This document shows positions 1-64,000 of a stretch of DNA of 64,000 nucleotides, one piece after another (the stretch's first letter is position 1; each line of letters begins with the position of its first letter). The notes below the pieces were generated by a model, which was not told the origin of the DNA, ran no database searches, and worked only from the letters and a program-made list of their open reading frames with translations. Made by a program: the position numbers and the translations under genes. The stretch spans positions 36,796 to 100,795 of the forward strand of contig RCAB01000213.1 in the NCBI GenBank assembly GCA_003640385.1, read 5' to 3'. The DNA is from Setaria digitata (taxonomy: Eukaryota > Nematoda > Chromadorea > Rhabditida > Setariidae).

Positions 1-1431
1 CAGTTTAGCCTGATCATCTTTCCAATCAATAGCGATCTTTACAGCTAAAAATTAGTGATAAATACTTTCGATTGCATCAATCATCAAAATATAAACATCA
101 TATTTTACCTTTATTATAACAGTGGGTAAAATAATTCATTGATGGAAAAAGTATCTGTTTTATGAGAAAATAAAATGACATTCTTGATGCTGAAATTAGG
201 AAAGGAGGAAGAAGAGAAAGATAGTAAAGAAATTTAGTAACTTAAATTGGAAGTATCAGAAAATAAAAGAAGGAGCAATAATTAGGTAAGTCGTATGATT
301 TACTCTCAGTAGAAGCAGAAACAACAATCAAAAGAATGGATTGGAAATCAGTTCCTCAACGTTCTTTTATATTTTTTTTCAGAGAAAAGAAATTGTGATT
401 GGCTTACGTCAAAGATATATTCATTTGTTTGCTTCTGAAAATCAAACTGTATTCCTAATCCGAAATGTGTCCAGCTATACTTGCCTTATTAGTATTGTTC
501 CTAATTTCTAAGCTATACATGATGCAAGTTTAAAAATTGTGAGCATAAATAAAAAAGTATTGCTGATAATCCGCTTGAAATGTGGATATGAATGAAATAT
601 GAGCTAGACACAGAGCGACGATGAGCTCCACGAAAATAATCTCATGGATTTGAGGTTCTGATAGCTCGAAGATTTTTGGAAATTCAGGTTTTCATTTAAA
701 CAGTGCAGACATTGGCTAAACTGAAATCAAATTTGAGCAAAATGCATGTTATATAACGATTACATTGAACAAATTACAATTATATTTCGCAAGCGAGCCA
801 AAGTTCGGCTGAAAGAGCAGAAGTGAAGACAGAATTGTTCATTAATTTGATGCAGTGAAAATGTTACAATAATTGGTTTATTTATTCAGAGTATTAGTAT
901 TTCTTTCAGTCATTAAAAATAGAAAAAGAAAAGAAATATAAGTTTAACGCGATAGCAACCCAAGGTAGGTTTCAGAAGGCGGTGCTGCTGTCCTATCGCC
1001 ACAAATACCATTATTCACTGATACTCGCCTAACCTTTAACCTCCTGAATTTTAACACTTAATTTTTAACTATATCAATAGTTCGTTCTCCTAGGCTATAT
1101 TTCCATTGTGTGCTCGAAAATATCAATCTAAAAATTATAGATGATGTTTTTTTGTTTTTTTTTGTGGTTTGACAAAAATTTTCAACTATTTTGATGCGAA
1201 AACATATTCAATCCTCCAGAGCACTCAATTCTTTTGACTTCTATGCTGTTTCCTCTTTATATATTTTGGCAAGCAAATTTCACAAACTAGCAAAAAATAT
1301 TTTTTTTCTGCTTAATTCTTCTATGAGTTATATATTAATATCACTTAAATTAATAAATATCATTATCATTCAACTTTATCGTTTCTTAAATTAATATTTG
1401 GAAATATGGCAAATAAAGAACCAAAAAAAAG

Positions 1432-1491
1432 AAACTAATAATAGAATTTGTTTCGAAAAAAAAAAACTAATAATAGAATTTGTTTCGAAAA
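1432..1491. repeat. 28-bp direct repeat, two copies
   Basis: Positions 1432-1459 and 1464-1491 are identical and separated by a few A residues. It is most simply a local slippage duplication in non-coding DNA. Confidence 0.85.
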
Positions 1492-3250
1492 TATTAAATT
1501 ATTTTACTTATCGGCATAATGAATATTATTTACTCAATATATCTAATTCCGGAACATTTAAATTCATTTCATTCAAAAATTTAACTCTTTGAAAAATCAA
1601 AAATTTCGAAAAGGCTTTCATCGGCAACTCTTCCTGTAAAATTGAAAACAAGAACCATTACATTACTTTGCATTAAAACGAAGAAGCCTTCATTCTGGAT
1701 TTAGATTTTATTAGAACAGAACTTTTCTTTGGCAGTGTGAATATTAGATGAAAAACATCAAAAGACTTATCAAAAGATTTCAAAAATTTTAAAAATTATT
1801 GTTAGTCTGTGCATAAATTCAATGCAAATCTGAACTTGGGTTTTAAGCTAACAAAGGAAATTATCAACAATGAGCTCAATTTTCAGTTGAAAACGAATGG
1901 AAATATGCAAAAGTAGATTTGACGGATGATTTATGGGATATTGGTTGCTTTAAGGAGGTGAAGAGGATGAGAATGGCCGAATGAGATTGATGCTTCAGGT
2001 TAAAGGAGAAGAATGAAGCTTTGGCTAAGTTGAAAGATGGGACAGACACTTTGGACAAAATGAGCCAAGTATTTTTCTTTCTTCTTTGGAGGGCCATTGC
2101 ACTGGCAGAATAAATTTCCTAATTCTCTTTTTTATTTCACTGTTGTATTTTCCAAATATAAAAAAATCTTTTTCAAGTAAAGCTTTCCTTCATTTCCATC
2201 TAAATGTCTGATACCACGGTCAGTTGGACCGATAAGTTACCATTTATATCACATTCCGATACTATATTGCCACAGTAAGCAAATCCATACAATATATCCT
2301 GCGAACCTCACGTGGTGTAGAAGACAGATAGATATATTTAAGAAATTGAAAAGCTTCAGTTCGGGAGACCGCTGAACTTCTCAGACAACCGTAGTCACGT
2401 AAAATCACGTCGAATCACGTCATGCCTTAGTATTCATCCTCCAAGCTTTGACTTTGCTGGATAAAAGAGTATTAACGGATTTTTCACTGTACTCCTTAAG
2501 TTACGTTTTCTCATCCATTCCTTCATTTATTCCTCCCTTCTTCTTCCATTCATTCTCTCCTTCCTTTATTCTACTTTATATCATTGCCAATTGACGCAAA
2601 AAGCGTAGGATTCTCATAGGATTACTGCTTACGTCTTGCTTCTCTTGCAAGCATTTAATCCAAACAAAAAACATTTCGGACGAATTCTCTCGAGATCGGT
2701 CAGACATTTCGCCTCACATTCCTCCAGCATTGGAGGTGGTGTATTTTGTTCCACATGTACTTCGTACCTTCATCTCCATCTTACAACTTTACATGTTGTT
2801 AGGTTCGTAGGTATACATCTACACGTAACTGCTTTTAGTGTTCTTAATAAACTCTGTTGTTTAGGTCATAATATGCAATTTACATCAATCACATATAGTC
2901 ACTCTACAATGCATAATTAGATAAGAAGTTAATTAGTTTTTATCAAGCATTATACACTGTGCAGCTTCTACATACCGTTTAATACCAATAAGCAATAACC
3001 TAAAAGGCTCAGAAATGATATAATATAATCTACGGTAAGTCAGATAATTTTTATACCTCCTCATAATTTTAACCTAACACGCTAGAAAAAATATGATATA
3101 ACGAAATCGCTTAATATTTAACGAAATGATATGATATAATCTATGGCTAAAATAAAATTGCCGTACTTTGATTCATTTCCCTGTTAGTAATAGGACTTTT
3201 CTATATTATTCGCCTTTCTTACTTTCATTCCCTCTTTGTAATTCCGAACA

Positions 3251-3258
3251 AATTTCAG
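3251..3258 (+). promoter_or_regulatory. Candidate spliced-leader acceptor, MARCH gene
   Basis: A TTTCAG acceptor ends 24 bases before the first in-frame ATG of the MARCH model (3283). Nematode mRNAs often receive a spliced leader at such a site. It could instead be the acceptor of an unseen 5' UTR intron. Confidence 0.3.
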
Positions 3259-3282
3259 TTTGTGCCTTAAAAATCACTGTTG

Positions 3283-6200
3283 ATGCAAAACGAAACTATG
3301 TACAACGCATCAGGGATTGAAGAATTTAATGATGGAAGAAAAGTAAGCATTCCCGAATTTCTGTTTCGCGTATCCAATTCGTTCCGTTTTGCTGGCATCG
3401 GCATTCTATTAACTTTGTTTTATCATAGTTGCTAGGTTAGGGAGTTACTTTAACATATTTAAATTTATTGATTACACAGCATGCAAGTGCAGAATTTCGA
3501 ATATATATGTGCCTTTCGTATTGTTGAAAAAGAGAAGTATGATTTGAATCAGATGAAATCGATTTTTCAGTCAAACTAAATCCTCAAAATGGTTTCGAGT
3601 TTTTCCTTTATCTGATCTTTTACTAAAGCCACTTCATTTTAAAAATCACTTTAAATGACTGACTAATTTGAATCAATTTTCTTGCCTTTCTCTATGAGAC
3701 CTTTCGTATTTATAACTGCAGTCTAAATTAGCTTCAAGCTAAATAGCTCGGAGTTTTTTTATCATAGCTTCTTCGCTAGTTCTCTTTCTTTTTCAGCTTG
3801 AAACTAACGCTTGATTTTTAATTCTTGCCCAAGTTTCGTTTCGATGAGTGCACACTTCCTCCAGACAGATTTATTTTCCTTTATGCTTTTTCTTGTATTT
3901 GTGCATTATTGATGTAAAAAGTTTATTTGCATTTTAGTTTCTGCTTTGACAAAGGTCAAAGGATGAATGATAACAGATAAAAACATCAATAATTCATTCT
4001 TTCTCTTCTGCTACTGCTAGCGTAATGTTAAAATGTTTCAAGTCATTATCGGTAACAATTATAATTGAAAATGAATTTACAGCATTCATTTGGACAAGTG
4101 ATATGGCCCTAAGTAATAAGAAACCAAATCTTGATAATAAAAAAAAGTAAACTATTTGCTATTAGGGAAATTCCATTTTTAGGAAAAAAAGTGAAATACA
4201 TCTGCAATGAAATTCGAAAAGTAATTCACGAAAATGTGATTATCATTCCGAAATAGCTTTATATTCAATGCTTCTTTCAAAGGAACTCTTACCATTCACT
4301 GATTGGTAAAATGCTAGGATAATATTAGTCGAAGAATGAGGCAAATGAAAATATATTTGAAATGAATGTGAGATTGATGAGTAAATAATACGCAGAAATA
4401 AATAGAATTATAATTCGTGAAATGCGCAGTGGAATTGCTAGTAAATGAAAAATCGCAATAGAATAATTTAGTCTAATAAAAATTTATAAAAAAGAGAGAC
4501 AGATAACGATGTGCTCCTTTGCTTTCATTTCTTTCTTTTTTAACATTTTGCAGCTTTTTTAAGATATAAATTAAGGTAAAACATTACTATTTGCATTTAT
4601 TTGAAATTAATTAGTCTTACATAGAATGAATAACTTTCGACAGTGCTTTTCCTTTTTACTCTTTTTTCTAAATCATTCTCTTAGCTTTTTTTTTTATTAA
4701 ATTTAGCAGCCCAGTATTTCAAGATCAGATTACATCATATCATCTGGACAGCTGCAACCTCGTTATGTGGTACGTAAGGTACGTCATTTTAAATTAGTTT
4801 CTTTTTTGTGGATGGTTCAGGTTTCCAAAAAGTTATTTTTTTAGATTTAGTTTATGACGTATTAAGAATTAAGGGTCCACAGCTGAAGTGAAATAGTTCA
4901 AGGTCATCACAAATGTTTTACAAAATCATTCTACTTTACTTTTGAACTGTTCAGTAGTCTTAAATTTAATTGGTGTTCAGATCTCTGGAATGCTTTCTGA
5001 CCTACATGAATTGGGTGAAGCCAATAAAAGCGATGGAGATTTCAGTGGTAAGGATGCAATTTCTTCAAATAATTATTCATGTTCTACAAAATTAAATCCA
5101 TCAAAAACACAGCGGTCCAATATTTTTTTTTATAGTAATTAAATAATTTATGTAATAATTGTTTAATAGCATCTTCTTTTTCGGTATTTCTATCTTAAGA
5201 TAATAACTTCACATAAAAGCATCCGAAGTTACCAGTAATTTCGCTCGATCTGAGGTGAAGCTTTTTTATTTCTGTTTCTAAAATGAGACACTGTTTAAAC
5301 AAGGAAAAAGAGAAAAATAATCCTGACAAAGAGAATTTTACGATTAATTATGTCTGGACAATTTTAGGTTTTCACAATCATTGAGTAGTTTTAAGATTTA
5401 AAGTAGCAAGTATAGAAAAATTGGGGCAGAGACAAGTTGAATTCTCTGCATCTACAGTACCTTCACCGTCCTGAATTATCCGACTAAATCCTCCAGATAA
5501 ACGTTTCGAAATCGATTTTTTGTCCAATCGATCCGGTAGTATTGATATGAATCAAGTAAATAAATAACAAATTCAACTCTTCAAGGTTGTAAACTGGGTT
5601 CATTTAGCTCAGCACAATTGTCCTCTTTTTTGCAATAGTTCATGAGAAACTAAAATTTCAAGAACAAGAAAAACAAGAAATAAGGTAGCAAGAAAAATTT
5701 CTCATTCGCAGTAGCAGACGGATTAAAAGACTTTAGGCCTTAAGTTCAATGACAAATGATGCATGGACTGAAGGTCAGGCAAGGTAGCAGTAGTACCACC
5801 ATTAATTTTACCAGAAGCAAACCAGCAGATAGCATAACATTTGTTTCCTTCATTGAAATCCGAGAATCATCAATTTTCATTTCTGTAAGAAGTAATTATA
5901 AGTGAGAAGATAACAAACTTTCATTTTTCCCCTTGCTTTTCAAAGCATCGAAATTATCGAGGAAGTCCTTTTCAGAACAGCAGAATATCTATGCCATTAA
6001 AAAAAACTGTCAAGAAATAGCGAAAACATTTTTTTTTCAGTTAGACAGATAGAATTATTAGTGGTGTAAGAAAATTCATGAAATTTTTCTCAATTCAAAA
6101 ATGATAACTGTGATGAGAGTCCATTACAGTACATTCGCTTATCATTTTTGATTATTACTATTTTCATTTCAAGGTCCATCCTAAAATGTTTTGCAGAGAC

Positions 6201-8404
6201 AACAAGAAAATATCGATGCAATGATCGAAGATTTAGCAGTGATGATTGTCGTTATGCGTTATGCATTAGAACATTGGACCGAAAAGTACCGAACACGGAA
6301 GTACCCTACAGTAGAACTAGTCATTTATCAGATATTGGAGCACTTTGTGAAACCTGTACTGGACATCCCATTATTAATGGTACTTGTCTAAAAATCGCCG
6401 ATCAGGTTACATCAATTAATTTTCAATAAATAATTAGCTAACATAACATTTCTTTCACCAGCAAATCTTCCAAAAAAAAAATTCACATGTGTCTTTACAA
6501 ACAGTAACTGGCTGTTTGCAATTAAAGCTACAAGGATACAAAGAAAATCTTTCATTATCACAAAACATTTTTTTGGAAATTTTCCATGTGAATATCAATT
6601 CTTATTACTTCCTTTTCTCGACAACTGTCCTAAAATGTACAGCGGAGGAAATTATCCAAATAGCTTCTTTTGGTTCTTGTTTAGATGAAATAAGAGAGTT
6701 TCAGAGGACAGTATTTGGCTCGAGCACACTTCATTCCTTTACAGTGACAGACTGTAGCACATTTTCACCCAGTGAAACAGTAATCGAAAAATTCTGCCGA
6801 ATCTGTCACAGTTTTGGGAGTTCCGGAGACCCGCTCATTTCCCCATGTCGTTGTACTGGTTCTCTGAAGTATGTCCATATATCTTGTCTCTTAGTAAGTT
6901 TCTGGCTAATTAATTTAAATTTTAAGTTTTCTCTGCAGACATTTCAATACTATGTCAAAAGATTTGTATAATTTTCTGGAACACTAACAAACATTAACGC
7001 ATTACTCCTTCGCACATAGAAATTTAAATCTTCACGATGAACTGAACTTATCAAGGAAACTCGTTCTCGAATTATTCCTTTTTTTGGTCCTTTTATCATT
7101 GCATAATTCTAACTCCAAAGTAGGGCAACAGTTACTACTTTAAATTAAATTTAACGACTGAAAATTAATGTTTGTATTGTTTTTGTGGAATCATTTCGGA
7201 TTTGTTTTCCTAAATGAAACATTCAAGCATTCTGTTCAGCATTGGTTAACAATTTGTGCTCATAAACTGAAGCGTCCAGCAATATGTGAACTTTGTCTTT
7301 ATAAGTATCGCCGACGAAATATGATCGACGTAAGCATTGGAAATAAAAATATTGAAATGTAAAGGAGCTGGCACAGAACTTAGCTTACTCGGAACAGATA
7401 AGTACTGAGGAAAGCGTAACTGTGATTTGCATACCAGCAGCATTGTTTGTTATTTACTGACAGAATTATAAACTTTCAGTGGCATAATTTACATTTACCG
7501 TCGATTTCAAGGCATGATTTACGTTATCTGATAGCGTTTATCATAGCTGCTACAATGATGTTTCTGTCCGCTGCTGCATCTTTTATTTGCTTTTGCATTG
7601 AACGGAATTTGGTGAGAAACGATACGATGGATGACAGTTTGTACGTTTTCTTCCTATTAATATGCAAAAAAGAACTAAATTTCCCGCAATACCCAGAACT
7701 TCTTTTCTAGAAGTTCAAAAACGAGTACTGAAATTGGCAGTTAAAGAAGTCGGCACATAAGTGTAGTTCCAGGAAGTAAAGGAAATAAAACAAGTCTCCA
7801 AGTGTATTAGAAAGTCGATTAATAATTCCTTCAAACTCGATGTTTACAGCTAAATTTCAGTGAAATGATTGGGAAAGAAAGTGGCGAATGGGAAACTTTA
7901 CTGACTTCATCTACTTTTCTTTCTGCATTTCTCTTCTTTGTAGCTCTTTTTGTTGCCCTGTATGCTCACGTCAAGGTATGTCATCTTACCTCTTGTCAAA
8001 TATTAACTTCCATAACAAATATTAATTATCTAATGTCCCTGACCATAAAGTTTTCACTAATCGAATATTGATCACCCTCCAGCTTTTTAATATTTCTCCG
8101 CCTTAGATGGTCATTTCTTTCTATTTATTCAAAATGACCCAGCTTAAGCAAAGCATCTTCATGTTAGCTACTAGTTACGACAACTAAAAACTGCTGGTTA
8201 TTTGAACTTCAATTAATCTTGCAGAAGATGTCCTTTATTTTTCAGACAAATACTAGTCTAGCAAGTTATATATATCGTTTTTGGGTAAATAACCAAAATT
8301 GGATGATAGAAGAGTACCGGCCAAGTCGTGACCAACGGTACTGCCACAAAATGGAACAACTTCGAAGACGACTGAATGGTAACACGTTCGGCGTTATTTG
8401 TTAA
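3283..8404 (+). CDS. MARCH-type RING-CH E3 ubiquitin ligase
   Basis: Exons 3283-3342, 4710-4769 (or to 4778), 4981-5047, 6197-6405, 6705-6893, 7240-7329, 7480-7640, 7861-7975 and 8246-8404 join in phase to about 369 residues. The RING-CH domain is complete, with Cys163, Cys166, Cys180, Cys182, His190, Cys193, Cys211 and Cys214; the spacing C-x2-C-x13-C-x-C-x7-H-x2-C-x17-C-x2-C is diagnostic of the family. Two hydrophobic segments follow at about 241-265 and 292-314, the usual MARCH topology with both ends in the cytosol. Family members ubiquitinate membrane proteins in endosomes, ER or plasma membrane. The first 150 residues are Cys- and Ser-rich and match nothing I recognise. The catalytic half is certain; the three N-terminal exons rest only on matching phase. 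Which MARCH paralogue this is cannot be decided. Confidence 0.82.
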
Positions 8405-10487
8405 TTTATTCGAAATAATAAGTAAAAGCAGCTTTGTTAATGAAGACAATTACTGAAACAAAGGCACAGAAAGTGCCCTATTCCTAGGCATTAGCTTCTT
8501 TCCTTCTCGTCATTTCAATTTTGTCTTCATTCAGAAAAATATTCCACCAAAATAGTTATCCTTCCATTCATTTCTTCCCATCAGTGTCAAAGTCTTCTTC
8601 ACAATTTTGTTCACTTTACTTGCTCATTCCTTCCATTCCGTTGACATCTTCCTTCCTGATTCCAGCACGGGAAAGCTAGCGAACTTTTGATAGTGATGAC
8701 AGTGATAAATGCCAAATGATAAAGTGATAAAGATAGCAGTGACATACAATCGTCTTTCTGAACAAATATGCTCTCACCTTCATGCAGTCAAGACATGCTC
8801 ACCTAACATTCCCTCAGATAAAAATTTTATAATGTTGATCAGTTATTGTTACTACAGCAATAGCAAATAACAGTAATACTAACAATGTAGTCGAGACAAT
8901 AGTATAATAATGGCAACAACAATGTTGACAGTAATATTCCAATAAAAGGTTGAATAAAATATCCTTTTCGTCATTGTCTAAGGGAATTAGGTTATCAGGT
9001 TAATACGAAACCTCATGAATAGAAACAGATGATGAGATGAAAATAGTAAAATTAATATGGTAGGGAGTGTGAAAGTGAAAGGGATCAGATCTTGTGATTA
9101 TCTGGAAATGTTTCTTTAATTCAATTCCAATCCGAGGAAGGGGGACATCTGCAAGATGCATTCTTTGCTCGGTATTTTATTAGATAATTATTGCGAAATG
9201 GACAAGTTTAACTGATTAACATTGGATTCATTCTCCTCGTCGTATTTCTGACTTCAACCAGTTTATCACTTATTTTCGATTTAGATCTAAATTGCAGCTT
9301 TCTGTACTTCATCGACCTTAGGATTGGTTCTTTGTAAGAAATTCAGGTTTTTGTGTCTGGAGAGAAAAACAAACATACTTGCTGTTGTCTGTTTCTTGTT
9401 TAACTTCACCTCATCACCTCCTTCACCTTTCCTTCAATTCAAAGTTTAGTAAATATTCTCATACTTTTTCCAATTTTGAAATGAATTAAATCATTTAGTT
9501 AGAACAAGAAGTTAAGAGATAAACGATCGAGTTTTCATCTTTCTCGATTAGAGGAAAGAGAAACGGCAAAAATAACGGCAACCATCTGAGCCTAAGCTAT
9601 TAGACTTTCTCCTAATGATATAAACTGACATATGAATTCCAAAAATTCCCTTTTATTTCAATATCACCACTTCAGGAACATGTGAGTCATCTCTTAAATA
9701 ATCATATCATATCAAGTGATAGAAAGTGTTGAAGTGATGGATCTGATAAAAGAAATAGCTATAATGGTTTCCAAAATTTCACATGATCGAATTCAAGTGC
9801 ATTGTTTAAAAATAAATTTACTTAAAACTTTTTTCCTGGGAAGAAAATCCTTTCATTCAAAAAGTTAATTTGGAGTGAAGAAAATTAAAGATTGCTTTAT
9901 ATCACACTGTTAAGGAATATTGAAAGAATCATATGGGAAAATAACAAGGGAGTGAAACAGATCTATACATGCAGATGTTTCTTGCCTGTTAATTTGATAT
10001 TGATTTGATGATTTATTATTGTAATTAATTAACAGAACACGTGACCCTATTGCGTCATTTATTCATTTATAATGAAAAAGGAAGAGATATTCAGCGAATG
10101 TCTACTGAAATTTTCAACAGACTAATTTTTTTAATGTATGATTTCTAACCATTATCAACATGACTATTCGTGTTATGATCGTGAATATAATTATATATTC
10201 GTCATATTCATGCTTTCTTCAATTCTTCAAATTGAATCGAATTCTAAAATACAGAAGTAAAAACAAGTATGCGAAGAGAAGGGAGGAGGAAATTGAATGC
10301 GATTCCCTCAGTACTAGCTCTCAGGTGAGTTGGTGAGTTAATCCGGCAGAGCCAACAGAATCTGTGCCGTTGTCCGGGATATCACTTATCAAATTTAATC
10401 CTTTATATGAAATAAATAAAATTATTATATCTGAACACATGACAAGTTTATTTATATTGGATAAGAAGGATTGCCATTTGATTTGGA

Positions 10488-10710
10488 AAATATCATTTTA
10501 TCACTGGAATGTTTCATGATATTACTGATAAACTAAANGATATTTTATCACTGGAATGTTTCATGATATTACTGATAAACTAAATAAACATCTATGGTGC
10601 AAATTTGGTAGCCAATTATTTNAAATATCATTTTATCACTGGAATGTTTCATGATATTACTGATAAACTAAATAAACATCTATGGTGCAAATTTGGTAGC
10701 CAATTATTTT
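10488..10710. repeat. Triplicated segment around two single-N gaps
   Basis: The segment from 10488 up to the N at 10538 is repeated after that N (about 10540-10621) and again after the N at 10622 (10623-10710), each copy extending further right. Near-perfect overlap on either side of a single N is typical of contig ends joined without merging the overlap, so the true genome probably has one copy. Confidence 0.8.
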
Positions 10711-13632
10711 TCTGTCTTAGCTCATCTATCAATCATAAAATATTCCATTGTTCGAGGAGAAATCAGAGAAGGGGCCCATTTGGTTCATTACATTTCAGCA
10801 GATGTGTCTTCCTTCGTCCTTTTCACTCTCAGTGAATAAATGACTCTCATACTTTCATTTTTTTCCAAATACTACTTCAAAGTCTTACAAATTCTTTCCC
10901 TTTTAAAACAACAAAAAAGGAAAATTCAAATTTACTATCAATTTCTCTTCCCTTCTTTTCTTAAATTTTTAGTAATCTTTGCCGTACTTTTCAAATTTAC
11001 ACACCGAAAAAAAAATTTGTATTACTTTTTTTTTCCATCTGAATCAATTTAACTTTTCCTCTCTTCACTTCTTACATTTTTTTGCAGTTTAATTGATAAG
11101 AATTACTATCACTTTATATTTACACGTTGTGTGCGCGTGCTTATTTTGAGCCTACTTTGGGCTAGCTTTGTTCAGCCTCTCTTGACAAGTTACCTTAGAG
11201 ATACGAGATTGTAGGTTATGTTTGATCAGATGGAACCGTTCCATTATATCGACTGAAACATTGGTGAAAGTTTTATAGAACTTTGGGAGATTTATTTGCA
11301 TTGTTTTCTTCATGATAATTCAGCAGTTCTTTTAACCTAGAAGTTTTTATTCGATCAGTAAACATTTTCTAATCTTTTCATATCTTTCTTTTGTTCGAAA
11401 AAAAAGAATCTTTTTGTAAAGACAAAAATTTCATTATTGTTATGTGCTGAATCAGTAATGCTATTATTCAATTCATTTCAATTTTCATTCAAGACAAAAC
11501 AAATATTTCATCCATTGAGTCTCTTTTCTCAACTACCCTTCATGAATTTTAACTTTTCGAGAGCGTGAAACCGTCTTTGTTCCTATTATTTATCTTGTAA
11601 AACAGCTGTATTTTCCCTCTAATAGCTATAAATCATTGCTGATAATTTGAGAAATAGTATTTCTTTGGTGATGAAAGGGCGAGTCTAAATTTCCCATGTA
11701 TTTATAAATTATCAGTGTTAGGAATTAAGAAGGCTGAAAAGAGGGATGGATCATAGATGAGTAATTTGAAGATGTAAGAGGTGAAGTCTAAGATAACATC
11801 AACAGACTTTGAGTACTACTCTCAATATCCTAATATTAATCCCTGAACTAAATATAACAATAAAACCGCATCGAGGTGATTGCTTATTTGTTTGTCTTTT
11901 AAGTTCACAGGGAAATTAGTGAACGAAGTTCTGATTGCATCATGCACATTGCATAACACTTCAGTTTGTCCATGAATAATCCAATAAACTTTCATTCCAA
12001 ATGCTACAAATTAAGCCATTTTGGAAGAATTTAATCTTCGAGATTGCTTATCGAATGAGTTGAGTTCACTGAAGTGTAGTCTTTCTAAATCCCTTCTCCA
12101 GTCCTCTTTTCCCTTTCTCTTCCCATCTTACCTCTTTACACCGCAATAAACTTCCGTTTACAAGTATGGATTGCTCTTAAAATAGCTTCACCTTGAATGA
12201 AGTAAATGAAGGAGCACTACTTCTTGATAAAGAGGGGATTCATTTTCGAATTTTTGCTAGGGATTATTTAATAATCCATGCAGAATTTCGGTAATTTAAG
12301 GAATGAAATGAATTAAAATCAGTTGGATATCTTTTTTCCTGAACCTTTTAAGATACTGGACTTAGAAATATGCAGGTGAAAAGTGGATGAACTAATCTAA
12401 AGAAATAATCGCAAAGATGAATATTTAATGAGGGATAGAAGAATACTTAGATTACTAGTTCGGATGTACTGCTGTAGTTATTTCAAACATATTTAAATGA
12501 TTTAAAATGAGATTTTTTTGGAACACAAGAGTTATAATTTTTCTCCTCGCTTTTCGTTTTGATAATATCTGATAGTATATGTTAGACTTGATATTTGTTC
12601 TCTTCAAGACATTTTTCGTAATGTCCTTCATTTCACATCTAAGAATTATAAGACTTGAATTTGAAAAAGTGTTAGTTAATTAAACAGGAACAATTAAAAT
12701 CACTGAGAATTTCTTTATAACTTGAAGCACGAGAAATATATTAACAGCTGTGCTGTGCTATTTCACTTGCTTCTGTTGCGGGACAGTATTTTCTCTCTTT
12801 TATGTTCCTGAATTGCATTCCATATTCTTACATATCACTTAGCAGTGAGTGGATAAGTTTTCTGTTCATATGAGAGATGAACAGAAGTCCATTTGAAAGC
12901 TTAGGAAAGTAAATTTACTTATTATTATTAATGTAGCAATGATCCCTGGAAGAGACCTTTTCATTTGTTTCTAATTTCGCGGAACCCTCATCCGATCCAA
13001 GTGTGAATAATAAATCTCTCTCAGCGAGCCAAAATGTCTTTCCTAGATGCTTATTATCTATCCTTATCGAACCATAAACTAACTTTATAGCCAAACTCAT
13101 ATCGGTACAAATTTATCTTTCCAAGTCCACAAATAATTGTATGTTCTTACACTTTTTAATATCACAGTTTTATTATATCTAACGAATTTTCCATTTTTGC
13201 TCACACAGCATTTCATCAGACCTTCAGATGTTCATCCTTCAAGCATATCAATATCATTACTTGTTTTTAAAACACTTGTTAGTGAATTTCCAGAATTTTG
13301 ATAATCCCGGCAAAGGTGACACGGGTTTGGTGTGCTGTTTAGAAGTTTACTTTTGAGGATGATAATATTATAACCAAAATAAGTGTAACATTCTCACTCG
13401 AATTATATTTATCTTCAAATTTAACATTTCATATCATTTCCCAGTTTAACTAATCAGAAATTTCGGTTGAATGAAAAATGAGTAGAAAAGAAGAAAAACT
13501 ATCTAAAGGATTCGAGCTTCAGTGGAGCTAAAAAGTTAAAAGTGAGTGGTGTTGAGAAGGAGCTGCTCGAAGTATTTTATTCCAGATGAAGTTACACCAA
13601 ACTACGGCACGGGAGTTGGAGCACCCGGTGAA

Positions 13633-13884
13633 ATGGTATATTCGAGAGATGGAGTGAGGCAAAAAGCGGTCAGAAGTGCAATACCGTCATCGTCGAGAGT
13701 GGTTGCCTTCCTCCGCTCTTCATCACTGCTGTCATCACCATCCGCTCCAACTTCGATTTCCGGATTCGATTCCGCAATCCCTCAGCAGCGCATCAGCATC
13801 GATAATGTCACCACCACCACCCCCCCTAATACCATCCCTTCCACTAACTACATATCATCTGTTGCTACTCCTGCCGTTGTTTGA
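13633..13884 (+). other. Possible exon: Ser/Pro/Thr-rich open frame
   Basis: An ATG at 13633 opens 83 codons rich in Ser, Pro and Thr, ending in a run of Thr then Pro codons; the frame is open back to 13546. The stretch is clearly more GC-rich than its surroundings, which in this window otherwise marks exons. No family motif, no clear splice donor and no neighbouring exon were found. It could be a 5' exon, a short disordered protein or chance. Confidence 0.2.
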
Positions 13885-16481
13885 ATTTTTTGCTGACTTT
13901 TTTCTTTTTCTTGTTGCATAGTACGGAAATAACTTTGAGTGCATAATGAACAGCGACTTGAAAAAAGCTATGCCAGCATCCGACACACCATGAAAACTGA
14001 AGTTTATCAGGAAGCAAGGCTATAAGGATTAAATTTCCACCTTTAAAAAAATTGAAATTTCTTAAGAGTTAAGAAGTTTCGCAGTAGTTTTAAAAAAAAC
14101 TTTTATTGATTAGAGAAAAGTAAAAATAAAAATAAGCTCATCACAACTTCTTACTCTGTTGAGCCAATTCTTACCTTCAAACAGTCTCGATAGCCTTGTA
14201 GAAATTCAATGAATAAATTTTGAAATTTTATTTTTTTATGTACATTTTATTATCAATACTTAAGCATAAGAAGTAAATTGCAAAATTAGAAGTCTCTTCA
14301 ATCTTGAACTACTTTTTTCTCCCGAAAAATTTCTATGTCTATCTTCTTCCAGCAAATATTTTCCAAGGCAGTTCCTGTTATAATGGTTATTGGTACCAAC
14401 ATTATTAAGTAATGGTAATTGTAAATGATGTCGTTAATAAGAAATAGTGACGGAAGGTGATAATATTAATAATAATTAATAATTACTATTGATATTGCAA
14501 TTAATTGATACGAAATATAGAGAGAAGCGTATCATACATTGTTTACCGTGTTATGTCAATCATCCGCTTGTTTTACCTTTTTGAAAAATACTATTCGATT
14601 GGAGAGACGAGAGAGCACACTTATTGATTAATTTTTCGATGAAAAACTTTGGAATTTTGTGAGGAATGGTTACAACCGGAGAATTTCTCAAGAAAAAGTT
14701 CAATTTTTGTTTCTGCTCACTGAGGATGACAGCTGTCCTGACTTGAAAGACTCCAGTCATTTAGTTTAGTTTCCTGCTAATTGTTGTTTCGTAATTCAAT
14801 TTTTTGCTTCACTCGATAACTATTTGTGTAGAATAGAATGCCAAAAAATGTTTAAATGTTGAAAATAGTGGACTGGTTGTCACTTTTTGGCCTGAAAATG
14901 TACTGACCATTAGTTTTACGGCTTTCAAACATTTCTGGAAAAATTCACCCGACACTTCTTCTGAAAATCTCATTCTATTAAAAAATAAACCAATTCTTGA
15001 AATCAGGAGCATTCAAAAATCAGTTAGTAAAAATATTTCCAAACTTTCCCGAGAGTTCTCGGAAAATTCTCTATCCTCTAGTATGGTTTGTTTGTTTTTT
15101 CTACCATTGCCGAGTTTCATATTCGATTTCCAAGATATTTTTATCATTTCTGTTTTTCTTCATTTCCAAATTTCAACGAAAAAAGGAAAACTATTTGAAA
15201 GAATTGTGTACTTTGTTGCGCAACATCCATCTGACACTCGAGCAACCTGAAAGTTTTACTTTATTACGATTTTTCCGTCAAGTATTTCAAGTTTAGGTCA
15301 AGTTCAGCAAGTTCCCTACTTCCAGAAAGGAAAATGCATTGGATTACACCAGAAAAAAAGTGCATCGAATTACATCAGATCAATTCTTTTATTACATTTT
15401 AAAATGAAAAATAATCCCGGGCTTAATTAGATAAAGTCTAATGAGTTTTTGTCCTTGACAAATAAAAATAAAGGATCTGGTTAGTAGTAGTAAGTTGTTA
15501 TCATAGTAGTAAGAGATGACAATTTGGGATTTAGAACAAACTTTGATGCTTTGACATTTCAAGCAGTCATTTCTCTTCACGGTATTCTTTAAGAGAAATA
15601 ATTCGAAGTCCTCGAATGAAAGTAATAAGGCAGAAAAAGAATATTTTAGAAAATAATGGAAAGAATGCTTCTAAAAGTAAGTAATCTTATCCAGGAAAAG
15701 GAAATCTTTGTCATTGATGTTTGGCTATAGAAGTAAACAGTTGCTGTTATATTTTCGAATTAGTTTTAGAATACAACAAGCTTTTATAAAAAATAATCTT
15801 TGTTGTGGAAACGTTCAAACACAATTACTAAAAGCTTTTCTTTCCTAGCACTCACATCTTTGTAGGGTCTTGCAGCAGTAGACAGGAAACATTTCTTTTT
15901 CCAGCATCAGGAAACATTCAGTTTTCTAGGTGGATAAGTGCAATGCAAACGTGTAGACGTAAACGGTTGACACTAACCTGAATAGTAACTAACGTGAGTG
16001 GTTTGTGTTATTTAACGGTTAACAGGCCAGTGTGTGAGTGCATGCGATGATGCGAATTAAATTAATTGTTGAAGTGTTCTAAGGATGTCGGTCTGAACAA
16101 ATGCGTAAGTGTGAATGGTAAATAAGTTAGTAAACAAGCAGGTAACTATCATAACATTTCACAAAACTTATAAATTTGGATGAGGCGATATTTTTACCAG
16201 AGTCTTTAGACGATATCTTTCCGGTGAATAGTTTTCCATTTTCATCCATCCGAACATCCCGCAATGAAGCCCTCTAGACTGTGTGTAAAAAACTTAGTTA
16301 CTTTCCGAAATGCTAGTCGGAAAAGTACCCGAAAGATTCTCTTCATGACTTCATGAAAAGGCTAAGAGTCAGTCTCGATGCACAAAACAATCGTTTTGAA
16401 AAATAAATATAGGCCTTTATGCCTGAAATTTTTGTTCAAAGTCTTTTCAAGTACACATCGAATGAGACAAACAGACCGACA

Positions 16482-16567
16482 GACAGACACACACACACGT
16501 ACAGACACGGCATAGGACATCAAGAAGTGGTGCACACAGATGCAGACACACACACACGCACACACGT
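16482..16567. repeat. CA/CAGA microsatellite
   Basis: Two blocks of CA repeats mixed with CAGA and CACG units, separated by about 40 bases of unique sequence. Open frames that cross it on both strands are Thr/His- or Cys/Val-rich by-products of the repeat, not genes. Confidence 0.85.
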
Positions 16568-17310
16568 ATACGGACACATTGAACAGAGATGGGAAGAGTG
16601 TATACAAACCAGTTGGCCTTCTCTTTTTCATTTCGATCGAGTATACACATTTCGAAATAGTTATACATGCCATCGTGGAGGACTTGGGAAGAGTCTTCTC
16701 CCGCGATCTCCCAGTCTCTCCGGTCATTCTTGGGGGTAAGCTCATCCTTCCATCGTACCTGAAGGACCAATGAAGCTGTCATTGGCACTGTCCACGCAGG
16801 CAATAGCGAACAATTACTGATAAGGGAATCTGTTAAGCTAGTCCAGGCAGATTTATTCTTCTTTCGGTATAATTACTTCCATCCACCTAGTTCATGCTAT
16901 GTGTTTTATCATAGAAAATAGAAAGTAAAATTCTTTCCAATTATTACATCCAACGGTTGTTAATGACACTGGACCTGGAAGAAAATTTTCTAGAATTGTT
17001 TTTATTCGAATTCTGCTTTTATTTCCAGCTGCTTTTCAAACTCTTTTGCATGCCGGCTTTTTGTATGTTTGAAAAATGAAGACAGACGAACATTTTTCAG
17101 TTTATTGTCATTTTCATATCACTTCACTGATCTTATCTCTTATGACCTTTCATGTATTGTCGTATGACTTTAAAAACTTGACTTCGACAAGTTTTACAGA
17201 TCATGCATTACTAACAAACTATATCCGATTGTATGGTGCACCTTTAAAGTTTGCAATTTAAAGGGAAGTTTGAAAACTTCATAAATAGTAGCGACAATTT
17301 TTAATGTTCG

Positions 17311-20300
17311 ATGTCCTCCGGAGGCGGTGGACGTTGGAAGCGACAGTCACCTGCGGTCTTTCGACTTGTCGTTGTCGGCGGTGGCGGTGTTGGCAAATCC
17401 GCTTTAACAATACAATTTGTACAGGTTACTGCTATGAATATAAATTAGAAATTACCAGCGAAAAGATTAGAAAACCGAGAAGCAATGATTGATTAGTATG
17501 CTGATTTGCTGATGTCTTTTTCAAGTTTCAAGTCAGAAAACCTTGTCTGGCCTTCATAATGACTGAACCAATTCAGTGTCATGATAATAACGTCAGTCCT
17601 ACTCTAACTTCATAATTTGATCTGTTATAACCTACCTTTCCAGTTTTTTTTTCGAAGAAAAGTAGCATGTCAATTTCCGCTCCTTTTTTTCCCTCACTTG
17701 TCTTTTTCGAACAGCTATTAGTCCATTCACAACTTTATTTTCGTCCACATTTGCAAAAAATGAACCAAAACTTGAGAACTGAAAATTTTTTCTTCAAAGA
17801 AAAAGGAAAAATTCCTATTAGTCGAACATGAATTGCTGTAAAAACAATCATATCGAAGTAACTATATTATAGTAAAAAGAAGAAGGAATGCTATAAAAAA
17901 TACAATCCGCAAGAATGTGAATCAGCTGTTTTATTAATATTTTCGCTAACTTACTGTTATGTACTTTTGTAACTGTTTTAAGTCTATGAAACAACTTATC
18001 TTTACTGGTCTCTCTGTAATTATTCAGTAATATTATACCAATGATAGCTCATTCCGAATCAAAGGGGAAGGAAAGAATTCAAATTAGCTTATTAAAAATT
18101 CTGTGTTTTTGTGCACTGATAAGTTAAAAGAAGAATTTCAATTAGTTCAGAATGCCATCACTCATAATTATTGATTAATTATTATCCCTCATATATCGAT
18201 GTATTTTAGAGACATTTCGTAATGGACTACGATCCAACAATTGAAGATTCATATACGAAACAGTGCTTTGTTGACGATGATGTCTGCAAATTGGAAGGTC
18301 ACTTCCAGTTTGTTTTCGAATTTTAGAATATTTTAATCAGACACAAAACAAGTTCCAGCAAAGAATGTCTCGCATTCTTCTATTTGTGTTTTCCCTCCTT
18401 ATACAGAAGCTATTTTAAGGCCAAAAACTCTTTTTAAGAGGAAAATTTCTGTTATCTGTCCGAAGAAATTTAATAATTTAATAAAACAAATTGTTATCAG
18501 ACAAAAGTTTTGATTAAAATCTCACTATTCCTTTTAAAAAACGTCGTTTTATAAAACTGTGTTCAAATAAATGCTGTTTCTTAGCATAGTCTGGTGAAAG
18601 TTATGTGAAGATAAAAAAGTACAGCGAATTAGATATTAAATTCTTTTGCACTTGATGACTTCATAGTAAAGTACAGTCGTTTCAAAGTTTGAGATTTCAT
18701 AAATAAATTGATTGAAAGTTTGTTTAGTGTTTTTTTCGTGACATCATGAAGAGATCTATGTTCGCCGAGTCAGTCTTTCTTTGAAATATTTCTTATGTCT
18801 TGAAATTAGATTGCATATTCCTTTCTACGCCGTAAACGCTAATTCGGTCTTCAGAATTAGCTCCTCAAAGACTCAGATTGCCAGTCATGAAATCCCAGCA
18901 TTCCAGGGTGACATGATTTTAAGCAAATTTCATTTTTAGTCCTTAAATTCCATTGCAAGTTTGGAATTTTACATGAAATTCATCAGTTAATGTTGCAGTA
19001 TTGGATACAGCCGGACAGGAAGAATTTAGTACGATGCGAGAACAGTACTTACGTTCAGGCAACGGTTTCCTGCTGGTTTTTTCCGTAGTTGATCGAAACA
19101 GGTTGTGGTTTCTCCACTTCGTAAAAATTTAGAAATAGACTGAAAATCATCCAGGGTGAAAATAGATTATTTAGGGTTTTTTCTTTAGTATCAGCAAAAA
19201 AAGCGACATGGAACATTGTTTTAACTCAAGCTTGTTTAAATATCGCTGTCTTCCAGTTTTGCCTTCACAATCTGAAATGTGGGATTTAATTTTTACACAT
19301 TTAACTGTTATTAAGAGTTTTAATAATGATGAGAAGTTATAACTAACGGGATGCATTGTCGAAAAGTAACAAATATTTTGAAATAATTGTACACTTCGTT
19401 ATGCATCACATTTTTCTGTTGATGAGTAATCGCATAGATCTGTATTCATAAGAGTTAGTCATGGTTTTGTTAAGAACCATGGTAATTATCATACTGATAA
19501 TTGTGTTGATATTGATGGTGGCAATGAAATTAAATGGGAACAGTTTAGTGGTAAGGAAGATAACGACACTGCTGTACCATTTTATGTTTATTTGATTTGT
19601 TTGATTCTGTCGAGTTCCATGACTGTTAGAATTCCACATGTTTACTTACCCTCGGTCCTTTTCCTCTCATTTCAACTGGTTTATAGTGATTTGCATTTCC
19701 AACAATTCGAACATGTGTTCACAAACGTAACATTCATATTCATGGACAACTTCCATCAGGTCTTGGAAATCATTTTTCCAATCAATCCATTAAATTTAAT
19801 AAAATGGTGGTAGGAAGCGGCCAGGTGGTTACAGATATCATATTTTATTATGGGCTCTTTTAAACGATGACAATCGAGAATAGTATGAGTTGACAGCGTA
19901 GGCAAGCAGTTAAACATAAATTGCACGAATAAAATGATAATATTTCTGTGAATATTTCGAAAGGAGAAGGAAATAAGGCGAAAGGTTAGCAGCGAATCAT
20001 TTTTGATTTATTTCTCATTTCTCGAGAAATCGTTGCTAAAATGTTTATATTATGATTCGTAGCAACCAAAAAATAAAGCCATTTGCTTTGCTTTTGAAAA
20101 GAGTACATTTTGAAAATTGTACTTCTTGAAAAAAAAAAATGAAAGTAATTGTAACGTTTGAAATATTTAACGCTCATAATATACTCTCAGGGAAGGTGTA
20201 TAATGAGTATTGCCTCGTCCATACTCCTCCATTGAGGTTTTAAAAGTAATGCTTAAAATATCTGATATATTTTGTAAATAACTTGACAGAGTGATAAGGA

Positions 20301-22403
20301 CGACAATGCAAGCATTAATGAATATTACTGGCTAATGAGTAGTTTACATTATTATTGCACTTTAAAACATTTCAAGGGGATCATTACCATTATTATTATT
20401 GTATTAAACATTTAAAAATTTACGAAGAAAAAAAACATTCTTATTAAATGCATATTTCCTTAAGTTCATAAATTTAATTCTCTTCCGTTTCTCGTTACTG
20501 TTGCTCTCTTCCAGTTATTAATTACCCTTTAATTGGAAAAGGAGGGGGAGGAATAGAAGAAAGAAGATGAGTACTATTTTCTTCCTAATAGAATATTCAG
20601 CAGTGAAAGAAAGAAAGGAAAGCAAGTCGGAGGGAGTTTCATCGACGTTTGAATTTTTATACCAACTTTTCGAAGAATGTGTAAAAATTTTTCAAAAGTG
20701 CAAGTTTCAAATTCAACACAAAACAAAAAAAAAAAAAACAACTCATTTTTTAATTATATGGCTGTCCTTAAAATTTTTTTCTCTACAAAAGCTTTTATTC
20801 TTTTTGAATCGTTTCACTTTGTGGTAGTAAATTAATTTAGTTTCCCTTTTAAATTTAGAAGAACAGCTGTTAGGAAGTATTATTAAAACTCAAAAAGTAT
20901 ATAAATAGAATTGACAAGTTAGTAAACCAGTGATAGTGAGTAAACGGGTCAGTGGATCAGTGTGATAACAATGAACTATGAAATACTGTATTTCAAATGA
21001 TTACCGCATTCATTGTGCGAATCTGTTGTATATATTGTTCTGAGGCCAAGTGATTATAACTTGTCTTCGGTCACGGCTTAATAATGAATATCTGTTGGGG
21101 TGATGCTCATGGGGAGGCATAAAGATGTCAGGATATTTATTATGACTGTTTTTTTGATGAGCATTTTCAAATTTGTTTAAGGGTTTTTTCTTTGCAGTTT
21201 TGAAGAAGTTATCCGGTTACATAAATTGATACTTCGGGTAAAAGATAGGGATGAATTCCCTATAATACTTGTTGGAAATAAAGCGGATCTCGATAATGAT
21301 AGGCTTGTGAGTTCTATTTTTTTCCATTCAGAAATACATTACTGCATAGTCATAATCCATTTCATCAATAATTTTGTTTATGAAGTCAGGTGTACTAATA
21401 CTTGGATAAATCAGGGATGTTGAAAGGTTCATGATGATTGCTTCGCTACTCTCATTTCATTTAATGAACTCGGGCCATATGTTTCCATCATCTCCCATAT
21501 GGTAAAATTAATTCATCGGAATGGAAAAGAAAGGGAAAATTCCCCTAAGGATAGCACTTTAATTTGTTGCATGAAGTTTCAAATTAAGAGGAATATTGGC
21601 TGACAAAATTTTAGTCCTGAAAATTATATTTTTTGAGTCACTGTTGCCATAATGCAAACTTTAACTTCTTTCTTTCTCTCTTTCACTTTCTTCATCCATG
21701 CTCCCAATAAATGATATATTAACAATTCTGGTTATTAATTTAATATTGCCGAGATGAAATGTAGATCTGAGCATACCATGCAAAGAAGAATGATCCTTAG
21801 ATTAGTGTTTCAGTTTCTTAAGGTTAAATTATTATATTATCTAATAATTTTTCAAGGTATCACTACAAGAAGCGGAAGAATTGGCTAGGCGATTGCGAGT
21901 ACCATATGTGGAATGTTCAGCAAAACATCGAATGAATGTCGACGAGTCGTTCCATAATTTAGTGCGCTTGATACGGTTCCTTCCTTTACTCTTATCCACA
22001 CAGTCGTTCCTCTTAGAGTTACTTCTTCAACCTTGTTATTAATTAGGGATTCTAAGTATTAATCCGAGGTCATCCTAATGGCTAATTCACTTAATGAATG
22101 TGACCGGACGAATTTGCAGTAGTGACAGTCTACACCATTCATGGTAGGCCCTCCTTCTGTGAGATAGAGAGAGACGTTTTTTCCAAAAAAAGCTATCGTC
22201 TCGTTCAGCTAGAACTTCCATTTTCTGATTATGGAAGTGTAGAACTAGAAGAACAAAAAGACCGTAAGTTCAACTTTTATATTAATTGATTCTGCTTGCT
22301 TTATAGGAGCTTCCAGCAACAAGAACGGCAATCGTTGGATGGAGTTGATTCAACTCCATCGAGATTAAACTCAAAACGGAAGCGTTACTGCAGAATACAG
22401 TGA
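17311..22403 (+). CDS. R-Ras/M-Ras-like small GTPase
   Basis: Six exons (17311-17424, 18210-18297, 18999-19101, 21198-21306, 21857-21975, 22307-22403) join in phase to 209 residues. All Ras motifs are present: P-loop GGGGVGKS (23-30), effector loop YDPTIEDSY (45-53), DTAGQEE (70-76), NKAD (129-132) and ECSAK (157-161). The 17-residue N-terminal extension and the segment [19 protein letters not shown] resemble R-Ras/M-Ras rather than H/K-Ras or Rap. The tail is polybasic and ends CRIQ, a CAAX box with Gln last, so prenylation at Cys206 and plasma-membrane anchoring are expected. It should cycle between GDP and GTP and signal to Raf/PI3K/RalGDS-type effectors. The residue equivalent to H-Ras Gly12 is Gly and the Gln61 equivalent is kept, so GTPase activity should be normal. 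An out-of-frame ATG lies 7 bases upstream of the chosen start. Assignment between R-Ras and M-Ras is open. Confidence 0.92.
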
Positions 22404-24187
22404 CCTGCATCTTGCCGTACTGTGTTTGTATCTGGATTCCCTTTTCCTCAGGAAAATTTAATTCTCTCGTCAACTGTGATGCCATTTTCAACTTTTCTTT
22501 TTCTTATTTCCTTTTTGTGCATATAATTAGACAATTTGTTACTACTGTTGCATATGGCATGTGAGATTTCAGCGGTTTAGTAATTTCGGTTATGGTAGAA
22601 ATTCCTTGAAAAAACAAAGTCATCAGACTTTACATTGTAACTTTATCAGTTTTCGTTAGAAAATAAGCTCAAACTGGAAATTCACCACGCTATCACACTT
22701 TAACCTTGAAGATTTGTTGTTATAAAGTTAGTCCCAAAATAAAATTTATGTTCGAGAAAAAATAGTACAACGACCAGAATCTGTCAAGTGGTTGTTTAAT
22801 GAGGGGAAAAGCCTTAATAAAGGATTTTTAATTCACTTACTAATATTGTTAGATTATTTAGTGGGCCATCAAGTGAGTTATCGTGATGCGTTGAAATTCA
22901 GTAATTAATTTGGAAAGTTAAATTCTGAGAGAACAGAATTGACGGAGCGAAACAAAAGTAGTAATTCGGTCAAGGCCGCATTCCAATCTTTGATAGTTTG
23001 TAACTGGAAAATTGAATAAATATTTAATTTAACATATTGCGTTAATGTGGTATTTTCAAGTTAATTTTCCCTCATTGAGGAAAATGGCAGCATTTAATTA
23101 ATATATCAGGAAAAAAAAATAAAGCGCATCGGAAAGAGAATTCATAATTCATCTAATTTTGACTGATCAAGTTAAATCGAAGGGAAAGCTCCTTAGAGGA
23201 GATGGAGGCTGCTTGATCATCTAAACCCCGGTATTCACAAATATGAACTCATGACGTCCCCCGTTATTACTCTATTTTAAGCTGTGCTGTTTTAAACATG
23301 GAATTAAATACGATTAATTTAGAACCTACTGAGCCTTATTTATAGCACCTCTGAGATTATTTTCAATTTTCGGAGAAGTTTGGTGTCATTTTCAATATGA
23401 AATTCATGTGACATAGATTTCTGGAAATCGAACAGCGACGAAATTCAAATGAAGTTGAAATGTAAACGAACAATGCGAGAGGAAATATATGTTGTATATT
23501 TCATGAAATTCGATTTTCTGATTTCGGCTATTAACTTGTAACGATTTTCTGATTTCGGCTATTAACTTTTAAAACAGAAATTGAAGTCAGGTGGATGATA
23601 CCATAACTTTATCAATATCCAATTTTAAGTAGACAGAATTTAGAGTAAAATTGGCAATGTATATTAATTAACAATTCTTACATTAACATGGACATAATTT
23701 AATGCATCACAGCATGTTAGTAGTATTAGTGAGCCATTAAGTAATAATAAGTTAGTAAAGTAATGAAATAAGGACCTGACTTATGCAACTAAAAATTTAT
23801 ACCATCAAGTAACAACAGTGTCTAGTGAGAATAATTAGCGAGAATAAGCAATTATCAGCATTACGTTTAGCCTTAAATATGTAAATTGTAAATGAAGAAA
23901 AAAATTTATGATTGCAATTAACAGTTGAGCACTGCACTAATTTCAAAAATAAACAAGCGGAATAAAATCGAAAAAATTAGCTAATAAACAGGTAAGAAAA
24001 AATCGCTTTTCAGGGTTTTCGCCATGAGACTTGTTCTTTGGCAGTAATATCAGTGCATTATTAGAATTAATTTCAAAATTCTAGCCGACACACAGAAATG
24101 ATGATTATTTAACGAAATCAAATTAGAATAAGCGAAGAAAAAAATATGAAATTGAGCAGAATTGTACAAGGCAGTAGTTCTATGAGA
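22404..24187. other. Intergenic, no gene seen
   Basis: AT-rich spacer between the convergent 3' ends of the Ras-like gene (+) and the deiminase-like gene (-). It contains a 27-bp tandem duplication at 23511-23568 and no other structure I can support. Confidence 0.6.
23511..23568. repeat. 27-bp tandem duplication
   Basis: Positions 23511-23537 and 23542-23568 are identical, with a 4-base spacer. The repeat is non-coding. Confidence 0.85.
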
Positions 24188-27100
24188 TCATGCGAACATT
24201 TTAGCTGGAGTTCCACGTGCAACCTGAATAATGTGATCGGCAACGTTACCTCGTAATGTCCACGCTAGAGAACGCAATGAAATTCCACGTTCACAAATAG
24301 CTCGCGGTACGTTTACTGGTACTACAGTTTTTCGCGTATTTACCTAGAACAATTGAAGATCGGGAGGACGAAAACCTAAAGAAATAGTATTTCTGAGTTT
24401 TAAAAATTTGTCCTTTTTTATATTAAAACTTTTTTGATGACTATGTTTCTTACGTGCTAGACATAATAGCTTCATATTTCTAAAAGACATGTGATTAAGT
24501 GTTGCTAGAAAGGAAAGAAGACTAGGAGAAAAAATTGGAACAACTCGGAAGACCTCGATCATATGTATGATAATTTTATCCATCATCGTTGAATGTCCTC
24601 GTTTCCAGTTGCCTGGATCATTCCCAAACACAGGTACGTATACAAATCTAGAATTTAGAAAGCTAGAAATTTTGAGCCAAAAGTTCGTTATTGCCATATG
24701 AATCGTAATTCTACCGATCAATCGACTGTTTAGCACAAAAATTTCTATCAACCAATTTCATAACTTTTCCATGCTTGAAACTTACTGCTGGATCCAGAAT
24801 TTTAATGTGATATATGAAAAATAGAAAAACCTTAGAGAAACGTGACAGATTTTTCATGGAACAATTCAGAGTGATAAAAATTTTCGACTCTTCTGTGAAG
24901 AATACTTTAGTTTTGATAGTTAGAAGTCCGTATCAGGTGATAATGTTTAGGATAAGAGAGATTATGTGAATGAACACTTTTCAATAACCTAATATTATCA
25001 TCCTCACATCACTCGACGCCTAATCCAAGGATATTATATAATTTGTTATTATCTTTCTAGAGAACAAATCTTACTTATCAGTAGCTAATATAGCAGTATA
25101 CATGCCACAGTTCCCCCTTCTGTCTTTATCCAAATATGCTGGCAAATCGATTAACATCACTTCATCACGGAACTTTTTAAACAATTCAGCATCCAAATAA
25201 GCCCTCGTATCCTTATCCAACGTCGGTATCACCAGTATCTTAAATGATTTGTCGAAGAAATGAAGAAATCGGAGAAATCGGAAAAAAATAATGAAAATTC
25301 GATGCTTCTCCTTATTTCAAACATGTAATGTTCACGTTTGAAAACATATTAGGAATGGAATGCGTAATAAAGGTTTAGTCTTAAACATCGCTAGATTCCT
25401 CTCGACTGCAAGATTCCTACTTATACTTTGGTATCCTTTATCAAATAATTATTGGCTTGCATTTTTTTTACAGAAAACTTTAGCTTTAAAATTGAACTGA
25501 ACTGCCAATTCTGAAGAAGCTTCTTACTTGGTCATCGATGAACGACATAACATCATCTAGCCGTAATTGCGTCGTATTCATCGGATTATCCACAATGGTT
25601 ACCTGTACTGATAACATAATTAGTTCAAACAAAATTAGAAATAAACGGTTTTTTCCTCTTTCTTTGTCTCTTTTGCTTGTCATCATTATCAACGATTATA
25701 TTGGATCAGTTTAAATTGGATAAAATAGTCGAACACGACAAAATATGCCAACAAGTCATTAAATTACTCATATCGAAAGAAATAAAAAGGAAATGAATTC
25801 ATTTTTCTGTACTGGGCTTATTTAATCTCATAAAGTAAGGGAATGAAAATATTTGTAAGGCGACTTCTGGTACTTGGATTTCAATATGTGGAGAAATAAG
25901 TGACTGAAATTACATATATCCTGAAATCAATTAATGCCGTAAAATAAGCATAAAAATGCAATGCCAAACAGAAATTCAAATTTAATGATTCAAAGAAAAA
26001 GTTCCAAGGATTCTTGCGACACAATTTAATTAAAAAATAAATACCTTCCTGAAAGCGTTGAAGAGCTTAATCATTATGGCCCATTCCGGCACCTTTCCTT
26101 GATTTTCATCCAGTACTCTCTGCAAACAGAAAATACATCTATAATAGCTTTTTTACCTGTATCAAACTAAACTGATTTTCTCCACCAAACATATCAATTG
26201 CCAGCTCGACTACATAAGAAAAAAGGGTATCATAAGAGAGAGAGAGAGAAAAAAAAAAATGGAATAAGAGCTCCAACAGTTTTGACAACTCTAGTACAAT
26301 TGTTTACGGACTTATTTCCTCTTTTGGTAATTGTGTAGAAAGTTAGATCCATAATTTAACACTTCATGGTTTTGCTAGGAAGTTTCAGGTACTTTTAAAT
26401 ATGATACAGAGGCTCCGGAACTGCTATGAAATCTTGCAGGAACTTAAATTCTTATTGTGAATAGGAAATTACTGCGAAACTCATGAAATTCCTAGATATT
26501 AACTGAATAAGTAAAGAAGCCTCGCGACGAGTTAATGAAATCATTTAAATTTACCAACAGTTTTAAAATTGGGAGTGGAGTTCATTATTATATAGCAATT
26601 TTTAAAAGTGAAATATAAAATTATCAACCTTATCAATAACAGCTCTGTTGATGCCATTATCCACAACATATTGTGCGGAAAGTATTAATTCCAATTCCTT
26701 CTTATCAATACGTATTTTATAGTCCTCAATGAATCGCTTAATACTTTCGTCAATTTGTTTTGCGGCTATCGTTGCGAAATTAGGAGGCCTCGAAATAATT
26801 TTTTTTTACAAATAATTTCAATCATTAGTTTTAAAGAACATAGTCTTTTGTTGCTTGTTACTGTTCATTTTAGAAATTCAAATGTTTGATTTGCCGTTGG
26901 GTACAGCGTAAATAGGCCAAAAAAGGAAACTCACAAAATCAGAATGGCAAAATATTAAGTTGCTAGGTAGTTAAGCTTCAACGTTGAATGAATTGATCCT
27001 TACGGCTAATATCTAGGTTTCAAGCATAATTCTCAGTACGTTTTCTATCTAATAATCTGCTCTCACTTTATCGAGTTTTCTTCTTATTTCAGGATGTACA

Positions 27101-28749
27101 AAAAGAAGTGGGGAAAAAAATTTACCTATAAGAAAATTTTACGAGTTGTCGTACACCAAATGGTGCAAAATCTCGAATATTTATGTCATAAACGGACGCC
27201 TGAATCAAGGCATCTAATGGTAAACGTGATTTAACTGATGGGCTCCTTCCATCCAAATATGGCATCGTGTGTTTATCAGCAAGTATCACTACGTTATCAT
27301 GTTCTACAAAAAAAGATCACTCTCATTTTTGGTTGAAAAATCTAAATATTTGCAATTCTATAGCTTTGACTTGATTCAGACCGTTATTAGAAACAGAATT
27401 TGTCGTCTCGAGAACTAAAGAAATCAAATATTTAAATTTACAATTGAGAAAACCATTTCCGGTAAAATGTGATTGTTCGAGATTACAACCTGAACTTCAG
27501 AAACTACACTTTCTAATTTTCTGACGTTACGATCATGGAAAATAAGTTATCAGTTATTATGATAATTTGGAGGTTATAATATCTTTTAAATGACAGTTTT
27601 ATCTCAATTCGTTAAATTGTTACCATGTATCGTTTTTGCAAATTCGATCTGAAATGCGATAATTGTCTCAAATAAATCATGATAATTATCGTCCCTGGAA
27701 AAACTTCGAAAGCTTATGGTTAAATTAATGACTGAATTTGAATTTAGACAAATCCCACTTCGCCAAGTACCAGATCTTGACTAAATGAAGAATTAAAAGT
27801 TGAATAACTTTCATTTTCAACAATTCATAATAACAGTTGAGACGTCTCGCCGATCGATAATTGAATATTTGCATGAAAATTAATCGAAATAAACAAGCCA
27901 AAAAATGATTTACAAGAAATTTCCTCATGAAGAAGCGTTTAAACTTGTGAATAGGAAAATGTAGAAAAAGATAAATTCTTATTTCATTTTCTAAACATAA
28001 TATGTCATCTTCTAATTTCTCAGTAGCAACCAAAGCCCTTAAAAAAGTTCTTTTTCGTGATCACTGGCTGGCTGCCAGTTGTTCGGAAGGAAGGAATTAA
28101 CAGCATAATTACATATCACTCAAAACTGGTTTTATCAGTATTCCGGTGAATGATCAATCTCACACCCGTCAATTTCCCACGGTCACAACTGTTCAGAAAT
28201 GGAACTGCTGCAGTGAAATGATCGAATCTGAGCAGAGCAATTAAAAATTTGAAAAAGTGAAGTTAATTAGCTTTTGTCGTCATATCAGTTTAGAATTTTG
28301 CTATATTCATCTCTCAGATAAGAATAACTATTTCATTTAAAACAGGCTGCAGTGCAGTGCATGTGATGGATCACAGGAAGCTAATAACATCAGATCAAAT
28401 GGACACTGGATGATATGGCAGTTGAGGAATCAAGTGGTCTAAAAAAAGAATCAGATTTTTAGGCATTTTGAATTTAAATTCATGCGAAATCTCTAAAAAG
28501 AAACTAAAAACTGCTTTTATCTTGTATCAATAATAGCAATATCACCAGACAACTTATCACATTAATTCACACTTTAGATAAAACAAAAACTACACAAACA
28601 AACCATATAGATGGTGCTGATAATACGAGAAGTGATCGATCAGGTTTGTGTACATTGAAAAATTCCGCTTGCACCGGTCGAATAATTAGCAGAAGTAAAG
28701 CACCGAAGATGTTCGGAGTTGAATGGTACCATAGACGGTTGTAGAACAT
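24188..28749 (-). CDS. Secreted deiminase-fold (PAD_porph-like) protein, probably catalytically dead
   Basis: Ten exons (28604-28749, 27624-27694, 27126-27303, 26629-26788, 26157-26204, 26045-26119, 25528-25602, 25075-25238, 24554-24647, 24188-24343) join in phase to 388 residues. A hydrophobic stretch ending at Ala28 reads as a cleavable signal peptide. The order of motifs recalls the agmatine/peptidylarginine deiminase family (pentein fold): VVILAD, PYLDGR, RDFAPF (116-121), VKFSYRPP, VVDNGINRAV (173-182), YVPVFG (309-314), then ISLRSLAWT (358-366). Length fits that family. Active members carry a GG-N motif, an H-x-D motif and a final Cys in a GG-x-x-[HR]C-x-T-x-Q box. Here SAQY precedes VVDNG, PEWAI replaces the H-x-D region, and Ser362 sits where the Cys belongs. 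Family membership is by remembered motifs, not alignment; loss of catalysis is inference. If wrong, it is an unrecognised conserved secreted protein. Confidence 0.6.
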
Positions 28750-31395
28750 GGCAGGAAAGAGGAAGATTGATTCTGTGATGATGGCGGTGTTTCTGTGGTG
28801 GTGATTCTGTCGTTTGTCAGTAAGTGGATCGTTATCAGCACATTTTTATATCCCAGCTGTGCGGTAATGAATCCTTCTTCCATATTTCTGTTCTATTGCT
28901 ATTGCTGTTGCGTTTTGTTGTCAACGACAGAGATGGATGGACGGATAGGCAAAGGGGTGGCATGATAAGGCGGCAGGCGGAAGGTTGAAAATCCGGAAAA
29001 GTGAACTTTCACGCATAAATTCGTCTTCCATCGTCATTGTTGCTGTTGTTTCGTTGATTTTCGTGGATAATTAGGTTGTAATTACAGCTTCTTGATTGCG
29101 CCTAAACATACATACACGCACACACACACCAATTCATTCGTACTCAAAGAAACCAGGATTTTATGCCCTCCGGGAAGCCGAAGCATGTTTTGCAGACACG
29201 GATGCACTACTACCGCTATCAGTACTATTACTACTGCTACTACAATTACTACCACTACAACCACTGCTACTACTACTACTACAGCCACTAAGTGCCACTA
29301 GGTCAAACAATAGCAGCAGCAATTCGAAATATCCCAAAATTTTCTGGATTTGCGGAGCGCAAAACTGGTTTTACAAAGAAAATCTTTTTTTTTTTTTCAA
29401 AGGTAAATGGGCTATTTCGCCTTAATTTGTCACAAAAGAAAAAGGGAAAAAAGCAATTGGTTGGAATGTATTGTTAACCTCGCAATTAATGAATGACCTG
29501 ATAAATAAATTTCACTTTCTGCTAAATAAAAAAACATAGACAATTTAAATTTCAACCAATTCACAATATTTACATCTTTTTTTTCTTATAAAAAATGAAA
29601 TAAGGACAAACAATTATTGATAGTCATCTAAGCACTCACGTTACATATCCGGCATACATTTTTATATTCTAAATATGATAGTCATCTCCAATGAATTAAC
29701 GTGGAACGCCATGGTGTTTAAACAACTGCCTAATTCTAGCTAAGATACTTCTCTCCTTAGATTTCAAAACAGCTTCACCTCAGATAGTCTAATAAAAGTG
29801 GGTCAAAGAAATAGAGGCATAATTAGAATTTACTTAATAAGATTTCATTTATTCCTTATTAAATGATGCTGTTTATAGATTTTTTTTTTTGCTTTATTTT
29901 TATATTTCAGTAAATTCTAATAAAGATAAAACTTGATTCATGGATTTTTTCTTTTTCGATTTTGAAAGGAAAGTGAAGCAATAGCATGTCGAATAAAAAA
30001 GAATATGAAGTTTGCTGATAGGAACATCCATTTCAAGCACCAGAATTACTAGAAGCCATTAATTTCACCAATAACAATTCAAGTATTCCGAATGTTGGAA
30101 AATAAAGAAAGAGGTAATAATTTATTTCTTTTTTTAGCAACAAAACTTGGGGTCGTAGTATCGCGGCACTGAAACGTTTAATGGGGTAGGGATTATTGCA
30201 GGATTCAACAAAGTCTCCGGAAGATGCACAGTGCATAAACTTTACCCTCATAGCAAAATTAGCGAGAGAGAGAGACAAAGCAAACACTAAAGGAAATTTA
30301 TTTGTAGTCAATTTTTTGTAAAAAATTGCAATAAACGTTGCTCTCTCATCTTTTTTTGCCATGTCATAGGACCTTTTTATTCTTACAATTCTCAAAATTG
30401 TCTACTTACTAATTACATGTTATCTGATCATGCATGTACTGATGTGAATCACTTTGAATTTTTGCAGTAAAATTAAATTTGAGAGAAATTTTGAAAAGTG
30501 AAAGGTAGAAATTGCCAAGTTTTGGAAGAACAATAACACCTAAAATTCTGACAGATATTCAGAACAATGTAACACACAATTGGGACATCGTTTGCAAAGC
30601 TCTGAATAACATCTTCATTTTGAGGACATAGTGATGTGGTGGTGATTATGTACTATTTGGAAAGGAACAGGTGCCTGTCAAGTTGACCTTGAAAAGAAAA
30701 GAAAATTATGTCAGTATACCTGTTTGATTGGAAAAGTTCCGGGTGAAAAAAGAAAGATCGGAACGGAAAGACTGTTCTCCTCATAATATTACATTGTTGA
30801 TATTACTATTATTATTGGTATTAATATCATTATTGTTATTCGGGAAATTAGTAAATTTCGTCAAAATTCCTTGTGGATTTCAAATTAAAAAAAATGGAAA
30901 AGTGAAATGAAAATAAATGGCCATTTCTGATCCATGTGAAATTAGCAGCTTTTTTTTTTCTAAAGTCTTGATAAGTTGAAAAATTTATTGTTCTCAAAAT
31001 TCAAAAAAATTCCATTATAATGAAAAGAAATAGTAACGGGGTCAAGGAGGTGAGATCAAGTCTAAGTAGGTCATCTTCAGAAAAAAATTGCTGTACAAAT
31101 TACTCTACTTCAAAACAGCAATAAATTTTGGGTTTGAAATAAATTTCATTTTCCTTCCAGTGTATTTGATATGTTATGTCATTACCATCACTTATAGAAC
31201 TACCTATCATTTCTCTCTCAGTTAAACTTATTATACTTCTGCTAAATATTAATTTCTGAAGGTGAAATATGCACAGGTGATTATTTTCAATAATTTTTGC
31301 AAAGCCTGTGTTTGTGTTTTGGATCTTTCTAAACAAAGGATTTTTGCGTGAAATACTCACACTTTGTTTTCGCAGAGATTTCATTCATTCGTTAT
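28750..31395. other. Intergenic with microsatellites, no gene supported
   Basis: This spacer is upstream of the deiminase-like gene. It has a CA run at about 29115-29130, an ACT-type trinucleotide repeat at 29209-29290, and AT-rich remainder. A minus-strand frame at 30033-30395 is open for 120 codons but lacks any recognisable motif; I do not call it a gene. Confidence 0.5.
29209..29290. repeat. ACT/ACC trinucleotide repeat
   Basis: Imperfect array of ACT, ACC and GCT triplets. It produces Thr- or Leu-rich frames on + and a Val-rich frame on -, which are by-products. Confidence 0.8.
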
Positions 31396-31687
31396 TTACT
31401 CTGAAAGACATATCACAATGTAACGAAGTTCATAAGGAAACCTAGCTCCAATATATCGCTGATAACGAAGATATCGTCGATAATGCAATAGTTCAAATAG
31501 AGCTCTTCGGCACCTATTTCCATTTTGAGATGCAATTTTCGTTGTCTTGTCGTTCCAGTAACATGGCAAAAAAAGCAAGCGCACACCTTACAGAAACCCA
31601 AAAACCGGCTCCTAATAAGCAAAAAGGAAGCATTTCATGCGACCCACCTTTCGCTGAAATTTGAGTTTGCACACCATGTCGTTGCAT
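31396..31687 (-). CDS. Small predicted single-pass membrane protein
   Basis: Two exons, 31587-31687 and 31396-31513, separated by a 73-base intron with canonical AAG/GT and ATAG/G borders, join in phase to 72 residues. The N-terminus is polar, residues about 20-35 are hydrophobic (MLPFCLLGAGFWVS), and the rest is unusually rich in Arg and Tyr (RRYLRYQRYIG). That shape is common in small mitochondrial inner-membrane or ER proteins, but I recognise no family. It lies 951 bases downstream of the TFIIE-beta stop on the same strand, so it may be the last gene of an operon with TFIIE-beta and eIF2D. An open frame on the opposite strand is its shadow. Confidence 0.45.
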
Positions 31688-32638
31688 CCGGGTCAAATGT
31701 CATGTCAACCAAACCAAAAAGTCACCCGGTATCCGTTGTCATGCCCTCATTAACCAATCTTCGATTACAAAACCTACGAAATTGCAAACATCCATTTTTT
31801 CTCTGCACTTCCCAGCATCACTTATCAAAAACGTTCCGGATATTAATACAACCCACAATCCGCCAAACAGGCTATTCCCACTGAGCACCTCTCCTTTCCT
31901 TTCTGCTTCATTGTTTATAATTTAATTTGACTATCGCTATTGGTTACCAAAGGTCACCAAAAGATTAGCGATTTGGGGCATTTCCTGTTTTTAAGCGATT
32001 TCAAATTCCGTGATTTGGGGTGACTGCAGTACTCCAACCATGATCTAACATTAGAACAGGTACTGCCGCTGACAACTTGCAACTAAAATATAAACCAAAT
32101 TCGTTCCCCAATATCCGCTCCATTTCAATTCTATCTCTGAATATGTTCAAAATAGTGGCGTATTTGACAGTGTGGACTTGAGATGACAATAGGATCACCA
32201 TTTTATGCTAAATAATCACCTGGCATGTGCATGCCAGATAATCCTTTAACCTGACATACAAAACATAGAGTCAAACACAAGGACTGCTTAAATATTTATG
32301 CTGTGACACGAATTTCAGTTAAATTTTATTTGATTTTCTACTCACGATCTGAGACTTTGAAAGACTTAATTGTCAGAGTGTAACATCAGAAAGGTAAAGG
32401 AAAAATTCTATAATATATTAAAATTGGAGCCTAGAAATGTAACGGTACTGCTTACTTACATGGTAGCTTGACAAGTACAAAAAATTAGGAGGAAGCCATC
32501 CGCTTGAATAACTGAAGAGAATGACTAACTGAATCTACAGATTATCATTAATATGAAAAGTATGACGAAAATATTTGATTTGAACATATGTGCATTTTCC
32601 AGTTGCAGGAAGTGCCATTATTTTAAAAAGTACTCCAA
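31688..32638. other. Spacer between TFIIE-beta and small membrane protein
   Basis: This 951-base AT-rich stretch would hold the 3' UTR of TFIIE-beta. No gene or ordered structure is seen. Confidence 0.55.
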
Positions 32639-34933
32639 CTAAGTTGAATAATCTTCTAATACATCAGTTAAATGTTCGTTATGAACTTTTTGATTAGCCC
32701 GCCGCCGTGGAACTTTTCGTTTGGGTGGTGCAGCATTCACTTTTTTCGGTGCCAAATCTTTCATCACATCAATTCCATGTTTTTGCAGATATTCTTCGAT
32801 TTTTTTCTCGTCTAGATGATCAACAGATGCGTTTCTCCACAAACTTTTGAATTCTATAAATTGAAATTTAAAACTATTGATTAGAAGCAAAATCCAACAA
32901 AGGCTTCTGGAGTGGACAAATTCAATGATTTTTTTTTCCAACTCTCCTCTAAAAAAAGAACACAGAAAAATTCGTCAACTTAATGCCTCATATCAAATCT
33001 TCTCGAGATTCCAATTCCTTTAATGTTTTTTTTTTCTTTTTTTTTTTTTTTTTATTATTATGCTCCTTCCTCTTTCCACTAAATAGAAAACTTTTCTAAT
33101 TAGCGCTATGAAATAACGACCGCATATCATTCCCACAAGTTCATCGAAAATCCTCATTATTTTAAGAGTTCTCATCGATAACATCATTTAGAATTTCTGA
33201 GCTCAGAAGGATCTAAGCAGAACAAGCTACAAAATTTCTAGTTGATATCAGGACATAAAATACATCTTACTTTCATCAACTTCGTAATCAGTAGCAGGGT
33301 CATTATAAAAATAAACATGGTCCTTGCGCTTGTTGATCATCGTGTGTACATCAATTACGACATTACTGAGTGCCTAAAATGGATAAGAGTCGTTCCATAC
33401 AGCAATGCTCCAGACATGCTGGAATAATCAGCTCTTCATTATATGTATTATCCTCGTTGAACTCTAAAAGTTGGGGAACAGTGAATGCATAACTCGATGA
33501 ACTGTAGCAACCTTAACTTTTTAGAACAAGACAGAAGTGAAGTCTATATCCCACGCTTAATATACCTCAATATGCTTTTCAGCAGCAGGTATGCATTCGT
33601 TGAGGTCCGACAGCAAAATGCCACCCTTCCCCTCGACATGATATTTTTTTAGCAAAGCTAATAAAGAATTCTTTCCTTTGATCTTGTAAGGAGGCTTGAA
33701 AAGATATTTCCCATTTTCGTCGATAGTTAATCGTGGATTCATTGGCAAAGACTAAAACAGAACAATTCCATTGTAACATATTGAGGAAAATGATATGGTA
33801 ACGACAGAAATCACCGCATAAATGTGAGAGTTTTTCTGAGATTTTAGCAAAAAATATACCAATTATTCTCTAAGAAGTTCGACGAAATTAAAATTTAACT
33901 AAGATTATAAAACCCAAAATGCAGAATGCAAACATGGAAAAATAAAGTTTTTTAAATGAACTGAAGCAAAAGAAATAAGACGATGAAATTTTCTAGAAAA
34001 AGCATTAATAAGGATTAAAAAGATACAATAAAAACAAACTTCTTGAAGCCATGCTTCTGATTTTTTCCCAAGATCATATATTTGTAATTCTTCCAGAATC
34101 TCTTTTAAACTTAATGCCCATTGTTGTGATGATAAATGTCGTTTCTACAAATGACAGAATAGTGAACAGTTAAAAAAAAAAACCTATAACGAGAGAATTT
34201 TCTAATATAACCAAAATTCTGACCATAAGCAGGCAATCCATCATCAACTTACGAAAAAACAGTACAGATAAATAATAAAAGAAAACGAAAATCATATTAC
34301 TTTCATGTAATCAACAATTTTAGCCATAGTTCCGAAATTTACAGCATTTGATGTCGACTGCGCAGAAGGATTTTTAGAGTTGAAGTCGGAGAGAGCTAGA
34401 AGGAGAGAAGTTCGTAAAGAAATGGCAATTCGTAGAAACACATAGACGACATTTGAATTAGATGCCAAGTCGAATTGAAAGCACTCCATGATCCAGGATA
34501 TAGCAGTTGTTTTCAAACAAACAAAAAAGAAAAAAAGGCATAAAAATTACGAATTCAAGTTGCGACTTCAATGCACAACTCATGCTGCAATTTTGACATT
34601 ACTTAATATTGCAGTTGCAAAGAGGCAGAGTAATTCTGAAGCAACCGTAAGAGATAAGATGGAATTTTTAGCAATTATTTAAAAAAGCTTACACTTAGCC
34701 GCTAACTGTGGATCGCTGTATACTTTCCGTTTTTTCTTCCGGCTTGCTTCTGCACTAAAATTTCCCAAACTTTAAGATTGATATAGAGTAGTTTTCCAAA
34801 ATCAATACTGGAAGAAAACGTACTCGTATGTGGAATGTGATGTAGAAGTCGTCGCACTTTTTCGAGCCATTTCAACAGCTTGTGTTGCTCGCGCTTTAAA
34901 CGCTGCTTGCTGTTTCAGTAATACTGGGTCCAT
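32639..34933 (-). CDS. GTF2E2: TFIIE-beta, general transcription factor IIE subunit 2
   Basis: Seven exons (34824-34933, 34693-34754, 34301-34395, 34040-34144, 33566-33751, 33271-33373, 32639-32853) join in phase to 291 residues, the same length as the human protein. It starts MDPVLLKQ like human MDPSLLRE, has a basic KKKRK stretch, then the winged-helix core (VNFGTMAKIVDYMK; GKYLFKPPYKIKGK; GKGGILLSDL), the segment FKSLWRN and DEKKIEEYLQKHGI, and the conserved basic tail ending HNEHLTDVLEDYS. It partners TFIIE-alpha in the Pol II pre-initiation complex, where TFIIE recruits and stimulates TFIIH and helps keep the promoter open. Two acceptor-like AGs directly precede the ATG, so the mRNA is probably trans-spliced. 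It lies downstream of eIF2D on the same strand. Recognition is firm throughout. Confidence 0.95.
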
Positions 34934-34934
34934 C

Positions 34935-34946
34935 CTAAACCTGAAA
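34935..34946 (-). promoter_or_regulatory. Candidate spliced-leader acceptor, TFIIE-beta
   Basis: On the minus strand TTTCAG is followed at once by TTTAG, and a single G separates the second AG from the start codon. This is the arrangement of nematode trans-splice acceptors and is expected for a downstream operon gene. A cis intron with an upstream 5' UTR exon is the alternative. Confidence 0.45.
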
Positions 34947-36269
34947 CCACACAGAACCTTAACCAGAACTACTGGTACATCATACTCGATTATCCTCTCT
35001 AGCGCATGATTATCGCGGCACATTGCTGGTCCACAGTGAAACAACTCCGTACAAGCAACGATAGCTAATCCATCTTTTATCAATTTTCTTCTCCATTTCT
35101 AACTTGCAATTTCCTGTTATTAACAGGAACAAATGATTAATAAGGGCTTGATGGATGTAAAAAAGATGTGCCACACTTTCCAGACTTCGCACATCACGTA
35201 AGAAGTAGGAGTCCTCGACCTTTTGACTTTACCGAACAATAAAATTCACATTTTTATTTAATTCCTAAAATATTAATTAATAACAACCTGACCCACAGCT
35301 ACACATAAACCACTTCAGACAGAGGTAGGATCTGATAAAAATCATTATTCAAGTACGAAAAGGCTAAAACAACCCCATACTTCACTAGTGCCTTTTGTGT
35401 TACATTTTATTCTTTTGAATGAGCTCAATTACATAGATTAACCAGCTTAGCTGGTCGATTTAGATTGATATCAAAGCATTTGTTTACTGAGATCAGTTGA
35501 AGATAGTATAGAAACATTCATTTTATCCCAAAAACTGAGTTTTAAATGTGAAAAATATAAATATATTAATTTCGCAAGTTAAACTAGACGTACTCGTAAT
35601 CACATTATAGCAACAAATCCTAATAAGTGAAGGATAAACGTAGTTTTTTTCATAAGATTTCGCGATAATTTAATTATCGAACCCTTCCATTTAGTATAGC
35701 GGACAGTATATCCTAAGAGAAAAAGAAATGAACAAGTAAAGTTGTAAAGTTTAAGGAAAAACAAATAAAATGAACTCTTCTCAGGACTAAATTATAACGA
35801 AGCACGCTGAAACAGTTATTACCATATCAAGAGTCCAAAAGATAACCTCTAATTTCGCGTTCATCAACACAAAAGTAATCGCAAGACCGATCATAGCTAC
35901 TGGTCAGGATACTAAAACGTCCCTCACAATTTAGTGAAGAAGGTTAATAGCAGTTACGGCAAATAAAAATTGTATTTCCTACTACCCATAAGATGTTATG
36001 CTATTTCTAACAGAAGCGAAGAGAATATCTGGATCCCCCTAGGATGAGATTATCCCATAAATTGTACAATACAAATAACTAACAATAAAAGGAAGAAAAA
36101 CTGCATACCATCAAAAGAAAGTATACTCCCAATAAAGAAGAAAAAAAGAAACACTTTTTCAATATTTTCATCGTAGAGTTTTACGAAACAATTATCAATA
36201 ATATCAACAGATAAGGCATTTCCAAACTTATTTATAGATCTGCAAATAAAACAGTTGACCAGAAAAAAT
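34947..36269. other. Spacer between eIF2D and TFIIE-beta
   Basis: About 1.3 kb, AT-rich, between two same-strand genes. It presumably contains the eIF2D 3' UTR and either the TFIIE-beta promoter or an operon intercistronic region. No gene is seen in it. Confidence 0.55.
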
Positions 36270-39200
36270 TCATCGCTTCTTTGGAATAAGTTCGAGACCC
36301 GTCATATACTTCTTGTCAACACCATATTTAGAAAGAAGATTGCTGATAAACAAAACCTGAAAACAGAGATACAGGAAAAAATCCAAGAGAGTTCTTCAAT
36401 ACTATGACAAATTTAATTCAAACTTGCAACAAGGAGAAAAAAAAACCTTGTCTTTATATTAAGTACTAACACGATCATGTAACATATCTATCATAGATAC
36501 CGAATCACCTTGACCTATTTACATATTTTTTAGTAATTTCAAACAGTGCCCTCCTGTTAACATTTACTAAGAACACAAAGTTTTCTCTAGATTCTTTTTG
36601 TTTGAAGTCCTCTTCTTGAAACCACACTTGACCATATTGTTCATGATATCAAAACTCCAATACGAAAATGATCAAGAAATGTTAGAAGGCCTTTTTAAGT
36701 CAAACATTAAGATGAATAAAATGATCACTTGATTTCCCTGCACTAAAATTTGAGGACCTTCACATTCTGCAGCATCATTCACAACAACAGCACTTGTCGC
36801 CACACCTATTTGTATTTCACGGCAAAATTTCTTATGATCAATTCCATAAATGCTCAGATTATTCACCAGGGTTACCTTCTTATTACCAGCACGATTTTCA
36901 ATCTAAAAATTACAATTATTAAATTCCTTAAAAGTAAAACTTCCTGAATTCTTAAGAAAAAGATGCAGTTTCCAAATCTTAATAATAATAAAGATAATTT
37001 CCTTATCTTCATTTCAAACTTTAGTGCTCTGAGCTGCAAATTTATTTTATGAAATACTTGATAAAATCACCATCAAGGAAAAAGATTGTCACCTTTCGAC
37101 TATCATATGCCAAAACACTTTTGTTCTACTAAGATACACCGTATCATCACATTGCATTTTATGCCGCAAATCATTGTTGCTTTTGCAGAAACACATTTTT
37201 CTTTCAGAGAAAATAGAAATTTCGTTTATATATAAGAAATATAAGAAACTTTAACCTTAAATGTGATTTTTGGCAGTTTTGACTTCCGTGTCAACTGCTT
37301 TCCATCAGCTGCAGTAATAACATAAGTCTTAGTCATTTTTGATATGATTGTTTGAAACAGTGTGTTCCAATCCACTCGTTCACGAGATTGAAACAATGAT
37401 ATCAGCGTATCATCAGTAAGTACGACTAGTTTACCTTCCATGGTTGGATTCTAGAAAAAGTCGAAAATCAATAATTTAAAATACTTAAGAATTTTAGTTT
37501 ATATCCAGGAGTAAAAATACATTGGTTCTGCAGAACCAACACATGAACCATCTGCAAAAAAATAGAACAGATATCACTGCAATGAAACATTTCCCATAGT
37601 TTTTGTAATTTCAAATATCAAAATAATCCTACTAAGAGATTTGTAGTTATGTTGTCTTAATAATGCATTAATAAATAATAATAACAACTAAAACACATCA
37701 AATGATCAAAGCTGCACGACCTTTACATACTGAAACCTCTGGTATAAAGGAAAAAATGAAATGTAGCTGAATCAGTAAAAGTGAAAGCATCCAACGTAAA
37801 TATTCTAAGAAAGATATCCAAAAAAGTGTCATTCGAATATGTAACTTGCTTTATCTTTCACGTATGCAGTGATTATTTTTCTTGCTTCTGCATTATTCAT
37901 CAAATCACCCTTTTCACAGTTACCGCGAAAAATTGCCGACACTGATTCGGTAACAGCAAGATAATCATCTACTTTAACCATTTTCCTTTCAGTTTTTACA
38001 TCAACATTTTCATCGGTTATCTTAAAATTTTTCAGTAGTGGATGCTGCCAATTCACCTGAAACAGTGACTGCAAATTCAAAAATTATCAGGAAAGATAAT
38101 AATGACAAATTCTTTATCATTCAGATGTTTTTTTTTGGTGATAAGTGGGTACCTTAAAAGACAGCACAAGCTTACTAAAATTAAAACATACGCATCTACT
38201 AAATTCAATGTAGAACAGTAACTGCTTATATCGGGAATAAATATTAATACGAGTTCTGAAATGAAAGAAACATAGAAAATAACAGAACTGTTCGAATCCC
38301 CAACCTCAGAAATCATTTCTGACCCCTTCTGCTTGTTGGTTATAACTTTCACAATAGGTTCACTGCCGCTCCTGTTGATAACATCTAGAAAAACGCTAAA
38401 TTTTTTATAGACTGTTTTCTTCATATCAATCCGTCGACCTGATGGCACACACGACAGGAGATAGCGTGAGTAAAATTCTCCAACATCCAGTGGCAGCTGT
38501 CCTTTTTTAGTTATACGATATTTCAGGGCTGCTAAGAAACAACGTTCTAGCTAAAAAAAAAAAAGCAATTTTCACGCTTTCTTAATAACTTCGTAATGAC
38601 ATAAGCTGTAGATAATATAGGCAAGGATAATAGAGATAACATAACATTCCTGTAATTAATGAGTAAAATATCTATCAAATTACATAAAAGAAAAAATTTC
38701 GAAAATTTATCAACTTCGAAAATTTATCAACCGAAGAGCCAGGTAGTTTCAGAAAAGAAAAAGAAAATCTAACCAAAATTTCTATTGCATCAAGGTCCTT
38801 AACTCCTTTTTCAGTTTGATTTTCTATAGCAATTGTTAATTCACCCATTTCTTGTTTGATACTAGACGCAGCATCAAACGATGGGTCATTAAGTGCTTCA
38901 TCAGGCACTTCGCTAGTAATTCCATCCACTGCTGAAGAACCCAAAGCCGGAAATTCAGTTTCATAATTTCTAGACGATGCATCAGCTACAACCAGCCTTT
39001 CAACAGAAACTTCCAAAGGCTGTCCATGAGATCCCACATTCCTAAATAAATAGAAAGCATCAAAACAGAGCACAAAGCTCGAATCTTTGGATGATAAGCG
39101 ACTCGCAAGTGAACCTGCAGCAAATCGGAGAATGAATACACAAATTCAGCTAGATAAGTCTTCCTTTTTGTAGCACAATGAACAAATGCTGACTGGAACG

Positions 39201-39298
39201 ACACATACTAAAGGAAAATTTTTGGTACCATAACATATATATATATGTTATGCAATAGAAATTTTGGTTAGATTTTCTTTTTCTTTTCTTTTTCTTTT

Positions 39299-39335
<37 letters not shown>

Positions 39336-40511
39336 CTACCGAATCAAGACGGATATCGTTACTGGTGAGTGACTACCGAATTCTAAATTTATATATATAT
39401 ATATCAAAAGCTAACCAAAGAAGATCACCATGGAAGTGCAACAAACGAACACCTGGCCCTTGCATACCATTAGCAATCATTTCCATTGACGACATTAATG
39501 AATACCCAACAGCCAAAGGTCCTTAAATACGCAATATGCTGTTATACAAGACACTATCTTGGAAAAAGTCAGAAAAATTTGCTATAAAAGCTCAAAAAGT
39601 TTCGCTTTCGTAGATTAGTACAAAATTTAGCATGAAACAATGATGAACCCCGAAGTTGACTTGATGATGTCAAGACGGATATCGTTACTGGTGAGTGACT
39701 ACCGAATTCTAAATTTTTCCACAGTGGTTGGATTACACCTGAAATGATGTAATAAAGTTGAAATTCACAAAATTTGAAGAGGTGATAAAAATTTCCTAAA
39801 GCTTCTTACCTTGAAGGAACAGATCGGCCCCTTGTAATAGTTTCTGATATACAAACTCATTAATAACAAGCACCGGAAACGTCTCAGGTATTTTCCATGT
39901 CAGGTAAACTAAAAAGGCAGACAAAAGTAATAAGGAGACAATTATTAAAAGTTATTTTACCACCACTGGCTTTAGAATTTATTCCGATCAAACGCTTCGA
40001 TTAAATAACTGGAAGAATGCTCTACGGCAACAATATAAGCATCCTAGGCTGGTCTTTACGGATAACATTACAAACCTGTAGGATAAAATACTTCTTCTCC
40101 TGTAACAGTGAACAGCAACGGTTCTTTTTCAAAAGTATAAATATTCACATTTTCTCCTTTATAGCATTTCACATGCATCAAAGAAGCGATTGTTTTGTTG
40201 GTAATACCATTAATGGGCGGTAAACGACTCAACAGTCTCTTCCTGACATGAAAGACATTTGTCAAAATCGAATTTTTTTTCCTATAAATTACCCGATTCT
40301 ACAAACACTTGCTCTACAACTTCAAGCCTCATTCTTTCTTCACCATCTCGAAAAGTTCATATCCGAAGACATATTAGCCTTCCGAACCGATGATACTGAT
40401 TAAATAAAAATCACTACCAATAATGATCGCCCAATTAATAAATCAAGACACTAACTTGTCCGAACTCCTGATGCCTGTATCACTCTTCACCGTAAACGGC
40501 TTGTGGAACAT
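36270..40511 (-). CDS. EIF2D: Translation initiation factor eIF2D (ligatin)
   Basis: Exons 40456-40511, 40076-40242, 39810-39908, 39649-39738, 39416-39521, 38774-39041, 38305-38550, 37846-38056, 37256-37450, 36729-36902 and 36270-36356 follow the human protein end to end. The start MFHKPFTVKSDTGIRSSDK matches the family N-terminus. The PUA region ends GPGVRLLHFHGDLLW (to residue 173); an acidic linker follows; LPLDVGEFYSRYLLSCVPSGRR opens the winged-helix part; a SWIB/MDM2-like part follows; the SUI1 domain carries KVTLVNNLSIYGID and ILVQGNQV and ends PKKR. Exon 8 and exon 9 do not meet in phase; an 11-base microexon at 37541-37551 would restore it and give 569 residues (human 584), but it is unproven. 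eIF2D delivers tRNA to the ribosomal P site without GTP and helps recycle 40S subunits. An internal piece of exon 4 is duplicated in intron 5. Confidence 0.94.
39302..39331. repeat. TA microsatellite in eIF2D intron 5
   Basis: Uninterrupted TA dinucleotides, with shorter TA runs at about 39236-39249 and 39388-39404. It directly abuts the duplicated exon fragment. Confidence 0.9.
39344..39390 (-). pseudogene. Exon-4 fragment of eIF2D duplicated into intron 5
   Basis: These 47 bases are identical to 39670-39716, which codes for the middle of eIF2D exon 4 and its Phe-Gly-Ser-His segment. The copy lies in the same orientation inside intron 5, flanked by TA repeats on both sides, and is preceded by an extra 12-base partial copy (from 39332). 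It lacks the exon's splice acceptor and donor and so should be spliced out. Full identity suggests a recent event or an assembly artefact. Confidence 0.8.
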
Positions 40512-41246
40512 CGTCCCAAACCAATGTCCCACTCCCTTATATCTCAATTTTTCAAACCTCCCAGTGCTTGAACTGTTGCACCGAAGCCTTCGATGAAACG
40601 TCATGTGAAATTATTTGTCCTTTAAACCAACATTAATTGTAAATGGTATTAATTAACAAAGAGAGCAAGGATTCTTCAAGGTACTTGAGGCAGGAGGGAA
40701 AGGTCGGACCTGAATTCGTCCTGGTGGCCGCTTATGACTCATAGTAACTAAGGGGAAAGCACGCACTCATGACTCAAGTAAACAGGTGTAGGAGTGTAAA
40801 TGTGACTCCAGTTCATTTGAGATCTTGACTTCCTAGTTTGCGAATCAGCTCATCCGAAAGGCCTAGTTCGGAAAGATACAATAGAGCATGATAATGTCTT
40901 CCTGTTATTGCTAATTGATATTTTTTATAGCCTTTAAAGCATTGTGGTAAAGGAGAAGAGCGAAAATGGCTATGGACAAAATTATCAAACCGGAAGAAAA
41001 CGAATTCATCTCTCCTCTTGTTAATTTCAGCACATTCGGAGAGGTACTTTTTTCTAGATACTAAACTACTGATCGGGACGTTTTCCAGGAAGTTCATGTT
41101 TTGCTTCTAATTGATCATCAGCATATTGCAGATCCGTCCTATAATTTAGGAGGTCGATCTGTCTGTATTGGTATGAATTTTAAAACAGTAATGACAAGTG
41201 TGTTGTTATTAGGTGCCATTTAAAATCACACCTTCAGTAAAATTAG
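40512..41246. other. Divergent promoter region, eIF2D and SNAPC3
   Basis: This 735-base gap separates the start of eIF2D (-) from the first supported SNAPC3 exon (+). It should hold both promoters and the missing SNAPC3 start. A minus-strand frame at 40813-41097 is open for 94 codons with mixed composition but no motif; a plus-strand frame at 41089-41178 between a TTTTCCAG acceptor and a GTATG donor looks exon-like but does not join SNAPC3 in phase. Confidence 0.4.
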
Positions 41247-44200
41247 GTCGCTCGAAAGCAACGAGATTCTCTGCGAAACGCCGTTGCATTGGAACAATTA
41301 TTGGAGTTCAGTTATCCAGCTGATATGCCGGAAGCACCATCACATATTCATAAGCGTGTGATACTTGAAACTGAAACTGTGGCTGATAACGAAATTACAG
41401 TTGCAAAACTGCAGAAAATATTCGGCATACAAGATAATGATGCGAGAGATATGGTTTCTAGTTTAGAGTACGTTTCCTTGACTTGTTCATTTTCCCAATT
41501 TTCTTTTTTTTCAAGTACCGCGGATTTTTGTTTCCATAGCTACTTTTTTAAAATCAACTTCAATTCATTTATTTACTTTTTTCAAATCAAAGTGTATTCT
41601 GTTTTTGTATTTTTTCAGCGTTAGTAATTTCGCTTTGCTCAATAAACGAGATATATTCTTTCGGAAGAAAGTTGATCTTGAAGATATACCGCCCGATACG
41701 GAATTAGAAACTTTAAAGTATTTGGTTTAATTGGTGCAACAAATGATATGTTTGTGTGAGAGATATAGTTTCCGATTTAAGTCACTGATATCGCTTTTCT
41801 GATGTGCAGTAACTATTTTATATTTTATTGTCAGTTTTACTGCTGAAAATTTCAGGACTCCCTACTTCTCCATCCTCCATTTTTGTCATAATTTTTGAAC
41901 ATTCGTTTGTGTAGATTCGGAAGTGATAAATTTCATTGTTGTAGACTGAAAAAGAAAGTTTTGGATATGTTCAATCCAATTAAGAAAAAACCTGCCGGAC
42001 CGTACGATGATCCACGGTAAGATTTTATTATTTCTCATGTTCTTTAAGATTTGCTGAACTTATAAGGAGACAATTAAAATGAAATGAAAACATATGAAAT
42101 GACTGTTGTACTGCATTTAGTGGAAATGAAACATTTTTCAATTGCAGACAACGTGAGCAGGATCTGAAAATGAGAAGGAATATACAACAGAGCATGTGCT
42201 ACGGCAGTACTGTATTAAAGTATGGTGACTATTACGAAAATGTATGCTGTTACTATTTCTCTAATTTAGAGTGCAAGAATAGTAGTTCAGCAGTCAGATT
42301 TTCTGGTATCGGTTCTTAACAAATGATTTTTCTTTGGATTGATAATATATTCTTGAGTTATTACTTTAAATTACTACAGGAAATGAGACATTGCCGAAAT
42401 GATGGATACAAGCAAACGGTGGTGAACGATATCGTTGTAACAGTGGTTATTTGTAAACCATATAACAAAGCTTTAGAATATCTAGAAAAACGAAATGCAA
42501 CGGCAAGTTATTGAAAATTATTAATCACAAAACTTGCAGAAGGGAGCTTTAGATTCCTGGCAGTTTCGCGTTTCAATTACTGTTAAGATTATAACCGTGC
42601 TGCCTATTGCTCGTAGAAATTTTCCATCATAATTGTAAGCAAGTGATTATGATAACGACCAGAAGGAAAATCCTTAAATGGGAGCTCATGTAAGGACTTT
42701 TTTTTCTGACCGTCTTATTAATAATTTATTGAAATTGGATCTCACATGGATTTCTTATTTACCCCTTTTTTATCCAGAGCAAAGATTGAAAAATAACCAA
42801 TTTTTGTAGTTGCGACCGTATTGGCGATTCTTACTACGGGGTGAGACATCTTTACTCGAATTGCACAGCTTATTTCGTTGTACGGCAGATTATGGAACGG
42901 CAGTAGACGAAGATAAAGTGCCTCAGCTGCATGATTTTAACATGGTACATGAATTTTTGAGTTCTGGCTTTGAGTTTATTACCTTTGTTACTGCAAGGTT
43001 TCCATTTTTTTTTTCTGGATTTAAGTTGGTCAATTTTCAAAAAAGACTTTTTTATGCTCAAGGATTGTTCTTTTGTCTTGAATTACAGTATTTGTTTTTC
43101 AGTTCAGATACCCGTCTTCATTCTTATTTATTCACGACACGTTTTATGTGGCGGAAACCTACGCTGGATCTAAAGAAACATTATTGCAAATCGACAATTC
43201 TAAAATTGAGCCTCACATAGATATTTCAGAGTAATTAGTTTCCTCCATATACTCAGCGAATATTTATCGTTGATGATGATTGCATATGTGCATTAGGTCC
43301 TGAATTATATTTTAGGGGATTTGTCATTATTTCTGAGGCTCATCAGATCAATAATTTAAGACAGTTTTGGGAATGTTTTTAGTTCCTTTTTATTTAATTG
43401 TATTTCTCTTTTTATTTTCTTTATATCCGATTTAGACCGATACGTGAATGGATGAAAAGGAAACCGAAAGATTTCGGTCCAACACAAGTTAAAAGCCTAA
43501 ATCAGAATAAGGTTTGCTATAGCATTTGTAAATAAGTTTCGTCCTTGCTCGAAAAATACAATAAGCCGCGTGAAATCAAACAGGTCACGGAAGTGTATTA
43601 AGCTCATGGAGAACATTTTTTGAATCTTACTGCTGATTGTTATAATGGCTTTGAATTGGATTATTCTAATTGTCATATCAGGAAATAGCGATTTGAAAAA
43701 AATGCACTGAAGAAAAAGTTATTCCTATGCGTTGCTTGGCGCAGTATTTCTGTCTAAAATCATCTTTCAGGTTAAAGACTTGGTTTGTCGTCTCGGATAT
43801 CCATATGTTTATGTTCACCAAGGTAATTGCGAGCATGTTTTCTTTTTCACAGATTTGCGACTGATGGATGTGCAAGATTATCCCATCGATTTTCCTCAGA
43901 AATTATCCGATACAAGCCTGGAGAACTATTGTATCACATGTCATAAGCGGATTGCAGAGTAAGCCATGATTTTCTATTCCAATAATACCCGGTAGCTTCG
44001 GCACTGGAAATAAAACCGAAATATTCAGGAATGACAAACAGGATAAAAGAAAAAATGGCTGTAGGAGGGACTGTAAGAGAATGGCGCATGCATGTCATGT
44101 TTGTTTTTCTTCAATATTTTGATACCAATGTCCAGATTATTTCGTACATTTTTCAGCCATTTATTTGTTCCAGTTTCAGCTGGATAGTTGAAAGTGAAAG

Positions 44201-44327
44201 TTTTCCGATAAGTCCAGCTCATATGTGCGATGATTGCTACCGAAGCTTTCATTATATTCTGTCTTATCGTCGAAATATCGATTCCAGAGCTTATGTTTAT
44301 ATGGATCCATCCGTCCTGCAATACTGA
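41247..44327 (+). CDS. SNAPC3: snRNA-activating protein complex subunit 3 (SNAPC3), 5' end missing
   Basis: Exons 41247-41467, 41619-41717, 41945-42016, 42148-42241, 42380-42502, 42810-42944, 43103-43230, 43436-43511, 43771-43958 and 44174-44327 (or from 44180) give 429 residues plus an unresolved N-terminus. Family landmarks in order are DIPPDTELETLK, a conserved FRYPSSFLFIHDTFYV block, and the C-terminal domain CRLGYPYVYVHQGNCEHV followed by a Cys/His zinc-binding cluster (CITCHKR, then CDDCYRSFHY). SNAPc binds the proximal sequence element of snRNA promoters and recruits Pol II or Pol III. The intron after 42502 begins GC rather than GT; only that donor keeps the frame. A start MTS at about 41200 spliced through a very short intron is possible. 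A decayed copy of the last exon follows the gene. Confidence 0.9.
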
Positions 44328-44459
44328 TTATTAGCATCTCTTTCATCGAAATATTGGTGAACCGCAAAGCACATTATTCTGTTCTGTATGTGTGATTATA
44401 CAAAATTGCGAACTCTGAAGGAGTTGAAGTGTCCATTTTAAATTTGCTATTAAAAGATG

Positions 44460-44670
44460 GCAAGAACAGAAAAGTTTGTTGTCCTTGCGAACATTTTGTA
44501 AGTACTGCCTACATGATTGTTACTGAAGCTTCCATTATTTCGTATCATCGATACAGCTGTATTTATATGACTCCATCCGTGCAGGAATATTAATGAGTAA
44601 TTGTAATCTCTTCCATCAAAGTATTGAAACAAAATTTTTATTTTGTACTCGGTGTATAATTTTATGTTTT
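44460..44670 (+). pseudogene. Decayed tandem copy of the SNAPC3 last exon
   Basis: This segment aligns by eye with the SNAPC3 terminal exon and the start of its 3' UTR (about 44195-44400), offset by roughly 280 bases. Shared landmarks include the equivalents of DDCYRSFHY, the Tyr-rich end and PSV-x2-Y-stop. In the copy the CGA codon of CYRSFHY (44241-44243) has become TGA (44524-44526), and about a dozen bases are missing in the middle, so it cannot encode the zinc-binding end. It could still alter 3' end processing of SNAPC3. Confidence 0.7.
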
Positions 44671-45019
44671 GCAGTGTAACCAGGAGTCGAAAATAAAAAT
44701 ATTTATGACCAGAGATACTTTTGATGCAAGAAAAGACATGAGATGTTAGAGACTGATTATTTAGATAAAAAAGTTACGTCAACAAGACAAAAGCCAAGAT
44801 TAGCTTCCGAAATGGAAAGGTGAAAGGGAAAGATTCTAATGATATGATCCAATATGCGAATGAGGAAATTTCCCGGAGTGCAGATGCGAAAAATTAAAGA
44901 AATATGAAAATCCGTGAACTTCCACTCACAATTTTAATTAGTTTTGCAAATTTCATACTTCAGAGCGGTTGCAAATGCATAAAACGTTTTCCTACATTAT
45001 TTTTTACGGGAAAGAACAG

Positions 45020-46306
45020 GCGCTGGTGTGTTTGAATCTCGTTATACGGTCACAGTGAGTTTAGCTTCTGGAATTTCCATACTCTTCCCTATCAATTCTA
45101 TCTTGATCAGCAAAACTTTCCTCTATTGAATTAGAGGACTCCTTTTCCCAGTGAAAGTGAATCTGTTCATTTGAAAATATATAATTGTTTATGAGATTAT
45201 TTGCAGTTTTACATAGTGATGATGTACCTTCTCATGGTAGTCTTGGCTGTAGAGCTGATTCGCTCTGTTCTCAAATTAACGTATGCAATGAGAAAACGCA
45301 GAACGTTTAAGAAAGCGATCCCATTACTTCTTGCTGACAAAGGTTCCCTCGGAAAGGTATCCTTTGGATTTTTTTTGAAGGTCATAAACACTTCAATAAG
45401 ACTTTCGCTAACCACTGAACAATGAGTGTAAATATTGAATATGAACTTTCATTGCTATATTATCTTAAGTATAACTAGCACTTCAGGACACTGTTTATAA
45501 AAGGACCATTTCAAGATCATTACCGGTTATTAAAAATAACGACAGCAATTTTTTCCCTTTTTTTGAGCACGATCAACAATCTATCCCAATCACTGGTGCA
45601 CAGGACAACGTATCGAAACCATTATCTGGTGATCTCCATTATATGGTTTACTAATAATTTTTAAAACCACATATCTTGGACTGCTAGGGCTAATATTTAA
45701 GTCTTCTAGCCAAATGTATCTTAGAGCTCTCACTGATGTACTGGCTTCCCATCATCACTTCAAGTAGTTATCCCATTTCCTTCGAGAACCCTCATATTCG
45801 TGGGAAAATTGAAATTAATTATGACATTTAGAAAAAATTGATCTAAAAAACCTATCCGTTATATTCGACACTTCTAATATTTGAAGATTTGCTGGCATTT
45901 TTAAGGAAATAGAAAATTTTCTCTTTCGATCCCCCCATTTTGCTTTATCCTTTACCAAGTACTTTCATAAATAATATTCTCCACAGTGCTATTTATGTCA
46001 GGCACTTAAACAATTTCAGCACTAACTGCAAATACAATACCATCAACTCAAATATTGACAGATATAACTCAAAATGCAGCAGACATGGAAATTTTCCAGA
46101 AGCCCCGACCGAAGAAGCTCAAAAGTAATCGTAAAGAGTCCGTCATTGGCAAACCAACCAGATCATGGAGGGAAAGACGAAGAGAATTTAAAAAAAATTT
46201 TAGATACAACAGATCCATCCCACTAGAAAAGACCCAAGCAGAAAATGTTTTCAAGGAAATACGGAAAACATCTAACAGCCAAAAAAGAGAAATTGCAACA
46301 GCATAA
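45020..46306 (+). CDS. Tentative small membrane-protein gene
   Basis: Three exon-like pieces join in phase: 45020-45054, 45207-45342 (or later) and 46020-46306. The second encodes a hydrophobic segment, YIVMMYLLMVVLAVELI, followed by basic residues. The third is a terminal exon of about 95 codons rich in Lys and Arg (RERRREFKKNFRYN) ending at a TAA at 46304-46306. Together they suggest a single-pass membrane protein with a basic tail. No family is recognised, the 5' end is missing and the joins are guesses; the third exon alone is the best-supported part because of its composition and TTTCAG acceptor. Confidence 0.3.
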
Positions 46307-47118
46307 AATTCTTCCCTTCCCAAAACCAAGCATTATCCTGCTAACTGAGCGTACCAAAAATTTTTTTGATAAAGAACAAAATACCTTTACAAACATTCAA
46401 TTCGAAAAATGTACATACATGAAGTAACAAGTTTTGAATTCCATTGAATATCATCATCCAGTGAAAGAGTTCCATAATAAAGTGTCACCAACAACATTAT
46501 GGGACCTTTTTCTAATATTCCTGCTGAGATTTAATTCGTTTTTGAAAAAGGAGAAAATAATGGAAAATACCTAAAAAAAGAAGATCCAATAACGGGAATG
46601 TAAGGATACGATAATACAGAATGTATTTTCAACAACTCTGCTGCACCACTTGAAAGCTGGTAAAAGCAGGGATGAAGTATAAAGACGGAGTAAGGCAGAA
46701 TTAAATTAAATTACCACTAAGTTGCTACATAATATATGAGTAAGTCTGATGTGTTCGGAAAATTATGTCGTCGAGCGAAAAAAAAGTACATCTGTTACAA
46801 AGATGTTTGAAATCTACATCGTTTTCTCTGAAGTGGTCGTAAACAAGAGAAATAATAACATCTACAGCATAACGAAACAATATAGTGTATTAAGGATTTC
46901 TCTGGAATGTACAGAGAACTAAAGAAACTGCTATATCATTCTTAGCCATGGCCGATCTGACCAACAAAAGTGTTAGCAGGAAAAAATAACTTACAAAAGT
47001 TAAAATAACGAGAACACAATAAATCAATAAAAACTCACATTCAATAGCTTCGTAACACATGCAAACATATTTCATTAGTCACATTAGAGAACTGAAGATA
47101 ACGCAAAACGAATCAAAA
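46307..47118. other. Intergenic, no gene seen
   Basis: AT-rich spacer between the tentative + gene and the 3' end of SARAF (-). It should contain the SARAF 3' UTR. Nothing else is supported. Confidence 0.55.
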
Positions 47119-49797
47119 CTACCTTCGCTCCGTACTACTAAAACCTAAAAACAAAGCAGTTTAAACAATAAGGATGAATTATATCTCCAATACTGTGTTG
47201 CTTGTCATCATGTATATTAGAAAGAACTATGTTAAAAAATGAGATAAAGCTTCATACCCAAAATATGCAATTTGTCAACAAATGCCAATGAACAGAATCA
47301 TAATGCAGTAACATTAGTTAAACAATTAACAATAAAGAAATTTACCTGTGGTTGTTCGACTTGTTGAGGGTCCTGGCGAATCATCCCTGTATCTGCTACG
47401 CGAAGCGCAACTCTCATCCCATTCATACGGTCGTCTACTTCGAAAGAAACTACTTTCACTAAATTTAATAAAATAAATTAGTAGAAAATTAGTAAAATTT
47501 GTAAATTAGTAATGTTTAAACTTTCCACTAAATCAGTAAAAAATTTAAACATTCTTACTAAACTGCTTAATGATTCTTACCAACTGTCTACAAACCTCAA
47601 AGTTCCAATCACCGAATTTTTTTCCGATATGATAAACAAACCTGCTTTGACTCCTGCCATACATGTAACCAGCTAATCCACCTAATCCAAGACCAGAAAA
47701 AAAACCAGGTCCGCTGAACTGAGATTGTGCATTAGATGCATCAGGAAAAGATTCTTCGTACGTAGGAGGTGCGTCGTATGGACGTGTAAAGCTTTTGAAA
47801 CCTGGCGGTGGTGGTCGTCCGTCACCCGGTGGAGGCGGTGGTCCTTGATCCCAGCCCCAACCTGAAAGAAAACTTTGGAGGATTTTTTTCTTCAAACATA
47901 CCAACATTCATCCTAAAAGAAGAGTCCAGTACTGCTACGAGAATATTAGATGGACATTTCCGTTATTTTCCATTGGATATGAAAAAAGTTAACAGAAAAA
48001 AAAAAAAAAAAATGGAAATCTGGTTACCGCTGCGATACGTCCTGTCACCACTAGTAGACTGCAAGCAATTGGAATAAACTAAATAGAGGAATAAAGCCAT
48101 AACGGCTATAACAGAAAGTGTTGCGAGATCAAATCTGAAACAATTCTTCTGAGAGCTACACTGAGAATTTTATGCATCTAAATAACTAAATCTTGACTAC
48201 CACGAAAGAATAATAAAAAAAAAAAAATTATTAAAATCAACCAGAATATATCGAAAATGTTACAAAGAATTGTTGTAGAGAGAAAAGGAGAGAAATGCAA
48301 GCTTAAAATGCGGCTATAAATACTCACTTTTCATCATTCTTATAAGGTGGTGCATTTGGTGTTTTCTTGTACTTCCCATAATTATTTCTTCTGTATTCCA
48401 GTTCGTATTTTAACTAAAAAACTACTGGTGAATCATAAAAAATGGAAAGCACTCCTACTGCTGTTAAAATAAACTAATTTATATGAAACTCCAATTAAAA
48501 ATGGCAACGAACTTCATGAGGATGAATTTTAAGCTCACTATACTCATCGAATACAGTGTACTAGTACAGTGGTACTTATTATTATCATTTGCTCATATTT
48601 TGAGGATATTTTCATGAGCAAGGACATTCAATTCATTTTACCATATTCATACCTTTTTTTATTAATCAAACCAACGGATATTTGAGAATTTAAACTTACA
48701 CCACAAGAACCTTGCAGAATGTATGGGTCTTTTGGATAGTCATATCCCTCACACGAGATACGAATCTGGAAAAGAAACCTACACTTTCCGCAAAACTTCG
48801 ATCAAATTTCCGATTTAAATTAAGTGGTACTGCTTCACAATTCCGAGTGCTGTCTATTAGACTTAAGAATTAATTTTTTGATATGGAGAAGAGATCGATC
48901 CTGAGAAACAGTGACAACTTACAATTAACAATTTAAATAATCAACATTTTGTAAAAATTTACTTCGCCAAATTCGTACTGATCGCCCATTTCCGCCTTGC
49001 ATTCCCACTGAACATCAGAGCCATCATGACCTTTATTGTAGCATTGGATAACCTGAAACTACAGATAAAATGCAGGAGGATGAGCACACACACAGGTTAA
49101 AAAAATGGCAGCTTTCAGATCATTCATAACACTGACGAAAAAAAACCTCATCCACAGATATTAATTATAATGAATACTGGAAGATTAACTCCGTAGAAAA
49201 AAATTACGACACATATCTCTTTCACATAATCTAATAAGCGGTCATGCCTGACATGAATACAAGCAAAGTGGCAAGATCTATTGCAAGAGATGAACAAAAG
49301 AAAAAACTACATTTTATACTCACCCTGGGTTCAAACTGTCCTTTTGCTGATCCCCCGACACATTGAATTTGTGGGATTGGGGCCGATCTTCTTCCCGTAG
49401 TATACTTATCTCGATATAATGTTAGCGTTGAGACATCAATCAGTCGAACTCTATCAGAACTCTCTAAAAGTAATGAAATAGCAAAATACCTTAGTCGAGG
49501 ACAATTTTTCGTAGCAATCTCTGCACCAAATATCAGAATAGGTGGATAGCTTTTCAGTGTTTACGACTTACCTACCTTAAAATCTCTGCATATTCTCTTC
49601 TTTCCTTATCTATTGAAACCTTTCTCCTTACTTTTAATCTGTAGTTAAAAAGCAAAGCAAAAATAATACACATGACCATTCGAATAACTTGTTACTTACT
49701 TAAGTTGTTACTTACCACAAAAATTAACAATGCCAGTTAACAATGTCACAAGCAGTCTGCACCGTCGCAACATGTCAAATCTAAAAACTTTAGACAT
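47119..49797 (-). CDS. SARAF: SARAF, store-operated calcium entry regulator (TMEM66)
   Basis: Nine exons (49716-49797, 49324-49463, 48963-49052, 48700-48765, 48328-48413, 48028-48134, 47642-47861, 47346-47458, 47119-47144) join in phase to 309 residues. A signal peptide (alternative start at 49773) leads into the luminal domain: DRVRLIDVSTLTLYRDKYTTGRR, QCVGG, VIQCYNKGHDGSDVQWEC, ISCEGYDYPKDPYILQGSCG, with the family's cysteines kept. One membrane span lies at about 158-176. The cytosolic tail is Pro-rich (PPPPGFKSFTRP), has PPTY at 222-225, the Gly-rich block GPGFFSGLGLGG and a basic end STERR. In mammals SARAF is an ER membrane protein that binds STIM1 and promotes slow inactivation of store-operated calcium entry. 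The PPTY motif could bind WW domains of Nedd4-type ligases. Recognition is firm; the choice of first Met is open. Confidence 0.95.
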
Positions 49798-50007
49798 AAT
49801 AAAGTGTTTCAACCGAGAAATCTGAAACATCTGAATGAAGAGAATAATGTCAAGTTGAAAAAAAACTTCACTGAACTTCATTAACCCTTGTAGATTGAAT
49901 TCATTGGGAACTACTGCGCAGAACTCGTCAACATACAACAGTATACAGAAGAACGATTCGATTAAGTACTAACAAAATACTTTCCTTACCTCACAATACT
50001 GACGAAA

Positions 50008-50429
50008 TTGTCCACTCACAATCTCAAACCACCTGGTAGCGGAATAGGCTACGACACATCAAATTGGCTGCCTACCAAAGAGCTTACTATGCAATCGAAT
50101 TATCCCATGCGCTTATATCGAACCAGTTTGTTTAGTGTTTCTCTACAGAAGTGGGAAGATCAGTTTGTATTGGTCTGTGATGCGTTCAAAGAAGAGAAGT
50201 GGTCAAACTGCAGTAGGTGAGTGTACGTCAGGCTGTATTCTTATCTAGGTACAGTAATAGGACCGAGAATCTGGAGCTACTAATCAAACTACTGGTGGTA
50301 GCGGTTGTTGAAGTAAAGCAAATTAACTGTCACCGAAGCATAGCTGTTACTTATGACGGATTTCGCAATGAAGTTTCATCGAATAGAAAACTTGCCAGAG
50401 GTGGCAATTACTTTATTTACATTCAGTGA
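50008..50429 (+). other. Two adjacent open frames, possible unrecognised gene
   Basis: The first frame (50008-50220; first ATG 50089) contains VCDAFKEEKWSNCS and ends at a donor-like AG/GTGAGT. The second frame (open to a stop at 50427-50429) begins after a TCTAG acceptor at 50250 and joins in phase to read on for about 60 codons. The implied intron is only some 33 bases, shorter than others here, which argues against the join. The Cys spacing is near but not equal to twin CX9C proteins. I do not recognise a family. Confidence 0.25.
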
Positions 50430-51211
50430 TGATTGTTTAGTGTTTGCAACGGAGCTATGTTTGTTATATTTTAAAAAGTCATAAATTCTTTTTAGTGATG
50501 AAATGTCGCAATTCATCCTGTGACAAATTTTTGAAAAGTTAAATTTGTCCAAGTTTGGCTCTTATCAGTGCAACACTAGCAGTCTTTATTTTGAGCAAGT
50601 CTCACAAATAACAGTGATTTCAATAATTGATTTATTAGCACATATTTGATACTAACTACATATCGCTGTTACTGTTGCTGGCCTTCCAAATTCGTTTAGG
50701 ATCTCTGAAACCATAGAATATGTTCGTTAAGAAAGTTGACATTGGAAAGCAGTAATCATGATTACCAATGGATAATTGAACTTTGAAAAATGAGCGAGAT
50801 CTTCCTTTTACTGTAGGTCTTATTTAATTTTAAGGCAATGTAGCCTTTTCCTTTAAGTTATCACTGTTTAGGATTTTTCGAATTCAGCAGGAATCACATT
50901 TTGGAAATGGTTTTAGTTTAGAATTTCCAGCAGGAATTTATCGCTTCTTATTTTTAGAATCCACTTTAATAGGAATCACATTGCTCCTTTTCCTCAATTA
51001 ATAAGTCATATTTAAAGCGTTTGTTAAGTTTACGTGATATGCTAAGGTCACGAAACACGAAAAATACTACTACACTCCGCAGATGAACTGCCAGTCTTAC
51101 AGTCTTACTAGGAATCGAGCACAAAACAAATTTCCTTCTAATTAGACCAAATAAAACTCTAATAGCTTTTCATTTTTGTACATAGCTGGCGGAACAAAGT
51201 TTTATATTAAA

Positions 51212-51403
51212 TCATTTTGGAATTTCGAAAATTCGCACTTTAAATGCAAATAATGGTTCGGACAAATAAAGCCGACTATCAGAAATACTCGAACTGAATC
51301 CTGGCCGAAAGTTACCGCGGCCAGAAACAAGTGAACCTCCTGATGGTCCCAAATGTGCCCATTTTGGTGAGCGGAAGAAGTAATCATTATTCGCTTCCAC
51401 TAG
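51212..51403 (-). other. Possible isolated terminal exon
   Basis: After a TTTTGCAG acceptor the frame runs 63 codons (LVEANNDYFF...) to a stop at 51212-51214, with Gly/Ser/Pro-rich content and higher GC than the flanks. The composition resembles a coding exon, but no upstream exon on this strand could be joined and no family is recognised. Confidence 0.25.
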
Positions 51404-54380
51404 CTGCAAAAGGAACACTTAACTGATATTAGTTCAGTAATGTATTTCTTTCTTCATAACTGAATACAACTCCTCTAACTTCAATGGGCTTTCGTCCCTT
51501 CTATTTATTTAAATTATTTCAGTAATGATTTCAGGTTTTTCAGTGACTCCTTCATTGTAAATGGTCCTAATATGTATGTAACGAAGCATTCTCATTTATA
51601 GCAATGCCTCAATAAACTGACATATGTAAGTGTGAAATTAAAGATATTGATAAATTATTCTAAATGATTAGGAGATTATGAAATCATAACTAATTATAAA
51701 TATTAGTTCCTAAAACACGCCGTTGAATATTTCTGTTAACAAATCATTTGTCTCTTTCCAGCTGGTAGACAAACTTTAAAAGATGAACTGTGAAAGGGAA
51801 AAATATACAAACCTGGCATTGGAAATTTAATATAGTAATAGTAAACAGCAAAGGAAGAGGTAACAGTAATAGGATAGTACCATAAACCATTGTTCAATCT
51901 CGTCAAGTATCTATTGAGATCACTATTAAATATAAAATTGCTAGACTTGTGGTAAACAATATCACAGAGAAATTTAGCAGCTTATACGGGAATTAAATCC
52001 GTAAACAAGTCAGGAAAAGTGGTATTCTAAAAGTTTAATTAGTGATATAAAACACTCATGGGTGAGATACCATTAGCGAAATCGGCCTGGAAATAATTAG
52101 TTGCAAGAGACAGATGGCCAAGTTGGTTGGCCAAAGGTCTTTTTCTCTTCTATTTCTAGCACTCCCTGTCCAAATAATATATAACTTATGCACATTTCTG
52201 TGCTTGTTTCACAGTGGTGCATAAATGACGTAACTGTAGAAATAGCATCATGGGAAAGGAAAATTCTGCAAAATGGTGTGAGTAATGAATTTAAAATGCA
52301 TGAGAGGAAGAATTGATAACCATATCCTCCTGGACAGTGAGCCAAGGAGTGATATGAGGGATAGATGTAATAGCTTAAAATGACAAATTGCTATCAGTTT
52401 CACCTATCAATCACTCCTTTTTCCTTTTGTTGCTAACATGGGAAATTTTTCATTGTTCAGGTAATGATCTGATTATTTAATGGTACTTGCAAATAATCTA
52501 AGTCCGGCTCTTCCTCAACTGTTCTTTTTTTGGTGCTCATAACAAAAATAAAAACACAGTGGTTACGAAGTAAAATTTAATTTAAGAGTGTCATTAAATT
52601 AACACTACTCATTTCCAAGCAATATGTAAGCATGGCTATAAAAGGCGAAATAATTGTAAAATTGGGAATAAAATTAAAGTGAATTATTAAAGCTTTGAGA
52701 AAACAGCTGATTCCCAAACACCATTACCAACATGGCATATGATTATTCAATTATGATGCTGCACAATACAAACCCTTCTCGACAAAAGATACTCCTGCAC
52801 ATCTGGAAGGATGATAGGATTTTTGCTCTCGAGATGTCACTTTTACTTCACATAATTCTCGAGAACTTCAGTCTGTTTGGAATTCCTACCTTCTAGGAAC
52901 CTAAAAATACGGATGATAGATCTAATACAAACACTACCATACCTTATAACTTATCGCCTTATATTAGACCATATTAATTAAAAATTCCATCATGGAGAAA
53001 ATCCGACTTGAACCTTATTAAATTCAAATGAATTTTGCTTTTGCACATGGGGCTGAATATCAATCAAATCATATGCCAGGACATTTTCAGACAAAAAATA
53101 GCGTGATATTTGCATTCTACAAATAGTTTTATTAAGCTAACTACTTCAACAGTTCAACCTTTCACTTAAAAAATAAGTCTCACATTCTGCCAAAACCACT
53201 TGATACTCAGAAATAGAACTGAAACAGAACACATGAGAACGCCGAAAAGCGAATAAAAGATATACCCTGAAAATGTTAAATTATACAAACTGTAAGCTAT
53301 GTCCTGTAGTCCCTTCATTCTGCATTTTCCATAACTCAGACACACAGCTTTCAAGTTCAAGCTTTTCAGCTGTTATTTCATTTCAAAATATCGTTTCTGT
53401 GCACTACTGTCATGAACTCACTTTACTAATACTTATCATTTTATATTGCCTTTGTCTCAAACAGAGTGCAGATTTCAAGAACTCAAAAGGAAATTTCAAA
53501 GATTAAAGTGATTACAATTTGAGATTGCTCTTTTCCTTTAATTCAATAACATGCACTTCTTTACCATTACTACCAATAATGTATAAAGCACAGGTCACCA
53601 CACTGATTTCAATACCGTATGTTACGCTGAAACGACCTATTGCATCAATTTGTTCCATGCAATGACTGTGCAACAATTACCGTAACACACGTAGTGGTAT
53701 TTATCAGACCCTCTGACCAGTGGTGGTGGTTGTTTGGTGTGTATTCTCAGTCTCCATGTACATATATATTTCATAAGTATTACTACTTCTCTCTAGTGCA
53801 TCATCGTTTTTAGTGCTCTTTCTACCCCACCCACTTAATAATACTGCAGTTTAAAACGTTTTTATTGAAGAATTTCTGGTAAATTATGCTTACATTTAAC
53901 AGCAGAATTAGTCGAAGGACTTTACTACTCCAGAACGGTATGTCAAGAAATGTTAGTTAAGAGGATCTAAGCAGCTGTGGTTTAGGGAGAAATTATAAGC
54001 CGTGCGAATCATGGAATTCGTGAATAGGACACTGCAGTAGCTTAAAGTACTATTTGTTGAAGGAAAAGGGAAAAATTGAAACAGTATGGATGAGATGGAT
54101 GGACGGGGTAAATTTCATATCAGTGAGTGTTGAATCGTAATGTATGAAACGTTTCCCAGAGGAAATCATTTAAGACGGAGCTGAATGGAACTTTTGCAGT
54201 CCTCTTTATCAAAAAAAATTGAAGAACTCTCGATATGTGTGCAGTTCAACAGTTCAGTATTCTGTAGGAACACCATTAGTGCTGTTAATTAAACAGATAC
54301 ACTCAAATTTCGTCTCACAAAAATTATTTTACATTTCGACTTTACGAAAGCCATTACTAATACGAAAATATTTTGTCTGT

Positions 54381-54392
54381 ATTTTTTTCAAG
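54381..54392 (+). promoter_or_regulatory. Candidate spliced-leader acceptor, SART3
   Basis: A pyrimidine run ends in TTTCAAG three bases before the SART3 start codon. No in-frame upstream exon is apparent, so trans-splicing of a spliced leader is the simplest reading. Confidence 0.5.
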
Positions 54393-54395
54393 AGA

Positions 54396-57300
54396 ATGAA
54401 TGACATAGAAAGTGACAACGAGGGGGAAAGTAAAGAAATGGAGCAGGAGGAGGATGAAATATATGACGATGAGGCACATACAGAAAAAATTGATAACATG
54501 AGGAAGGCCGTAAGTTTTTCTCTTTTTTTTACACTTATCACGTAATTTCAGAAAGTCAAGACTAAAACAAACTTACAACTGCAAGTGATGTGTTGCAGGT
54601 GGAAATTTCCCCCACTAATTATGACAATCGCATGAAATTAATTGAAGCTTTACGTCGATGTGGTGAACTTGAGGCAGTTCGAGAACAGCGCGAATATATG
54701 TCGAAATTATATACAATGCCTGCCAACTTCTGGTTGGAATGGGTCGAGTTAGTTCTATTTAGCAAAAGTAATCCAGTATTGCTCGATCATTTCTCCAGCA
54801 ATAAAGTGTCGTAAAGAGGGTATAGAGATAGCCTAATTTTGTAAACAAGTATCTCATATATTTGTACGATTCCCTTGAATTCCTCTTTTGTTTCATGTTA
54901 TCTGCAGAGATGAGAAATTAGCAGAAAATGACAGGGATTTGATTAAACGACTTTTTGAACGTGCAGTGAGGGATTTTCACAGTCCCGAAGTTTATCTAGA
55001 ATATGTGCAATGGGCTTGTGGCACATCACTCGATTTTGCTAGAGAGGTAACAATGCTATCTTAATTATTATTTTTTTTTATCAAAATTTCTTCAGAAGAG
55101 CTTTTAAGCTTTTAGCTAGGTGATTCGACTAAGGATTGTAGAAATTTTAACGAATTTATCAGTATTTGGCTTGTTGAGCTATTCATCACAGATATTTCTC
55201 TGTAATGATGAAGCCATGTTGAATATATGTGCACTATGTGTAGAGAGATTGTGCTTGCTGTTAAACTGCTTCCATCCTTCCCGTTAATGATAAGTCACGT
55301 AACGTAGTAAAATGGAACATTATACTACATTTTGATTAGAAGAAGGGTTTTTGTGATTTGTTGGAATATAAAACAATATACTGCAAAAAAATCCTTAGAA
55401 AATGGAAGAAGCAGTCACAAAAATAGGCTTACGAGCGGACTGCGCTTCACTTATTTGGAATATTTATTTGGATTTTGAAAAGATGATTTTAAATTCAATG
55501 AACGGAGAAAAGGATGAGAAGCAAAGGAAATTAGTGGAGTCTTTGTATGGAAGGTTGCTTCGCATCCCTCATGTGGGTCTGCAGGACTCATGGGATGAAT
55601 ACAAAACATTTGCAGGTAACTTTGCTTTGCTTCGATTTGCTTTTTTTTTTCTTTTTGAAGATGTCGATGTGATAATTATCCTTTTAAAAGTAGTGCTCAT
55701 TTTTTTTTTTTTTTTTTTTTTTTAAGCTACTTTATGTTCCTTTGTTTCATTTACTTAATTGAATCTCTTCAACAAAGAATAGTGTAATTTATTTCATATT
55801 TTATTCATTTTTTATTTCACTGTATTAGAAAATACGTATTAAGAGCCATGGTAGAAGAAATTTTTTATGTATACTTAAGAATAACAATCAGGGGAACTTG
55901 TTAATTAGGTTATGTTCTCAATAATAAAGTATAATATAATTTTGAACAGAGTTTTTGTTACTTAGAGGGTAAGGAGTTAACCGAATTCCGTAAACTGTTT
56001 GAAAGTTCGGCAAAACATATGGCAGATATCAATGAATTTGAAGAGCGTCTCAGTAATGCTGCTGACGAAAATGCAAAATTATGCGTTATAACAGATTACA
56101 TTGATTTCGAAATGCAAAGTAACTTTCCAAATTGTATCTTCAAGCTATTTTTTTTAAATATATTTTCCTTATACGTAAGTCAAATGTCATGAGTTTTATT
56201 CGAGGTGTATTCTATTAATGAATTGTACGTTCAGCGAACGATCCAGCTAGAATTCAGATGATTTTTGAAAGAGCACTTTGTACTCTTGCTGATTCTCCAA
56301 ATGCTGATCTCTGGTTGCACTACGGTAATTGGGTGGATGCTTCATTGAAGTTAGCACAGGTTAAGAAAACTTGTAATGCTCATTTTGACTTAATTTTTAA
56401 CAGCTATAGAAAAAATGATTCATATCTCTAAATATTTCACCTTGCTGTGAGGGGATATCTGTTCTTTCTTTTTAAAGCATAGGAACAAAAAAATGACTCT
56501 TTGAGTTCAGTACATAGATTTAAGGTTTCCGCAGACGTGTATGCACGTGCTGTACGTCATGCACCATGTTCAGCACTTTGGCAACAGTACCTTTCGGCGC
56601 TTGAACGTTCGAATGCCTCATCGGAAGAAATTGATTCCAAATGGCCAGATGCTCGAAATACAATAACAACACAGGAAGAAGGATTATCATTATATCGTAC
56701 CTACATATATTTGCTTAGACGACGTGTTGTCAAACAAGGTGTGTTTTTTATGTTCCATATTTTATTTCTAGCTGTTATTTTTTATTATTTTTTTTTTTAT
56801 ATTTTATTTTCTACCCATTCATAATTATAAGAAGACGGGAACGTGAAAGACTTTTGTTATCACTTACAGACCAATCTAATTATGACAGCATGCCAACATA
56901 ATTTTGCAAAAGAACGTCTTTTTATTCTTCAGTTTCTTTGTTTAATCCTAATTTTATGCCACTTACCAATTTATCAAAAGACTTGATAAAATCCTCTGGT
57001 TGTTTTTGTGCTTATCAAAATTTTCATTTTGTAGGTGGAGATGATTATACGCTTGTGCTAGAGAAATTTGACGAAGGTGCAGCTTTTTTGGCTGAGAAGT
57101 TTGGATCTCACTGGGATAGTCCTAAAGCGCAATATCGTAAAAATCATGCTCGCTTCTTATATACATTAGGAAAACAACCAGAAAAAGGTGCTTTTTAATA
57201 TCTAATATTTTAATTTTTTTTTAATGTCTAATATTTTAATATCTAATTTCATAGTGACTTTTATTCTTCTTGACTTCTATTACGTTGTACTCAAGATTTT

Positions 57301-60300
57301 CTTGTTTCTTAAACATTCTGAATTTAAATGTTTATTAAACAAATTTGTTTTGACGACTAGTTCCGTAAGAGATCTGAAATTCATGATCACTCATAGGTCA
57401 GGCCTTATTCTGATCGGTTTCAGCTCTAAAAATCTGGCATGATATTTTGGCATCAGGAAATGGTCACTGTGCAGCAGCTTGGATAGAAGCTGCTAATTTA
57501 GAACGTTTTTTTGGCAGTATTAACAACGCCCGTAAACTACTCTACCGAGCCATCAATTCAGCGAGCGATCATCCGTATATAGTGAGTTTTTTTTTTTCGC
57601 ATAAATGAACCTTCCTTTCACTCTCTCTAACGCAAATTAAGATAAGCAACGGATCTGAAACACTGCTCATGCGATGCGAAGGTAATCGTTTTTTAATGAG
57701 AAGTAAAAGGTTTTCAGACTTTTGATGCTCTTATTCAATTCGAAAGAGAAGTAGGTACAATCGAGGAATTGGATAAAGCACTGGAAAAGGTGAATGCTCA
57801 AGCGTCTCGGATTTCACTGAGACCGCAAAAGGACAAAGCAGAAAAAAGTATTAAGAAGAGGAAGAAAGAAAGTAGTGGAGATGTTGAAATCAAGAAAAGG
57901 AAAGACGATGTGCAGGAAAAAGAACAAAGATTTAAAAGAAACAGGAATGAAACTGCAAACGGCACAACAGAAGCGGTGATGGAAATGCAACAAAATGTAA
58001 TGGTAGTTTTTAAAAAGTTTTAATTTTATGGAAATTTATCAAAATTTTTTTCTGTCAGTAATTTAATTACTTTTGATATTGTAGGGAAACTCTTGGTGAG
58101 ATGTATTTTAGAATGCTCAGTTGTGTAGGTGTGAAGAATTATTTCAGGCTTCTAGAATAGCTGGAACAATTTTGTTGATAGAAATAACCACTGCCATATT
58201 TTGATGATTATGGAATTAACAACATAGTTTTCAATTAATTTATTTTTTAATACCTTTTAGGTAATAGCCAATAAAAAGCAAGTAGATGGTGATGGCTTTG
58301 TTGTTCCACAACTTCCTTCGCAGTTAGTAAAACCAAAAGTAACTTCAAATCAGAGTGTTGGTCTAGAAGGAACAAGCAAAGATGATATTATGGAGCAGCG
58401 ACATACCGTATTTGTGTCAAATCTCGACTTTAAATTGCCAAAAGAAAGATTGGACGAAATATTCCCGAATGCAAAGGAAGTTCGATTGGTCTACCGGGGA
58501 ATGAGCAAGTTGCATAAAGTAAGATCCACACGGTTTAGTTTGCTCTCACTATCATCAGTGTAAGTAGTTTTTAAATCCAATAATTTTACCTCTTAGGAAA
58601 GCCTTTCAAATAAATATTAGGCTCGTTCCGGATTTATTTTGAACAGCTAAATTATAAATTGGATTTGTCTGCTAATAACATGATTCGAAACGTGGTATTT
58701 ATTATACATGCATTATATAGTACAAATTAAAATTCGTGAGTTACTTCAGGAGTTGGATAAAACTGGTGCATAAGCTGAAAAAAAAAAAGGAACTGGTATT
58801 ATTTCAGGGATTTGGCTATATAGATTTCTCTACTGAATTAGAAGCTGAAAAAGCATTGAAAATGGATCGAAAGCAAATTGATGGTAGGCCAATGTATGTT
58901 TCGGAGTATAAACCACATGATAAAGGAAAGAGTACTGAATTTCGCTACAGTACTGGTTTGGAAAAGAACAAAATTTTTGTTAACAATGTCCATTATGATG
59001 CTACCGAAGAACAACTTAAGGTTTATATTTATTTGAGTTCTGATCTGCCTTTTCTTTCTGTTTTCTCTCTTTCCTATGTTTTGTTGGAAAGTAAATTTAA
59101 CAGCCTAAACATCTATTAAGTGCAACAGCGTAGAAATCCATGATTGTCCCTGAAAAAATGGAAATTCTGAAATGAGGAATATTTTTCGTGAAAATAAGAC
59201 AAACTTCATATCACACTGTTTTCTTTTTGAGGAAATATTTTCAATATTTGGTGCAGTTCGTGATATTCGTATTGTTACGCATAAATCCGGTAAATCGAAG
59301 GGTTGTGCATATGTGGAATATGAAAGCATTGAAGACGCTGCGAAAGCGGTGAAAGCCAATGAAGACCTTGTTCTTTTAGGTTTTTCTTTTTTTTTTTTCT
59401 ATGTTTTATTACATGGAATCACAGAATTAGTATGTCCGTCCCACCGAAGTAGCCTAAGTTTACATCCACAAACAGTATTATTATCCGCTTCCAGAAACAA
59501 ATTTTTCACACTTCGATTGCTTTTAATTGACCATTTCACTTCGAGGTTCGTTGCTGTTTATAGCTTATTTATTTCAGTTTTTAAAATGCTATATTTATTC
59601 CACTTTTCAATTAATCGTTAAAGTTATTAGCATCTCAGAAGAACAACTTNCTATATTTATTCCACTTTTCAATTAATCGTTAAAGTTATTAGCATCTCAG
59701 AAGAACAACTTTTACGACTACTTATATTTTAAAAATAGGCATTTTGACAGATGTGGACTATTTTTTAAGAGTTCTTTTAATATTCTAAAACAAATAAAAC
59801 AGTAATCTCTTCTTGTCAAAAAGAATCTCTTTGCTGCTCAAGAGTTGTAATATCTGTAAATGATTTTATGAAGCAAAAAACATGCACGTTATTGATTTTT
59901 CCATTCCTTCATCAGATCCTTTATCTAACCATTCAAAGTTGATAATATCTACGAACTTATATAAAGTTCTAGTTAAGAGCCAGAATTTAGAGCCTGAATA
60001 TGCCGTAATCTGTGTTAGGATCTGAGTTTCATCTGAAGCTGGTTTTTTTTTTTCTTCTCAGTAATACTTATTCATTTGAACATCAAATTGGTTCTGAAGT
60101 TAAAGGACATTGAAATATTTATCAAACATAATGCAGAGAATATTCATACCTGAGAAGCGATTTTTTTTCTCAACTTTTTGTTCCCAAATAGTGCACTTTC
60201 TTCCCACGAAAAGATTGGTTTTATCAACTTGACTACAGAGTAATAGCTATAAATGATTATGACTGATAAGATGGCTGAAATTAGACAACCCCTGTAATAT

Positions 60301-61164
60301 AATTAATTACAAAAGAGAATTTTTGTCTGTAACTTTTGTTTTCTCTTGTTGCTGAGATAGAGAATAAGGGGTTCTCTACAGTCCTTCATTTTCTTTCCAC
60401 CAAAGGAAGAGTTTTATTAGGTCACAATCATTCAATAAAAGCTATAAGTTTTTGCACTTTGCAGAACGAAAACTATCAGTTGCTATTAGTAATCCACCAA
60501 AGCGAAAAGAACAGCATGAACAGCGGTTGTCGTTTGGTACAACCAGTTCTGTAAGTTCTTTTTTTTTATTTTTCAAAAAAATATTCCATATTTCCTTACA
60601 TTTCTTTTCTGTAATAATGAGATATATCTTGTTCTAGTTGGGAATTGATGAACGACTTGACAGCGATTGATAGAGATAATTTAGTTTAAGGAAGAAGCTT
60701 AATCATCTCTATATCTCTCGACTAGAAATTGTGGATGTCAGTATTGCTCAGTCAATTTATAGAATTGTAAACTTGTATTATTCGCAATTCTGAATAAATT
60801 GCTATGAGAACTGTGGATTTTAGGAATTGCAAAAGTCTTGTGAATAGTGGGCAGTTCAAAATTGGCTAATTCGTTATAAAAGAAATGTTTTCCGAGTTCG
60901 AAGGCAGTATCCTTGCCGCTTCGGAGTTTTGTTCATTTGCATAAGTGACAGTTACTAAAGCATTAGTCTTAATATCATAAAATCATTGATTTTAATGAAT
61001 TACAGTCGCATCAACGAGGCAAAATAGATTTGATACCACGAACATTGACACGAACTACAAAAGCAACGCAATCAGCTAACACGAATAGTAACAGCAGCAG
61101 TAACGGTTCAGAAACAGCCATCAAGAAAATGTCCAATGAACAGTTCCGATCTTTTCTCAAGTGA
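54396..61164 (+). CDS. SART3: SART3, U4/U6 snRNP recycling factor
   Basis: Fifteen exons (54396-54509, 54599-54767, 54910-55046, 55399-55615, 55966-56118, 56235-56359, 56525-56738, 57035-57187, 57424-57581, 57718-57996, 58261-58518, 58808-59020, 59232-59379, 60465-60550, 61006-61164) join in phase to 860 residues. After an acidic N-terminus, half-a-TPR (HAT) repeats run to about residue 500, with Trp/Tyr and FERA landmarks (RLFERAVRDF; MIFERALCTL; VYARAVRHAP). A Lys/Arg-rich nuclear-signal region follows. Two RRMs come next: TVFVSNL with FGYIDF (from 622) and IFVNNV with GCAYVEY (from 714). The end KKMSNEQFRSFLK matches the Lsm-interacting tail. SART3 binds U6 snRNA and Lsm proteins and helps re-anneal U4 and U6 after splicing; it also scaffolds USP15/USP4 in mammals. 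The intron after residue 780 contains a single-N assembly join. The exon 2/3 junction is the least certain. Confidence 0.95.
59589..59711. repeat. 61-bp duplication around a single N
   Basis: Positions 59589-59649 and 59651-59711 are identical with one N between them, inside SART3 intron 13. As at 10.5 kb this looks like two contig ends placed side by side without merging their overlap. Confidence 0.85.
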
Positions 61165-62808
61165 TTCAGTATCTTCAATTTCATCACTTTGTTGATGTTT
61201 TCAAGTAATTTCGGATGTCAGATTCCTTCTTTGAGTTTTAATCCAAAACTTGACTTCTTCGATGATTCTAACTTTAGTAGACAAACAATCATGACATTCT
61301 GATAGAAAAGAATATCTTTTTTTTTGGTTCTGAAAACACAAAAAATTATTTTTATAGACACTTAAAGACAGGACTTCCTTTTAACTGAAGAGAGATCACA
61401 GTTCTTCCCTGTCTAGTCTGAAAGTTTTCTTAATTTGAAACCTAAAAGATTGCTAGGTTCAATTTAATTTAGATTTTTTTTGCTATGTTCTAACCTTCTT
61501 ATATCAGTTCCGTTATTTTTTACTACCGTAATGTAATTAATATGTATGACTAAACTGTCCAAAAATATTCTCAATATCGTCACAAAACACACTAGCATAA
61601 ACGCAGTTTGATAAATAGCCAAGATTAAATTTCGTATTTCCCGAATTTGTGATAAAATACAAGTCTGAATTGCACTGTAAACTTTCCTAAATTAACTGGA
61701 AAATAAAGTGGACGTGTCTTGTAAGCAATCTGTTTTAGATTTTATTATTTACATGATAAACAATAGCGGTAAAGGGTGATATTAAGCAGGGAATCATAAC
61801 AAATTCCGTTGGTTAAGCGCAAATTTCGTTATCTTCCCTTAGATGGACAGATAGACAAATAGGAATATTTTGGCCAAAATTAATAATGGACACGTTATAA
61901 TTTACAAATTCAGGTAACCTTGTATATCAAATCCTGTCTATCGTCCATTGGTATACACTACCTAGTTATCTCGCGCCTTTTACACCAGATAAATGACCCA
62001 AAAAGAAAAAAAAAAAAAAACTGGTGAGGTATTAGACCAGTATTTTTCGCTTGCGAACGATAATGCAGATGATTTTTGGAACTTTCCTCTAAATCACTGG
62101 TACCTGGATGAGTGGAACGATTTGAAATAAGAAAGAATAGGAAAGAGAAATGCTGAATGATAATAATAATAGCGATGGTACAGATGCGAGAAGTATCACA
62201 GATATATTTATAATAGCAATAAAAATAATATAAAGTTGTAGTTGCTCTCTATTATTATCAGTTATTATAATTCAAGAGTAACTACAAGCTGTCACAAATA
62301 AAGGTAGGGAAGTACTACTTAACAAAGTTAAGTAAGTGTCACTGATACCAAATATTTTACAGTTACACATGGAATTAAGCCTTTTCAGAATTAAATGATT
62401 GACTGATTCTGATGCTTCACAGCATGCTGGTTTTTGGCGTTATATAGCTCTGGGCTTAGTAGAGCAATCGTTTCAGACATCGCTGAAAATCGGTTATTTT
62501 ATACTATTTCATTATTGTTAATTCCTCCCTATGTCTGAATATAGGCTTGTCTAATTTTGATCTTCTGTACTATTCTAAGCATATGAAACACTACCTACAT
62601 ATATTTAAAAAAAAAAAAAATTATTAAAACCATTTAAAAAATTGGGAAAATCCTAATGCTCGGCCAAAAAAAAAAAGAACATAACACGCCTTTTCTATTC
62701 GTAAAAAACAATTCAGAATTCGACAGTAAATTAAAAATCATACTACAATTTGCTGTAAAGTAGTCGCCTCAAATGAGTGAATTAGGTACTTACTGGTGAA
62801 AAACTTAC
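61165..62808. other. Intergenic or 3' exons of the minus-strand gene
   Basis: AT-rich. It contains the SART3 3' UTR and possibly later exons of the 62.8-63.8 kb gene. On the minus strand a TTTAG acceptor near 62083 opens a frame (GKFQKSSALSFASEKYW) that joins the preceding donor at 62809 in phase, but its end is unclear. Confidence 0.35.
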
Positions 62809-63801
62809 GAGGTTTCCAAATGATTATCCATGATAAATTTCAATAACTCCTGCTGTTTTACACAATTTGTTGCTTCAACGCCTTTATTAGCTATTGGCGA
62901 GACTGAGGTTGAGGATGTCGAGCAGATAGGACCGGTGGTAGCACCAAATCCAGCTCCTTTTTCTTTACCATTTAATGAGGGTGGCGGTGCATCAGGAAGT
63001 GGAGGAGGTACAGCTACCGTTTCTGTCTTCTCAATTTCATCAATATTCTCATCGCTAAGCTGAATTTTCAGGGTTCGAGTATCTTCTGCTACATCTTCCA
63101 GTTGTTCACCTATTGCAACTGCAACAATCTTTGATATACATCTCGGGCAACAGCATCAATTAGATGAAGTGATACTAAACGACATTCTCTTCTGAATTCA
63201 GCATTATCTGAACTACATTAAATCGATGTAACATCAGAAAGGTCAAGCTTGATTTCGATTATTTATACAACGCTTAGAAATACCTTAGAAACTGGTCTTA
63301 AAATCTTTATTTGAGCTCTATCAGGAATTTTCAAACAAAGCTTAAAACAAATTTACTTTCTCTTGAAACATCTCTCTACCTGTTGAAATGTGCATATCGA
63401 GATTGCCAGTTGGAGTCGTTTCCTCTGTAACTGTGGAACCTTCCATGTATGATGAAGCGGTACTGAAACCAGATGTAGATGAACTGAATGATTCCGATGA
63501 AGCTACCGTTGACTGTGATTGACGTCGAATGTTCTGCAAATATATGAATATAGTTTGGGAGAGAATCTGGAAATGTGGTGTAGAAGACAAGACAAATGAA
63601 GAAATACAGATAAAAAAATCCTGGAACCTGCTCATTCATGCGATTAGTTATTTTTCTTGATGAACCACCAACGGCGGTTGAAACGTTCCAAGAGAATCGT
63701 TTCAGAATCCCGGGTGGTAAATTAGTCGGCACTTTTGGTTTGGTAATATCAATACCATCTGATGTATGATAGCGTCGTTCAAAACGACGTGCATTTGACA
63801 T
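62809..63801 (-). CDS. Unrecognised Ser/Pro-rich protein, 5' part, apparent frameshift
   Basis: Exons 63628-63801, 63380-63533 and 62809-63207 are linked by canonical borders. The start [18 protein letters not shown] follows directly on a TTACAG acceptor, so this is either a trans-spliced first exon or an internal one. Exon 1 contains [11 protein letters not shown]; exon 2 is Ser/Thr-rich and probably disordered; exon 3 begins with a helical-looking stretch ([18 protein letters not shown]), then [16 protein letters not shown], a Pro-rich patch ([11 protein letters not shown]) and [14 protein letters not shown]. The two halves of exon 3 are in different frames; one missing base near 63126-63133 would reconcile both frame and intron phase. 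KRFSW is similar to a PP1-docking RVxF motif, which is only a hint. The 3' end is not found. I do not recognise the family. Confidence 0.5.
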
Positions 63802-64000
63802 CTGTAACCATTCAAATGTAAACTTAGGAATTTCAAGAAATCAATTAAAATTTTCCTGAATTATTCGGTGTAGTAATCAGCTTATTATACACCGGAAACT
63901 ATTCCACCAGACTCAAGTTCTGTTTAAACTTTCAGTGTAGGGAAAACTGCTTTTTTTGGATTTGCTCAAGGCTTATAAAAATGTATTTCGTTTTCTTTTT
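63802..64000. other. Window edge, upstream of the minus-strand gene
   Basis: Short AT-rich stretch that is either promoter or intron of the minus-strand gene ending at 63801. No feature seen. Confidence 0.4.

Follow-up and report, generated by a model that had tools for sequence, protein, structure and literature searches.

The question raised by a gene of Setaria digitata, located on the minus strand at positions 24188-28749 of the window (the whole stretch of 64,000 nucleotides analysed, from contig RCAB01000213.1), is whether nematodes keep a protein built like the deiminases of the bacterial PAD_porph family after the loss of its catalytic residues, and what such a protein might then do. 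The initial annotation of this DNA had predicted a secreted product of 388 residues; its interval is identical to ours, but the product is 16 residues shorter (372 residues), and the residues that it numbered Ser362 and Cys354 are Ser346 and Cys338. The gene consists of nine exons (Table 1) with an intact coding sequence of 1119 bases (372 codons plus stop), and all eight introns are of the GT-AG type. The final box reads ICERGISLRSLAWT. The 372-residue model aligns with its orthologues over its own length, and agrees with the Wuchereria bancrofti protein at 93% identity over 366 positions (BLASTP). A search of the Setaria genome at E up to 10 gave a single matching locus, in an assembly that may be incomplete, and the presence of a second, active copy was rejected on this ground. 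Bacterial contamination was also rejected, given the nine exons and the animal-type neighbours in the window, where three of the 10 ORFs scanned gave an animal-type Pfam match over the cut-off and one just under it. No match was obtained with PF04371 against the Setaria genome, exon by exon, or in the plasmid records searched.

Table 1. Exons of the Setaria digitata gene, in the order of transcription, with the motifs and residues encoded (PPAD, the peptidylarginine deiminase of Porphyromonas)
Feature	Position	Strand	Length (bases)	Content
Exon 1	28604..28749	-	146	Start codon; hydrophobic N-terminus (MFYNRLWYHSTPNIFGALLLLIIRPVQA followed by EFFN; Kyte-Doolittle 10-residue maximum 3.29, from residue 14); first strand LLVLSAPSIW
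Exon 2	27624..27694	-	71	DDNYHDLFETIIAFQIEFAKTIH; assigned by homology to the Wuchereria protein (P0001)
Exon 3	27126..27303	-	178	IRDFAP inside; Asp117, equal to PPAD Asp130 (kept); Asn114 at the PPAD Trp127 position
Exon 4	26629..26788	-	160	SAQYVVDNG against bacterial DGGNVVDNG; Gln171 instead of the second Gly (PPAD Gly182)
Exon 5	26045..26119	-	75	RVLDENQGKVPEWAIMIKLFNAFRK
Exon 6	25528..25602	-	75	N-glycosylation sequon NTT (219-221), then LRLDDV; Arg224 in place of the general-base His (PPAD His236); Asp226, equal to PPAD Asp238
Exon 7	25075..25238	-	164	GNCGMYTA; Cys279, one half of the predicted disulfide; Ala284 in place of PPAD Asn297
Exon 8	24554..24647	-	94	Strand VYVPVFG, then nematode-only loop NDPGNWKRGHSTM
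Exon 9	24188..24343	-	156	ICERGISLRSLAWTLRG; Cys338, the other half of the predicted disulfide; Ser346 in place of the catalytic Cys (PPAD Cys351); stop codon

The sole Pfam match of the full model was PF04371 (PAD_porph), with E 1.4e-4 and 21.6 bits; the family expected by the initial annotation was thus recovered, but below the cut-off of 25 bits, which was passed by orthologues at 25.1-49.5 bits, i.e., the proteins of Loa (P0002, 29.7), Steinernema glaseri (P0005, 37.7), Panagrellus (P0007, 36), Meloidogyne enterolobii (P0012, 31.9), Halicephalobus (P0013, 25.1) and Romanomermis (P0042, 49.5), together with P0022 (31.8). The proteins of Wuchereria (P0001, 19.8), Bursaphelenchus (P0010, 20.7) and Aphelenchoides besseyi (P0019, 22) stayed below the cut-off, and those of Aphelenchoides avenae, Heterodera and Acrobeloides (P0008, P0016 and P0020) did not match PF04371; in total, 11 of the 17 nematode-type members scanned matched at E 0.01 or better. 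A Pfam scan of a preliminary model without exon 2 gave no match, and an NCBIfam scan of the Setaria model gave only matches far below the cut-off. The firmest sequence evidence for the family is the comparison by hhalign of a profile of 17 nematode-type proteins (one without source name) with that of five bacterial-type PAD_porph proteins (three without source name), which gave probability 100, E 2.3e-52 and 34% identity over 310 columns, the homology to the bacterial members covering the full domain. The five-protein bacterial-type profile led to 11 solved sequences, all agmatine deiminases or putative peptidylarginine deiminases, and its catalytic boxes were in register with those of the H. 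pylori structure entries; among PDB sequences, no solved structure was matched by the nematode profile on its own, and a phmmer search yielded a single chance match. The predicted structure of the Wuchereria orthologue showed the pentein fold (five-bladed alpha/beta propeller), with agmatine deiminases (6b10, 3h7c, 6nic and 3hvm) as the top matches at 12-19% identity. Agmatine deiminases are active enzymes of agmatine metabolism. The placement in PAD_porph, first made from motifs, is supported, and so is the expected pentein fold, as modelled for the Wuchereria orthologue.

Residues were counted in an alignment of 26 nematode-type and 80 prokaryotic-type rows, each count referring to the rows with a letter at that position. 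The nematode-type rows consist of the Setaria protein, 23 named nematode proteins, and P0022 and P0025, which were counted as nematode on similarity, and they include some fragments and two Parascaris pieces. The prokaryotic-type rows consist of 72 loci and eight proteins, including one archaeal MAG (L021) and one 171-residue fragment (L055), with some redundancy (L001 repeats P0026 and L052 apparently repeats P0018). The loci represent the best 80 of 91 confirmed stretches, less eight that gave no readable motif ORF. Their selection by the patterns DIW[MI]RDF[AT] and DGGN[VI]VDN biases the conservation within the two corresponding boxes, but the patterns did not cover the Cys, His and Asn columns. 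The columns were assigned to PPAD residues by motif order, aided by the mutagenesis primers given in PMC4487231.

In the Setaria protein the C351-H236-N297 triad of PPAD is replaced by Ser-Arg-Ala. The nucleophile column carries Ser in 21 of 23 nematode-type rows, Gly in one (P0022) and Ala in one (P0025), against Cys in 79/79 prokaryotic-type rows, and the general-base column carries Arg in 22/22 against His in 80/80. At the position of PPAD N297, the nematode-type rows have Ala (18), Thr (3), Ser (1) or Asn (2; n=24), the Asn being retained in Romanomermis and P0022 only, against Asn in 79/79 of the prokaryotic-type rows. As described in the mutagenesis part of PMC4487231, the activity of PPAD is destroyed by changes at C351 (to Ala or Ser), H236, N297, D130, D238 and G182. 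The nematode protein is probably dead as an enzyme and unable to deiminate. The alignment columns bear out the Ser at the nucleophile of the final box and the altered GG-N and H-x-D boxes noted in the initial annotation, and its proposal of a catalytically dead deiminase is probably right, with Cys and His lost in all nematode-type rows with letters at these positions.

Cys338, which was considered there as a possible true nucleophile, was rejected in this role: the equivalent Cys of the bacterial relatives lies 8 residues upstream of the nucleophile, is present alongside the true nucleophilic Cys, and co-varies with Cys279 (in the 80 prokaryotic-type rows, both in 75, neither in 4, gaps in 1 and a single Cys in 0). 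Because this pattern is that of a disulfide, the Cys279-Cys338 pair is most likely structural.

If catalysis is lost, the old pocket might still bind arginine, citrulline, agmatine or arginine-rich peptides without turnover, and the protein would then serve as a sensor, scavenger or decoy. The two guanidinium clamps of PPAD (D130 and D238; PMC4487231) correspond to Asp117 and Asp226, kept in 22/22 and 21/22 nematode-type rows, respectively (Ala in P0022 for the second), and 14/23 rows still have Gly as the first residue of the GGN box; these residues count against the reading that we favour below, since a guanidino ligand might still be bound. Substrate-bound Cys-to-Ser penteins are also on record by entry titles (6b2w, C. 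jejuni C315S; 6jv1, ArgZ C264S). On the other side, the change of His to Arg adds positive charge next to the Asp pair, and the second Gly of the GGN box is kept in 0/23 nematode-type rows, with Gln, Glu, Arg, Lys, Ser or Thr at this PPAD Gly182 position (GGN is found in 80/80 prokaryotic-type rows, for which this box was used in picking the loci). Trp is found in 0/22 at the W127 position, replaced by Asn, Lys or Phe. In addition, the pseudo-DDAH RESC5, with most of its binding residues, bound neither methylarginine nor citrulline by the account in PMC9980740. Because pocket-floor and stacking residues are replaced as well, it is doubtful that the old pocket binds arginine or citrulline, and the first proposal of arginine-rich or citrullinated ligands needs changing in this respect; we consider such a residual ligand-binding function unlikely.

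Among 13 near-full-length nematode members, 47 columns are invariant in the rows with letters. Half or more of the 80 prokaryotic-type rows share the invariant residue in 24 of these columns, but not in the other 23; the latter set includes Arg224 and Asp227 of the old H-x-D-G box and the loop residues Asn303, Trp304, Gly307 and Ser309. The loop, NDPxNWxxGxST, follows the VYVPVFG strand and brings 10-11 extra residues in 24/24 nematode-type and 0/80 prokaryotic-type rows, the spacing between Gly298 and Asp313 being 14 residues in 24/24 of the former and 3-4 in 79/79 of the latter with letters. The invariant replacements and the nematode-only loop point to a binding protein repurposed from the enzyme. 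An N-glycosylation sequon stands immediately before Arg224 in 16/22 nematode-type rows (missing in Bursaphelenchus, Aphelenchoides besseyi, two Meloidogyne rows, Globodera and Heterodera) and in 0/80 prokaryotic-type rows. By hydropathy only, an N-terminal hydrophobic maximum was found in 12/14 nematode-type rows (exceptions, P0005 and P0016), including a stretch ending in VQA in the Setaria protein, and in 4/5 bacterial-type proteins tested.

Three word-based searches of 5.8 billion proteins, two of which scored only the 7993 and 7999 candidates with the most words in common, gave at least 23 named nematode proteins (17, then 5 and 1 more); together with the 93% identity of the Wuchereria protein, these speak against a chance similarity. 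The members belong to Spirurina (filariae, Anisakis, Parascaris and Enterobius), Tylenchina (Steinernema, Panagrellus, Halicephalobus, Acrobeloides, Aphelenchoides, Bursaphelenchus, Ditylenchus, Meloidogyne, Globodera and Heterodera) and Dorylaimia (Romanomermis); the lineages of Loa, Panagrellus, Romanomermis and C. elegans were checked, and the other genera are placed where we take them to belong. Panagrellus, Halicephalobus and Acrobeloides are free-living, although some Halicephalobus members can infect mammals. None was found among the best-scoring candidates in Rhabditina, Caenorhabditis included, or in other animals, but this absence is weak evidence because one such search missed Romanomermis, which was found by another. 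The named matches were nematodes or bacteria only, with no other named eukaryote, the rest of the matches being records without name.

Trees were constructed on subsets of the rows, a quick one with 79 and a careful one with 60. In the 60-row tree, the worms and the prokaryotic-type subfamily formed a clade of 54 rows (98/94). The nematode clade (100/100) had three branches, Romanomermis with P0022 (96/87), Spirurina (100/92), and a Tylenchina branch that includes Steinernema (98/85), which agrees with nematode relationships. The quick tree, without Romanomermis, grouped Steinernema with Spirurina and not Tylenchina, and the Steinernema node is unsure because the two trees disagree. The nematode stem branch is long (1.16), and a warning about long outgroup branches joining each other came with the careful tree. 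In these trees the worms stand within or beside the prokaryotic PAD_porph subfamily; nesting inside is not proven, and a single clade of the 39 prokaryotic-type rows excluding the worms was not rejected (AU p 0.07). This test result, together with the limited reach of word-based searches that return best-scoring candidates only, leaves some room for a eukaryotic PAD_porph gene inherited vertically and lost elsewhere. Such descent without horizontal transfer is improbable, however, considering the restriction of the named matches to nematodes and bacteria and the next relatives of the worm clade in the 60-row tree, which are prokaryotic or without source name. With no other named eukaryote among the matches of the protein searches, a bacterial source explains the family most simply, and the ancestor was most likely bacterial, in agreement with the old horizontal transfer suggested at the outset. 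Since Spirurina, Tylenchina and Dorylaimia share the inactive form, free-living worms too, the inactivation is probably older than crown nematodes. The Setaria locus is not one odd filarial gene but belongs to a family probably inactivated as early as the deepest nematode split sampled.

An enzyme with altered chemistry, in which Ser346 or another group would catalyse a different hydrolysis, could account for Ser as the commonest replacement (21/23) and for the clear constraint on the nematode family, but the replacement of the old nucleophile is not constant (Ser, with Gly in P0022 and Ala in P0025), which disfavours Ser catalysis; with the general-base His missing in 22/22 and PPAD C351S reported as dead (PMC4487231), we judge it very unlikely. 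A parasite effector aimed at the host, e.g., a mimic or blocker of host citrullination, would suit the signal-like N-terminus and the many members supplied by parasites, but any such role, including the host-factor ligand first proposed, is highly improbable because free-living worms carry the protein with its replacements: Panagrellus (Ser and Arg) and Halicephalobus (Ser, His region missing) are without the nucleophilic Cys, and Acrobeloides has the Arg (C-terminus missing).

We hold with considerable confidence that the product of this gene is a pentein pseudoenzyme, predicted to be secreted, that goes back to a bacterial PAD_porph-type gene, was inactivated before the split of Dorylaimia and Chromadorea, and was repurposed for binding. 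An ancestor of living nematodes would have acquired the gene for a secreted bacterial deiminase of this type, and before that split the Cys nucleophile and the His general base would have been lost and 10-11 residues gained beside the old active-site strand, with retention of the fold, the Cys pair and the substrate-binding Asp residues; vertical descent and intron filling would have followed. Binding may take place through the remodelled propeller mouth, made of the Arg224/Asp226/Asp227 cluster and the NDPxNW loop, probably in the nematode's own extracellular space. We suggest that Arg224 and residue 171 would fill the former guanidinium pocket, with Arg224 against the Asp clamps closing the pocket, and that the rim and the NDPxNW loop would be left as the working surface; with the pocket so filled, a protein or peptide surface would be a likelier ligand than free arginine. 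Because very distant roundworms share the inactive form, the protein was probably kept for a new non-enzymatic job. To the fuller proposal, that a switched-off bacterial deiminase was rebuilt as an extracellular binding module still needed by many nematode lineages and lost in Caenorhabditis and its allies, we would give an even chance.

What gives the locus its interest is an apparent ancient transfer from bacteria to animals, after which the activity was lost before the deepest sampled nematode split and the protein was kept, in contrast to the PAD transfers of centipedes, described in PMC7864903 as retaining the catalytic residues. Its presence in filariae, ascarids, plant parasites and free-living worms may mark an extracellular biology invisible in the usual model worm; if Caenorhabditis and its allies indeed lost the module, model-worm biology has missed it. 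The bacterial relatives provide a ready comparison of active and inactive forms. Searches of open-licence PMC papers gave no account of this nematode family among the papers listed.

One of the closest known systems is the bacterial PAD_porph subfamily with a hydrophobic N-terminus, of which P0026 (identical with L001, a Saprospiraceae MAG) and P0018 (Desulfococcaceae, named agmatine deiminase family protein) show 33% and 31% identity, respectively, to the Setaria protein. It shares with the nematode family the Cys pair (75/80 rows) and, by profile, the fold, but keeps Cys (79/79), His (80/80) and Asn (79/79) and has no NDPxNW loop. With respect to PPAD of Porphyromonas, the positions of C351-H236-N297, Gly182 and Trp127 described in PMC4487231 are all replaced in the Setaria protein. 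The vertebrate PADI form a separate family, distantly related within the pentein superfamily; according to PMC8826395, worms have no PADI and the pPAD-type enzymes are phyletically distinct, and its main text nowhere contains the word 'nematode'. The centiPAD of centipede venom is an animal protein of bacterial PAD type obtained by horizontal transfer; according to PMC7864903, the centipede PADs go back to two bacterial transfers, judged relatively recent, with all five catalytic residues conserved, of which the Setaria protein has lost three and that of Romanomermis two, and other PAD transfers are reported there for fungi and an ant. RESC5 of Trypanosoma brucei is also a pentein pseudoenzyme, in which Cys-His is lost and the binding residues and pocket are largely retained; it differs in being DDAH-like, in residing in the mitochondrial RNA-editing complex and in the replacement of Cys-His by Ala-Pro, as given in PMC9980740. 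By analogy, RESC5 is a precedent for the reuse of a pentein without deiminase chemistry.

Among the nematode-type proteins, P0022 is a full-length family member of 402 amino acids encoded by a single open frame on a contig of 20,204 bases. In the alignment of nematode-type and prokaryotic-type rows, its nucleophile position is occupied by Gly and the second guanidinium-binding Asp is replaced by Ala; the tree of 60 rows places Romanomermis as its sister.

Among the prokaryotic loci surveyed (the best 80 of 91 confirmed stretches), the PAD_porph subfamily was found scattered over Bacteroidota, Pseudomonadota, Chloroflexota, Cyanobacteriota and a Thermoplasmatota metagenome-assembled genome (loci L029, L043 and L021, together with others), and this distribution over many phyla suggests that the subfamily has often been transferred between prokaryotes. 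One bacterial protein, P0018 from Desulfococcaceae, carries PAD_porph fused to a phosphatidylethanolamine-binding-protein domain, and also gave a dockerin match below the cut-off.

For the rest of the window, domain matches were collected by a Pfam scan of ten ORFs. The RINGv ORF is presumably a piece of a gene for a membrane-associated RING-CH type ubiquitin ligase, SARAF is a regulator of store-operated calcium entry, and the run of ORFs including the RRM match, as judged by eye, we take to be a putative SART3-type gene.

Other ORFs of the window and their domain matches
Feature	Position	Strand	Match
RINGv ORF	6447-6968	+	E 2.3e-11
SNAPC3 ORF (weak)	43986-44324	+	22.9 bits vs cut-off 23.8
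SARAF ORF	47548-47907	-	E 9.2e-10
Run of several ORFs	54174-59618	+	RRM in one, E 9.5e-9
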